A stretch of 64,000 nt of DNA from Hawksworthiomyces lignivorus. Its lineage: Eukaryota > Ascomycota > Sordariomycetes > Ophiostomatales > Ophiostomataceae. The translations under genes and the position numbers were made by a program. This document shows, in pieces, positions 1 through 64,000 of this stretch. Within the stretch, counting starts at the first letter, position 1. Each line of letters starts with the position of its first letter. The notes under the pieces are model-generated. The model saw nothing but the letters and a program-made list of their open reading frames with translations, was not told the DNA's origin and searched no databases. The stretch lies in contig NTMA01000073.1 in assembly GCA_002917075.1 (NCBI GenBank), forward strand, positions 62,001 through 126,000. Reading direction: 5' to 3'.

Positions 1-3000
1 TGAGTAAGAAGATAGAGACAGAAAGTACTTGATAGTACCGTGCACAGCGGTATCTTCCATCACAAGTAAAAATAAAAAATAAAAAAAAACAGAAGAGGCG
101 ATCTGCGTTCTCTCTTGTCTCCCCGACTCTTCGTCCACAGTTTTGCTTTTGCATCCTCTTTCCTTCTTGCCTCCTCCCATCCCGTCTCATGCTTCTGGTG
201 TAATCGATGCACACGTGCGTCAAGCGCGTGCGGAGAGATGCATGTATCGCACATGCATCACTAGTGTTATTTTGATTTTGTCTACTATTTCTTCCCTGTC
301 GTCTGCAGTGTTGGGCCCTTACTTCTACCTCTCTATTTTAGCTTACACGCGGTCCGCATGATGATTTCTACGCAGAATTATTACGACGGCCCTAGCAGAG
401 AGCAGGATATAATGAGAGCCGCGATTGAGATGAGATCTTACCCCGTTTACCAGCAAGTCCTGGGCTAGCAGATATCCCAGCGGCTCCAGGCACGTATCTT
501 CAAGTCGTTTTCCCTTTCCGTGCGTTTCAATTCTTCCGGGCGGGTAGACAGGACTCGAAGCACCAGCCTGCCTTGTCTGTTGCGCCCTTCTGTCCTGCCG
601 AGAAGATACAACCACCCCCAGGTCGTCTTGGGAGAACTTAGACTTTCCTGGTTGCAAACTCGAAACCGAGAGCAGAGAGAAAGGAAAAGAACTAAAGCAA
701 AATGTGCTTGCGCCACACTCAGGAAGGGTCGAAACAGAGAAGCGAAGAAACGGACCATGGATGCCTTTATTTTGTCCAATTTGCATGTGTCCACGGGTGA
801 AACGAGGTGAGAGCAGGGGTTTCTCATGGCATGTGGACGACAGGTAGTGAGAATACCGTTTTTTTTTCCTTGTGCAGCCTATGAACCTGGCCGCTTATGC
901 ACCTGGCCGAGGAGCAGAAGAGACGAAAGAAGAGCCGGCTGGGCGAAGGGAAAAGACGTCTAAAATAGAAAATATAGAACAAAGCAGAGCAAGGAGGAAA
1001 GAAAGCGGTTACAGAGCAATATGTATTCTAATCTACGATGACGGCAAGAAAACTAAGAATACGACTGGTTTGAGAATAGAGAGGATCGCCGTCGATCTCC
1101 CCTTAGACAAATATGGCAAAAACAGAGAAGCGCCAAAAGGTTAAAAGAAAACCCTCTGTACCTGCATAAAACAGGGGTAGGACTCTTGCCTTTTTGGCGT
1201 TTTAAGGTTCGGCAACGGGCATAATTATTATGTTATCAGGGTATATGAGTATGGTAAGAGGTTGCAACCGATTAAGGGAGAAGGAGGCTGCAATGTGTCA
1301 AAATGTCCCTAAAAATGAAGGGGCATTTCACGGAGTAACACAAGAGAGAATACGGGAGCACGAGAAGGAAAGAACAGCGAAGGGAAATTGCGGAGCTCAA
1401 GATGAGCTTTCCCTGCACGTAGAAAGGTAGGTACATACCTACATGTAACTGCTTCGTGATATGCAAATTCGCTTTAACACGCGAAGAACACTGGAACGAA
1501 CGACTTTGCAAGTGGGGAAGGAACGTTTTCCAGAAGAATGTGCCTTCCTGTTTGGCTCTTTCAGGGCCTGGCCCGTACGGAGAAGTACAGTTCCACCCCT
1601 TCCTTGTTTCTTGTTCTGGTCCGGTACGACATAAAACAGACTCGAAATAAGTGAAAAGCCCCACACCTCACTACATACATAATGTATACCGCTACAAGTA
1701 AGTTCCTGACTTAGCAAGTACAGACGACTTGCAGCTCTTTTTTCTTTTTTGGCCTGTGGCCCTTGCTCTTGCGACAACCCCAGCCTTCCAAATTTAAAAA
1801 TTCTTTTTTTTTTTTTTGTTTCCTTAACCGTTTTTTCTTCTTGCTTCCCCCCCTCTTTTGCTTTTCGCGCCTCCTTCTCTTTCCTACATTTTTCTCCCCT
1901 TCCCACCGCCTTACCCACACCCCTCCCACACAAAACGTGCAGAAAAAATCTGTTAACTTCCTATCCGATTTGCTCTCTTTCCCTTTTCTTTCATATTCCT
2001 TCGCCAGACCTCGCATATCACCATCCTTAACACGTACAAATAAGCATCCTCAATGACACGATGCGGGAAAGCGATCTTGCAAACGCTTAAGAGATATTTT
2101 CCCTCAACAACCAATCCTACCGCGACGACCGCTATTCTCTCAAGCAGGTTCGTCCACTGAGGTCACCACCACCACCACCACCTCCTCCACCACCACCGCC
2201 GCCGCACATTCTCACGACGAGCTGCATAAACTTCCCGCCCTCGTTTTTCTGCAATTCGCGTTTGCTGCAGAAACAGGTCGTTCTTGTTCTCCGTGCTCTC
2301 TCTTGCTCGCTCGCTCTCACTCAGAGACCTCCCCGGCGTCTATCACGTCTTCTCTCTCTCTCTCTCTTTTGCGAATAACTTCATTGTATCGTCCAAAGCG
2401 ATCTTTGTCTCTTTTTTCGCCATACGCCCACCCTCCTCTTCCTCTTTTTTCCCTTCTCATCCCATCTCTCATCCTCATCCTCCACTACCTCTTCCTTGCA
2501 CACACGCCCCCCTTCTTCTCAAACTTCTCGACATCTCCGTCTCTTTTCGACATATCTCTCCCGCGTTTCTCATTTCTGGGCCACTGGCTGGGCTGCCTTC
2601 TCTATTTTCCTCCTTCCTGTACCACGACTGCTCTGCTCTGCTCTGCTTCTCTTCGCATCCTTCTGCCTTCTCGTCTCCCACGTTCTGCCTCTATTTCTTC
2701 TCCTCGGCTTCTGAGGTAACCGAAAAGGCAACTCCCGTCCGCCTTCTGCTTTATTCCTCTTCTGGGTCCTCTCCCTTTAATTGTTATTTTTTTCCGCTTT
2801 CACTCTCCTCTTCTTTTTTTTTTTCTCTTTTCCTCTTTTCTTTTATCTCCTTATACTGGAGAACCGTATAGTTCTGTTACCAGCTTCCTCATTTGTCTAG
2901 CTCTCCGTTCTCACGCTCCCTTTCACACATACTCTCTCATAACCCGCCATTTCTTTTGAAAAAGAGGGACGTACACCGACAGGGGCGACCACCAAGTCGT

Positions 3001-3060
3001 ATCCCCGTCTTTTCTTATTTCTTGTCTTTGTAATTCCGTATTCACATCCGTCCGCCCCCA
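1..3060. other. Intergenic region and pyrimidine-rich leader
   Basis: I see no convincing gene here. The short open frames are low-complexity or overlap each other with no recognisable domain. From about 1790 to 2900 the plus strand is strongly C/T-rich with few purines, a common feature of fungal promoters and 5' leaders. It probably belongs to the CENP-B-like gene that starts at 3061. Confidence 0.6.
2163..2205. repeat. CAC/TCC/CCG trinucleotide microsatellite
   Basis: An imperfect run of CAC, CTC and CCG triplets lies in the leader region upstream of the gene at 3061. It is a simple repeat and not part of an exon that I can support. Confidence 0.7.
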
Positions 3061-4536
3061 ATGTCTGAAGGGGCGCCGGACGTGGCGCCGGCACCAGCCA
3101 CTCCCGCGGATGCTGCTGCTGCCGCTGCTCATGCTCCACCAAATGACGCCGACAATGGCAACAGCGATGAGAACGCTGTCGGTAATGAAGATGAGAAGAT
3201 GGAGGATGCTGACTTGACCAATGTTGCCTCCTCGTCGCCGGCGGTCGGCTCCACAGCCCTCTCTACGCCACAAAAGGAGCGTCACTCTCTCACACTTGAC
3301 CAGCGTCGTGCCCTCCGCCGTTGGGCCAATGCGCAGCTGAGCCGGCCATCTCACAAGCAGTGCATTGAGTGGTTCCAGCGGCAATACCACCAGACCATCT
3401 CCCAGTCCACCGTCTCGCACAGCTTATCACCCAAGTATGCGCGTCTCGACGGCGAGCCCCAGCTGTCGGGCAGCCGCCTGCGCTTCGGCAACTGGCCCGA
3501 GGTGGAGAAGCTCGTGCTGCTATGGTACCAGCAGATGGCGCATACCGGCCGCCACCCGACCAACGAGGAGCTCGCCGAAAAGGCCAAGAGCATCTTCTCC
3601 CAGCTGCCGCGCCACCGCGGCGAAGAGCCGCCTGAATTCTCTCCCGGATGGATCCACCGGTTCAAGAAGCGGTACGGCTTGCTCATTCGGCGACAGCGGC
3701 GGTCGTCGGGTGGCGCCGTGCTTGGCGGTCCGTCCGACGACCCGGCAAACGACGTACCGTACCTGGTCAATGCTGTGTCGCAACTTATGAGCATCACACC
3801 CGACACAAATCCGGTCGCAATTCGCCAAACTCTCCTGCACAATCTCGGCATCGAGCCGTCCATTGCTGTGTGCACTCGCGTGCGCGACGAGATCGTGCGG
3901 CACGAGCATGACCTGTCCCGGCAGCTCGGCGCGGTGCCCAGTACACCAACACAGGCGATCGTGGGAGCGCCGCCAGTGGGTGGCACCCTCGGGCTGTCCT
4001 CGGCCACGACAGAATCTCAAGCGAGCGCGGCGACAGCAGCAGCAGCAGCTGTAGCGGCCGCGGCAGCTGCGGCGGCCGCGGCATCTGGCGCAAACGCGTC
4101 GCCGTCACGCGCGAACTCCAACGACCCACAACAGCATGTGCGCTCGAACGGAAACGGTGGAACGGCCACCGAGGTCCCCCCGTCTTCTGGGTATCATCCG
4201 AATCCGGACGAAGATCCCGAGTTGGTGCTGCAGAATGCGCTGCGGCAGCTTCAGCAAGAAGAAGCCGACGCCGTCGAGGCAGAAGCGGCGGCGGCAGCGG
4301 CGGCGGCAGCCGACGTCAGCGGAGACCGGAGCGCGCTTGCATCGCTGGCATCAAATGCAGTTGGCATGAAAAGCGGTGCAGGAGACGTATCGTCATCGGG
4401 CGGGCCCGGGACAACAGGATCCGCCGCCACCGCCGCCGCTAACCGCCCCGTGCGGTGTCCGTTCTGTGTCAACCAGCGCATGCTGCGGACGGTCAAAGAG
4501 GCCGTGGACCACGTGGCAACGCACGTTGTCATTTGA
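3061..4536 (+). CDS. CENP-B-type helix-turn-helix DNA-binding protein
   Basis: Single-exon protein of 491 residues, starting at an ATG that follows the CT-rich leader. Residues 1-70 are Ala/acidic low complexity. Residues about 74-128 look like a CENP-B N-terminal (psq-type) helix-turn-helix, and residues about 144-210 look like the CENP-B/Tc5-transposase HTH (an NWPEVEKLVLLWY segment, later SPGWIHRFKKRYGL). No DDE transposase domain follows. Instead there is a long Ala-rich disordered region with pure Ala runs and a C-terminal C-x2-C-x14-H-x3-H zinc-finger-like motif at about residues 469-489. Families with only the paired HTH halves (CENP-B, fission-yeast Abp1/Cbh proteins) are domesticated pogo-like transposases that bind DNA in chromatin, so a nuclear DNA-binding role is inferred. 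Targets are unknown. Confidence 0.82.
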   Translation: MSEGAPDVAPAPATPADAAAAAAHAPPNDADNGNSDENAVGNEDEKMEDADLTNVASSSPAVGSTALSTPQKERHSLTLDQRRALRRWANAQLSRPSHKQCIEWFQRQYHQTISQSTVSHSLSPKYARLDGEPQLSGSRLRFGNWPEVEKLVLLWYQQMAHTGRHPTNEELAEKAKSIFSQLPRHRGEEPPEFSPGWIHRFKKRYGLLIRRQRRSSGGAVLGGPSDDPANDVPYLVNAVSQLMSITPDTNPVAIRQTLLHNLGIEPSIAVCTRVRDEIVRHEHDLSRQLGAVPSTPTQAIVGAPPVGGTLGLSSATTESQASAATAAAAAVAAAAAAAAAASGANASPSRANSNDPQQHVRSNGNGGTATEVPPSSGYHPNPDEDPELVLQNALRQLQQEEADAVEAEAAAAAAAAADVSGDRSALASLASNAVGMKSGAGDVSSSGGPGTTGSAATAAANRPVRCPFCVNQRMLRTVKEAVDHVATHVVI

Positions 4537-6361
4537 GAGAAAGAGCCGAATGCACAGGGAACGTGCTTCCTGGCAATTTCTCCATTTACTTTATTTTGTT
4601 TTATTTTTGACTTCATCATCTCCTGAATAGCCCTGGGACGGCATCATTATTATTTTCCAAGCGAGAACGGCCCCTCATAATTGCTCGAGGCACCGTTGAA
4701 GAGAGGAGACTAGCCGATGCGCCACCGGGAACGAAGGGGAAAGGAAAGGTGGAGGGGCCACAAGGGAGGGCTAGGGATGGACAGGGGCAGCGCGATATCC
4801 AGGGAAATGAATTTTCTGCTTTCAAATTGTTTGTTTTCTATCTGTTTTTTTTTTTTTTTGCCCTTGCACAAAGACTTTTAAGAATGGACCTGCGTTCACA
4901 CACAGACTACACACTTACTGCCCTCAAACACACACTCTCAATAAGACATCAGCCACGCATCTATACCGGTTTGCTTGTTACACCTACATACGCAAGCCAC
5001 AAGAGATATCATCGTTATTTCTATTGTTATTTTCAACGGCCGGACATACCCAGGCACGAACAGGAGAGGGCCAAATCAGATTCGATTATGGGAAAGATGG
5101 GAGGGCCATAAAGGCTTTGTTTGGTTTTCACTTTATTTTCTACATCTCATTCGCAGCTTCGTGTCCCATATCTTTCTCTTCTCCTCGATACTCCTTCTCT
5201 TTGCATGGCGTTGCTGCTCGTCATCATCTTTCTTAAAATTTCGAGTTTTACTGTTCTCTTTCGAGTCTCTTCCCCCCCACCTCTAACTCTTACCGTTTTC
5301 TGCTGTCCAATCCATCTGTTACTCCGATTTCTTATAATTTCTAGTTTAGAAATCATTGCACTTCCCATGTTGTTCTATGTACTAAATTTTTTTCTTAAAC
5401 ACATCCGTATAAGAAGGAAAGAAGGTTGCCGCAAATTCAGAGCACAGATCATAATGCATCCTATGGTAGTATCATGCGTGATGTCTACTGCCCGTAGCGA
5501 GAGTAAGAAAACGGATTACTTTTTATTATCTCAGCTAAATTCACCCTGTTTTGAGATTGAAAACAATTGAAGGAGGAAAAAAACAAAGGTAAGAAAATAA
5601 AGACGAAAGATAAAAAAGCCTTCAAATTCATGTACATAATTCCATCCGTCACATCATACCAATAGGGAGAGGGGGAATAAATATGAGAGAAAATAAAAAC
5701 CCGTGGCAAAGAGGGAGGACGACTATTCCAAAGGCTAATCTTCTATGTTGTTCCCAAGAAACCTCTCGTAGGAAAGTAGGAAAAATAAAGACATAACAGC
5801 ACACCAGGGTAATAAGCATTCCATAACTCTACTCCATCATCCTAGACACACACAAAAAAAGTAACAGAAGTGCAACATAAGAAAAAAAGGCTTGCAGTGA
5901 AGATAACTTCCGGCAACAGATTTCAAGTCGAACAATTGGAATGCCCAGCGCCTAACCACCCAAAAGACGCCACATGTGAAGTAAGAAGAGGAAAATGAAG
6001 ATCATAGAAGAGTTTTGTACTCCAAAATCAAACGAAGATGAAAAAAAGACGAAAGTGGTCAAAGTTTCTCTTTGGTATCTTCCGCTTCGTAGTTCAGTGA
6101 AGGTACTTTGTTTTCCCATCAGAGAATACATGAAACTTAAAGGGAACGGAAACTGGGGCAGTTTCTCGTATCAGAAGTCAAGTATATAAAAGAAGTAAAA
6201 GCCATGTTTGTCGACAAGAAGAATATCAAGACAGACCAAACATAAACTAGTTAATCTAAAATGAGAGCCGCTGTCCGGAAATGTTATGTGCAAGATAGAA
6301 ATGAATATTGAAGAGCCGAGAAAGAACAAGGCAGAGGCAGCTATTCTAACCGATTGCCTTT
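4537..6361. other. Convergent 3' intergenic region
   Basis: This lies between the ends of the CENP-B-like gene (+) and BEM1 (-). It is AT-richer, with a T tract near 4844-4859 and short open frames of no recognisable composition. It probably holds both 3' untranslated regions. I see no gene. Confidence 0.6.
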
Positions 6362-8656
6362 CTATGAGATCTCCACGTAAAGCAGCAATTTCTCGTTTCG
6401 TTGTATTGCCGCATCCAGGTCCGCGTTGCTGAGCAGAGGAGGCTTGTCACCAGTTGCATCGTCTTTGAAGTAGATCTGCATCTGGTCGGCAACAGAAATC
6501 TTGAGCCGATCGCGGATCTTCTCATACAAATCGCGGAACTGGATATCCGAGGGCACACGGATAGCAATCAGCTCGTTGTTGAAACTGAGCTTTATTTTGA
6601 TAGCCTGTGCAGGCTGGTTGATCCCTGGTGATAGCGATGTTTGCGAAGGCTGCGAGAGGGACGATGGCTGGCGAGTCATTGCTGGCTGGGGAGCCCCATA
6701 GCCGTTGCTGCCGTTCATGTTGTTCTGTGAAGGCTGGCGAGTTGCACCGTTGGCGTCCATTGGGCCGCCTGCCATTTGCTGCTCCTCGTCTGCAACCGGA
6801 TCAATCTCGTAGTCGCCTTGGCGGGGATTGAAAAACTGCTTCACTAGTTCACACCGCGCAATATATGGCGGTTGTGCCAGGAGGTTCTTGACATAGGCAT
6901 CGAGGTTGTGAAGCCGCCCTTCGGTAATAGCATCGGTTACGTAGTTGACAGGACCAGGCATGTATGGCAAAGTGCGCTTCTTGGTGCCACCGTTACCGGC
7001 CTCGACGGGAAATTCTCTGAGTAGGGCGATCTGGAAGTCGTAGAAATCTTCATAGTACCGCGACAACTCCCAGTGCCGACCGTCCTCCAGAACAGCTTCG
7101 ATGACAAACCAGTACTTCTCCTCGGCATAGCAGTACCGTGGGATGTGAGCAGAGATTGGCGCGTACAGTTGAGAGCTCGTGGACTTGCCATTGTATGTCC
7201 CTTGTTGCTGCTGCATTTGCATATTCTGCTGTGTGTTTCTCTGCGAGTTGTAGGCAGAAGGTGCCTGGGCCTGGTTGGAACAAGCCATGTCAGTCTCAAC
7301 AAATCGCTAGTCGATAACAGCACGGGACGAGGAAGAAGAAACTCACATAGCCATTTGCTTGGCTAGCCCGCCCACCAGCGGCATTACCCTGCTGCATACT
7401 CATCCTCTCCATACCCTGCTCCAGTCCTGTTTGACCTGGAGCAGCTCCACCTTCAAATTTGCCTAGTGTGATACTGCTATTCTTATAGTCGGCGGCCATC
7501 TTCTTCCATTCTTCGACTCTGGGGATACCAGCGCGGCGCACTGCTTCTTGGGGATTCGGGACCGGTGTGTTCGAAGCCATGTCGCGAATCTCAACAAAGG
7601 ACACGGGAATAAGGCCGGGGCCGCCCAAACGGCCAATTGGCTTTGCGACAAACCACTCCGGGTTCGACTGGGCAATCACAATGATTGCCTCGCCTGCTTT
7701 GGCTTCCAATTCATCCGCTCGTTCAGCCTGGAAATCGTACATGACAATGCCGTACACCATAGGGCTGTTCTTCCCGCCTGATGATTTCGAGTCTCTCACG
7801 CTCCCGGTTGGTTGAACGGAAGCTGTAGAGCTGGTGGTTCCGGCAGTTCCTGGCGCAGAGGTCTCGGAGTATCCTGAATCGTGGTCGGGAATCTTGGCGG
7901 ACGTGGCGGCAGAACGGCTCGAGTCGGATTGTGCGCTGTCTCGCTCGGTGCGACCCAGGGCTTGGAAAAAGGCGACAGGTACAAGGCCGCGCGCATCTGG
8001 CAGAGCGGGGTTGCAAGCTTCATACCAGTCTTGGTCGTTTTCACGGCCAATAACGTGGAAGAAGTCGCCTCTTGAGAAGCTCAGTTCTTGGCTCGACTGC
8101 GCCTCATAGTCATAAAGGGCTCGAATAACCTGTTATTGTCAGCATGGCGATTCTGATTGCTATAAGAAGCAGCAGCTTCGTATTAGACACACCTTTTTAG
8201 GCGGAACAATAGCAACAGCTGACTTTGGAGCAATAGAAATTTGAGGCTTGGCCTCTTTCTCTCCCTTGATTGACCTCCGCAAAGCCTGAATAGCACGCAC
8301 AGTTGTTAGCCTAGTTCTTACGGCATTGGTGAGGAGGCAGCACTCGATAGCATATAATAGAGAAATGGCAGAAAACCGCTGCCGAGAGACAGCTGCTCTT
8401 CGCTGCGCCATGAATAAAGGCCCAGTTTGCAAAAAAAGTCAAGGCGGAACAATAGGAATTAGAGCAGTCCCAAGCACAGGAGGACTCAACTCTCCAAACC
8501 GAACTCGGTAGAACAGCAGGCAGTAGGAAAGCACAAAGAGATATAAAGAGCCACAGTCACGAACTCTGGGCAATGGTCGACAGAACATGAAGAGGTCGTC
8601 GCATAATTTCAATATGTACAACAATAAAAATTGCGAAGCTGGTGACGTACCTTCAT
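6362..8656 (-). CDS. BEM1: BEM1/Scd2 polarity scaffold (SH3-SH3-PX-PB1)
   Basis: Four coding exons on the minus strand: 8656-8651, 8285-8193, 8129-7347 and 7270-6362, giving 596 residues. Exon 1 encodes only Met-Lys before a GTACGT donor. Domain order is that of Bem1/Scd2: SH3 at about residues 33-95 (ALYDYEAQSSQELSF, then DWYEA), a second SH3 at about 158-218 (MYDFQAERADELEA, then EWFVA), PX at about 330-430 (SRYYEDFYDFQIALL) and C-terminal PB1 at about 518-596 (IKIKLSFNNE, then PSDIQFRDLYEKI). In this family the SH3 domains bind PAK kinase, PX binds phosphoinositides and PB1 binds the Cdc42 exchange factor Cdc24, linking active Cdc42 to polarised growth. All exon joins keep frame. NoxR/p67phox is the main alternative PB1/SH3 protein, but it has TPRs and no PX, so BEM1 is secure. 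Confidence 0.95.
8286..8650 (-). other. Long first intron of BEM1
   Basis: GTACGT donor directly after ATG-AAG, acceptor ...ATTCAG before GCTTTGCGG. At 365 bases it is several times longer than the other introns in the window and separates a six-base coding exon from the rest. It is inferred from frame and family N-terminus (Met-Lys-Ala-Leu-Arg-Arg). Confidence 0.8.
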
Positions 8657-10227
8657 TGTGATGGGCTAGACCGGCGAGTTGTCAGAATCTGTGGAATAAA
8701 GCAATGTAAGTTGTGTAAGTGGTGCAAGTGGAGGTTGGTCCGATGGGAATCCGTCGCTGAACAAGTCAACAAAGAGGCGGCGCGGAAAGTGGCTGTTCAC
8801 TTCTTATCCCGCTTGGTTTGCTTCCTGGTTGTCTTTTTGGTTCGCGTGCGAATGGCGTCACTGAAGAATCAGCCGTGGGAGAGAAGGTTGGGAAATGGCC
8901 GTGGGCAACAAAAAATCAAGGGCGCAAACCGCGAGCGAGTGGGGGTAAGCGGCAAAGGCTGGTGTATGGCGCAAGATAATCGGAAAAAAGGCGTCCTGGA
9001 AGTGGCGAGCGAGCGAGATCGGGTAATTTATTCTTGAAGAAATGGCAGGATAGTTGTGGGCGAATTCAAGTTCTTTGCTTATATCGAGAGAAAGCGACAG
9101 ACCGCGTTTATGGCAGTGCAAGCGAGAAAAGAAAAGACTATTCGGCGAAAGGGTAGGTAGCGCTGAAGAACTGTTATGGAAAACTAGGGGCGACAAGGGT
9201 TGGTGTCTTTGCGTCTCTTCTAGCAGCACAGTTGCATATGTTGTTGGCGCCCTCCCGAATTGATACTAGGGCCGCAATCTCCCTGGGCGTCACAAAGTCA
9301 AATTGCAATGTTGGCAATTGTCGTGGCCGATCCTTTCTACTGGCGGCGAATTTGTATCGGTGTGAACGCTAGATGTCCTCCGTCAATTTTGGTTGTCTTC
9401 GTTGCTGTTCTGTCTGTAACGTTCGATTCGTTCTGTTATGGCGCCGCTCAGAAAAAAGATGTAAGAGTAGAGACTCTTCAGTCAACAATCTTTCGGCAAT
9501 CGTTATCTAGTCAAGCGTCTCGCATTCACACTTGTCCCCACAATGGCCCTTTACACACTGAATGGCAGAGCACGGTCGGTCGTTGTGTTTCCTCTCCGCG
9601 GAGTTGTCTGCAAGGTAACCGTGCCGGAATGACGAGGTGTGGTCCAGCGGAGGCGACAGAAGAGCAGACTCTCGATTGAAACGACGGCTGGTGACAAGGA
9701 AAAGAAAGGGAAGCCGCGTCGATACAGTTGAAGAGCGCGCACTCGTTTGATCGCGAAAGAGAGAGAGGGCCACAAGGTCAGTGACTGTCGCTGGAGTAAA
9801 GCAAAGAGAGGGAAAGGAGGGGAAAAGAAGGAAAAAGAAGGAGAAGAAAGGGAACAGGCGAAGCAGAAGAGAAGAAGAGAAAAAGCAGAATAAGCCTTAC
9901 AGACCAAGAAAATGAATTAACAGGAAGAAGAGGGAAAAAAGAGGGGAGGGAAACGGGGGGTGGAAGGACTGCTGGGACCTGGGCGATCGGGGGGAACAAT
10001 AATATGGAAAGGAAAGAACGACAGAGAAGATAATGGAGGGCGGCGCGCGGGTTGATGGGGAAGGAGGGGATTGGAGGGGGTGGAAGACAGAAAGATGCAA
10101 GAACGACCCGTGGGAAAAGAGAAAGGGGGGGAGAAGGGAAAGAGATGAGGAGGGGGAGTGGTTCAGAACAAAAGAGAGGGAAGGAACAAGGGTTGGGATT
10201 GGGCATGGTTAGCGGGAAGAAAGTCAG

Positions 10228-10283
10228 TTAGCAGGGCGAGCAGGGTTAACAGGGTTAGCAGGGCTAGCATGGTCGGCAGGGTT
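10228..10283. repeat. Degenerate short tandem repeat (GTTAGCAGGG-like)
   Basis: Five to six imperfect copies of a unit of about 9-11 bases resembling GTTAGCAGGG lie head to tail, with substitutions between copies. The function is unknown. It sits at the far end of the purine-rich tract upstream of BEM1. Confidence 0.6.
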
Positions 10284-10576
10284 GTCTGGGATCCGAGAAG
10301 GACGTTAGAGCGTTATTTCTTCTGTTTGGTGGGGTGAAGGCAGCTTGCGGGACTATTTTAGTGGATGAACGGAGCTGCCTGGGCCCTCTTTTTGTCCCTT
10401 CTTCTTGCTCCATTCTTTCCTCGCCGAAGGCTTCCTTTCCGTTCACCTTTCCCCTTTCAACTTTGCTGATTTTCCCATGCTACGACTACGACATACAGAC
10501 CCTTGCTGGTGCCAGATCCCCCCCCTTCTGTTAGCAGGTTGTGGCGTTGTGGTGTCGCGTAGTGGTGTGCGACGGC

Positions 10577-10626
10577 TACGGAGTGCGCTCTTATACGGAG
10601 TACGAGTAATAGGCCTTGCGGAGTAC
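10577..10626. repeat. Cluster of three TACGGAGTA-type motifs
   Basis: Within 50 bases there are TACGGAGTG (10577), TACGGAGTAC (10594) and a GCGGAGTAC variant (about 10618). The same near-palindromic word recurs through the non-coding parts of the window (see findings). Confidence 0.65.
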
Positions 10627-13600
10627 AGGCTTTGGGTAAGGGGAGCCGCGCTGGCTTTGCTGGTCACTTTGTTTTGACTGTTCCTTCTTCTTTGGGGATG
10701 GATTTAGCGATATAGAATTAAGCTATCTTATGAAAGTGATGGTGGCGTGCTGCGCTAATTTGGACAGCGCAGAATTGACATCCGATGAATGCTGCTTAAT
10801 TACATGGGGAGAGCTTGGCTTGAGCTGGAATTCTACTCGTGCGCAATGGTTTTGTCGCCACTGCAATGCGCGCGCAAAGTGGGAAGCGACAACTGCGATG
10901 GCTCTTCGCCATGCTCCGATCGCGATTGCCTTTGTCGAGCTCGTCAGTGCTCTGCAGCCCCTGGCCTCTTTCCCTCTATGTACGTATGGTAGATGATATA
11001 CGATATGCCTATGCGTGCGTACGCCGTGCTCCGTTGGTACATACGGGGTCATCATATCTTGATATACAAAAGTCCACGCTGATTTTCAGGTCTCTGTGCG
11101 CAACGTATCTGGCTCTGAAATGCCCTTCTCCAGACGGGCAGATCACAAGCAGAGCACGAACGAGGACGTCGTTCCCGCTCCGGCCTTCTTTGCCGCGCAA
11201 ATATTTCGTACTCCAAAGCATGGATCGCGCTTCCCTCTTTGGTGCCATCTCCGTTCGCCAGCATTCTTTCCAAGCAGTACCAAAACAGAAGAACGAGTAC
11301 TTTGTTATTTAGATGCCCATTCTTTATACTCTTCGGTCACCTGATTGTGCAACCCACTACTGCAAAACTCATGCACTTCTTCGTTATCGCTAGGCGTTTC
11401 ATTTCCCCCAACGCAAACCCATTCGTACGTGTACATACTCGCAGCTACACGTACTTGCAGCTACATACATACACGTAATGGTTCTTCTTTTTCCCCTTCC
11501 CGATCCCTCCCTATGACTAGTTGCATTCGGAGGGTTCTCCTGACGTTATGCAAGCCCAACGTACCTAACGTACGGTTCCTGCAAGGGCTGCAAAACTCTA
11601 CGCTGCAATGGACATGCAAGTGTCCCCTTGTCCCTGCACGATGAGCCATGGCCTGAACGGCCTACTACGGCGTTCGTCTCTCTGCCGGGTCTGACCACTT
11701 GCAGAAATATGCCGAAAGGGGCTCTTTAATTCCTCTCTTCTGAGATCGACCATCGCCGAGACTCCAGACGAAAAAAAAAAGGCCAAGAATAAGTCCAGAA
11801 CAAGCAAGAACCTAGTTTCAGCGCAACAGCGCTGTGCCTTCGCTGGACGGCCAGGATGACATCAACAGCACCGTGGAAAACCAGATGCGAACATATCAAA
11901 TACTGGATCTTCGTCTCTTTTTACCCGCTGGCACGGACCCCTCCAAACCTGCTCCGACGCGCATTCTCTGCATTCTGTGCATATTACGCATTGTCTCGCT
12001 GAACATACCCGCATTGACTTTTTCCAGAAGAACCCGAGAATCAAAGACGCGGTCGCCGTAAACGTTGATCGAGATGTCTGTTTGCCAACATTGCATGGGT
12101 GCTGCCTTACCTAAGTTAGTAGTGCACACCGTCTACCTGCCACCTCTTCTTTTGGGCCTCAGGTTGCGCGCGCCGGTGGAGGAGGTCCTTGATCAGTAAT
12201 TTTTCAACGTATCTTCAGATGAGCTATGGTACCTAGCTGTTTCCTGTGCACTGGTACAAGCTACAGAAACGTCTGTGTTTGTCTACCCAATCACAGGCAA
12301 GTCAGAAAAGTACGAAAGTCCTAAAAAAACTAGCCCTGTTGTCAAGTGCGCCGTCGCAGACGACGCCGAACAAGGAAATACTGACAGTACTATCCTGCTT
12401 GCGTCTGTGTGACCGGATACAAGGGGCTACGGTACGCGGAAAACAAGGGTCCCGCAAAGTTGCAGAAGAAATGAAAGAATACACATACACACAAAAGGAG
12501 AGAAAAAGAAAAAAAAAGAAAAGGAGTGTCGCATCGCAAAACATATGGTCGGAAAACAACCGGAGCAGAATCGACGTTGCGTTTGACGACCTTTTGCCTA
12601 TGTCTTGTTTCTCTGCCCAGACTGACCTGGTCCGGCTGCTATTCCAGCACTCCATTCACTCTATTGGAACCCAATTTAGTGTGCGTTTCCCAATGTTCCA
12701 TGCGTTTCTTGGCCATTGTGAATTCCCCAGATCGCCTTGGATTGGATAGTGTGTGTGTTCGTGTGTGCACCGTCAGCCACGTTCACCATGCGGAAAACCA
12801 AAGATGAGGTTGTGAGAACAGGTCTGAGACCTTTCGTGAGGAGCTGATCGAATAACAGCAGATATCCACTGATGTGAAAGTCCTTGGTAATTTCCAGCGC
12901 TTACGGCCATTCCCAACGGGGCCATCGCAGCAATGTGTTTGGGCCGCCTTCTTGGGCTGGCTAGCGAGATGGTGGCACGTCATCCAACCATTGAAGAGCC
13001 AGAGCTAAGCATTGTGTAGCAGTTTGTTTTCGCGTTCTCTAATGCACCTATCCGTGGAGACAAGGCAACTGAAGGTTGCAACCATAATCTCTCGACTCCT
13101 TCGCTATCGCTGCCTCTTCACCCTCACCTCTTCATCCTATTTGCTGGCCACATGCCTTACGCCTACGCAGGCTTGATTCGACTATTTTGAGCCCTTCTTC
13201 AAAAGTCCGCGCATTTCTGTTGTATTTTTTTTTTAAGGGGAGGGCATGTTTTGGCTTCAGCGAGAATCCGGATCGCACCTTATTCCAACGTGCGTGCCGT
13301 GCCCACCGAAGCCACCCCTGTCTCTTCTTCCCGTCTCACCATTGCTAGTTCGTCCAACCTACGGCGTCGGCGGGGCGAGAAAAGGTGAACATTAATACGG
13401 AGTAACGTGGGAGAGACACCTGGATGAAAACCTCCTACAGGCGTTAACGCATGCTACTGCAGCCAAACGAGGACGGTACGACTTCCGGAAGTATGTTCGG
13501 CTCTGTTCTTCTGGACCGGACTCCAAGCTTCACCTAGACGTGAATAAGTATTGAGGCAGAGGACAACAGTTAGCACCACGGCGTATGCGTATTTAGACAA

Positions 13601-14690
13601 AAGATAGCCTTGGCATAAATCTGTCTCAAGCTGTTCTGGAATGCACATGCCCCGCCAATACCCATTGTACTAAAAAAATAAAAAATAAAAAAATAAAAAA
13701 GTGAACAAAAAAGCGCAAGGACTGAAGCAGAGAGTTTGTGTCTAGCTCTTTTCTTCCACCGCTTTTCTCCCTCTAAAGGCCTTTGTTTTTGTAGTAGTTG
13801 CCGGTCTTGGCCCCCTTGATCGACCTGCCAGCCGCTTTGAAAATTCTCCGTCCCTTGAGCAGGGAGATAGACAGGAAGAACGAAAACGGACAAGGGATGC
13901 TATATTGCACGATGGCAAAAGAGCATATCGTAGGGGGAGTGAAAGGAAGGGATGCCAAAGATCCAAAGACAGAAGCCGGGACAGCAGAGACGCGCACGCC
14001 CCTTTTCTCCATGAACTTCGCCGCCGGGAAACCCCGTGACAGCAGTTCATGCTGATCGCAAAAAAGTGGAAGAGAAGTAGAAGCGACACCCCTGTCGGCA
14101 AGCGGGAGGACCGAAGTCCAACAACAGATCTGAGGCCTGGAAAATGACACATTCCGTCAACTTTTTTCATGGTAAATATCGTCTAATAGAAATCACACTA
14201 CCAGGGTTGCTGCCGACTGTAACTTTTTGTCGTTGGGGGGCATACAGAAGGCCAATCAGCGCAAGTCAAAGAAATATCATTTTACTGTTGGTTGCAAGAG
14301 GTAGGAACCAGAGGAATAATGCGCAAGAGAACCAACGATCGTCATGATGGTGGTGGTTTGTTAGAACATTCACAAGAGCAGAGCAACAACAATTGAAGAC
14401 GTCGGCCCAGCCAGCAATATTTGGGACAGCCACCATACTGTAGTTGTCTTGAAACACTTGCTGGAAAGACGGAAGAGAGAGAGGGTGGAGAGGCAAGCAA
14501 AACAAATGGACGATGCAGTCTGTGATTTACAAAATTCCAAATTCCATCCACCGTTCGACCAGAAGAACATTCATGCACAAAGTCCGCCGTGAGAAAAGAC
14601 AGGGTCTCTTTCGAGAGGAGGTCTCCCAAGATGGGGGAGCAGCAGGCTTGTTAGCGGGGTGAAGAGAAAAATGATCGACGTCGACACACA

Positions 14691-14716
14691 CCCCCCCCCC
14701 CCCCCCCTTTTTTTTT
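14691..14716. repeat. C17-T9 homopolymer junction
   Basis: Seventeen C residues are followed directly by nine T residues, in intergenic DNA. It is a simple sequence and prone to length error in sequencing. Confidence 0.9.
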
Positions 14717-16617
14717 GGCCAGTGAAGATACGGAGTACCTTTGCGTGTCTATAATTGGTGCTGTCTTGGACTTTTCTGTTTCCAATTCATCCGTCCTTCT
14801 ACAAAGCACTTCCGTTTCTCTCTCTCCATGTCTCGTTGTTTCTGATGTCGGATCGAATTGATGCCGAAGCATAGCCACAGAGCCACCTTATCGAATCCCC
14901 TGAAGAGCGAGAAAAGAAGGAAATACAAAAGAGACCGCTAGAGACGGACTCAAGCCGAGAGACATCTACATAAAAAATTAAAAGGAAAGAAAAGGGAAAC
15001 CGATTCGAGAATCTTCTTGAAACAAGGAGCAACAAATACAGGCTTGTCTTAGCTCTCTTTGATGAGGGGAAACGATCATGCCTTGTGATGCAAGAACCGA
15101 GGCTACACGATGTAAATTGTATTGTCGAGATGCTGTACAATATCTATATGATGCCTACCAAAAAGTGAAATCGCCATTAGAAATCCTCCCTTCCCCGCAC
15201 GACTTCAGCAGCTGTGATATGTGATATCTCATAGGGCACTGTTGTAAAAGTTCCATACCTTCCCAGATTGGATTTTACAGGGAAATTGGTTTTCAATCAC
15301 AATAGTATCTTTTTTATTTCATCTAGGATTAGGATGTAACGTCAAATACTTTTTTCTGCCGATCTGGCACAGTAGTCTAGTAACCAGGAGGGAGAAGGGG
15401 AGTGCGATAAGAAGCGATGCCCGTAGTAGAAGATCTCCCCAGACGCCGAAAAGCATGAATGCCATGAAAGAAGCAAACAAGAAAAGCAAAAATGTCGACG
15501 GCCAAACGCCTATGCAGCTAATCCCACGCAACTGTCGACTAATCTCCTGTGGGAGAGTTCGAAGAGACGAAAACGAAAAACATAGACACCAAAAAAATGA
15601 AGCGCTCCTCTACCCAACTTTTCCCGTTTTATCATGAACTGCTAGCACCCTCCTATCGTTCTCCCCTCCCCCTCAGCGCAGACACAACAAAACACATGGG
15701 CAAGCACATAAGAGTATGCCGAATGTGGATTCATTCCCCATCGGGTAGATTTCACAGATTCATGATTGTTGAATAGAAGGTTAGGTCGCCGGAGAGATAC
15801 GGACACTGATCAGCCAAGCACATGTCATACCGGTAATCGTCAACATCTATCTGGTCTTGTCGTCAATAGGACTCTGAAGTTTCGGGTATCCAGTGTAAGC
15901 CGAGTATGCAAAATTCGGGGAGCCATTAAGGCATAGTTTACCGGTGCTAGGGTGGCCATTCGGACTGGGACACTAGGTGGCAAAGGGCCCAACTGCAGCA
16001 AAAATAAGAGCAAATAGAAACTGAACGGCGAGTGAGCTCGTAAGTCGCACTCAATCCACGAAATCCCCCTTCCTATAAAAAGACGATAATACGCAAAAAA
16101 GAGGGGAAGAAAAGGGGGAAGAAATGCAGCAAAGTGGCAATGTCGGCTAGGGGGTATTCGTGAACGAGGAATTGCTGGTAAAGGGGTCATAAGACGTTAG
16201 AGGGAAAACGTATGGGATCAAAAGGGAAAAAGATGCGACGTGTCAGCCTCGTTCAAATAAGCTTCTTGAACGTTTTGTCATGATAGGATCTGTGCTGCTC
16301 TGAGCGAGCCATTCTGTCCTTGAATCGAGTATGCCGTCATCTTTCTGACGGGCAAAAGGCGAGAGCGGAAAAAGCAGTGGAATATGGAGGAGCGAACAAA
16401 AGAAGATGCGTGCAAGAGAGAACCGGAGAGATTGTGATCGTAGCAAAGCTAAAGAACAAGAATATATAGCTTTGGAGAGAAACTGTCTTGAAGCTACGTC
16501 AAGACAGGAAGTAGGTGGAGGGGAAGAGAAAAAATAGAGTAGCAAGAGAAAGAGAGGAAAAACGTAGGCAAAGTCAAGAAAAAAAGATAAAAAAAAGAAC
16601 TAATGGCATGCTCATCA

Positions 16618-18485
16618 TCACAGTTGGCCTTTGATATCGACCCTTCGGAAGGCAGCCTTGCGGGCGTCTTCGAACTTGTGCACAGCTTTCGCCGTCAGGA
16701 ATGCAATGTGGTCGTCACGCTCTTCTAGAAGCTCCTGGCCGTTGTAGTCAATGATAAACTGGGCAGCATCGACATCGGACTCGAAGCCGAGCTCTTCGGT
16801 GATGAACCGAAGACGCACGTCTGGTTTGTACCTGGAAAGGGAGATGTTAGCCTATCGCGCTCTGCCAAATGGGAGGGGGGCTGCACGCCATGATGCGCAG
16901 TGTCGACTTACGCTTTACATATGTTGCACAGCGCGGCGAGGCGCTCGCGGCCGACAAACATGTCCATCAGGTAGGCGCCCATGTTGGGGGTGCTGAGGTA
17001 GAGCTGGAAGAAGCGGTGGTAGTTGCCCAGGGCGAGCGACGAGCGCACCTGCAGGGCGTGCCTGATGGGCTCCTCCTTCTTCTCTGCTGCGGTTAGATCT
17101 GTGATGGCGTCGTTCAACGCCGAGCGGTTTGCCGTGTGGATAAAGTACAGGATGCGGTAGGCCTTGAACTCGACGGGGTTCCCTTTCAGGCCGAGCTGGT
17201 AGAGGGCCTTCAGCTGCGTCTGGCACTGATTATACTCACCAAGGTCCCCCTTCTCGAGCGCGATGCGCGCGTGGATCTCGTACACGGACACGGTGAAGTC
17301 GTTGCGGATGCGCTGCACGGTGAGGTCCTGCCGCAGCGACTTGAACTGGTCACAGATGTACGAGTAGTTGCCGTCCTTGCGCCACTTCTTCTTGAGCAGC
17401 TCCAGCGTCTGCCGCAGGATGCGCTCGGGCCGCACAAACTCCGGCTTGGGCGCCGCCGTCAGCCGGAGGTAGCGCTTCTCCAGCGTCTCGCAGGTGCCCA
17501 CCACGGGACCGACCGGCTGGTCGGGCTCCGGCGTGGTGGTCGACGTGGACGCGTACGTGGACTTGTACCCCCCGTCGAAGCGGCGCTGCCGCTTCTCCAG
17601 CTGCTTCTGAAACTTACTCTTGGCAGACTCGCCGTCTGGCTGGCTGCTGCTGATGCTGCTGTTGCTGGCGGTGTCGAGCTTGCCGTGCTTGTCGTGCTTG
17701 CCGCTGCTCTTGTCCAGCTTGTCGTGCCGCTGGATGCGGTCGGCGAGCGGCGCGGCGTTCTTCCGCCATGGCGGCGCGGCGGAGGACGTGCTGCTGTCGT
17801 CGTCCTGGAACTCGTTGGACTTGCGCTTTTTGGGATTTACGGGGGCGGCGCTGCCATAGTAGGACGCGGCCGCGGCTGCTGCGGCAGAAGCGGCGTTCTG
17901 GGCTTGCTGGGCTACGGCTGCCGTGTAGAGAGCGCGAGCCCGCTCTTCGCGGATCAGCTGCTGCGGGAGCGGCATGCTGTTCCAGTCGATGGTGTACATG
18001 ACACCGGTGTCGTTGGCGTGCGAGATGGTCTCCTTGAGCTTGGCTTCCATCTCCGGCCGGGACACGGTCGAATCCAGATTCGCCGGCAGGAAAGACCGCT
18101 GGACATAACTACGGACGGAAGGGGGCCAGTCGATTTTCTTCTTTGATGGTTCATCCGAGCCGGAAGCAGGTGGTGGTGGTGGAGGATTAGTGACAGTAGC
18201 AGTAGAAGTGGTAGAGCCGTACGGCGTTGCTTGAGCGCCGTACGATGTAAGGGAGCCTGAATACTGTGTCTGTTGGGGGTAAGAAGAGGCTGGTGTGCCA
18301 AAGGACTGGCGGACTTGCACGGGGGTATATGCGGTTGCTGCAGATGTGGTCAGCATCGGGTGTTTCTGATGACGCAGTTGAACAAAGGGAACCAGACAAG
18401 AGAGATGCTGCTTACCGACAGAATATTGCGGATAACCGTGAGGTTGGGCACCGGCGGCCGTGGACGTAGTATTCCACGACGCCAT
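16618..18485 (-). CDS. THP3: SAC3/GANP-domain protein, THP3/LENG8-like
   Basis: Three exons on the minus strand: 18485-18416, 18337-16912 and 16831-16618, giving 569 residues. The first intron (78 bases, GTAAGC...CTGAC...CTGCAG) leaves the frame open and would be missed by simple ORF reading. Skipping it removes a foreign stretch after GYPQYSV. The N-terminal half is Pro/Ser/Ala-rich and disordered with a PKKRK-type basic cluster. The C-terminal half (about residues 310-569) is the SAC3/GANP domain: LEKRYLRLTAAPKPEFVRP, YICDQFKSLRQDLTVQRI, VYEIHARIALEKGDLGEYNQC. That order matches Thp3 of yeast and LENG8 of animals, which work with Csn12 in transcription elongation, splicing and mRNA maturation. 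The true Sac3 scaffold is much longer, so THP3 is preferred. It shares a divergent promoter with VPS36. Confidence 0.88.
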
Positions 18486-19030
18486 GGTGACCGGCGAAAA
18501 GGGCGGGGAAGAACAGAGAGGTCAAAAGTTGCTTGAATGGTTAGTGACAACAGAAATGACAGGACACTACGATGGGACTTGAAAAGACGATAAGATGGGA
18601 CGAGAATCAAGATATAGTTTGATGGATTTTGGCGGAGGAGAGGAAAAGAAAGGGAGAATTAATGATTTCGGGGAGTGAGAGAATAATTTGTGGGCTGAGG
18701 AGGGCGGCAAATTACTATGTACTGTATGTATTATAGCGTGATAATATGTGCGGATATAAGAATATGCTAAAGATGCTTCTATGGGGGATTATATAATACA
18801 GAGGTCCTGTCCAGTGAAGCTCGTAACTAAATGAGTTAGTGCTATGTATTGTGTGCGCTGTATAACTCCGTCAGGCACCCCGCCATTGATAGCAGCCGTG
18901 ACACAGCAAAACCCGCCACAAGCAACCAACAAGCAACAGATATCGGCAGCTCTTTTGTTCTGCACGCCCATTCCCAGCGCTTTTATCAAGACATAGATAC
19001 GGGACTAAGCTCCCCAGAGCGCTATGACGG
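18486..19030. promoter_or_regulatory. Divergent promoter region THP3 / VPS36
   Basis: 545 bases separate the two start codons, which point away from each other, so both promoters and leaders must lie here. It is AT-richer around 18700-18800. I see no confident named motif. Confidence 0.6.
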
Positions 19031-21215
19031 ATGTTCCTAAAGCAGCTGGACCTGACGACGGCGCTCCGGCCTTTGTATCTGCCGGATGAGGACCTGCTCT
19101 TTGTGCAGGATAACGTCGGCCTGTATGAGGGGTGAGTCGGTGATATTAGGTTCTGGACTGATGGAGAATAGAGGAAATGCTTTTGCAGAGTGCTGACTGG
19201 TGGAAGCAGTAAATACAAGATCCTGAATCAGCAAGATGGCCAGGTCTATCTGACATCCCATCGGATATGTTATGTCGATAAGGCGGACCCAAGAAAGTAC
19301 TCTGCGGCCCTGGACCTCAAGGAAGTCGACAGATATGAGTTCTACGTACGTCTTTTCCACCTCTCTTATGAAATTACTTCTTGTGCTCAGCTTGTCTAAC
19401 CAAGAACAGCCTGGCTTCTTCCTCAAATCGTCGCCAAAGATAACGCTCTATCCGAAGCCGGCCAAGCGGTCGCCGCTACACGCACGGTCGAACTCGACTG
19501 CCGGCTATGGGCGGAGCGGCACGTCCTCACCGGGCGGAGGGGCCGGACAGACGCCAGCTCCTCCGCCTCCGGCGGCGTCGGCGACGTGGATCTGCACGAT
19601 CTGCAGCTTTGCGAACCCAGTGCCGTCCAACTTTGACCCAGAAGCGCTGACGGAGCGCACGCCGCTACCACCGTGCCTGTCGTGCGGCATCCAACCGACG
19701 CTGGCGCACGTGCTCAAGGCGGTGATTGCGAGCGCCGCCAACCGGCCGCAGCTGGGGGATGGTGGCAGCGGCGGCGGGGCGGCGCAGAGCACGCTACCCG
19801 CCCGGCCGCGGCCCGTATCGCAGCCGGACTACAGCAACCTTAGTAGCCTGGACGGCAGCGGCGGCAGCGGCGGCAGCAGCGGCAGCAGCAACGGTGTAGC
19901 AGTGTCGACGGACCCCGACGCATCGTTCCAGTGCCCGCGGTGCACGTTCCTGAACCACCCGTCGCTGATGGCGTGCGAGATGTGCGGGGCGCCGCTGGTG
20001 TCGCGCGACCTGCCGCCGGAGCTGACGCGGTCGCAGCTCCTGCGGACCGAATCGCCGGGCCCCGCGGTGGCGGCAGCGAGCTTCGCGGCCGGGGCGTCCG
20101 GCGCGAACGGTAGCGGCAGCAGCGCAGCAGACATGCCCGCCGTGGCAGAGTGCGTCAAGCTGTCGTTCCGCGGCGGTGGCGACAAGATCTTTTACGAGCG
20201 GCTCAAGGGGTCGATCGCGCAGCGCAAGTGGCTGCTGCAGAGCGCGCCGCCGATCCCGAGCCTGAGCCGGAGCACAGCGGCGGGCGGCAACGCGGCCGGG
20301 TTCGGCGGAGACGGCGGTGGCAGCAGCGGGCTCGGCGCGGCGTCCGCGGCGGCGGGGGCATCCCTTGGCCCGCGGGCGGTCAAGGCGGCAGGCATCGCCG
20401 GGCTGGAGCGGCGGGGGCTGGACATGCGCAAGAACAACGAGGTTGTGATCGGCAGCGCCTTTGAGGACCTGGAGGCGCTGATGGCGTCGGCCAAGCAGAT
20501 CGTGGCGCTGGCCGAGACGCTGGCGCGGCAGACGGGAAGCGCGGCCGCCGCGGCGGGGACGGCGGACCCGACGGCGCGCAGCCTGGCCGAGTCGGCGACC
20601 AGCCAGCTGGGGCTGGTGACGACCAAGGACATTGCGGGCGGCGGCGGCAGCAGCAGCCGCGAATCGCTGTACCTGTCGGAGCTGGCGCGCAACCTGGCCG
20701 AGTTTCTGACCGACGACGCGCGCGCCGAGCTGCGCCGCGCCGGTGGCGTCATGAGCCTGGTCGACCTGTGGGCCGTGTTCAACCGCGCGCGCGGCGGCGT
20801 CGAGCTCGTTAGCCCCCAGGACCTGCTCAAGGCCGCCAAGCTCTGGGAGTCCCTGCGCCTGCCCGTCCGCCTGCGCACCTTCCGCCGCAGCGGCGTCATG
20901 GTCGTCCAGGGCCGCGACCGCACCGACGAGGCCACCGCCCGCGCGCTGCTGGCCTGGCTGCGCGACCTGCGCGCCGCCGGCCCGCCCGACAGCAGTGGCG
21001 GCAGCCGCCAGCGCGAGGGCGTCGCCTGGGACTGGCAGGCCTTTGGCCGCGGCGTCAACGCGCAGGAGGCCGCCGAGCGCTTCGGCTGGAGCATCGTCGT
21101 CGCCGAGGAGGAGCTCGAGATGGCCGAGGAACGCGGCGTGCTCTGCCGCGAAGAGGGCATCGCCGGCCTACGCTTCTGGGAGAACTTTATCACCGCAGAC
21201 GAGGCCGTCGGGTGA
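19031..21215 (+). CDS. VPS36: ESCRT-II subunit Vps36 (GLUE, NZF, EAP30 domains)
   Basis: Three exons: 19031-19131, 19189-19345 and 19410-21215, giving 687 residues. The start is the ATG of MFLKQLDLTTALRPLY. The GLUE domain begins at the N-terminus (VLTGGSSKYKILNQ, then VYLTSHRICYVD) and resumes after an insertion at SFRGGGDKIFYERLKGSI. Two zinc modules sit in the insertion, as in yeast Vps36: C148/C151/C175/C178 with a 23-residue spacer, and a standard NZF C261/C264/C275/C278. The EAP30 winged-helix region runs from about residue 415 to the end (RKNNEVVIGSAFEDLEALM). Vps36 binds ubiquitinated cargo and phosphoinositide at endosomes and assembles ESCRT-II with Vps22 and Vps25 for multivesicular-body sorting. 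The third exon is very GC-rich with Gly/Ser/Ala runs. Both donors are good (GTGAGT and GTACGT). Confidence 0.93.
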
Positions 21216-21829
21216 GAGATTTCCGCTGCGCAAAAAGCCGTGGAGCGAACAAAGCAATTTCAAAGTTTTTCAGTACGGTATAGAGACGGACACACACGTA
21301 TATTAATGTTATACCACTTTTTAGCAATGACAGGAGAGCTCGCCGCAGCACACGGGCCAGCCAGGTATGAGAGCGACACGACATGCGAATCTATTAAAGA
21401 ATAAATCACCAAATTTTATTTCTCTTTCTCCTCTACTCACTTGGGGTTGCTTGCGTTCCCACCTCTATTTTGCTCTCTCTCTCTCTCTCCCTTCTTTCTA
21501 ACTCTATAAATGCAAGGGAATCTGACTCTAATATGCGCATGAAAAACAAAAACACCCCAGCTCTTCCTTCTATAAGACTGATAACCTCATGCCCTCCTGA
21601 CATCAAGTTCGTCCCGGGCATTGCTTTAAAGAAAAGGGGAATGAGAAAAAGAAAGAAAAAAAGGACAAAAGAAAAAGAAAAGTCAAAGTCAAATGCAAGG
21701 CTTTAACGACCAAAAAATGCGGATGAAGAAAAATGAGTGGAAGGAAAAAAGAAAAAAAAGAAAAAAAAAAGAAAACAAGAAACTCGCACTCAAGCTAACT
21801 GCTCTTCAGACATCTTCCGCCTCCTGCTT
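21216..21829. other. Convergent 3' region VPS36 / carrier-like gene
   Basis: AT-rich with a CT dinucleotide run near 21473-21490 and A-rich stretches at 21640-21780. It probably holds both 3' untranslated regions. There is no gene. Confidence 0.6.
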
Positions 21830-22906
21830 TTATTCCAGCCGCGTCATCAGCGCCTTGCGCATCTTGGTGTTCACCACGCCGCCCACGCCATAGGCGGGGA
21901 TGATGCGGAAGATGCGGGCCAGGGAGCTGGGGATCCAGTTCTTATAGATGGCGCGGTAGCGGTCGGACCAGGTGAGGGCGCCGCCGGGGCCGGTGCCGGC
22001 GGTGGTGGCCCAGGGGCGGTTGTAGAGCTCGAGGCCGAGCAGGTGGAAGGGGGTGGAGGCGAACTGGACGATGGCGGGGGTGACGAACTGGGCGGCGGTC
22101 ATGGCGGAGACGGTGCGGAAGACGGGGCTGGACTCGGGGGGAAAGCGCTCGGTGAGCCAGGGCCCGATGCGGGGCGGGATGATGAAGGAGGCGAAGACGG
22201 TCAGGCAGTCGCGCATGGCGAAGAGGCCGTAGGCGGGCAGGGGCACGGGGCGGGGCACGACGCCCGGCGGGCCGTACATGCGCACAAAGGCCTGGTCCTT
22301 GTAGATGGAGAGGCTGACGTTGGTGGTGGAGGAGGCGGCGAACTTTGCGAAGCCCGCGCTGACGTGGCTGGCCGGGCGGTTCTGCGCCGTGGACGTGGCC
22401 GTGTCGACGACGTTGGCCGTCAGGTACGTGCTGCCGTAGATGAGCACGATGAGCGCAAAGGGCCGCGACAGGATGATGCGGTGCGGCGCGGTCAGCAGCG
22501 TGCGCATCGACGACCGCAGCGAGCCCACCAGCGTGTCGGCGCCCGACGCGTTCTCCGTGATGGACCGGTCGATGATGGCGATCAGCGGCGCCACCAGCGC
22601 GGCCGCGCTCAGGCCGCTGGCCGCGTCCACGGCCAGGCGCGAGCCAAGGTTCTTGGTGTTCAACTGCTGCTGCTGCTTCTGCTGCTGCTGTGTCGACGAA
22701 GCAGAGCGCATCGAGGATATGGAGGGGAGGGCGGTCGCGGCGGCAGAGGAGGAGAAGGAGGAGACGGGAGCAGACATTGTTGATGACAGCGTCACGGGCT
22801 TGGACGCCGCCTGCTGCGGATTTGACGTCTTGGTCATCGGCTCTGCGAGGACCGCCGCGGCCACGCTGCCCGGCCGCAGAGACGATGTGTTTGCCACAGG
22901 TTCCAT
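21830..22906 (-). CDS. Divergent mitochondrial-carrier-like membrane protein
   Basis: Single exon, 358 residues, starting at the ATG of MEPVANTSSLRPGS. The first 90 residues are Ser/Ala/Gln-rich and could be a leader or disordered tail. The remainder resembles the mitochondrial carrier (SLC25) superfamily in layout: about six amphipathic/hydrophobic segments in three repeats of roughly 90 residues, ending RIIPAYGVGGVVNTKMRKAL, like the last helix of carriers. The canonical P-x-[D/E]-x-x-[K/R] signature is not seen in any repeat (for example APLIAI and TPFHLLG at the expected sites), so substrate transport is uncertain. Fungi carry several such degenerate members. I do not assign a substrate or gene name. 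A non-carrier inner-membrane protein is the alternative. Confidence 0.6.
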   Translation of the reverse strand: MEPVANTSSLRPGSVAAAVLAEPMTKTSNPQQAASKPVTLSSTMSAPVSSFSSSAAATALPSISSMRSASSTQQQQKQQQQLNTKNLGSRLAVDAASGLSAAALVAPLIAIIDRSITENASGADTLVGSLRSSMRTLLTAPHRIILSRPFALIVLIYGSTYLTANVVDTATSTAQNRPASHVSAGFAKFAASSTTNVSLSIYKDQAFVRMYGPPGVVPRPVPLPAYGLFAMRDCLTVFASFIIPPRIGPWLTERFPPESSPVFRTVSAMTAAQFVTPAIVQFASTPFHLLGLELYNRPWATTAGTGPGGALTWSDRYRAIYKNWIPSSLARIFRIIPAYGVGGVVNTKMRKALMTRLE

Positions 22907-23732
22907 GGCGAAAATATATAAAGGAAAAAAAAGGCTGATGACGAGTCTTGGGACTGTCTGCTTGCCCAGTCTGGTTTACGACACACACTCCGGATGGTCC
23001 TCAACTCAGATTTCTCGGCAAGGTTTTGGCTCTTGTGGGATCCTGCCTTGCCTTCGTCTGCACACTCACTCGAAGCACTTAGACAACGCAATCAGCTCCG
23101 GACTCCCAGGAAGCAGGTATTCAAATTTTTTAAAAAATAATATGTTCTTTCTCTCTCTCAGTCTCTCCTCTAGGATCTATTCTCTTTCAAGCAGGCCTTA
23201 GTCACAAGGAACGAGCACAAGAATACAAGCGGTTTAGAAGCGACAGAAAGCCAAAGGACCGAAGAAACGGATAATAAACGAAGGAATGAATGAATTAAAA
23301 TCAAGATACACTCTGAGGGAACGAAAAACAAAGAGATAAAATCAAAGAAGAAAACAAAATCAAGAGAGAGAAGGCGCTCTACACTGCGGTTGACTTCATC
23401 CTGTCTGCCTTTTTATCCCTTATGGTCTCCCTCCTTTTTTTTCTCTTTTCTTACTCTTATACGCTCTCACTGTTCTCCTCTTATTTTTTTCCAACCAGCT
23501 GCCCAAAAGAGGAGTAAGAAAAGGACTTCTTTCATGGAGTCACCGCCAAGCGGCGTCTATTTTTCCTTTCTCTTACACTTTTTTTTGTTGCTATTTTCTA
23601 GCTCGTCGCAGACTTAATTAAAAATATCAACCATCGAAAAAGAACCGTTCGCAGAATGCGTCAGCGCGTTCCGCAATCGACCTCCCGAGACTGGGGTCCT
23701 CCCGTTCTAAGCTTTCACTGCAACCCTAACCT

Positions 23733-23760
23733 CTTGTCTTGTCTTGTCTTGTCTTGTCTT
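23733..23760. repeat. (CTTGT)n microsatellite
   Basis: About 5.6 perfect head-to-tail copies of the pentamer CTTGT, in non-coding DNA. Confidence 0.9.
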
Positions 23761-25031
23761 CGTCCTTCGCTGGCGCCGACGTCTATTTTCCAGACAGTCT
23801 CCACCCCGTGCGCCCCCGATGCGCTAGCTGCTAGTGAGAATTTTCGGCGGGTTAGCTGGGGCTGCGTCCAAGGCACCAGGGGAGCCCCTAGGCGTCCCCC
23901 GGCAGCCCACAGAAGCCCACAGCAGTCTCCCCCCCAGGGTCGTCTCCGTCGTCGTCGGGAGCGAATCAGCGCCCTGTGAATGGCGAGCAGCCCCTATTCC
24001 GAAGTCGGAGATAACGGGGCCAAATAACATACGATTCTAGCGACCCAATTTAGTGGAACATAGTCAATTACAGTGGGTTTAGTTGAGTGCTAATCCCATC
24101 GCAGTAGCGATTCACACTAGGCTGTACCACACTGCGGCCTGCTCTGCTCCGCTAGTGGTCAGCGAGGGGGGACAGCGCCTTCAGGCTCTCAGCGTCTCGA
24201 GTGTGTTGTAAGCCTGGCCCGTACGGGCGTGTGTGTGTGTGGGACTTGACTGGACGCCCTGGCTGGCCTCTCCTCTGCGAGAAGGTATGAGGGTATGTAA
24301 TGTATGTACGAGTATGTATTATACGCTACAGAGTACACAAGGGCTCTCTCCGAGGCACAACCACACACGGGAATTAGCATGTGTTGGGGCCGGAGCGACT
24401 TGGCCTGGCTAGGAAGCCCAGGAAGCCAGGGAGCCTGAAGAGCGCCCAATTCAGGTAGGTGATGTCGTGCTCGCCACGCGGTGACTGAGCAATACGAAGA
24501 GAGAGATTGCGCTCTAGCTGTGAAACGAGAACGCGAAGAGTCTGAAAAAGTACGGAGTACTAACGGATTATGCTCGATGCCTGAAGCAGAAAGAGAGCAC
24601 GTTTGGCCCGACACTATTGTATACTCGTACGTACTATTACTCCATACATACCAGCACACGGCCAAGGTTTTTTTTTTTTTTTTTTTTTTTTTAATTTTAT
24701 TATTTTAATGGGGACTTCGTTTCGACGTGGCCGCGGCAGGTTCGTCGGCAAAGGGGTACGAAGGGCCGCGCGCGCGCGCGCTGAATGTTGACATGAGAAG
24801 AAAAGAAATCTGATTCATCGTTGTCCCCCTTGGCAAATTTCCGAGTTTTTCTACGACTACGGAGTGCGGAATACGTCGTAGGGGAGATGCGGTTGGTTCT
24901 CCCGGCTGAGGTGTGAGCTACATGCATGTGTTCTATTGCACACAAACAGTGGAAACGAGGTGTGAAAGATTGAAAGGACGGAATGTCTCGATCGAGTATT
25001 CCTCCAGACCAACCATCAACGACCTACGACC

Positions 25032-25072
25032 TACTCCGTACATACAACCTGCGATCTAGGCTGTACTCCGTA
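25032..25072. repeat. Pair of TACTCCGTA motifs
   Basis: Two exact copies of TACTCCGTA, at 25032-25040 and 25064-25072, are separated by 23 bases. They belong to the dispersed intergenic motif described in the findings. Confidence 0.7.
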
Positions 25073-25298
25073 GTTGTCACGACCCAAATCGTCGCCATGT
25101 GGTCCTCGAGTCCACGAGTTCCACGAGCGCTCTCGTGCAGTAGCGAGTTTTTTTTGTTCGCTGGAATTGCCACCGAAGGCGAAGCTAAATTAGGAGGCTC
25201 TAGTCAAATTTTTTCTCCAGCTATCGATACTAAACAGAGGCACTAGTGTTAATATGAAGGAGGCATCATGAAAGTTTGTGTCTTGCGTTGCGAACGTC

Positions 25299-25342
25299 GG
25301 CAAGAGTCGCAACCATCGCGGGTTCGAGTCTCACTCTTGTCA
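25299..25342 (+). other. tRNA-like hairpin with B-box (relic)
   Basis: GGCAAGA (25299-25305) can pair over seven positions with TCTTGTC (25335-25341), and between them lies a B-box-like GGTTCGAGTCT (25321-25331) with a partly paired T-arm. D and anticodon arms are absent, so this is not a functional tRNA. It could be a tRNA or SINE relic or chance. A second 7-bp inverted repeat (GTTGCGA/TCGCAAC, 25287-25313) overlaps its start. Confidence 0.25.
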
Positions 25343-26188
25343 TTTATCATAATTTCCTTCTATATACCTTACAGGTCACTCTAAAAGGGGTGTTTACGGA
25401 GGGTTGTTTTATTGTTTTTATTTTCGTATCCCCTTTATTTTCTTAGGTCTTGTCTTATGCGCCCGCTTTGGGCATCCTGTTTACTTGACCGTATATGGCT
25501 TGTGAGTGCTGTCGGTGTGGAGTCGATATAACGCACAAGATGCGCGATGAACGTCTGCCCAAACATCTTTGTAGGCGATATTATCCCGCCAGCCCCTGAG
25601 AGAGGCAGTCTATATGGCTCGCAATTTGGCCGCTTGTTGTCAGACGCCATTGATCCAAGTTTGCAAGAAGGGATGAGTTTCGCCAGAAAAAGAAATATTC
25701 TTTCTGCAGGGTCCAAGTGGATTATGTGGATCGGAATCCTTGTTTGCTGGTTTAACCGTGTTTGACAACCGATGAAGTCGATCCAAGAGCGTTGAAGCTT
25801 GTCCCGAATCATACGGAAAGCCTCTGGGAGAGACAGGCATCGTACCCACTTGTGGATTGACAAGCCTAGTGTACGGAGTATGGTTAGCGACGATGCTGGC
25901 GATACAGCCTTACCTGGCAAATTCTAGAAAAGAAGAAAAAAAAGTTGTCACGAAAGATCTGAGTAAGAAATTCCCACGAGACTGCGAACAAACAGCCCGT
26001 CTCTTGAGGCTGTGCGATATTTTTGTGCAGAGCCTACGTCCTTGGAATACTTTGTAGTTCCCAGCTTTGTAAGATGCAGGCATTCCGTAATTTTTTTTTT
26101 TTTTTTTTTTTCACTGTGGAGATGGAAGATATGATTCTTTAATTTGCTGGTACTCCGTGGAGTTTAGCTTCTCTATGCACACTGTTGA

Positions 26189-28977
26189 TTATGATGCTGG
26201 GATCAGACGGTCGTCTTCTTCTCCGCTCTCGTCTGTCTCTTCCTCCTCGCTCTCTTCTTCGCTGTCTTCCTCTTCGTCATCTTCTTCTTCGTCGTCATCG
26301 TCGTCCTCGTCTTCGTCCTCGTCCTCGTCCTCTTCGTCTTCCTCGCTCTCCTCTTCGCTCTCTTCCACCGCCGCTGCTGCCGCCGCTGCTGCCGCCGCCG
26401 GCTTGGCCTTGTCGTCGGCCTCCTCGGCGAGCCAGTCGTCCAGCGTCTTGGAGCCGACCTTGCTGCCGCCGGCGCCATTCGTGCCGGCATTGGTGCCAAC
26501 GGCGCTGCGGCCCTTGTCCGCGGCTGCGTTGTCCAGGCGCTCGGCGGCTGACAAGGCCTGCTTGCCACCGCCGATGCCGCCGCTGCTGGCGGCACGCAGG
26601 CTCTCTTCGGTGTCGCGCAGCCGCGGGTCGGGCTCGTCGCCGTCGGCCACCCAGTCCGGCAGCGGCTCGTAGCCGGGGATGCCGTGCAGGCCCAGGCGGC
26701 TGCTGCCGCCGCCGCCGTCCTCGCCACTGCCGCCCGATGTAGCACTCCCGCCGCCGCCGCCACCGCCAAGAACGAGCGCGGCCGAGCCGAGTGTGAAGCC
26801 GCGGCGGGCCTCGGAGGGGCTGGGGGCGTGGGGGATGGGCTTGGGGGCCAGCAGCATGAGGGTGGCCAGCTGGGGGACGTCGAGCAGGGCGCGGTAGAGG
26901 CGGGCGCGGTCGCGCAGGTCGTACGAGGTATCGTAGCGGGCGAGCAGCAGGACGTAGCGCCAGAGGCGGGCGGCGGGGTGGTCGTCGTCGTCGGGGTTGG
27001 TTTTCGCAGTATTGCTGGTGTTCTCGTCCCCTCCCGCCGTCGCCCGCTGTTCCTCCTCGGCGCGCCGGTTCACGTGGTGCAGGTAGACCTTGGCGGCCAG
27101 CAGGACGATCTGGCGCTTGGCGGCCTCGGACTCGCTGGCAAAGTCCTTGAGCAGGATGCGCAGCACGTCGGCGGCGATGTTGTCGTCGCCGTCGCGGCCA
27201 GCCAGGTACTCGCCGACGAGCCAGACGATGGTGGCGCGGGCGGTGGGGTCGGCGGCGGCGTCCAGGTGGGTGGCCAGGCGCACGACGGTGGCGGCGTGGG
27301 CGGCCGGGTCCTGCTGGATCAGGTGGCGGATGACGGTCAGGCTCTCGGCGGCCAGCGACCCGTCGGGCCCGGTCACCTGGGCCAGCAGCAGGCGCAGGCA
27401 GCGTCCCGCGGCGGCCGGGTCGGCCTGGGCGCAGCGGCCGATGGCGCGCACGGCGGCGCGCACGAGGGCGCGGTCCGCGCCCTGGCGCGCAAAGTGCTCC
27501 AGCTCGCCCAGGATCAGCGCCTTGACCGGCCGCGGCGCGTGCGGGAACAGCAGCGCCAGCACCTCGAGCTTGAGCGCCCACACCGCCGGCGGGTCCGCCG
27601 TCGCCCGCACCAGGAACCGCGCCGCGTGCGGCACAAAGTCTGCCGGCTGTGCCAGGCACACCGCCGCAATGTTGTACAGCGCAATCTGCTGGATGTCCTG
27701 CGGGCCCCGCAGCAGCGCCACCAGCGGACCCACCGCCCGCCGCACGTGCGCCGCCGTGCCCGCGCTCGCGTAGCACCGCACCACCGCCAGCACCACGCCC
27801 GAGTTGCGGCTCTGCAGCAGCGGCTCGATCGCGTTGAGCAGCAGCGCCAGGTCCGGGTCCAGCACCACCACCGTCTCGTAGTCGCCGCTGTCGATCTCTC
27901 TACCGCCTTCGCTTTTTGCTGCCGTCGTCGTCTCGCCGTAGAAGTCGCTCAGGTCTAGGTTGGTCGCTGGCCGGCCCGTGCCGGCGTCGTCGCTACTATT
28001 GCTGCCGCGGCTCGCCTTGGCCACCACCTTGGTGCGCCGCGGGAAGCACTTGCGCGCGTAGACGGTCATCATGCGCAGCGTGGCCAGCTGGCTCCACTCG
28101 TCCATGTCGACGATCATCTTGACCAGGGCGCGGTAGTGGGCGTGGATCAGGTCCAGCCGGTCCGGGCACACCTCCATAAAGGCCGTCACGGCCGCGCCCG
28201 CCACGTAGTACTGCTTGTCGCCCAGCAGCACCACCAGGTGCTCCAGCAGCTGCGGCAGCTGGCTCGGGTCCAGCCGGTAGCACTTGGGGATCGCCAGCGC
28301 CGCCGCCCGCCGCACGTACGGGCTCATGTCGGCCGCGCCCTTCTTGATCGCCAGCGCCACGATCTGGCTGATCACCGGCACGCGGATCCCCGACATGGTC
28401 CGCAGCGCCAGCGCCCGCACCTGCGGGTTGGCGTCCGACAGCGACTTCTGGATCGTGTTGATCGACAGCAGCGCCATGTCGGGCTCCTGCTCCGCGTGGT
28501 GCACCACGTAGATGTAGACCAGCTTCTTGATCTCCAGGTTGGGCGACGCCACATTCTTGACCACCGACGAGAAGAACGGCAGCGCCTTCTGGCCGCGGTA
28601 CATCATCTGGGGCAATGTTAGCAGCCTGGCTCAGGTGCTGTATGTTACAGATATTTGTATACGGCAAGCTGTGCAGCGGTGGCAGCCTACATACCGTCGT
28701 CACGCGCCGCAGCCCGTCCAGTACGTCCCGCTCGCTGCGGCTGTCGAGCAGCTTCTTAATCTGCCGGTTGTCGAGCGGCCGCTGAGCGGGGCGGAAGTTG
28801 CGAGCAGCCGAGGAGGCATCTAGTGTGAGTTCTCGAGCTGAGAATCTGTCAGTATCTGTCTGTCTGTCTGCCTGTCTGCTTTCATCCAAAGAAGCCTTTG
28901 CTGTGCCTCAGGAAGGGATGAGAGGAGGGGAACGCACCGCTCTCGAGGAGACTAGATATGCGGGACAAAGACTCCAT
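26189..28977 (-). CDS. APL6: AP-3 complex beta subunit (beta-adaptin 3)
   Basis: Three exons on the minus strand: 28977-28938, 28837-28695 and 28606-26189, giving 866 residues. The long open frame has no ATG at its natural start. The true start is on a 40-base first exon (MESLSRISSLLES) with a GTGCGT donor, which joins to ARELTLDASSAARNF. The adaptin N-terminal HEAT-like solenoid spans about residues 45-620: RQIKKLLDSRSERDVLDGL, MMYRGQKALPFFSSVVKN, KKLVYIYVVHHAEQEPDMAL, MSPYVRRAAALAIPKCY. The end is a Ser/Glu/Asp-rich acidic tail after a GYEPLPDWV segment. AP-3 sorts cargo such as alkaline phosphatase and SNAREs from Golgi/endosome to the vacuole. The clathrin-adaptor ear appears to be missing, as in yeast Apl6. 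The next gene (RTA1 family) is on the same strand but unrelated in function. Confidence 0.94.
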
Positions 28978-29700
28978 GATGGGCTATGGAGCAGTCTCAG
29001 CCCGTTGTCGTCAAAGACTGCTCCTTTCTGCAGCTTGCCAATGCGAAGAGAAAAGTATGGCAAGCTGTTCTGGGTCGAACACCGGGGGGGTGGAGATGGC
29101 CAGACGTAGGAAGAATGAAGTGGTGAGCCGAGTTGAAATGACGGAATCGATTTTGTGTGAGGGACTCGACCACTATGGAGTACCACATAATAAATGAATT
29201 TGGGCTCTTAAATTTGGTGGGGCAGTCGACTTCTGCGGTGGACGTGCGTGAAGCTCCGTTTTAGTGCGTTGCCGTGGCCAATCAGCAGCTTCGGGAGGGG
29301 CTCTCAGGCCATTTACTGCTATCTGATAGCTGCAGTTAGGCGTCTCCTCCCCTGTACTTCCCGTATGTACTCCGTATTACTCTATATCTCACTGTGCTAA
29401 ACACTGAGCTAGCAAGTCTTGTTATTTACGATGTAGGCATTTGTATTCTTCTCTTCTTATTCTTTTAGAGTTTGTACTTTTGTTCATATATTCTATATAC
29501 GACTTTCTATTCTATGGTCTATGGGGTAGTATTAATACAGAGGGAAGAAAAACGCAGACTCAAATCGAGGGTGGCATGTTTAGGCATCTTGCAGATTACA
29601 AAGAGAACAAGAAAAAGGCAAGTGAATACAAGGGAAAAGGAAACAAAAAAGACAAAGAAAAAAACAAGAGAGCTGTCGCTAGTAGGAGCGGATGTAGTAC
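28978..29700. other. Intergenic region APL6 / RTA1-like
   Basis: This holds the APL6 promoter and leader and the 3' end of the RTA1-like gene. It includes one TACTCCGTA (29368-29376) and an A-rich segment at 29590-29690. No gene. Confidence 0.6.
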
Positions 29701-30723
29701 CTATACTGCGCGGCCGGCCCGGGGCTGGAGCCCCTGCAGCTCGGAACCCTCGGAGCTGTAGAGGTGCTGGTGCTTGCTGGTGCTGCCGAGCTTGTGCTCG
29801 AGGTCGTCGACGTACCAGATGAGGAAGATGACCATGACGGCGAGCATGAGCAGCATGTCGAAGACGTAGAGGAAGGCCTCGTGGGAGATGATGTAGCCGC
29901 CGTTGCCCTGCAGGTGCTCGACGACGCGGAAGACGCTGCGCACCAGGATCAGCACGCTGGTGCCGTAGAGCACGCGCAGGTAGCGCTCCCACGGCACGGG
30001 CCCGTGCAGCGCCGTCTCGGTGGGCTCGCGCGTCAGCCGCCGGTGGAAGATGCCGGTGGAGATGACAAAGACGCCGAAGAAGAAGAGCTGCACGAACAGG
30101 CCCACCACGATGATCTTCTCGCCCAGGTTGTACAGGTCGATGGTGCCGCCCGCCTGGATGCCGCCGCCCGCGCCCTGCAGTAGAAACGACGTCACGTCGC
30201 CCACCACGAAGATGGGCGTCACAAAGTTGATGCGGATGAAGAACAGGTGCTCCGCCCGCATCGTGCGGATCAGCCGGCCCAGGATCATGTAGATGGACGC
30301 CGCGAACAGCGCCGGTGCCACCAGGATGAAGATGGCCTGCATGACGAAGCCGCCGACCGCGTCCTGGTTGAAGTGGGACCAGACCCGGCCACAGTACCCG
30401 ATGGTTTCAACTGTACCAAAAAAAAAAAAAAAATCACGATTAGTTAGCGAATGATCTCGTCTGCCCGAGGAATTGATGCCTTGTTCCATACAGAAGCCGC
30501 CGACAGCGAATGGTATAAAGTAGATGGCCCTCGTCCGGAAGATACGCAGCCCATGGAGAGCTGTTGCGGTGCTAAATAAGATGATGCCTATGACGGCTGC
30601 TGCGAGTGACGGGCCATAGCGGTAGAGCTTGATGTCGAAGTTCCCAAGATCGTCTGACGAGCCCTTCGTCGAGTTCGCTGCCGCGGTGGCCGTCTCGACC
30701 CTGTACATCAGGTATCTGTCCAT
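29701..30723 (-). CDS. RTA1-family seven-TM membrane protein
   Basis: Two exons on the minus strand: 30723-30492 and 30410-29701, giving 313 residues. The 81-base intron (GTATGG...GGTACAG with a long T tract) leaves the frame open. Removing it restores FAVGGFFETIGYCGR, the hallmark of the RTA1-like/RTM1 family. There are seven predicted membrane spans, with family motifs LVAPALFAASIYMILGRL and GDVTSFLLQGAGGG, then GLFVQLFFFGVFV. The family includes yeast Rta1, Rsb1 and Rtm1, implicated in sphingoid-base and lipid translocation and in resistance to aminocholesterol or other toxic compounds. Many fungal members are uncharacterised, so the substrate is unknown. The divergent neighbour is a Zn2Cys6 regulator that could control it. 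Confidence 0.9.
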   Translation of the reverse strand: MDRYLMYRVETATAAANSTKGSSDDLGNFDIKLYRYGPSLAAAVIGIILFSTATALHGLRIFRTRAIYFIPFAVGGFCMEQGINSSGRRDHSLTNRDFFFFFGTVETIGYCGRVWSHFNQDAVGGFVMQAIFILVAPALFAASIYMILGRLIRTMRAEHLFFIRINFVTPIFVVGDVTSFLLQGAGGGIQAGGTIDLYNLGEKIIVVGLFVQLFFFGVFVISTGIFHRRLTREPTETALHGPVPWERYLRVLYGTSVLILVRSVFRVVEHLQGNGGYIISHEAFLYVFDMLLMLAVMVIFLIWYVDDLEHKLGSTSKHQHLYSSEGSELQGLQPRAGRAV

Positions 30724-32108
30724 GGCCTAGAAGCGAAGCAGACGGCGAATGTCACTCTCGAATAGAACGAAGTGTGGCTCTGGACGACTGAAGACACTAG
30801 AATGCGTATGATATACATGGTAAAGAGCGGAACGGCATGACAGTATCAAACTGGGTTTGCAAGGTATTTAAACCCAGGAACCAGGAACGGAGCCGCCAGG
30901 CCTCCGAGAGACCCGACTCGTAATACAATCGGGCACAAAACCAGCCAGCCATGTCACCTTTTCGCTCCGAGATAGAGAGACACGGGGGAATTGAAAATAA
31001 GACAAAACAAATAGGGTGCCGTGGCATGCGAGCTTCTCTGCTGCGCCTTTATGGTTTTTGTATTACACGGCCCACAGGGGACCCAGATGCGATCGCTTTG
31101 TTCGCATCGGCGCTCGCAAATCTCGCACAGCTCCGAGGACTCTGGAGGCACTAACCTCTCCTGGTAAAGCAGCTATACCCTTTGCAAGAGCTGACGGGCT
31201 CGCAGCGGTCGACTTACACACAATCTAATCTGTCCACGACGCAGCTTTCCATCCGTGCTACGAATTATCTTTGATCATATCGAGAGGTCGATCTATGGAG
31301 CTCTTGATTGAGTTCCTCATGGACGTATAAGCCAAGCCACCTCCAGTGGCCGGCGAAGGAGCTGCACGAGCAAGGAGAATGCCCCATGCCAAGCAGTCCG
31401 GCTGCCGCATCTCTCTGCGTCTCATTTCAGTCGTCATCAGGTTCTCGCCAATGGCTTGGAGAAGGCGCGTATTATTTGGACAGAAGATGTGGATTTTCTT
31501 GGTAGAAGTCTCCCTTAGGGAGCAAGTGATGTCAACGCGGTGGAGACCCTCATCACAGAGTGACCAACGAGACCAGGGGACGACCAGACAGACATGATAA
31601 TGGGTCAGGAAATGATAGGAGACAGTTGACGACATTCATCTTTCGACAAAATTAGAAACAAAGCTATCTTTTTATGTCAAAAGAGCTACAGACTGTTTAT
31701 CATTGCTCTGTTTCGACTGTGAAGCTCGCAATTGGGTTTGGCCCATCGGCATGACCCCTGGTCACCCCAATGCGCTACCCCATCCGTCGTTCTCGTATAA
31801 GGCTTCGGACTTCTCGGCTTTTGCTGTGGGGCCATTGGCTGCTGGGCGCTTTTGCTCGCTTGGCGCCCTGCTGACAGCGAGATGCTGAGCGAGACATAAA
31901 AGTCGAATGCGACCGTCGCGGATCTGAAAGCGAGAAAACCAGCGAGGACAAAGCGAGAACTGAACGAGCGCATTGCTGAAATCCTTTTCTTCTCTTCTGA
32001 AGCAACCAACAACCCGGATTGCTGCTCTCGGTTGTTCCCTGATTATCCAAGCCGCCCGCCAATAATCCGGCCTCCCCCAGGCTTACGTTCCCCCCCTATG
32101 ATGCACAT
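30724..32108. promoter_or_regulatory. Divergent intergenic region RTA1-like / Zn2Cys6 factor
   Basis: 1385 bases lie between two start codons pointing away from each other, so both promoters lie here. Short open frames (for example 31258-31635 minus) have no recognisable content. I see no confident operator. Confidence 0.55.
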
Positions 32109-33845
32109 ATGAGTCCCTCCCATCTAGTAGAGGCGGACGCCGACTCGTCGCCAACTGTCGTTTCGCATCAAGATGACCTTGGAAGGCGGCGTATCTCGCG
32201 CCATGCCAAAACACGCACGGGTTGCAAGACGTGCAAGCGACGCAAGATCAAGGTAGGCAGGCAATCCTCTTTTTTTTTCCGGTGCTCATATCGCTGGGCT
32301 CTCCCAAATCCGTCCATATGTCGCCCGCCGGGGGGTGGGGGGTGGGGGTGTATAGGCCATGGCCGCTCATGGCTGACCTGACAATGCTTTATTCCGTGGA
32401 CAGTGCGACGAGCACAAGCCCTCGTGCTGGAACTGCATCAAGCGGGATTTGCCTTGCGCCTTTGCGCACGCTGCGGCGCTGGTGCAGCAGCACACGCCCC
32501 CGGTCGACAGCCACGACCGGGGCTCTCCGCAGCCCGGGCTCAGCCTGAACCTGTTCGACCTGGAGCTGATGCACAACTTTTGCACGTTCACGTACACGAC
32601 GCTGTCCGAGGACAGCGCGCTGCGCAACTTCTGGCGGTTCTCGGCCGTGCGGCTGGGTGTCAGCTGCGAGTACGTCATGCGCACGATCCTCGCCGTCTCC
32701 GCGCTGCACATGGCGCAGCACCAGCCGGAGAGGCGGCCCCAGCTGGTGGCGCGCGCCATGGAGCTGCACCGCCTGGCGAGCCGGACGGCCACGGCCCTGA
32801 TGAGCGACATCCACGAGCACCGCGACTATCTCTGGATCTTTAGCGTGCTGACGATTTACTTTGGTGAGTTTTTTTTTGGGTCCTCCTTTTATGTGCACGT
32901 GTGTGTGTCTGTCGCTTACACCATGGCCTGTGCTGCCTCCTGCCCCAAACAGCTCTTGGCATGCCGCGGACCGAGGGCCCCTCGAACGACCTCATGGGCG
33001 AGCCGGCGCTGCCCGAGTGGCTGTTTCTGCTGCGCGGCGTGCAGACGCTGCACGGCGAGATCGGGTCGCCGCAGTACGACGGGCCGGTGGTGCTGCTGGT
33101 GTCGCACGGGCGCAAGCGGTACCGCGCGTCGCACACGCCCGAGCACGCCGCCTCGCCGCTGCTGCGTGACCTGCAGGACCGCGTCAACCAGTCGCTGTCG
33201 GGCGACGGCGCCGACGGCGACCTCTGCGGCGGCAGCACGTCTTCTGTCGGGGCCGGCGGCGGCGGCGGCGGCGGCGGAAGCGGTGTCGACTCCTGCGGCG
33301 CCACGCCGGCCACGGCCATCACCGACCCCAGCAGCGCAGCTGGCGTTAGCAGCGCAGCCGACGGGGCGGGGCCGCCCCCGCCTGTCGCCATGCCGGACCC
33401 CGACAACCCTACCGTCAGCGAGCGCCGTGCTATCTACAACGCCACCATCGACGAGCTGCGCATCCAGCTGAGCTTCTGCCGCGCTGCGGCCGCCCACCGC
33501 CACAACCTCGACCTCATGGACGCCTTTGTGTGGCAGGCTGGCCTAGCCGACCGCTTCCTGCCGCTGCTGCTGCGCCGCGGCCGCGTGCTCGGCCAGAGGC
33601 GGCGCGGGCGCAGCACCGGGAGCGGCGGCGCGGGCGGCGACGACAGCGACGGCCTCGACGGGCCCGACCAGGCCGCCGCCGCCATCTTCGCCCACTTCTG
33701 CGTGCTGCTGCACCGCTTCGAGAGCTGCTGGTGGATGCAGGGCTGGGCCACCGCGCTCATGGCCCGCGTGTGGGCCATCCTCGACGAGGCCCACCGGCCC
33801 TGGATCCAGTGGGCCATCGAGGAGATCGGCTGGGTTCCGCCGTAG
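32109..33845 (+). CDS. Zn2Cys6 fungal transcription factor
   Basis: Three exons: 32109-32252, 32404-32863 and 32953-33845, giving 498 residues. The zinc cluster is split by the first intron: TGCKTCKRRKIK on exon 1 and CDEHKPSCWNCIKRDLPC on exon 2, giving the six cysteines of the GAL4-type binuclear cluster at residues about 39-66. The middle region (FDLELMHNFCTFTYTTLSED, then LWIFSVLTIYFALGM) is like the helical C-terminal domain of sterol-uptake/Upc2-like fungal regulators. A Gly/Ser/Ala-rich linker follows, then a helical end (CVLLHRFESCWWMQGWATAL). The start is the ATG at 32109, because the ATG at 32101 hits a stop after three codons. It is a nuclear DNA-binding activator or repressor with unknown targets, and the divergent RTA1-like gene is the obvious candidate. 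Confidence 0.88.
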
Positions 33846-34371
33846 CACGGCCGCCCGTCGGCTGTCGAGTGCTGCAGGGCATTACCGTGCGTCTTGTTCT
33901 ATACCCTCTTGCTCCTGTCTGCATCGTAAACCAGTGGTAGCAAGCCTACCTCAAAGCTGCCATGGCAAAGTTTCCAAGACAGCAACTGTAGATTTTGATA
34001 GATTATTCTGTATATAGTACCATGTGTTAAAGATGATAATTGTGAAATATTACATATCATTTGAGTTAAAATATAGAAGAGCCTCGCAAATGGGCGAGAC
34101 TGCTGGCCGCCATTGTTCTTTAGGCAAAATGCATCTCATAGCTGCACAGCTCCAAACTCGATGTGGGGAGCTTCTAGTTAAGTTTTTGCGAATGCTTAGC
34201 TGCCGTGAATAAGGTGGGGGCTCTGAATGCTCTGAATGCTAGTCTACGAATGCCACACACAACATCAACTGGGGGCTTGAAGCTGCAAGTCGACTGTTGA
34301 CATGCAGATTCGCGTTCAAGAATGCACATAAGCCCTTCTGAATAACTTGCTGAGCTCCCTTCTCCACGGCT
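33846..34371. other. Intergenic region
   Basis: 526 AT-rich bases between two plus-strand genes: 3' end of the Zn2Cys6 gene and promoter of the gene at 34372. No further gene is seen. Confidence 0.6.
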
Positions 34372-35253
34372 ATGGGAAGCCACGTCTTCCTCTCGCCGGC
34401 CCGGCCCTCAGAGTTGCTCGCCTACATCATCGACCGTTTCGCCTACCCGACCACGCTGGTCGTCTGCGCGTCCAGCGAGCAGTTTGTTCACAGCTGCGCG
34501 GACGACGCAGAAGCAGAAACTGGCCCAGAAGAGGGCGGTGGCCGCCTGTTTCAGACCGCCTCGCTGCTGCAGGTCGCCGTGGCCCGCCACATCCGCGTGG
34601 CCTTTGCGCCGACGGTCGCCCACCTGCGCGCCTTCCTGGCCGCCTTCGATCCAGGGGCCAGCCGGGTGGCGCCGCCGCCGGAGAGAAGCAGCGGTACGTC
34701 CAGCCAGAAGACCCCCGCGCCAGCTCCTACGCTCTTGGTCTATGGTTTCCTCCACCTGCACCGCGACACGAGCGAGTGGAGTGCGCAGGGGCTGGGCGCG
34801 TCGGCGGCCGTCTTGGCTGAGGCGGCCTGGCGTTGCCGGTGGGACGCGGCGGTCGTGGAGGCTAAGGGTGCCAATGACGATGATGCGGGCTCTGCGAATG
34901 TGCTAGATGAAAAGCTGCCTGTGCTGAGCACGGTGCCCCGGCGGCAGCTGCAGCGGGCGGGCTATCCGCTGCGCACGGAGCGGGTCCGTGCTGTCCTAGA
35001 GCGGTGGTTCGAGCTTCGGACAGGGCCGTGGGACGAGCCACCGACTACTGAAGGCAAAGATGCCGGAACTACAGCCGCAGACGAGAACAGAAAGCAGGAG
35101 CCAGAACCAACGCAACAAGAAAAACTAACACAACTGTCGGAACCAGCAAAACAACAACCGGAACCAGTACCACCAGCACCAAAGACATACGTAAAAGACA
35201 GCGAGGACGAAGACGAGCCTCTCTCAGACGAAGACATGGCATACGCCAAATAA
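34372..35253 (+). CDS. Unrecognised protein, possibly RecA-like fold
   Basis: Single exon, 293 residues, starting at the ATG of MGSHVFLSPARPSELL. I do not recognise it with confidence. Residues 1-225 alternate hydrophobic strands and helices (TTLVVCAS, IRVAFAPTVAHLRAFLAAF, TLLVYGFLHLHRDTSEWSAQ, RAVLERWFEL), which resembles the alternating pattern of RecA/Rad51-paralogue proteins that have lost Walker A. That is only an impression. The last 65 residues are Glu/Gln/Pro-rich and end in an acidic segment (SEDEDEPLSDEDMAYAK) that looks like a casein-kinase-2 or interaction tail. It converges on NUF2, with 225 bases between stops. Codon use matches its neighbours, so a real gene is likely. Confidence 0.65.
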   Translation: MGSHVFLSPARPSELLAYIIDRFAYPTTLVVCASSEQFVHSCADDAEAETGPEEGGGRLFQTASLLQVAVARHIRVAFAPTVAHLRAFLAAFDPGASRVAPPPERSSGTSSQKTPAPAPTLLVYGFLHLHRDTSEWSAQGLGASAAVLAEAAWRCRWDAAVVEAKGANDDDAGSANVLDEKLPVLSTVPRRQLQRAGYPLRTERVRAVLERWFELRTGPWDEPPTTEGKDAGTTAADENRKQEPEPTQQEKLTQLSEPAKQQPEPVPPAPKTYVKDSEDEDEPLSDEDMAYAK

Positions 35254-35478
35254 GAGAAGACAGCGAGACGTGATTATATTTAGTACAGATTCTTTAAAAC
35301 GTTACCAATTTTGGATGCAATAGCCATTGCCCGATGTACATTCTGGATCCCGTCCGAAACACCGAAAACGCCGCCATTGGTATCTATGTCGTGAACCTCC
35401 CATTCCCAACATCAATCATGAAGAGCGCCAAAAAGCACATGCAGAGCAAAATTTTACAGCAGAGGAAGTTCTTCCTCC

Positions 35479-36966
35479 TCACATCGTCTGCTCCATCTCG
35501 GTGATGTACAGCTTGATGTGCGACTCCATCTTGAGGTACTCGTCGTAAGCGTTGTGGATCTCGTTCTCGATGTTCTCCTTGAGGTCCAGCATCTTCAGAT
35601 GAGTTAGTGGCTGAAATGACCAAAAATCTCCAAAAAAAAAAAAAGCATACAGGAGAGGTGGGATGGGACGACTTACCTTCTTCTCGGTCTGCTCGATGCG
35701 GACGCGGCGCTTCTCAATGTCGCGGCCCTTTTCGATGCGCTCCTCGTTGAGGGTGCGGTGGACGGCCTTGAGCTCCTCCATCTTCTCCTTGGCCTCGTGG
35801 GCCTTCTGGGCGCTCTGCTCGCGCAGCTTCTCGGTGCGCTCGGTCCACTTGGCGAGCTGCTTCTGCAGCATGAGCTCGGCGCGCTCGACCTCCTTGACGT
35901 CGGCGCCGCGCTCGGTGAGGGCGTCGCGCTGGCGGGTCTTCTTGGCGTTGTCGTCCTCCTCGCGGGCGAGCTCGCCGCCGATCTCCTCGAGCAGCTTGCT
36001 GCAGGCGGCGACGTCGGCGGCGACGACGGAGAAGGAGTCGGCCGACGTCTGCAGGGCGCGGGCGCGGCGCTCGAGCGCCTCGACGTGGGCGCGGTTGGCG
36101 GCCAGCGTGGCCGACAGGTCGGCCAGCACCGCCTGCAGCGCGGCGGGGCTCTGCAGCACGTAGGGCCGCAGCTTGGCGCTCTCCTGGCGCAGCACGAGCT
36201 TGGTCTGCGCGCGGGCCTCGAGCTGCTCGACCAGCTGCTTCTTGCGGTCGCGCGCCGCGTCGAGCCGCGCGCCCACCTGCTTCTGGCTGCGCTGCAGCTC
36301 GACGAGCCGCCGCTTGAGCTCGTCGTTGCGCCGCGTCTTCTCGCGCGCCGCCGCCTCCGCCTGCCCGCGCTGCCGCCGCAGCTCCGCCAGCCGCGCCTCC
36401 AGGTCCTGGTTCGCCCCGTACAGCGCCTCGGCGCGCTGCCGCGCCAGCGCCCCGCGGTGCGCGTGCGGGTCCACCAGGTGGCCCTGGCCCTCGCGGAACC
36501 GCACAAAGTTGATCAGGTAGCTCAGGATCATCACCAGCCGGTCGTACGTCGGCCGGTACAGGTCCGTGTACGAAAAGTCCCGCACGCAGCACTCCGCCAG
36601 CAGCACCCGCAGCGACGCGCAGAACCCCATCAGGCACCGCGTGTCCGCCGGCATCAGCGCGTCGCCCTGCTCCGCCCCGCACACCTCCTCCGCCGCCGCC
36701 CGCATCGCCGGCTCCACCGTCTCCCGCGTCACGTTCAGCAGCTCCTCCGCGAACCACTCAAAGATCTTCTGCACCAGCAGCGGGTTCGGCTTCTGCAGGT
36801 CCGCCACCGTAAACGGGATCCCCATGTCCGCCACGCACGCCACGATCTCCTTGTCCGTCAGCCGCACCAGAAGGTCCGGCACGTCCTTCTGCCGCGCATT
36901 GCGGTGGTGGTGGCCCTGGTGCTGCTGGTTGGGCGGGATGATGGACATCCGCGGGTTGAAGGCCAT
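35479..36966 (-). CDS. NUF2: Kinetochore NDC80-complex subunit Nuf2
   Basis: Two exons on the minus strand: 36966-35677 and 35592-35479, giving 467 residues. The 84-base intron (GTAAGT...CTAAC...GAAG) is open in frame and encodes a foreign Phe-rich stretch if retained. The N-terminal calponin-homology domain spans about residues 25-155 ([20 protein letters not shown], then [21 protein letters not shown]). The rest is nearly continuous coiled coil rich in Arg/Glu/Ala/Gln. Nuf2 pairs with Ndc80 through CH domains and coiled coils to attach kinetochores to spindle microtubules. Length and domain order match fungal Nuf2. The coiled coil is unusually Ala/Arg-rich, which follows the local GC bias. 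Confidence 0.94.
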
Positions 36967-39900
36967 GTCGAATGGCAGGTTGGTGTGCGCGGTAAGTCGC
37001 TCTTCGTAGAATCAATCGTTACAAGAAATCGGGAAATAATCGTGCTTGTCAAATGCCAATGTTGTCGAAGAAGACGATGATATTCAGCTCGCTTTTTTTT
37101 TGTTCTTTTGTTGCCTTTTACGACGTTTAATTTCGCGCTTGTAGTTCATAGCGGAGGGGGAAAATAATGCGGCAGCTTTGTCGCGTGTTTTGGTGTTGAG
37201 AGACAACAAAATGTGGGGGCTGTTGCCGAGCAACGCGTTTTATTCTACAGCTGGCGCTTTTGCGCTCTCTACTCCGTACAAATTTAGTTTATTCATATAA
37301 AACTATTGCGATACGCAGCTTGGCTTGCTTTTCTTCATTTCTCTTCTATTATCAAATGAATGCAATGCGGCGAGTTGTCCCTCCCAAGCCCATGTAATGA
37401 AACCAAGTCCGGGGGGGCGGAATGGCCGACAGGGTTGGCGAAATGACCGCGTAAAGCAAAAAGACAAGCCTGCGGCGATGTTCAAATTACCTGGGCAGGA
37501 CGACGCCCTATCAGCTTCTGCGGCACAGCTATCTGTTGCCCGACGATATTTTATGAAATTGAGGCGCCGAGACGATATGCAAAGATCGGCCGGTTACGAT
37601 GCCACAAAAGAAATGAGAGCCATGTCGCCCATGAGAGCTTAACGTAAACAGCACACAGAGCGCACGCGGCGCACGAAACACACGAAACACACGCAGCGAA
37701 TACAGCACGCAGAGCAGAGCAGACGGAATAAAAGAACATTGTTATCAGAGAAGCCACCAGCTCGGTCTGCACGTCTTTGCGGTGTGGCACTCTATCTGCG
37801 GCTGGACTTTCTCTCCTACAATAGGATTACACGGTAAGATATCTGAAGTTTTGCTTGCACGTGCATGAGCTCTCCGTACCCTGCGTATCGCGCATGAACA
37901 GCGCAGCCAGCAAACCATTATTAGCCACCACAGGAAAAACCGCACTTCTTGCCGGCCCAAATTCCTGCTTGGCATCTTGATCCCATCACAGCGAGCAAGG
38001 GGAGGGGGATGAAACTCCGCAGCCAATCAGAGGAGCGATGGCCGAGAAACACGCTTATGCAAAGTCAGACTGGAAGAAGCAAAAAAAGAAAGCAGAGCAA
38101 GCCAAACCTGCCTGCAGCTAGACTTTTTGAAACACTAGGCTGAGCCAAGGAGACCGGGTCGTGGGTCGCTTTTCCTTCCAACTTGTTCTGAAGGATTGTT
38201 CTGCCGGGCGAATCAAGTTTGGGATGACGGGAACAGACAGCAGAAGAGATCAAGAGAAGAGCAGCACTTGCTCCAAGCCAAAAATAACTACTGTAGAAAG
38301 ACCCTAGTACAGTGTACATCTCACGCTCTCTGCGTCGACCTAAATTGGGCAACTTTACAGTAAGACGTCAGATACGCTAGGCACGCCAGAGGAGCTGTGT
38401 CCCACTCCAAATCATGCACTCTTGAGCAGAAGAGCTACGAGTACGCAGGAGGCTGGCTATATGAAATACCTGAGATGTTTCTCAGGTTTTGTTCGTTCGT
38501 ACCTCGTAGACACATGTTGTGCTAGGCTCGGCCAAGCCCCTGCTGTGCGACTGCCCTACAGGACGGCCAGGATGAAGCAGCGCGAATTTCGTGTCAGTGC
38601 CTCTCTTCCCGACAAGGCTTTTCTCTGCTTCGAAGGCAGCTGTCTATGCCGCCTCTCGCTCGACTTTGCAACGCTTTTTGCCTTTTTCTTTATTCTGCTT
38701 CTTTTCTTTTTTGTCTCGTGTGTCCCAGGGCCCGGCATGTCCGTGGGTGACGTCTCACCATGATGGGATCATCCGAAAGAAGGACACAATCCGATATGGT
38801 GCAGAATCACTCTGACGTCGTCCTTGGTTGATTTCTTTTTTGCCCATGGCTAAAATGAATATCGGGTCAACCAAATTTGGACACCCCTGGCAGCCAATCC
38901 AGACCCGAAATCCAGCCCTATCGCTCATCTCACGAGATGACTTTTAGATTAAAGACATTCGAGGTGGCCATGAGACAATACGAGGTCCATCTCGTACTCG
39001 CGCAGAGGATTAATGGGCGACAATGACCGGGTTGGCAGCACAGCCTTTTTGTTCTCATATCAGCTGCCTTTGTTGTGTAGGACGGAAATAGAACCAACAA
39101 CAGGGGAGCCTCCTCTGCTCTGCGCTCAGGATATCATGTTCTGCAGACCGTAGCGTGCGCCTATCTTTGTTGGCCAGGAATTGCTTGCAGCAGGCCAAAT
39201 AAGCATAGTAGACGTGCAGGCTGCCGCGCTTCTAGCATCATCGCCCCGTTTTTGTCCAGTTTCCTTTGGCACAGAGAGGCACAGAGAGAGAGATGCGCCG
39301 TTCGCCGGCCTGCGACAAAGAGAAAGACCCGCATTTTGCATCTCTCGTATCTCATTCTCATCTGTGTTCATCTAATTTGCTCGCGCAGGTACAGAATACA
39401 TATTGCCCCGGCAGATGATGACGGGCCTGCTCGATACGGCAGGCGGGAAAAGGCAGCAACGGGCACCTCCATCCAGTGCAAGACAGCAATAACGCAAGTC
39501 AACCAAAGAGAGGAGAGATGTGGCAGCAACTCATATAAAACCACGTTGAACATGCGCGTAGCCGAAGATGGTCCTTATCTCGCTTGCTCCTCTCCCTCTT
39601 GTCCCTCGCAACTCTTGTGTACAGAGCAATGCCGTCTCTTCCATGATATGTACGTAGCCGAGACAAGAGACAGAAAATAGAGCAATAAGAGAAAGACAAA
39701 AGAGAGAGAAAAAGAGAATGATGCGGCGTTTTTGCGTACGGCCGCTGTCTTCCCACCCTCCCACTGTCCCGTTTATCATACTTACAGAGCAGCAAAGCAC
39801 TCTACGTGTACTTACGGCGGCGCACGTGGCAGGCGCATTTCCATTAAAACAAAGTGCATATTGTCTGTATTACTCGTACACATTTTGTGTACGAAGATTC

Positions 39901-42655
39901 TTATGTATTAACTAACTGCTTTGGTATTTTAGTTACGTGTAAGATACGTTTACAGCTTGCAGTTGCCCAGCAAAGCGCAGCCGTTGGAGAAAGAGAAGGA
40001 ACTACAGAGTATTGCCGCAGAGCACGGTACTTTTGAGCAACCCGTTTTCGATTTACAAGGCAGGCACTTTACAAAAAGACTAGGAAAATTCAAACGGTCA
40101 TGGTCTGTTCCAGCGACAGCTCTAACCTGTAGAGGAGAAGGGGCGATGAAAAAGACGAGAAAAAGTGGGAAAGGTGGGGGCTGATCGTTCGCGACTACCA
40201 TTTTCGTTCACCAAGAACAAGCGGGCCGTTCGATCTAGCGCTGGATTCTCTCTTTTCCTTGCCAGCATAGGAAGCCAACACGAGAACTTGCAGGAAAAAG
40301 CGGCCAATTCGGGTCTTCTCTGACTCGGGAAGGCACGGTTTTAGAGGCGGAAGCTGCCTCTGTTCGTTCTTGTCTTCGTGCCTCGCTAGGCCCAAAAATA
40401 AGACTTAGTTATACAGTAAAATACGTCCAGAAATAATCAGGAAAACAAATATAAAGAAAGAAATAAAGAATGAGAAGAAAAGAAAAGAAAGAAGAGGGAC
40501 AGATAAGGACACCGAGAAAAAGAGGCCCTATCGCATCCCTCTCTTCTGTTTCTTCGTCCCTTTCTTCTTCCTTCAACCTATCACCAACTTCAACGTTGGC
40601 AGCAGAGCCAGACCAACCCCAAAACGGTGTCAAAAAGCATCCACCCACACCCTTTCTCACCCGCATCTGCAGCACATCGAGCAAACACACACACTTCTCT
40701 GCAGCCCTGTAGGCCAACCAGCGCGCTGGAAGCAAAAAGCTGTGACATGGCGGTGCTCTAGCTCTCGATTCTGCGTGCTTTCTTGTCCTTTTCTGCCTTT
40801 TCGTCTCTCTTCTCCTCTTCCCCGTTAGACTTCCCCGTCTGCCCTGCTGCAAGTTGTGTCTTTGTACCTGCTCTCGCCCCTTTCATGTACCTAGTCTACC
40901 AGCCACCAGTCATACCCTCCTCGACAGCAGAGTCGTTTTGTCTCTGTTCTTGTCTCTCGCCTCCAGTCTAGCAGATATCCACCCTCCACAAGGGCAACTT
41001 GTGGCCAAGTTTTGTAGGCGATCCGTGCCTGTTCGTATACTTGCGTTTGTCAGGCATTACATCGTTCGTGATACGAAAATCTGTAGACTACTCGTACACT
41101 CAAAGTGCTAGCTCGTCTGTCCACCCCTGCTTTTTGTCCTCTTTTTGGCTCTCTCCACTCTGCAGTCTCGTCATATTTTCTTTCACCGTTCTCTCTCTCT
41201 GGGGCTATCATCTGCAGCAAGGATTAACGCCCCTCTCGTCGTCTAGAAAAAGAAAAGTCCGGCGCCAGACAAAATCGGTGAATAGTGCGCATTCCCATGC
41301 CGGCAGCTATTCCTTGGGACTTGCTTTTTTTTTAGGTCCTTGTTACACTTCCAAGGTTCTTCGACCAGCCCTGTGACATACCCGACTTAGAACAGTTGCG
41401 TCACCCAAGAAGACAGCCAAAAAAAAGAAGGAAAACAAGCACCGAGATCCCCTGGTAGAGTCTGTGATCCCAGCGACCAGCCATTTTCAAGCATATATGT
41501 GACCCTGCCCGGCTCGAATTCTTCGAATCTCCGCGCCGTGTTTCGTCTAATGACGTCCTCTTGCGTCGATTTTCTAGCTGGATCTTGTCGTTCCAAGCAT
41601 TTCACCTCTTACCTCGTCTCTTCTTTTCTCTCGCTTTCTTCTAGTCTTTTTCCACATACCTCTCTCTCTTGCTTTTTACATTCCCCTCCCTGTCGCGTTT
41701 CTTCTTGTCACTTTTTGCGCCCTGCTTTCTGCCCTGCGCTTTGTCCCCATTTGTCGTTGGGTTACAACCGCGGAGACGACAACGCAGCCAAATACAAGTC
41801 ATAAGGCTTACGCAAACGCAGAGCGTAGTAGCGACGAAGCCAAGGCACAGCGCATAAATTGTTCGGCACACACATCACTCAATAACACAGCTCCAATATA
41901 ACCTCTTGGACCCTTTTCTTTCAACGACCCACCCCTGGGGATACTGCAATACTCCGTGCTGTTGGGGGCGAATACCCAGCCAGAGAAAAGGACGAAAGGG
42001 ATTGAGAGGCAATTTACGAGGAAGAATACGTGGTGGAGATCACTGCATTTATTTCTGCGCCAGGGAGCAGGGAATCGGACCCTGATGCACACCACTTTTC
42101 TTTACTGCTTCTCTCCGCCCTTCCCTGCTTTCCTGAATTCATCCACGGCGGGGCCGCCTTTTCTCTCATCATCCTTTACATACCCGAGAAGAATCCTTTC
42201 GATTATCCAGCCCATCCCGCACAGACAGGCAGAGAAAGGAGCAAGAGGAGAGAAAAGTCAGACAACACAGCCTCACACTCGACGTCTTTTCTCCCTTCTC
42301 ATTCTCTTCGTCTGACTGCGATATTTCTGTTTCTTCATTCTCCATCTTTCATTTTTGTCCAACTCTACGACGCTGCCTAATAAGTCATAGGTCGCCAATA
42401 ACCGACAAGACGACGAACCAAATATTTAGATCTTCTTTTCATGACATTTGTACCAAGCTCAACCGCCACACAACCACACGCAACCACACGCAAACTAACA
42501 GCATCCTCACCATGAGCGCAAGCCACGACAGACACCATATTCAAATGACATCAAGGGATCTTGCACCTGACCAGAACAGTTGCTAGACCTACGACCACGG
42601 TCTCGTTCTGCCATCTTCGTCGGCTTGCCCGAGTGGCAAATCTCACCGATCCAAA
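36967..42655. other. Gene-free region of about 5.7 kb
   Basis: No supportable gene on either strand. The segment next to NUF2 holds its promoter and a TACTCCGTA motif (37270-37278). From about 40780 to 42400 the plus strand becomes CT-rich, consistent with a long promoter or leader of the 998-residue gene at 42656. Scattered short open frames show no domain or joinable splice chain. Confidence 0.55.
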
Positions 42656-45652
42656 ATGGCCCTCTGGCTTTTTGGACGCAAGAGTCGGCGGAAACGCGGC
42701 CGCGCCGGCTCTCTTGCAGACGGCGGCGGCCAACCCGCCGCTCCACTACGCAGCTATACCGCTCCCGAAGTCGCTGCGGGACCAATATCGTCATCGCCTA
42801 TTCGCCGACGAAGCAGTAATCGCAAGCAGCGAACAGAACCGAACAAGCTGCAGCGCCGTGTTCGCACTTATAGCTTCGAGTCGGGCCGGGTTGACATGCT
42901 TGACGTCGGCAACGGCCGCGCTCTGAAAGCTACCGGTCGCCGCACTACAAACAAATCCACACCCTCCCCTCATGCCAGCGGTGCGCTTGGTCCTTTTCGC
43001 AAGTCGAACGGATCTGCCCTTGACAACCTCAACAGCCAAGCCGACAGAAACAATTCTGACAGGGCCGCTCTAGGCCGTGTGCCGACGCTTTATCATCCAA
43101 GCAAGCGCGATGGCGAACATCTCGTCCAGCGCACAAAGACCAGCAAGAGACGGAAAAATGCGCACAACCGCGAGCGGGAGGCCGAGATCAAAGCCATGAG
43201 CAATCCGAAAGACATCTTCAACGTCGGCAGCGATTTTGCACCTGCGCGGCCGGCTGCTGAAGCATGGACCGCTGGTCGTCCCATGAAAAGAGAAACAATA
43301 AAGGCTCATGGTGGCACATTCGGCACACGGCATAGCAAACACAAGGAACGGCGGCCTAGCGATATCTCTTTACCTAGCGCCGAGTCCATTGACTCGGCAA
43401 TGTCGTCTGATTCTGAGCAGATCGCCTATATCATCTCGCCGCTGTCCGCTCTCGCTCCAAAGCCGACGATTCGATACGCTTCACAGCCCCGAATTGGACC
43501 GCCAAGCGGCGGATCGCTGCTGCATAGGCTCCCGTCGCAGAAGAGAAAGCTTTCCATGCCAATTCCTGAAGCAACACTGAAGGCGCACAAGCGCGTCGAC
43601 GATCTCGCGGATGACATGAACGCGAGCGATCTGCGAGAGTTGATGGAGAGAGACAAGCGGAGGCGAGAGAGAAAGCGACTTCGCGAAGAAGAAAGAGCGG
43701 AGCGGCGCTTAGTGCGGCAGGAAGAGAGACAGCGACGTCTTGATGCGCAGGGCGATGACGGTAGTTCTGAAGCCGGGCCGAGCACAGCTTCTAACCTAGC
43801 ACGCGGCGTATTAGGCCGCGAGGCAGTTGGCTTAGGCATTGACACAACGTCCGCCGTCGTGACTTCGTCGACAAGACGACAGTCGCCACCTCCCCTGCCC
43901 ACTCCACCTCCTCGCGATTCTTTTGAGCGTAGAGAACAGCAGCGGCCAGAAGAGCAGCCAGAACGGCAATCGCCCCCGAGCGGCTCTGCTGCTTCGGTAG
44001 TAGAGGGCAATACCGACGCCAATCTAGCAAACAGTGATGTGGGTTCGGCAGCTAGTTCGAGGCGCCGAGCCTCTCCGGTTGATATGTTTCACCGCCCCGA
44101 CAGCATCCCTATGGCTCCTGCGGAGCTTGAGCTCCCCCCCGCACCAGTACAAGTGGCTAGCACACGGAGAGAAACTGCTCCTATTCCAGCGCGGACAAAT
44201 TCAAAGCTAAGGAAGCTCATGAAACTGAGGAAACGTCTGTCGAAATCGTCGTCACTCGCAGAGCATGACAGTCTCGGCAGGGCCAACGACAGCATCACCC
44301 AGAAGACTTCCCGCAGTGGCTCAACCCGCGGGCCGCTGTCTTGGGGTTCTCTTGGGGCGCTGTTCCGATGGGGCTCCAAGGCAAAACGAGGTTCGGGGCC
44401 GTCGTCATTTTCCAATCTGTCTCGCGACTCCATGGCGGCCCATTCATCAATTCAGCGGTCACAAAATCAGCTAGAGTCAAACTCGCAGGCACAGCTGCAG
44501 CTGCAGCCACAGATCCCAGCCGCATCCGCTACCGTCGCTGCCCCAGCAGTCATCCCTGCTGCAACTGCCAGTAGTTCACATCCGCTCAAGGTGCAAAGCA
44601 ATGCTCCTAAGCGAACGCTGTCGCGGTTCCGAGAGGATCTCCCCGATTTCCTCATGTCACCCCCAGATTCTCGTCTTCAGTCTCCTGAGGCAGAGCCGAT
44701 CCCATCACAGCATCAGTTGCTGGAGGAGGCCTTTCCAGATGCGAACCAGCATACCCAGTTCTTTACTGATGACGATGACGACGAGGAATCCATTATTGGA
44801 ACGCCCATTGCCTTCCATCAGAACCAGCAACTGCAATCTTCCCATGACAGCAACAGCATTGGTAACAGCCTGACAAATGGTGCTCGTGACACCCCCACAT
44901 CGTGGATGCAAATGGATGGGACCGAGCCGTCTCCGGAACCCCAGCAGTCTCTGTCGCTGGCCTCCATTGATTCGGAGGGCTCTTGGTTGTCCGGCCGTGC
45001 CACAAGTCGCCGCCGCGTCACAGCGGCGCAGGGATCGTTAGATAGCGTGTCCCGTTCGTACCACCAGCGACCTCTCTCACCCCATGCTCAGCTCGCCTCC
45101 AGTGCAAATGCCGCGATATCTGCTTCGGCGTTATCTCCAGACGATGACGACGCTGCCAGTACGATTGCCGACGACGAGTACATGAACCGCTTGGCCAGGA
45201 ACTCTGCCAACGCAGCTTCACTGTCAGCGCTCAAGCGCGAGTCGACTGGTAATACGCGGCCGTCGAGCGATGACGAGATGGACATCGACAATAGCGAGGC
45301 CGACGATGCTCGCTGGGGCTCGGTCAAGGGGAGGAAAGTCGGGACCATCGTCGTGCCTGGACATACGGCCAACCACATGAAGAGCCGTGAGGGGCTAATG
45401 AAGAACATCTACGACGGCGAAGACAGAAGCGACGTCGAAGACAGTCCTATCAGCCCAGTAAGCCTGACGAGCCCCATCAGCCAAGCAAGCAGCGAGTTCA
45501 AGGAGGAAGAGGCGGGCCTGCAGCGGGCGACTAGCGTGAACCTCGGAAAGAGCCACGCGCGCCACATCAGCGCCGGCAGCGCTAAGCTTCTGGAAATCTC
45601 GCCACGGAATTCGGTGGACGCTAAAGTGCGGTCCCGGGAACCGTTGATGTGA
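42656..45652 (+). CDS. Large disordered protein of unknown function
   Basis: Single exon, 998 residues, ATG at MALWLFGRKSRRKR. I do not recognise the family. It is mostly Ser/Arg/Gln/Pro-rich and disordered. Notable parts are a basic N-terminus, a highly charged helical segment at about residues 330-370 (ELMERDKRRRERKRLREEE and onward) likely to form a single alpha helix or coiled coil, a Leu/Lys basic patch (KLRKLMKLRKRLSKSSS), an acidic run before IGTPIAFH, and a well-ordered-looking C-terminal stretch (GTIVVPGHTANHMKSREGLM) that may be the conserved core. Many Ser-Pro sites suggest regulated phosphorylation. No membrane span or signal peptide is seen. A cytoskeletal, polarity or nuclear scaffold role would all be guesses. 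It is long, has no stops and a consistent codon bias, so it is a real gene. Confidence 0.82.
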   Translation: MALWLFGRKSRRKRGRAGSLADGGGQPAAPLRSYTAPEVAAGPISSSPIRRRSSNRKQRTEPNKLQRRVRTYSFESGRVDMLDVGNGRALKATGRRTTNKSTPSPHASGALGPFRKSNGSALDNLNSQADRNNSDRAALGRVPTLYHPSKRDGEHLVQRTKTSKRRKNAHNREREAEIKAMSNPKDIFNVGSDFAPARPAAEAWTAGRPMKRETIKAHGGTFGTRHSKHKERRPSDISLPSAESIDSAMSSDSEQIAYIISPLSALAPKPTIRYASQPRIGPPSGGSLLHRLPSQKRKLSMPIPEATLKAHKRVDDLADDMNASDLRELMERDKRRRERKRLREEERAERRLVRQEERQRRLDAQGDDGSSEAGPSTASNLARGVLGREAVGLGIDTTSAVVTSSTRRQSPPPLPTPPPRDSFERREQQRPEEQPERQSPPSGSAASVVEGNTDANLANSDVGSAASSRRRASPVDMFHRPDSIPMAPAELELPPAPVQVASTRRETAPIPARTNSKLRKLMKLRKRLSKSSSLAEHDSLGRANDSITQKTSRSGSTRGPLSWGSLGALFRWGSKAKRGSGPSSFSNLSRDSMAAHSSIQRSQNQLESNSQAQLQLQPQIPAASATVAAPAVIPAATASSSHPLKVQSNAPKRTLSRFREDLPDFLMSPPDSRLQSPEAEPIPSQHQLLEEAFPDANQHTQFFTDDDDDEESIIGTPIAFHQNQQLQSSHDSNSIGNSLTNGARDTPTSWMQMDGTEPSPEPQQSLSLASIDSEGSWLSGRATSRRRVTAAQGSLDSVSRSYHQRPLSPHAQLASSANAAISASALSPDDDDAASTIADDEYMNRLARNSANAASLSALKRESTGNTRPSSDDEMDIDNSEADDARWGSVKGRKVGTIVVPGHTANHMKSREGLMKNIYDGEDRSDVEDSPISPVSLTSPISQASSEFKEEEAGLQRATSVNLGKSHARHISAGSAKLLEISPRNSVDAKVRSREPLM

Positions 45653-46748
45653 GGATCGAAAAGTAAGAATTGGAGATTGCCAGAAACACATGAGAGAGAG
45701 AAACCAATGACACCCAACGAGAGAAGACCTACCATTCATTTCAACCAAATTTCCTTGAGTATTTAATTTGCAGGATGCGCCACTCATCAGCACTGACAGC
45801 TCTTCAGCACCATTTTCCTTGGCCTATTCATAGCACCAACTGCAGTCCCTCCTTTACACCTATTTCCTTTATTTGTCTTTGAAAAAAACTCACCTACCAA
45901 CAGCCCCCCAAAAAAATATCAAAATCGAAAACCCAGAAACCCCAAACTATGTCTTCTCTCAGTGTCTATCTCTCCTCTCTTCGTCGTACCGGCTCCCCCC
46001 TCTTGCCTTACTAGTCGCTTGCTGGAAAACTTATGGTGGACGACAGAACACCACGAATGCTTCTTCTCTTTCAACCTTGCTACATTCCTTTATTACTTTT
46101 CCTACCGCTTATACATTGGCCCCAGCTGGCCTCATTCATGTTAATTTGATAGATACCCTTGGCATATTAGTATTGGTTTGCAGTTTGCGTTGGGCTGGCA
46201 TAAAAAGAGGGTATTTCAAAAGGAGAAAATTTGAGAACAGGTTCTCTCATTGTTTGCAAAGGGTTAGTAAGAATGAAAAATTATGATTTGCGAAACTTAT
46301 ATTTATTCGTGAAGCTTCAATGAGGTTATTCTATGGTAGTTTGGATTTCACTCAGCCTTATTTTTATGGTAGCCGTCCTGATGATGTTTGCCTACGGAGT
46401 TATACTCCCCTTGGGCAGGAAACAAGGGTAATGATAGTTCCGGTCCTATGCACTCACGTTGCTAGGATTTCCGTAGGCTTAATTTAAGGTCCACAAATCC
46501 AATGAACTACATAGCGCACGCCTCTACAACACCACAGAATGTCTCTAAAAGCAGTGAAGACGATGCTTCGACTTGCATCTAGATGTGAGCATGAAGGTGG
46601 AGCGTGCGCGAATTCTATCGATTCGGTAAACGTATGTCTCGGAGTAAGGCAACTAGCTCTGCAAGTTGAAGGCTTATTGCATATTTCAACAAGCTATGTC
46701 ATGGTATACCTAGGAGCAGGAGCAATAAGATTCGATTATTGAAGAATA
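45653..46748. other. Convergent 3' region before the NLR gene
   Basis: AT-rich region between the stop codons of the 998-residue gene (+) and the NLR (-). It includes one TACGGAGTT variant (46393). No gene. Confidence 0.6.
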
Positions 46749-49369
46749 TTACAATGATCCACGCTCCATCTGTTCCAACTCCGAAATATTCCTTACAGTC
46801 TGTTGGGCCTCGGCACCAAGGACACGCCGAGATGCCTTCACAACGGATTGCATCATTTCTAAAGCCTCTGTCCTGCGGCCTTGCTCGTACCATGCCAAAG
46901 CTAGACTGTGTTTGATCTCTAGAATCTCCACGTCATCTGCTTCTAGTGACATCTTCTGGGCCTCCATCAACTCAACATATAGCTGCGCCGCCTCTGACCA
47001 CCGGGCCTGCTTACAGTATAATATTGCCAGTAAATGCGTGCTTCTCAGCGTCTCCGGGTGGTTGACCCTGAGCGCCATTTTCTGGCCCTCAAGTGTCTTG
47101 ATCAATAGCTCGTTTGCCTCTAAATACCGACCTTGGCAAATATATATTGGCGCTAGGTTGCTCATACTTCTAAGTGTGAGCTGATGGTTGTAAGGAAGCG
47201 TTTCCTTGCGTATCTCGACCACCTTTGCGGATAATTTCTCCGCTTCTGACCACCGCTCCTGCTTGATATAAAGTAGCGCCAGGTTGTTCATGGTTGCCAA
47301 CGTGCTCGAGTCGTGATCGCCAACCATCTTCTGCAGCCCCTCAATAACATCAACGTACAGCTTCTCTGCCTGCGAAAAGCGGTGCTGGTGGTCATATACT
47401 AACGCTAAGCGAGACATACTACAGAGTGTTCCCTTATCAATAGAAGAAGAAGACTTCCTCCGTATGTCGGCTACTTTCATGTAAAGCATCTCTGCCGTCG
47501 ACATCTGACCCTGCCTAAAAAGACTAGACGCTAATACTTCTTGGAAGCTAAGCACAACGAAATCTTCGCTCCCGAGGGACCTCGTCTCTTTTAACCCCTT
47601 TCGAGCCATCTCCTCAGCCACCTTGTATTTTTCTTGTTCTATCGCATACCATGCCGCTTTAATTAAGAGCCTGGCAAACTCGACTAAAGCATCTTGCTTA
47701 GGCTGGTATGCGAGAGTGGCAAGCACATGAGCTGACAGGCGTTCGCATGTTGACCAATACTTGTCTACGTCGAATGAATCGTTCATCAATATTAAAAACC
47801 GTTTCATCCAGATATCTTGCTGCCCCGAAGATGCAAGCCACGCTCGCGTTGATAGCTGTATAATCCTGTGCATCGCAAACTCGTCGCCGTCTTTGCTCGC
47901 TGTAATCAAACAATAGTCTCGTAAAGTCATCAGGTTTTCTTCAAGGAGGCTATCACCTGCACTTTTCTCATCAGCATCGATCTCATCTTCTGCGTTGCTG
48001 AAACCACCATTCAACCACGCATCGTCCTGGAGTATTACTTGGCTGCTCGTGGATGATATCTCCTTCGTAGGCATGTGAGCCTTTGGAAACCAGCCGCGGA
48101 ATTTCCGTGCAAAGCTGAAACGCTTTTTTTTAGCAGGTCCTCTTTTTCGGCGATTCGGATGTGTCGTTGCTTTTTCTGGCTGTCTAGTTGTTTCTTTACC
48201 TGGTTGATATTCTCTTTCTTTATCTGGTTTGTAGGCTTTCAGTACAAACTCAGGAATGCCTTGTCGGTCAAAGAAGCTCATCAGCGCGAGCAGATCCGCG
48301 GCAGAGGGACGCTCCGTACGGAGGCGCTCGAAGGAAGCGATCCAAGTCGTGAGCACTGCATTTGTTGCCTCTGCGTCTCTCCGCAGATCACTGCCTGACT
48401 CGGTTGCCAACAGCTTTGCGATTTTGTTCTCTTTATTTTCCCGTAGCTGCTCGAGGTACGCTGCAAGCGAGGTCCGATGTTCGTCTTCCCGTATGTAGGC
48501 CGCGGCTTGCTGGATAGCCAGAGGAACCATGTCCAATGCTCGGACGAGATCCGTAGCCGTGTCTTTGTTCCAGCTCGAGGCAAGCGAACCTAGCTGATTT
48601 TCTAACAGCTCGAGGGCTTCCGCTTCCGTCATGGTGCCGACCTCGATTGCGTTGCTACGACTGCCCGTAAGCTTGTCTGCCATGCGCCTGCTGCGTGTCG
48701 TGACGACAACGGACCCGTGGCGGCATGTGGGCAGATATGAAGCCAGCGGCGCCCCGCCGTCCTCCCTCTCGGCAAAAAAAACGTCGGGATCGTCGGCGCT
48801 GTCCAATATCAGGAGCCAGCGGCCGTTCTCTTCGTTTGTCAGCCAATTTCTGACGAGAAGCGGCACGTTGGCGGTGGGCTCGTGTCGGCCGGCCAGCTTG
48901 ACGACGTCGGCGACGGCGCGGAAACCCTCCTCTACGCGCGCACGCCGGGCCGCATAAATCCAGAACACCCATGGGCGTGGCTGGCCTGAGCTCTCGTCAT
49001 CACCTTTGCGGTGCGCATACTCGATGGCCAGCTGCGACTTGCCCGCGCCGCCGAAACCAACAAGCGCCGCCCGGTGCGGCGATTTGGCGCATATCCGGTC
49101 AAGGCGATCAAGGATGTCGCCCCGGGTTACAAATTGAGGGTCACGGGAGAACGGGATCGAAGCGAACGGCGCGGGCTGCGCTTCGCTCTGTCCTGCGCAG
49201 GCGGGCGGGGGTTAGCAGGAGCATGCCTCGCAGGCAGAGCCGAAGGTAGCTGCGGAGGATCTCGGTCCTTACCTGGCCGGACGTTGAATTCGTTTCGGAT
49301 AGAGCCGAAGTTGTTTCCCACTTCGAACCCTTGGTTCTCGGGTCCAAAGAACATGCCGGCAGATTCCAT
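46749..49369 (-). CDS. NB-ARC/TPR NLR receptor with N-terminal amyloid-like motif
   Basis: Two exons on the minus strand, 49369-49273 and 49192-46749, joined by an 80-base intron (GTAAGG...CTAAC...GCGCAG), giving 846 residues. Exon 1 encodes a 32-residue N-terminus with GFEVGNNFGSI (14-24), matching the C-terminal motif of the divergent neighbour. NB-ARC follows: entry segment FSRDPQFVTRGDILDRL, P-loop GFGGAGKS (78-85), Walker B LLILDSADD (159-167), sensor-like GSVVVTTRSRRM and a GLPL-like VPLAIQQAAAYI. A Lys/Arg-rich insertion (KRGPAKKKR) precedes the C-terminal half, where about six 42-residue TPRs run from residue 560 to the end (TMNNLALLYIKQERWSEAEK). In this family, ligand sensing by repeats triggers oligomerisation, and the N-terminal motif templates amyloid assembly of a death effector. 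It shares a divergent promoter with that candidate effector. Receptor status is inferred from architecture. Confidence 0.9.
49193..49272 (-). other. NLR intron separating motif exon from NB-ARC exon
   Basis: Donor CCAG/GTAAGG, branch-like GCTAAC and acceptor GCGCAG/GACAG. The join GGA encodes Gly33 and carries the motif exon in frame into the NB-ARC entry segment. Confidence 0.8.
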
Positions 49370-49817
49370 CTCCGTGGTGCTCTTCGATGGAGGGGCGGCT
49401 AATTCAGCGTGTTGTTCGGCACCAAAAGCCTGCTCGGGTTCAGAAGTCGGCTCTTGGCTTTGAAGAGCGAAGAGAGAAGCCGATCATAGAATAGAAGCGG
49501 ACCAAAAACTAGAGGTCATACAGATAATGGTGACACTTTTTTTTCGAATGCGAGATTATCGACCCCTGATGTAGAAACGCAAGGATACAAAGTATCGCAG
49601 CTGATTTGTTGCTGGCTCTCGACAAGGCTTCGCCTAGTAGGCCGGTTATTGGTCATTTCGTAGCTGATATGCAACGCTGGCCCAACACTGGTCGCTCTCT
49701 TGCTTGCCCACCAACTTGGACTCTGGTATATTATACTGCGCCACCCCCCCCCCAGGAAGGAGGCAAGCATGTCGGCGCCTAATAGAATCCATTCGGTAGA
49801 CCACCCATATCCAAAGA
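49370..49817. promoter_or_regulatory. Divergent promoter of NLR and effector
   Basis: 448 bases between two start codons that point away from each other, so both promoters are here. The region includes a C10-type run near 49744-49753. I see no named regulatory site. Shared control would fit a receptor/effector pair. Confidence 0.6.
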
Positions 49818-50622
49818 ATGGATCAAGCTAAGGTCACAGCTATCCTTACTTCAGCGCTAGACGCCGTTCGACTTCTGTCCGACGATCTCGACGAAATTGA
49901 CAATCCTTCGGAAACTCTTAAACTTCTCAAGGCAGAAGTGCTCTCGACCAAGAGCGGTATACGGCCGCTTCGGCGCCTGTCGAAATCGCAGTGGCAATCG
50001 ATCAGCGAGTCCTTGGCCAACGAGTGCGCCGAGAAGCTTGCTCAGTGCGAGAAAGCGTGCAAGCAGCTCAGGGCTGACCTGAGCGCATCGGCGGAGTACC
50101 TTGAGGAGGACCACCAGCCCTTCTCAGACACGTCCAAAGACACGGCACAGAGCCAAAATCAGTTCCAGTTCTTATCCGGGCACCTTGAGGACTGCAAGGC
50201 CATCATCGACTGTGTCATGGATGAGGTGACTCCGTACGTCTTGTGCGAGACCCGTGATTTCGCGCCCCTTGAGCTTTTGGGTGCTAACAAAAGACAGACA
50301 ACAGACTCTTCCTCCGGAAGCTGACCACAAAGCAGCCAGAGGCACGCAGGGAATGCCAGCCACAGAGAATGGGACACATCGCCTCGCCTCGACGCACCAG
50401 CACGTTGGCGGCAGAGACAGGACTGATGGAAAGCACACAAGCGGTCAAGCAGCTGCCGAAAAGGCTGGTGTCAGCGCACTCGGAGAAGAGCCGGGCTTTC
50501 GCGGCGTAGCAGACGCCAAGGGAATAACGGTCTATTTTGCCGCCCAGAGCAATGGTGTGCAGATAGGAACCAACTACGGCAACATAAGCGGATGGACAGT
50601 CGGAGCACCGCAGAAAAAATAA
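49818..50622 (+). CDS. Candidate cell-death effector with C-terminal RHIM/HET-s-like motif
   Basis: Two exons, 49818-50233 and 50298-50622, giving 246 residues. The 64-base intron has GTACGT, GCTAAC and ACAG. Without it the frame stops at 50324 and the motif is lost. Residues 1-140 are helical and charged (LTSALDAVRLLSDDLDEID, then CKAIIDCVMDEVTP), resembling the N-terminal helical domains of fungal NLR and HeLo-like effectors (for example the PigL_N family). Residues 140-210 are a polar linker. Residues 212-246 hold GITVYFAAQSNGVQIG and then TNYGNISGW. VQIG (226-229) fits the RHIM core tetrad, and the surrounding spacing of G, N, aromatic, G and I matches the N-terminal motif of the NLR transcribed divergently. 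In known pairs such an effector permeabilises membranes after amyloid templating. That role is inferred here. There is no signal peptide or clear membrane span. Confidence 0.75.
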
Positions 50623-50917
50623 TTCTTCGGCATAGTCTGCCTCTTTACCAGATATCTTTTATAGAGCAGTCCTAGGACATAGCCTTATGTCAAGGTCGTA
50701 ATGCCCACTTTTTTCTTGTTATTTGATTGATCTCGTCTAGATGTGTGCAACGTACTTCCTCTCGATATAGCTGTTCCCTGCCATGCTCGTCTTACACAAG
50801 AACCCAGCGGTTTCCACTTTTCGCCGCAGCGTTAGCAGACATCACAACTGTGGAGAACCGGAAGGGCGAGGCTTTGTAAGACCCCACTAATGCCGGTTTT
50901 CCCTGTTTCCGTTATTT

Positions 50918-50954
<37 letters not shown>

Positions 50955-51697
50955 GGACCACTGTAAGGTGCTATTATTGGCTGATCGCCATTTGCCAGGC
51001 GTGTTTTCTTGGCTTCCCCTTTCTCTCTCCAGGCGGTAGCATGCAATGCCTCACTGCATGCTGAGCGTCACGTCTTCTTTCGCTCTTTTCCTGCTGGCTC
51101 AGCTGTTTGGCGTTGCTCCGAATTGCGCCGCACAATAAAAGCATGAGAATCCAAAATCTCACATCTAACAGGCGAACAACCTTCTCGCGAAACCCATCGC
51201 TTTTTAGATATAGCACAATTTAGCGACAGGCCATTGCTTCTCTTATATTCTCTTTTTGTTATTATAGGTGCTTCTCACTCTCATGACTTGCTTCTGCCGC
51301 CAAATGTCTGTCAGCCACAGTTGATCAACGTGGCTGCCCCAGGCTAGCCATCTCAACCACAGAAAAATACGGGAAAAGAGCTGGCGGATAAGTGAAGAGA
51401 ACGAGTCCGCCCTTTTTTTCCAGAAAAGCGGCAGATTCGCAATCAACAGCCGCCGCTGCGCCAGTTTCTATGTGTTTCGGCTGCTCAGACGCCAGGCTGA
51501 TCGTCTAGTCGGCCGCAGAAGAAATCAGGCCGGAAAAGACCAGACCGCCGCATTCAATCTCGAGCCTGACCTTTACCAGAGACGCCAATCTTGACCTATG
51601 AACGTTCTTGACAATTGATTTGACCACTAGCAAGCTTTTCTTTGCCCTTTCTTGCATGAGCTGATTTCGCAACCTACCTCCTTTCCCTCGCGATAGG
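50623..51697. other. Intergenic region with T34 tract
   Basis: Holds the effector 3' end, a T34 homopolymer at 50920-50953, and the promoter and leader of the large zinc-finger regulator. No gene. Confidence 0.6.
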
Positions 51698-54600
51698 ATG
51701 GATATGTCAATGAATTCAACGGAGCCTTCACAGCCCGTGCAGGAGAGGCTACCTCTTCTCGATGCACCACCGCGACAGCAGCAGCACCGTCGTCAGGAGG
51801 TGGGGCCTACGACGGTTGCAAATCTCCCTTTTTATGCCTTTTCGAGCGCTGATGGACAGCAGCTGCAGCTTGTGCAATCTTCAGCTGCAGGAAGCATGGC
51901 CAGACCCTCTGACGCCAAGCTGGGTGCAATGGGGGCAATGCAACGGAACCAAGGCCTGATCGATATTGACAGCCGTCTGTCTACGGATGCTCCTTCGACT
52001 GGTTCGTCGGTGGCTAAAAATGGCTCGTTCGCGAACAGCGACGAAACATATGGCTGCTGGCCCCAAGATCCTATGGATCTGGACTATGACCCGGACCTCG
52101 CGTCGTGGGTCAATTCATGGGACTTTCCACCGGCTCAGGCCCCGTCTCAGCAGTCGCCTCCGCTCCCGCAGCCGCAGCCACACCAACTGCCGCCGCAACA
52201 ACTGCAGCAGCTTAACCACCAAGAAGTTAAACAGCAACAACAGCCTGATCAGCGGGGTCCGCAACAGCAGCAACTCCGCCAGCAATCGTTCTCTATAAGC
52301 CAAAATTCTGCACCTTTATTTGCTGTTGACTCTATGTCCGTAAGCTTTACGGATGCAGACTTGACCAAGAGTGGCGGGATTCCGGGTCCTGATGACCTGC
52401 TTTTTCCGGACGATGAGACAGCCACCATGGGCTCCAACCAGATGCTCCGACGGGAAAGTTATCAAGAAGCCCCCGCTTCACGTCCTGCAGTGTCGCCAAG
52501 CCCTGCCAATGTGTCCGGCCTTGACCTCAATGACCCTACCACGCTAGATCTATATGATGAGATGCTTATTTTTTCGCGCAGTAGTGGTACGACTAACAAC
52601 AAGCTCACATTCGATCGTTGTGATCCGGCTAAAGAAGGCATCTTGCACCGCTTAGCTCTGAAATTCAAGCTGAGCTACAGCTACGACCCAGTTCAACGCA
52701 AGGCGTGCATCTGGAATCCCTCTGTCCTGGCGTCATCAGAACAGAACCAGATGGCCGACAGACGCTCAAGCTTCCCGCCTCAGGCTGGCTTTGTAAACGA
52801 AATACCGATTCAGCAAAGCGGACAATTCCAATCTTCTCTTCATTCTGCCCCTCCACCTCACTCGCCTCGTCCGCAGTATCATGCTGGGACCATCGATAAT
52901 GGCGGACACAAACGGCATACCATCGCAACGTCTACTGCATTTCATCTCTTGCATCAAGATACTAATTCTGCAGGATTGTCGATTGGAGCAACGTTGTCGC
53001 CTGCCAAAGGCTTAGGCGTTGACCACAGTGACACTACTACCGTATCTCCCACTTTTGTTATTTCCGGACAGAGAATGGACATTGTCGATGACGATAAAGG
53101 CCAAGAGAGCCCGTCTCTAAGCGACCGACTTTCTACCAGCTGGAGCATTTTTCATTCTGGCATCTCGTCGCGCCGCCCCCGTGGCCGAAGAGGACCACTT
53201 AGTGCAAAGAGTCGGAAAGACATCAAAGATCTGGAGTGGGCTGGTGGAGCTTGCTGGCGTTGCAAGATCCTTCGTCGGAAATGCGATCCTGGCTCTCCCT
53301 GCAAAAATTGCCCAGCGCCCGATCTACGAGAAGACGCTCCACCTTGGCCATTAATTGGCTGCCGTCGTGGTAATCTTCGTGACGCAATGCCGCCACAGGC
53401 ACTATGCACAAAGTCCCGCGCTCTGCTCGCCTCCTGCTCTCATAAGCTGCCTGCTATATTAGCAGCTGAGAATGTTGTTGACAATCTGACTGGTGGCCCT
53501 CCCCCCTCCCAGCCGGACGTCGTGTCTCAGTGCTTTCGAGAGGCCGAAGCTCAGTGTCTGTCAGACAATAAGTTGGTCTTGGATAATCCATCCCTGTACT
53601 TGAGAGCGCGTGGCCATTCTATTGCTGCTCGACACTTCTCCCAAGCCATCCGGAACGGACGATACCGCGCGAACGAATCCTTGAACACGATATGCCCGGC
53701 ACACGAGAGATCTCTCACTTACTCAGACCTGATTTCCAGCATAGCTTGGGATCTTGCTGATAATAGCGAATGCTTGAATATTCTGGAAATTGAGTCAATT
53801 GATAGTTTTATGCTGATGTTGGAAACGGCCTGCCTCTATGAAGTGGAAATTGGAAAGGTAACTATACCTGCGATTTATTCGCACGATGAAATTAAAATCT
53901 GAGGGACATTTAGAACATGACTGACTCTAGAATGAAATCTGTAGTCTCCAATGGTGGCGTTGTCTATGGTGTGTCTTCGATGTTGTCTGGACGCCTTGCG
54001 CTTGAACTCGGCCAATCTTCTCAATGCTCGGCTGCATGGTAGCTGCCAGAGCGATCGGTGTAGCATTGATTGTCTTCGAGAGCTGGCTAGCTGCATCGAT
54101 ACCTATATTGAGGAACTGTCCCTTCTCATGTTCCGCAAAGTGAACCTGCGCGACCGACGGTGGTGGCTATCAACTTTCTACAGTCTTTGCATCCAGGCCT
54201 ACGTACGCCGGGCCTTGCTTGTGATTGAGCAGCAGCAGCTCTTTCCAGACACGGATGATGTGGACGTCTTGTACAGCAGCCAATATTTGCATCTTGTTAC
54301 CGTGTTATTCATTGCCGTTTCTTTTCAGTACGACCCTCTCGTATCCGGCAATGGGGGTTTACGGCTCCAACAATCGCTTATGCCGGAGGAAGACATGTCC
54401 ACAGCAGACATGTTTGTGCCAGATCGCTATTTTTCAGCTGGCCGAAAGGCTTGTGCAGTGGATCTATGGCTAGATGAAGGCATCAAGTCGTCTTACCAGT
54501 TTTTAACTAGGTTACTCAATATTGGTTCGCTTGATTTTGACATGGGTCATGCCGAAGGTGGCGAGTTGTCTATGGAAGGATCGGATGCAGTACTTCCCTT

Positions 54601-55549
54601 ACGACGGCTACAGGGATTGAAGTCGGATTCGTTCTCCGGCTACTCGACACCGAACTCGTCGACTACGAGCTTTGCTAGCTCTCTATCGGCGCCTCGTTCA
54701 ACTACCGGCGTCATTAGTCCACCTTCATCTTGCGGACCCCTATCATCCGCATCTTCACCTAGAACATCTCTTCTTATGTCAGAGAGACGGAGCAGCATTG
54801 GTTCCTTGCCAAGTCGACTGTCTGTGGCTTCCTTCCCATCGTTTCCGGCGGTAACTGCTGACGTTCATGGCGGGCGTCCATCACATTCAAAACCACCGCA
54901 GTATCAACCTACTACAGCACAGGGAAAGGCTACTTCCCTTGCGCCTGAGGTCTTTAGCATCGGAGGCAATGCGTCGGCCATAGCGCTTAGCAACAACAAC
55001 ACTGATGCTAACGACAACAGCAATGACGGTAACGGCAGCACTGGGCTATTCATTTGCAACTGCTGTCCGAAGCGACCGCAGCGATTCGACACGATGGACG
55101 GCCTCAAACACCACCAGACTAAGAAGCCACACATCTGCGCATTCTGCGGTCGTCGGTTCAGTCGCATGAACGAAGCTGAGCGCCATATTACTACGATTCA
55201 TCTGCGACCTTTTTCTTGGTCGTGCCGGCGCCTTGCCACTCCTTTGCTTGCATTCCAGTGCATGAGCGACGGTACCACGTCCTACGACGTCTGTGGTTTC
55301 TGTGGTCGCCAATTTCAACGGCCCACTTCAACCTCCGAAACTGACGATGGCGGTCATAAAGAACGCCTCATAATGCATGTTGAGGTTGACCACAAGCTGC
55401 ATGATTGCAAGGCCGGCGGCAAGAAATTTTACCGCGAAGATATGTTTGGCCAGCATTTGAAACTATCGCACGCGGCTGAGCCAGGCATGTGGCTCAAGTA
55501 CATTGAGAATGCGTGCAAGGCAGACGAGAAGGAGAATGGCGCTATGTGA
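51698..55549 (+). CDS. Large transcription factor with Zn2Cys6-like and C2H2 fingers
   Basis: Two exons, 51698-53857 and 53945-55549, giving 1254 residues. The 87-base intron (GTAACT...CTGAC...CTGTAG) joins EIGK to SPMVALSMV in frame. Residues 1-500 are Gln/Pro/Ser-rich, an activation-domain composition. Residues 519-555 form a GAL4-like cluster (C519, C522, C529, C535, C538) whose sixth Cys (C555) is 16 residues on, longer than usual. A helical middle region spans the intron. Near the C-terminus there is a clear C2H2 finger at about residues 1118-1137 (HICAFCGRRFSRMNEAERH) with less regular fingers on both sides (CNCCPK, then CGFCGRQF, then HDCKAGGKKF). It is probably a nuclear DNA-binding regulator with unknown targets. 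It lies just downstream of the NLR/effector pair on the effector strand, so it may or may not be related to it. Confidence 0.85.
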
Positions 55550-56352
55550 AATGTGATATTTGATCGGCACTCACCTTCCATCAGAATTCGCTATGTGGCA
55601 TATCGCTTTCTGGGAATGGACTTTTTGGCTTTGAGCCATGCACACACGCGTTGCCTTTACTACACCCTAGGGTATTTTCTGAATGTTTCTTTTCCTTATT
55701 TTGCTTTCGACTGTGATTCACTGCGTCGCGAAATACCCATCAAAAAACCCCTTTTTTTAAGCAAAAATATAGAAATTATGCACGAAAATGAGCAACCACG
55801 AGAGAAGCTGCAAATATGAAATCTTAACAAAGGTGGGCAGCTAGTAATATAAATAAACGTGCATATGCTTGATATGTACCTGATCGTAGGCAGAGCAGCA
55901 CAGATGTTGTTTTTTATGCGAAAGTAGGACACGAAGCGCGTAATATGCAAAGTGAATGTATTTTCCTTGCAGCTGTACAGATGCGTTCTCACAGTCTGTT
56001 TAATATAATCAGCCATTTGAAGGTATCTCCCCCCTCCGATTCCTGTGCACCTCCAGCGGTTCACGTTGCGGCTCACTTTAAGCTAAGACTAGCATGATGA
56101 AAAGGTTTGCAGAAGTTGCCTCCTGCATACTGAGTATGAAATTCAACCCCAATGAACAATTAGCCCCTCCAAGATAAACGCCTGCAATATAAAAAAAAGT
56201 ATCACCATGAACGACAGTAATCCGATGTGGTATATGAAGAAAATATAAAATAAAAGGGTATCAAGTGAGAGCCAGAAATGAAAATGTATGTTAAAAAAGA
56301 AAGCCCCATGCCCAAGGAAAAGAGAGATGGGTGCGCTAAGGTATCTCGTCCC
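55550..56352. other. Convergent 3' region
   Basis: AT-rich sequence between two stop codons. Short open frames have no recognisable content. It probably holds both 3' untranslated regions. Confidence 0.6.
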
Positions 56353-58218
56353 TCAAATGTGCTCTCTCGGGTCCACTGGTCGGGCGCCTAGGTCGGCTAT
56401 GACGTCGTCGTCGTCCGGCGCGTGGTTCTGGATGGTCGACCGCACGCGCTCGGTGCGGACGACCTCTGAGGCGTCGCTGTTGCTCCTACTGCTGATTCCG
56501 ATGGCGGCGGCGTCGGCGACGCCGTCCTCTTCGCCTTTGGTGACGCTGGCGCCGTTCCGCAGCTCCCAGCTGCCCACCCGCTCGTGGTGCGCCCCCGTCT
56601 TGGACACGGCCATGTCCGGGTCGGCGGCCTTGCGCTCGGCGCCCTTGAAGCCGCCGCCGGCGACGGCGACGTCCGCGTCGTCGACCTCGTAGGCCTTTGC
56701 GGCCGCGCCGCGGTTCCGGCCGGCAAAGAAGAAGCGCAGGCCGCCGAGCAGCACAGCGGCCATCAGAACCAGGCCGAAGACGGCCAACGTGACGAGAGCG
56801 CCGATGACGCCAGCCACGGCCGGACTGACGCCGCCCTTGCTGCTGCCGCTTCCGCTGCCACTGCTCGATCCCGAGCCGCTGCCGCCGCCGTAGCCGGCGT
56901 TCTCCTCGAAGCCCGGGCAGAAGATGCTGACGCCGTCGCACATGACGCACCACTCAGCGACGGTCTCGACAGCAATGCCACCCATGGCGTTGGCGAAGTC
57001 GTTGAAGCTCATGCTCGCCTGCATCGAGGAATTGGTGAAGAGGCCGTACTCGACCAGCGGGCCGTCGTCGGCGTCGTAGGCGGGCTGGTAGAGGAAGCGC
57101 ACCTGCAGCTCGCTGGGGCCGGGGTAGACGGTGGTGTTGCTGTCTGACGACGTAGGCGACCACAGCTCAAAGATCATAGTGGCGCCGGGGCCCGGCAGAC
57201 TGGAAAATATGCTAGCAAAGGGGCCGTTGAGGAGGCCTGAGAGGGCAAAGAAGGCCAAGAACGGCTCGAACGAGCCAAAGATTAGGTTCAGCTTGTTGTT
57301 GGCACCACCCTTGTTGATGTTCTTCTTGAGCAAGGTGACGATCTGGGCGGCCAGCATGCGGCCCGAGATGGCACGGATCATGTCGCCCTCTTGGCCGCCG
57401 GAGACGGTGAGGTTCGCGTTGAGGTCGAGCTGCTGAGTGGAAGCTAGGAGCTCCAGAAATGCGAGCTCGGTTGCGTTGATGGCGTTGGCGATCTGCGGGT
57501 TGTGGTTGACCTGGAAGGACGCATAGTCGTAGAGATCGTAGGCGTAGTAAAAGTTGGTCATGGCTTCGGCGAAGACATCCTGGAACACGGTCGGCCACAA
57601 TGACTCGTAAAAGCCAAGCGTTTCGTTGTAGACCTTCTGGACGTTGGTGTCTGTGCGGAAGTTGTTGAGGATAGACGCTTGGTACTGGGTGCAGGCGACG
57701 TTGCCTTCAATCCAAGAGGAGGTCGGGTCTTCGAGCGAGGCGGTCTCGACGAGAGGGTACTGGTAGCCGCCGAGCGGGTAGTTCATCACCGTGCCATTGG
57801 TCAGCACGGCCGCTTCGAGGCCGCCGTTGTCGTATGCAAATTGATCGAGCACCGGCGGGTAAAGCCCTTGCAGAAAGGCCAAGGCGCCGGTGGCGATGTA
57901 GCTATCGTCCGTGCTGAGGACGCTGACCTGAGAATTATCAAGAGCATTGGACTCGATGCCGTTGATGGGCACAGTGGCCGTGGCGTCGCTGGTCACTCCG
58001 TCTAGCAGATAGCGGGCCCGGAGAGCAGAGCCCTGTGTAAACATCTGCTGCGCGCCCAGGGGCGTCAATTGTGGGATTGTAGGTCCGATGAGCGGCGTGC
58101 GCTCGCCGTACATCACATACGCCACGGCAGCCCAGACGGTTTCCTGCGCTGCGGCGGCTGGGGCCCGAGTGACAGCCGCTAGGAAGAAGAGCACGAGGCT
58201 GTCGCGAAACGAACCCAT
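56353..58218 (-). CDS. Membrane-anchored histidine-phosphatase-like protein, catalytically degenerate
   Basis: Single exon, 621 residues. I chose the ATG at 58218 because it begins a good signal peptide (MGSFRDSLVLFFLAAVTRAP). Upstream in-frame sequence has no ATG. The body resembles branch-2 histidine acid phosphatases: the N-terminal strand AVAYVMYGERTPLI, LTPLGAQQMFTQGSALRARY, and a helical insert ending LIFGSFEPFLAFFAL. In active enzymes the first motif is RHGxRxP and the later one contains His-Asp. Here Arg-His is Met36-Tyr37 and the His-Asp position appears to be Phe-Glu, so phosphatase activity is unlikely. Several N-x-S/T sites suggest glycosylation. A Gly/Ser linker leads to one transmembrane span (VIGALVTLAVFGLVLMAAVL) and a cytoplasmic tail of about 120 residues. 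It is probably a cell-surface or vacuolar type I membrane protein with a binding or structural role. Confidence 0.78.
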   Translation of the reverse strand: MGSFRDSLVLFFLAAVTRAPAAAAQETVWAAVAYVMYGERTPLIGPTIPQLTPLGAQQMFTQGSALRARYLLDGVTSDATATVPINGIESNALDNSQVSVLSTDDSYIATGALAFLQGLYPPVLDQFAYDNGGLEAAVLTNGTVMNYPLGGYQYPLVETASLEDPTSSWIEGNVACTQYQASILNNFRTDTNVQKVYNETLGFYESLWPTVFQDVFAEAMTNFYYAYDLYDYASFQVNHNPQIANAINATELAFLELLASTQQLDLNANLTVSGGQEGDMIRAISGRMLAAQIVTLLKKNINKGGANNKLNLIFGSFEPFLAFFALSGLLNGPFASIFSSLPGPGATMIFELWSPTSSDSNTTVYPGPSELQVRFLYQPAYDADDGPLVEYGLFTNSSMQASMSFNDFANAMGGIAVETVAEWCVMCDGVSIFCPGFEENAGYGGGSGSGSSSGSGSGSSKGGVSPAVAGVIGALVTLAVFGLVLMAAVLLGGLRFFFAGRNRGAAAKAYEVDDADVAVAGGGFKGAERKAADPDMAVSKTGAHHERVGSWELRNGASVTKGEEDGVADAAAIGISSRSNSDASEVVRTERVRSTIQNHAPDDDDVIADLGARPVDPREHI

Positions 58219-60311
58219 GACTGGCGAGCTCCCTGGATCGGGATGTATATAGCTGGAGAGATTTACTCTGAGTACGGATTGCAAATCTGGTGTCGCAGAT
58301 TGCGCAGACAAGTCACTAGAAGCTTGAAGAGTATAGCGAGGTAAGAAACAGAGAGACTCCAAACAGGAAGAAATCGGTAGCAAGAATCTACGCCCAGGCG
58401 AAGGGAGGCTGGAAGATGCTTTAAGAGGGAAGATAAGACAAAGAAAAGCAGAGCTGCGGCGGGGAAGGAAGAAGCAGCTTCGCCGCAGCTACCGTGCCCT
58501 ACGTAGTGTACAAAGGAGAGCGAGCTGCATCTTGCCCGGCTTCCTATCGAGTATCTTGGCCCATCCTGCCCACTGTCACCATAAGATGATGGGGCGTGCA
58601 AATCCGGATGGGGGCAGGGAAAAAGAAAAGAAGACAGCTCCAGCCGAGAGAAGCGGAGAGACAGATGCGCTTCGTCCTCTATTGGAACAGAGGGGAAGAG
58701 ATCGGCCTGTCCTCCTGTACAGAACTAGAGCTAAGCTTATTTGACCTCACAGAGACCAGGGTCTTTCGAGGTAGTGGTTGTGTCATCGCTCATGGGGTTG
58801 GGAAAAGAATGAAAGGAAAAGGTGACAAAGATGGGCTGTCTGTTCTTTGTGTGTTGTTGGCTGTTGCTGATGATGAGTTAGCTAGCGAGCAAGAGCTGGG
58901 GGGTGGATGACGAAGGAGGGGTGTAGGGTAGCGCTAGGATGATAGTGGGGAAAAGACTAGGTGTGATTCGAAGCAGTGTACGAGTATTTCTCGTGGCAGT
59001 GGATGCGCAGGCAAGGCAGCACACACCCACCTACCCACCCAGACTGCTGCACAATACGCGATAAGAGAAGCTGCACGACCGAGAATTGCGATATGGTGGA
59101 TTTACTCTGGCGTGCTCTGCAACCTCCGAGAGACCCATTCTGTAGCTTGATCCCATTCCCGTCCCTCCCTTCCACCAACCGACCGCCTTGTAGGCCATGT
59201 GGTTTGCTATTACGGTTATAGGTCGGTTGCAGTTGGGCATGCGAGAGAACAGTAAGGACCCCGCGCTATCCGTATAACAGGAAGCGCCCATTTATAATCG
59301 TTATCAGTGGGCAGGATACTGTAAGATAGAAAATACCAAACCATGGGTTGATCCTAAAAGCGCCCAAGAAATCGCAGCATGTGATTCACTTGTACATACG
59401 TGATGAGCAGATGGGGGTGGAACATGTCTTGGAACCCCAAAAATCGAGTGACTAACACCAAGTAGCCACCCCGCTGATTGAGAGATAAAAGACCAAGACG
59501 AAAATGAGTGGGAATGAACGAGAGTGAGCTCACCGCCCGGCAGCGCCTTCCCTCTCCCTGTTCCGAGATGCATGACTGGACCGGAAATAGGGAAAGTGCC
59601 TTTTCGCTCAGTTGACTAATGTAGAGAGTAGGTAGTGTACATAAGAAAAGGCATGCTACAAGGCGGAATGGAGAGGAGCCAAGGACGTAGCACCGCAGAG
59701 GATCTGCAGCAGCGGCATATCGACTCTTCAGTACGTTGATATTTACTGTGCTCTCTCGGTCAGCTTCAAGCAGTCTGGAGTGGATTTGCCAGGGGTAGCG
59801 GCGGCGGCGCTTCCCACACGTGGGCTTTTATCCCATATATATCATATGAAAAGCTATAGAGTACTTTGTACTTGGTGAATGGATTAAGGGCTTCTATTTA
59901 GGACGGTTCAGTAACAGTACTTTTTATGAATAAAACGTGGCTGGGAGAGGAGCTCATCGAATGCGCGAAAAGAGCCCAAAGAGGAAGAAACAGACACTAA
60001 CTATTGGCGGTACTGTGAACTGGCTCGACTGGTTGCATATAGCATGCGGCATGGGCTCCGTTTAGAGAATGGTCAAATCCTTTTTTCTAGGCCTTACTCT
60101 TTACGGAGTACTTCAACCAGCTAACCAAAAGCGACTACTGAGTCTCCGTCTCTTTTTTTTTTCGGGGTTTCTGCCTTTCTAAATCGCACGACTCTCGGTC
60201 TCCATGCCTTCTAATATGCGTATGTTCAGAGCCAAAATGAACTATTTTGACTGCCAGGTCTTTCGCCCGGCCAAAAAAGCTGGCCTGGCCACTAAGGCCT
60301 TGTCTCTTCCT
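58219..60311. other. Intergenic region of about 2.1 kb
   Basis: Promoter of the phosphatase-like gene and 3' region of THR4, both on the minus strand. It includes one TACGGAGTA (60102-60110). I see no further gene. Confidence 0.55.
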
Positions 60312-62208
60312 CTACTTCTCAGCAGCAGAAAGCTCCTCTTCCACTTGCCGCTGCACCAGGGCGCTCACTGCCTTCCAGTCGTTGGCCGCCGACGTCAGCC
60401 GCCGCTCCTTCTCTTCCAGCCCCACAAACTCGGCCGGCCGCACCTTGGTGTCAAAGTCGAAGCCGGCGTCGTCCTTGAGCGCCGTCACCACGGCCCCCGC
60501 AAACTTGGCCGGGTGCGCCGTCGACAGAGACACGTGCGGCACGTTGGGGCTCGTCCGGCCGATCGAGCGCTGGGCAGCTGTCACGCCGACCGCGCTGTGC
60601 GGGTCGAGCACGTAGCCGCCGGTGCTGCTGCTGCTGGCGCCGTCGCCGGTGCTGCGGTAGATGGCCTTGATGGTCTCCAGCGTCTGCTCGTCGCTCACGC
60701 GCTCGCTCTCAAACGTGCGCCGGGCCATCTCCAGCACGTCCTTGTAGACGGGGCCGAAGCCGCCCTTGGTCTTGAGGTCGCGCAGCCACACGGCGACCTC
60801 CTGGCCGGCCTGCTTCTTGTTCCACGCGTCGTCCATGCCGGCGCTCCCCGCAAACTCGTAGGCCAGGAACCACAGCAGCCGCTCAAAGTTGCTCGACACT
60901 AGGATGTCCATAGCCGGGCTCAGCGTCTCCTTGACGCCGTCCTCGGCCGCCTTGGCGGCGCCGCTCGGCTGCTGCTTCTCGTAGCGGCCCGTCTTCCAGA
61001 ACCGGTCGAGGATGTCGTTCTCGTTGGTCGCAATGACAAGCTTGTCCACGGGCAGGCCCATGCGGTAGGCGAAGTAGCCGGCCAGCACATCGCCGAAGTT
61101 GCCCGTGGGGACCACAAAGCGCACTTTGTCGCCGAGCTTGAATTCTGGGACCGTCTTGGCCAGCGTAAAGTACGAGTAGAAGTAGTAGGTGATCTGGGCG
61201 AGGATGCGCGCAAAGTTGATCGAGTTGACGGCGCCGAGATTCAGCGCCTTGTTCGTATCCGGGTCGGCGAACAGCGCCTTGACAATGTCCTGGCAGTCGT
61301 CGAATGTGCCTGTCACGGCGAGGTTGTGGACATTCTTGTCGAGCACCGTTGTCATCTGCGCCTCCTGGATGGGGCTGACGCGGCCCTTGGGATGCAGAAT
61401 GAACACAGACACGTCCTTCTTCCCCCGCAGACCGTAGATCGCTGCGCTGCCCGTATCGCCAGATGTTGCGCCAACAACTGTCAGATGATGGCGATCTGTT
61501 GGTCCAGATTAGCCGATGCTCATTGGATGCATGCACACATCTCTCTTCCTCTTTTCTCTTTGCCTAGAACATACCTCGCCCAGTCTTGCCCTCGTTTTTC
61601 CGAACGAGGAAGTACTCAAAGAGATTGCCAAGAAATTGAAGGGCGACCTGGCAGAGAGCGATACTAAGTCAGCATAGCCCAACCTTTATTTTAGCAGAGG
61701 AACCTGCTTTGACGGCTTACATCTTTGAAGGCGAATGTCGGTCCGTGGAACAGCTCAAGCAGATATAGGTTGTCCTTGAGATGCACAAGCGGGGTTACTT
61801 CTTCAGTGCGAAACGTAGAGTAGCTGCGATCGATGATGGCCTTGAGGTCTGCGGGAGGAATCTCGGACGGCGAGATGTAGAGAGAAAGGACCCGGAACGC
61901 GACATCGGCAAAAGGAAGGCCGGCCCAGCTTTGCCAATCAGCCGCCGTGGGAATCTCCTGCGGGATGAACAAACCCCCGTCGGAGCCGAGACCCTGGAGG
62001 ACAACTTCTTCGAAGGAGAGCTAAGTACGGAGACAAAATTCAGTATTGTACAGCGGCCGAGGTAATACAAGAGAGGGGAACTGGCAAAGACTCATACATC
62101 CTCATCTTCGCCACGGGTGGACAGGTATCGCTGCGACGCAGTGTGTGTGCCCTGGGCCTCAGCGGCGCCATTGGCCGTGGCCGACGACGTTCCGTTAAGA
62201 TTTGACAT
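60312..62208 (-). CDS. THR4: Threonine synthase
   Basis: Four exons on the minus strand: 62208-62098, 62020-61721, 61647-61575 and 61495-60312, giving 555 residues. All three joins keep frame and rebuild the family sequence: GEDED to LSFEEVVLQGLGSDGGLF, FAFKD to VALQFLGNLFEYFL, KTGR to DRHHLTVVGATSGDTGSAA. Threonine synthase converts O-phosphohomoserine and water to threonine and phosphate with pyridoxal phosphate, the last step of threonine synthesis. The PLP lysine lies in HGPTFAFKD and the phosphate-binding loop in GATSGDTGSAA. VVPTGNFGDVLAGYFA is a further family block. The N-terminal 25 residues are poorly conserved. It is cytosolic and lies divergent from LHS1. Confidence 0.96.
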
Positions 62209-63235
62209 CTCGGCTGTTTATGTATATAGTGTGATACTCTTCTCCTTCAGGAGGAAGAGTCAGGAGGATCAGAAAAGACGTTTAGTTTCCGTCTTCCGTC
62301 TTCCTTTCTGCTTCCATGAAGGAAAAAAACCTGAACTCCCTAAAAAAAACCGCCCCTCCAGCCAAAGGCAAACACCCCACGCCGATTCGGAACACTGACT
62401 AACACAGTGTAGAAAAACAGTATGCGACATGATGTTTTGTGGATCACTTGGCACTCTCCGCACTGGTTCAACAGCCAGCGAGAAATACTCCACCACCAAG
62501 GACGAAAAGAACACGTTAAAAATGGACACTAATCGAAGCGACATTATTAAAACAAAAGTAAATCGGTGGTTCCAGCCATTCAGAGAGAAATGGACTGTTA
62601 GACCTCTAGCCAGGTAAGAGGCGAATGAGGGCCAAACGAGAGAAGCGAGGCTATTAGCTATTACATGAGTTATACACAGAGACAAGGATATTGCAGCTGG
62701 CAACATCTGTCTCTTTTTGGGCACCTGTCAGAGACTGTGGGGCAACAGCTTCTTATCGGACCAATTGTAGCTCTATCGGTGTTCAAAGCCCCCACCACCA
62801 CGCTTCTTGGCGACTTTGAGGACGTCCATGCTGTCCTTTTTGTCTTGCTTCTCTGGCATATCAGACACATCTCTGCCCGTATAATCGCGACAGGCCCTCT
62901 CTTAATAACGTTGTTATTTCCTCATTCTTTTTCCTTTTGTCTGCGATGCGGCAAAGGAATTGCCATTACTGCTGAGATTTCAGGTTAAGGCCAGATCACA
63001 TCTTGAGCCCGGCTACCTGGCAGTCATTCTTTTTGCGTTCGTCACTTTTACTTTCTCGTCTTGGCCTCTGTCGAAGTCTTTTATATATTGGCCTGTCTCC
63101 CTTCATTCTTCTCTTGTTTGCCAACGACTTCTTCTTCCTATTTGCGCTTCGAGCGTACTTTTCTTCCCTCCTCTCCTTTCTCTCCCCTCGCATTATTTTC
63201 TCTTCACCGACTATCGCCCACCCCACTGAAACAAA
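62209..63235. promoter_or_regulatory. Divergent promoter region THR4 / LHS1
   Basis: 1027 bases between start codons pointing away from each other. On the THR4 strand, TGACTCT at 62262-62256 is one base from the TGACTCA site of Gcn4/CPC1-type general amino-acid control activators. It lies only about 50 bases upstream of the ATG, so it is weak evidence. CT-rich sequence at 63060-63235 is the likely LHS1 leader. Confidence 0.4.
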
Positions 63236-64000
63236 ATGGCAAAGAGAACGTTCTCGTCGCTGCTGCTTCTCTGCTGCGGCCTGGTCCTGTTCTGCAGCCA
63301 TGTCTTTGCAGCATCCGCTGTCCTGGGCATTGACCTTGGTACAGAATACATTAAAGCTGCTCTCGTCAAGCCCGGCATTCCACTCGAAATTGTCCTGACC
63401 AAAGACTCAAGAAGAAAGGAGACCTCGGCGGTGGCTTTCAAGCCACCCCAAGGCGGCCCGAAAGCCGGCTCCTACCCCGAGCGCGCCTATGGCTCCGACG
63501 CAATGGCTCTCGCCGCCCGGTTTCCGGGAGATGTCTACCCCAACCTCAAGGCCCTCTTGGGTCTCCCGGTTGAGGACAGTGCCTTAGTGAAGGAGTACGC
63601 AGCGCGCCATCCGGCTCTGAAGCTGGAGGCGCACCCGATTCGCAGGACGACAGCCTTTAAGAGCAGCGGGGCGTTTGTGGCCGATGAAGAGGCGTGGCTT
63701 GTAGAGGAGCTGCTCGCCATGGAGCTTCAGAGCGTGCGTCGCAACGCAGAGGCCCTGGCCGGCACAGACACGTCGGTGCGCTCCGTGGTGATCACCGTCC
63801 CGCCGTTCTATACCACCGACGAGAAGCGTGCTGTTGAGCTGGCGGCCGATCTGGCGGGTCTGCGTGTTCTTTCTCTCGTTAGCGACGGCCTCGCCGTCGG
63901 CCTCAACTACGCTACTAGCCGCCAGTTCCCAAACGTCAACGACGGCGCCAAGCCGGAGCTGCACATGGTGTTCGACATGGGCGCAGGCTCGACCAAGGCG
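63236..64000 (+). CDS. LHS1: ER-lumenal Hsp70-like chaperone Lhs1/GRP170, 5' part
   Basis: Partial gene: the first 255 codons are present and the window ends mid-gene, so the 3' end and any later introns are unseen. Start at MAKRTFSSLLLLCCGLVLF, a clear signal peptide ending near AASA. The Hsp70-type ATPase domain begins at LGIDLGTEYIKAALV. Glu/Tyr in place of the Thr-Asn of canonical Hsp70, together with the signal peptide, points to the Lhs1/HYOU1 branch rather than Kar2/BiP. SVVITVPPFYTTDEKRAVEL and VFDMGAGSTK (second phosphate motif) follow. Lhs1 is a nucleotide-exchange partner of BiP in ER translocation and folding and is usually induced by the unfolded-protein response. It is divergent from THR4. 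Confidence 0.92.
   Translation, partial: MAKRTFSSLLLLCCGLVLFCSHVFAASAVLGIDLGTEYIKAALVKPGIPLEIVLTKDSRRKETSAVAFKPPQGGPKAGSYPERAYGSDAMALAARFPGDVYPNLKALLGLPVEDSALVKEYAARHPALKLEAHPIRRTTAFKSSGAFVADEEAWLVEELLAMELQSVRRNAEALAGTDTSVRSVVITVPPFYTTDEKRAVELAADLAGLRVLSLVSDGLAVGLNYATSRQFPNVNDGAKPELHMVFDMGAGSTKA

What the first reader, a model, noticed from the sequence alone, without database searches (positions are those of the whole stretch)
46749..50622. Divergent NLR/effector pair sharing a terminal amyloid-like motif
Seen in sequence: after splicing, residues 6-24 of the 846-residue NB-ARC/TPR protein and residues 217-235 of the 246-residue neighbour align without gaps. Six of 19 positions are identical (F8/F219, G14/G225, G18/G229, N20/N231, G22/G233, I24/I235) and most of the rest are conservative (F15-E16-V17 against V226-Q227-I228, F21 against Y232). 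The motif is N-terminal in the receptor and C-terminal in the effector. Known: fungal HET-s/NWD2 and PP-motif (HELLP-type) systems use this arrangement, the receptor's motif templating amyloid folding of the effector's to trigger regulated cell death, and RHIM shares the V/I-Q-I/V/L-G core. Inference: this locus is such a system. The motif may be a variant between the HET-s-like and RHIM/PP classes rather than a named family.
Basis: partly seen in the sequence, partly recalled or inferred. Interest (0 to 1): 0.92.

Follow-up and report, generated by a model that had tools for sequence, protein, structure and literature searches.

The report
Fungal death-receptor pair sharing amyloid motif
Two head-to-head genes in a fungal-size genome encode an immune-type receptor and a likely cell-killing partner that carry a shared short motif of the already described PP amyloid family, so the receptor is predicted to switch its partner on by passing it an amyloid fold; it is a new, somewhat divergent example of a known system.

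Summary
With two canonical introns removed, the 846-residue NB-ARC/TPR protein and the divergent 246-residue neighbour share a 19-residue stretch (6 identities) that 0 of 2,000 shuffled end pairs equal. The reading is right in kind, but no in-between class is needed: this is the PP motif. Pfam's PP model (PF17046, 'misnamed SesB') hits NLR residues 7-24 below its cut-off; 3 of 7 relatives scanned pass it. A profile from 64 foreign NLR motifs, run on 1,795 window ORFs and both proteins, hits at E under 0.05 only the NLR and the effector. The neighbour starts with a HeLo-like domain. That is the PNT1/HELLP arrangement studied in Podospora anserina and Chaetomium globosum (PMC7885112). HET-s and sigma models do not hit here, though both hit elsewhere in this genome. 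New points: the genome also holds a broken PP pair and a third PP receptor without a detected partner, and this effector's motif is no closer to its own receptor than to that third one. Amyloid templating is untested here, and no foreign effector C-terminus could be compared.

The parts
49273..49369 (-). NLR exon 1 (start codon and PP motif)
   Evidence: ATG at 49369, donor GTAAGG at 49272
49193..49272 (-). NLR intron (80 bases, GT-AG, CTAAC branch-point-like)
   Evidence: spliced spacing matches 58 of 74 relatives
46749..49192 (-). NLR exon 2 (NB-ARC and TPR)
49298..49354 (-). PP amyloid-like motif of the receptor, residues 6-24 (core G-F-E-V-G)
   Evidence: PF17046, 17.1 bits, residues 7-24; 22.1 bits on the exon; own profile, 27.5 bits on the protein, 31.1 on the exon ORF
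48426..49112 (-). NB-ARC domain, residues 60-288
   Evidence: PF00931, 35.2 bits; C163:110426-111112
46785..47420 (-). TPR region, about residues 624-835
   Evidence: PF13374, 1.6e-37, six stretches
49370..49817 (.). 448-base gap between the two divergent start codons
49818..50233 (+). Effector exon 1 (HeLo-like domain)
49830..50207 (+). HeLo-like (PF17111) domain, residues 5-130
   Evidence: 4.3e-5, 23.4 bits, under cut-off 27.2; 8e-14 to P0122, which is over the cut-off; four-helix model
50234..50297 (+). Effector intron (64 bases)
50298..50622 (+). Effector exon 2 (linker and C-terminal motif)
50530..50586 (+). PP amyloid-like motif of the effector, residues 217-235 (core G-V-Q-I-G)
   Evidence: (profile from foreign NLRs: 12.7 bits, E 0.0087 on the ORF; 11.6 bits, E 0.019 on the protein; 2 of 20,000 shuffles reach the last-60 score)

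Best explanation
The locus encodes a PP-motif receptor/effector pair of the PNT1/HELLP kind, in which the NB-ARC/TPR receptor is predicted to activate the HeLo-like neighbour by amyloid templating and so would trigger death of the fungal cell. Shown by sequence: the gene structures, the NB-ARC and TPR domains, the relation of the neighbour to PF17111 proteins, and the shared PP motif at opposite ends. Inferred from Podospora and Chaetomium: a ligand sensed by the TPRs makes the NB-ARC oligomerise, the clustered N-terminal motifs nucleate a cross-beta fold, that fold converts the effector's C-terminal motif, and the freed helical domain attacks the plasma membrane. Not known: the ligand, and whether this divergent effector motif still seeds well from its own receptor.
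For: Shared motif far above shuffles. PP model PF17046 places it at NLR 7-24; P0005, P0011 and P0003 pass the PP cut-off (3 of 7 relatives that I chose to scan). 72 of the 120 listed NLR relatives (of 827 found) carry a PP-like core before the NB-ARC by one pattern. The profile from foreign receptors recovers the effector end (with half the peptides for training, E 4e-4). NB-ARC/TPR plus adjacent HeLo-like PP protein equals pnt1/hellp of P. [quoted passage not shown] abstract, sections 4 part 1, 6, 7, 9 and passages read). A second PP/HeLo-like pair with the same head-to-head layout, though broken, lies in the genome. Two relatives of this NLR carry a HeLo-like or SesA domain at their own N-terminus and no PP core by my pattern (P0001, P0092). 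The effector domain is homologous to PF17111 proteins and models as four helices; the highest Foldseek TM-score among the 50 rows shown is the MLKL executioner domain (0.59, E 0.26).
Confidence: 0.87

Rival explanations
1. The two genes are PP-family members but no longer a tuned pair: the motifs have drifted, and the effector is templated by another PP receptor (C130) or by none.
For: Effector motif 6/19 to its own receptor, 8/19 to the C130 receptor, 8/19 to the C9 receptor (its stop counted as no match); the C9 pair is 13/19. C130 has a PP receptor with no PP effector found in the 9.9 kb read.
Against: Both genes are open and adjacent; BLOSUM scores to the three receptors are close (48, 51, 45), so the ranking is weak. 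PP motifs of P. anserina and C. globosum cross-seed, but the same paper found within-cluster interactions more efficient at activating death (PMC7885112, passage).
Confidence: 0.2
2. The motif is a HET-s-related (HRAM) or sigma motif, or a class between those and PP.
Against: PF11558 and PF17106 are not among the matches of either protein up to E 1 (HMMER's filters drop most matches above 0.1) and give none at this locus genome-wide while finding others. One copy of the motif was seen in the effector, not the HRAM double repeat.
Confidence: 0.03
3. The shared motif is a chance or compositional resemblance between two unrelated neighbours.
For: Short, G/N-rich, only six identities.
Against: 0 of 2,000 and 2 of 20,000 composition-preserving shuffles; identities fall on family columns; second locus with the same layout.
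Confidence: 0.02

Closest known systems
PNT1/HELLP PP-motif signalosome (Podospora anserina; with SBP in Chaetomium globosum)
   Same: NB-ARC/TPR receptor with N-terminal PP motif; adjacent HeLo-like protein with C-terminal PP motif
   Different: Receptor core has E for Q; effector has A and S at columns that are G in 62 and N in 64 of 64 foreign receptor motifs; no PP lipase turned up in the PP queries, which can miss divergent motifs; best NLR relatives about 56% identical over residues 1-330
NWD2/HET-S and FNT1/HELLF (HRAM motifs)
   Same: Same logic of N-terminal receptor motif and C-terminal effector motif
   Different: Two 21-residue repeats in the effector and a different signature; PF11558 has no match here
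Sigma motif (sesA/sesB/het-eN)
   Same: Same arrangement
   Different: Repeated GxGxQFN / GGTQNINT units (PMC3321046, passages); PF17106 has no match here
PUASM
   Same: NLR-associated amyloid motif
   Different: Pattern FxGxGxQxxGxGxF and PNP_UDP effectors (PMC9815663, section 24); here the effector is HeLo-like
Animal RHIM
   Same: G-(I,V)-Q-(I,V)-G core in the effector
   Different: Not an NLR/effector gene pair; PP and RHIM are linked by the core sequence and partial cross-seeding (PMC7885112)

Membership tests
PP-motif PNT1/HELLP pair | Receptor N-terminus carries the PP motif | tested here: met
   Own profile from 64 foreign receptors, 27.5 bits; same place as in relatives that pass PF17046
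PP-motif PNT1/HELLP pair | Score over Pfam's curated PP cut-off (PF17046, 23.2 bits) | tested here: inconclusive
   17.1 bits on the protein, 22.1 on the exon: best of three hits in the genome but under the cut-off; relatives with a visible motif (P0016, P0064) are not listed for it either
PP-motif PNT1/HELLP pair | Central G-hydrophobic-Q-hydrophobic-G core | tested here: inconclusive
   Effector G-V-Q-I-G has it; receptor G-F-E-V-G has E for Q, as do 5 of 64 foreign motifs
PP-motif PNT1/HELLP pair | Receptor is NB-ARC with TPR repeats | tested here: met
   PF00931 1e-8, PF13374 1.6e-37
PP-motif PNT1/HELLP pair | Adjacent gene encodes a HeLo-like domain protein | tested here: met
   8e-14 to P0122 over 127 ungapped residues, P0122 over the PF17111 cut-off; the window protein itself is under it (23.4 of 27.2 bits)
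PP-motif PNT1/HELLP pair | Effector C-terminus carries the same motif | tested here: met
   Profile from receptors only: 2 of 20,000 shuffles of the last 60 residues reach its score; E 0.019 for the whole protein among 1,797 sequences
PP-motif PNT1/HELLP pair | Motifs form self-propagating amyloid and activate cell death | not testable with these tools
   needs fibril, prion and barrage assays
HRAM (HET-s) pair | PF11558 motif, two repeats in the effector | tested here: not met
   not listed up to E 1; genome-wide hits lie elsewhere
Sigma pair | PF17106 motif | tested here: not met
   not listed up to E 1; genome-wide hits lie elsewhere
PUASM pair | PNP_UDP effector | tested here: not met
   no PNP_UDP match listed for the effector; the family description is from PMC9815663 section 24

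The most novel reading that the evidence does not exclude
The genome runs a receptor network on one surviving PP executioner: two PP receptors with different sensor repeats (this one, and the C130 receptor with about ten near-identical TPRs and no detected partner) both template the only unbroken PP effector found, the one of this locus, whose motif has drifted to a middle ground, while a third pair has been broken.
Probability: 0.18. Interest if true: 0.55.

Novelty: new member of a known kind. Interest (0 to 1): 0.3.

Why it matters
It adds a divergent natural pair to the few PP systems tested by experiment (a survey lists the motif in 296 short NLR N-termini and 37 neighbours; PMC9815663 Table 1), in a genome whose Pfam hits also include HET-s-type and sigma motifs. 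It offers a test of how far partner motifs can drift and still seed, and whether one executioner can serve several receptors.

Tried and rejected
A class between HET-s-like and PP: rejected, see membership rows. RIP as the cause of the broken C9 pair: the stops suggested it, but dinucleotide indices were not clearly shifted (TpA/ApT 0.90 in the effector stretch, 0.73 in the whole stretch, 0.74 in the window), so left open. Protein search with the effector alone: none at E <= 1 among 1,161 candidates. A two-effector profile (the second being the C9 effector) found 2 proteins at E <= 10 among 7,998 scored candidates; both stop at 139-140 residues, about where the effector's first exon ends, so no foreign effector C-terminus could be checked. 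IMG/VR scan with P0122: no relative. Solved-structure sequence search: apolipoprotein A-IV (E 0.006 and 0.009), IncA (0.26), a trypsin inhibitor (0.41). The structure searches list many unrelated helical bundles and support a bundle, not a function. AlphaFold covers exon 1 only (138 residues; pLDDT 76, pTM 0.67 with three sequences; 63 and 0.53 with one). The species was not identified. PMC5485727 (parts 1 and 2 of 4), PMC4986451 and PMC12258605 (passages) were read and are not relied on.

Full report
What is there. The window lies in a 43.7 Mb genome of 191 contigs, at C163:62001-126000; gene structure and NLR relatives are fungal, the species was not identified. On the minus strand an 846-residue protein is read from two exons (49369-49273 and 49192-46749); on the plus strand, 448 bases away head to head, a 246-residue protein is read from two exons (49818-50233 and 50298-50622). 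Both introns have GT-AG ends and a CTAAC element. The effector's C-terminus is the same in all four splice choices that kept the length a multiple of three in my trial. For the NLR, the distance from the motif core to the conserved start of the NB-ARC region is 29 residues, as in 58 of the 74 relatives where both could be located.

The motif. NLR 6-24 and effector 217-235 share 6 of 19 residues. The ungapped score of 48 is the best of all 19-mer pairs between the NLR's first and the effector's last 60 residues; 2,000 shuffles of both ends reach at most 39. From the 120 listed NLR relatives (827 found) one pattern took a motif from 72; 48 gave none, 8 of them because the anchor was not found, and a few of the rest visibly have a motif with other spacing. 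The 64 distinct peptides made a profile, run on 1,795 window ORFs of 20 or more residues plus the two spliced proteins. Matches with E under 0.05 are NLR exon 1 (31.8 bits), the NLR (28.4), effector exon 2 (12.7, E 0.0087) and the effector (11.6, E 0.019, just outside HMMER's inclusion limit); the next is E 2.2. For the last 60 effector residues 2 of 20,000 shuffles reach the real score. With half the peptides for training the effector scores E 4e-4, in a set where 50 of the 90 other fetched proteins match at E 0.05. The six identities fall on family columns: F 61, G 64, G 58, N 48, G 43, I 52 of 64; the pattern demanded or favoured the first four, so only the last two are unbiased. The effector has A and S at two columns that are nearly fixed (G 62, N 64 of 64, also favoured by the pattern), and the receptor has E for Q, as 5 of 64 do.

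Comparison with what is known. The PP motif was defined in 2012 as FxGx(x)NxGLQLxGxNxGxL, centred on Q (PMC3321046, passages). In P. anserina, pnt1 (NB-ARC/TPR) lies beside hellp (HeLo-like); [quoted passage not shown] C. globosum adds a lipase, SBP (PMC7885112, abstract, sections 4 part 1, 6, 7, 9 and passages). The locus matches that arrangement part by part. A survey lists PP in 296 short NLR N-termini and 37 neighbouring C-termini (PMC9815663 section 19, Table 1), so the kind is well known. HET-s (PF11558) and sigma (PF17106) models are not among the matches of either protein up to E 1.

Cis and trans. Among seven NLR relatives that I picked for scanning, P0001 has PF17111 (and MLKL_N, 2.8e-8) at its N-terminus and P0092 SesA, both without a PP core by my pattern; P0016 has PNP_UDP and a PP-like motif as well. 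P0003, P0005 and P0011 pass PF17046; P0064 shows a motif by eye but is not listed for it. PMC3321046 describes this in-cis or in-trans choice in general (passage).

The rest of the genome. PP queries find three receptor motifs (here, C130:150084 plus, C9:52133 minus) and one further effector motif, C9:53298 plus. None found the window's own effector motif, so other divergent effectors may have been missed; the counts are lower bounds. C9 is a second head-to-head PP pair: a receptor with a nephrocystin-3/NACHT-type P-loop (PF24883, 8.1e-10) and WD40 repeats, with a stop in the motif core, and a HeLo-like effector with five in-frame stops. C130 is an NB-ARC/TPR receptor, 39% identical to this one over 762 residues, with about ten 126-base repeats 91% alike; its motif, P-loop and repeats lie in different frames, so it needs introns that I did not establish, and no PP effector was seen in the 9.9 kb read. 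The window effector is 6/19 (score 48) to its own receptor, 8/19 (51) to C130 and 8/19 (45) to C9; 12 of 64 foreign receptors score 48 or more. The C9 effector is 13/19 (73) to its own receptor and 1 of 64 foreign ones does as well. So the window pair is not tuned to itself by sequence. That is against a simple one-to-one reading and is the basis of the novel case, whose odds I lowered slightly (0.20 to 0.18) on checking, because missed effectors and the untested C130 gene model weaken it.

A foreign pair. P0122 (HeLo-like exon) and P0095 (NB-ARC/TPR) both list a longest contig of 302,842 bases, so they may lie on one contig; this could not be read.

Verdict. A real, probably working PP-motif receptor/effector pair, new as a locus, ordinary as a kind.

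Noticed in passing
L012 (G000:C9:48000-57900), 1601-4230 minus and 4522-5370 plus: Second PP-motif pair, NACHT-type/WD40 receptor and HeLo-like effector, head to head; receptor has a stop in the motif core and the effector five in-frame stops.
   Followed up: partly
L051 (G000:C130:144500-154400), 5549-8793 plus: Third PP receptor (NB-ARC/TPR) with about ten near-identical 126-base TPR units and no PP effector seen in the 9.9 kb read; gene model not established.
   Followed up: partly
G000:C133:202259-204624, C114:264889-266423, C118:376312-378602, C110:78649-80636: Paired sigma-motif (PF17106) hits about 1.3 to 2.1 kb apart, possibly four sigma NLR/effector loci (both C110 hits are under the cut-off).
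   Followed up: no
G000:C117:25504, C107:412616, C137:124639: HET-s-type (PF11558) motif hits near NB-ARC hits (C137 under the cut-off); one genome thus seems to hold HET-s-type, sigma and PP motifs.
   Followed up: no
P0122 and P0095: A foreign HeLo-like exon and an NB-ARC/TPR protein both list a longest contig of 302,842 bases, so may be a neighbouring pair.
   Followed up: partly
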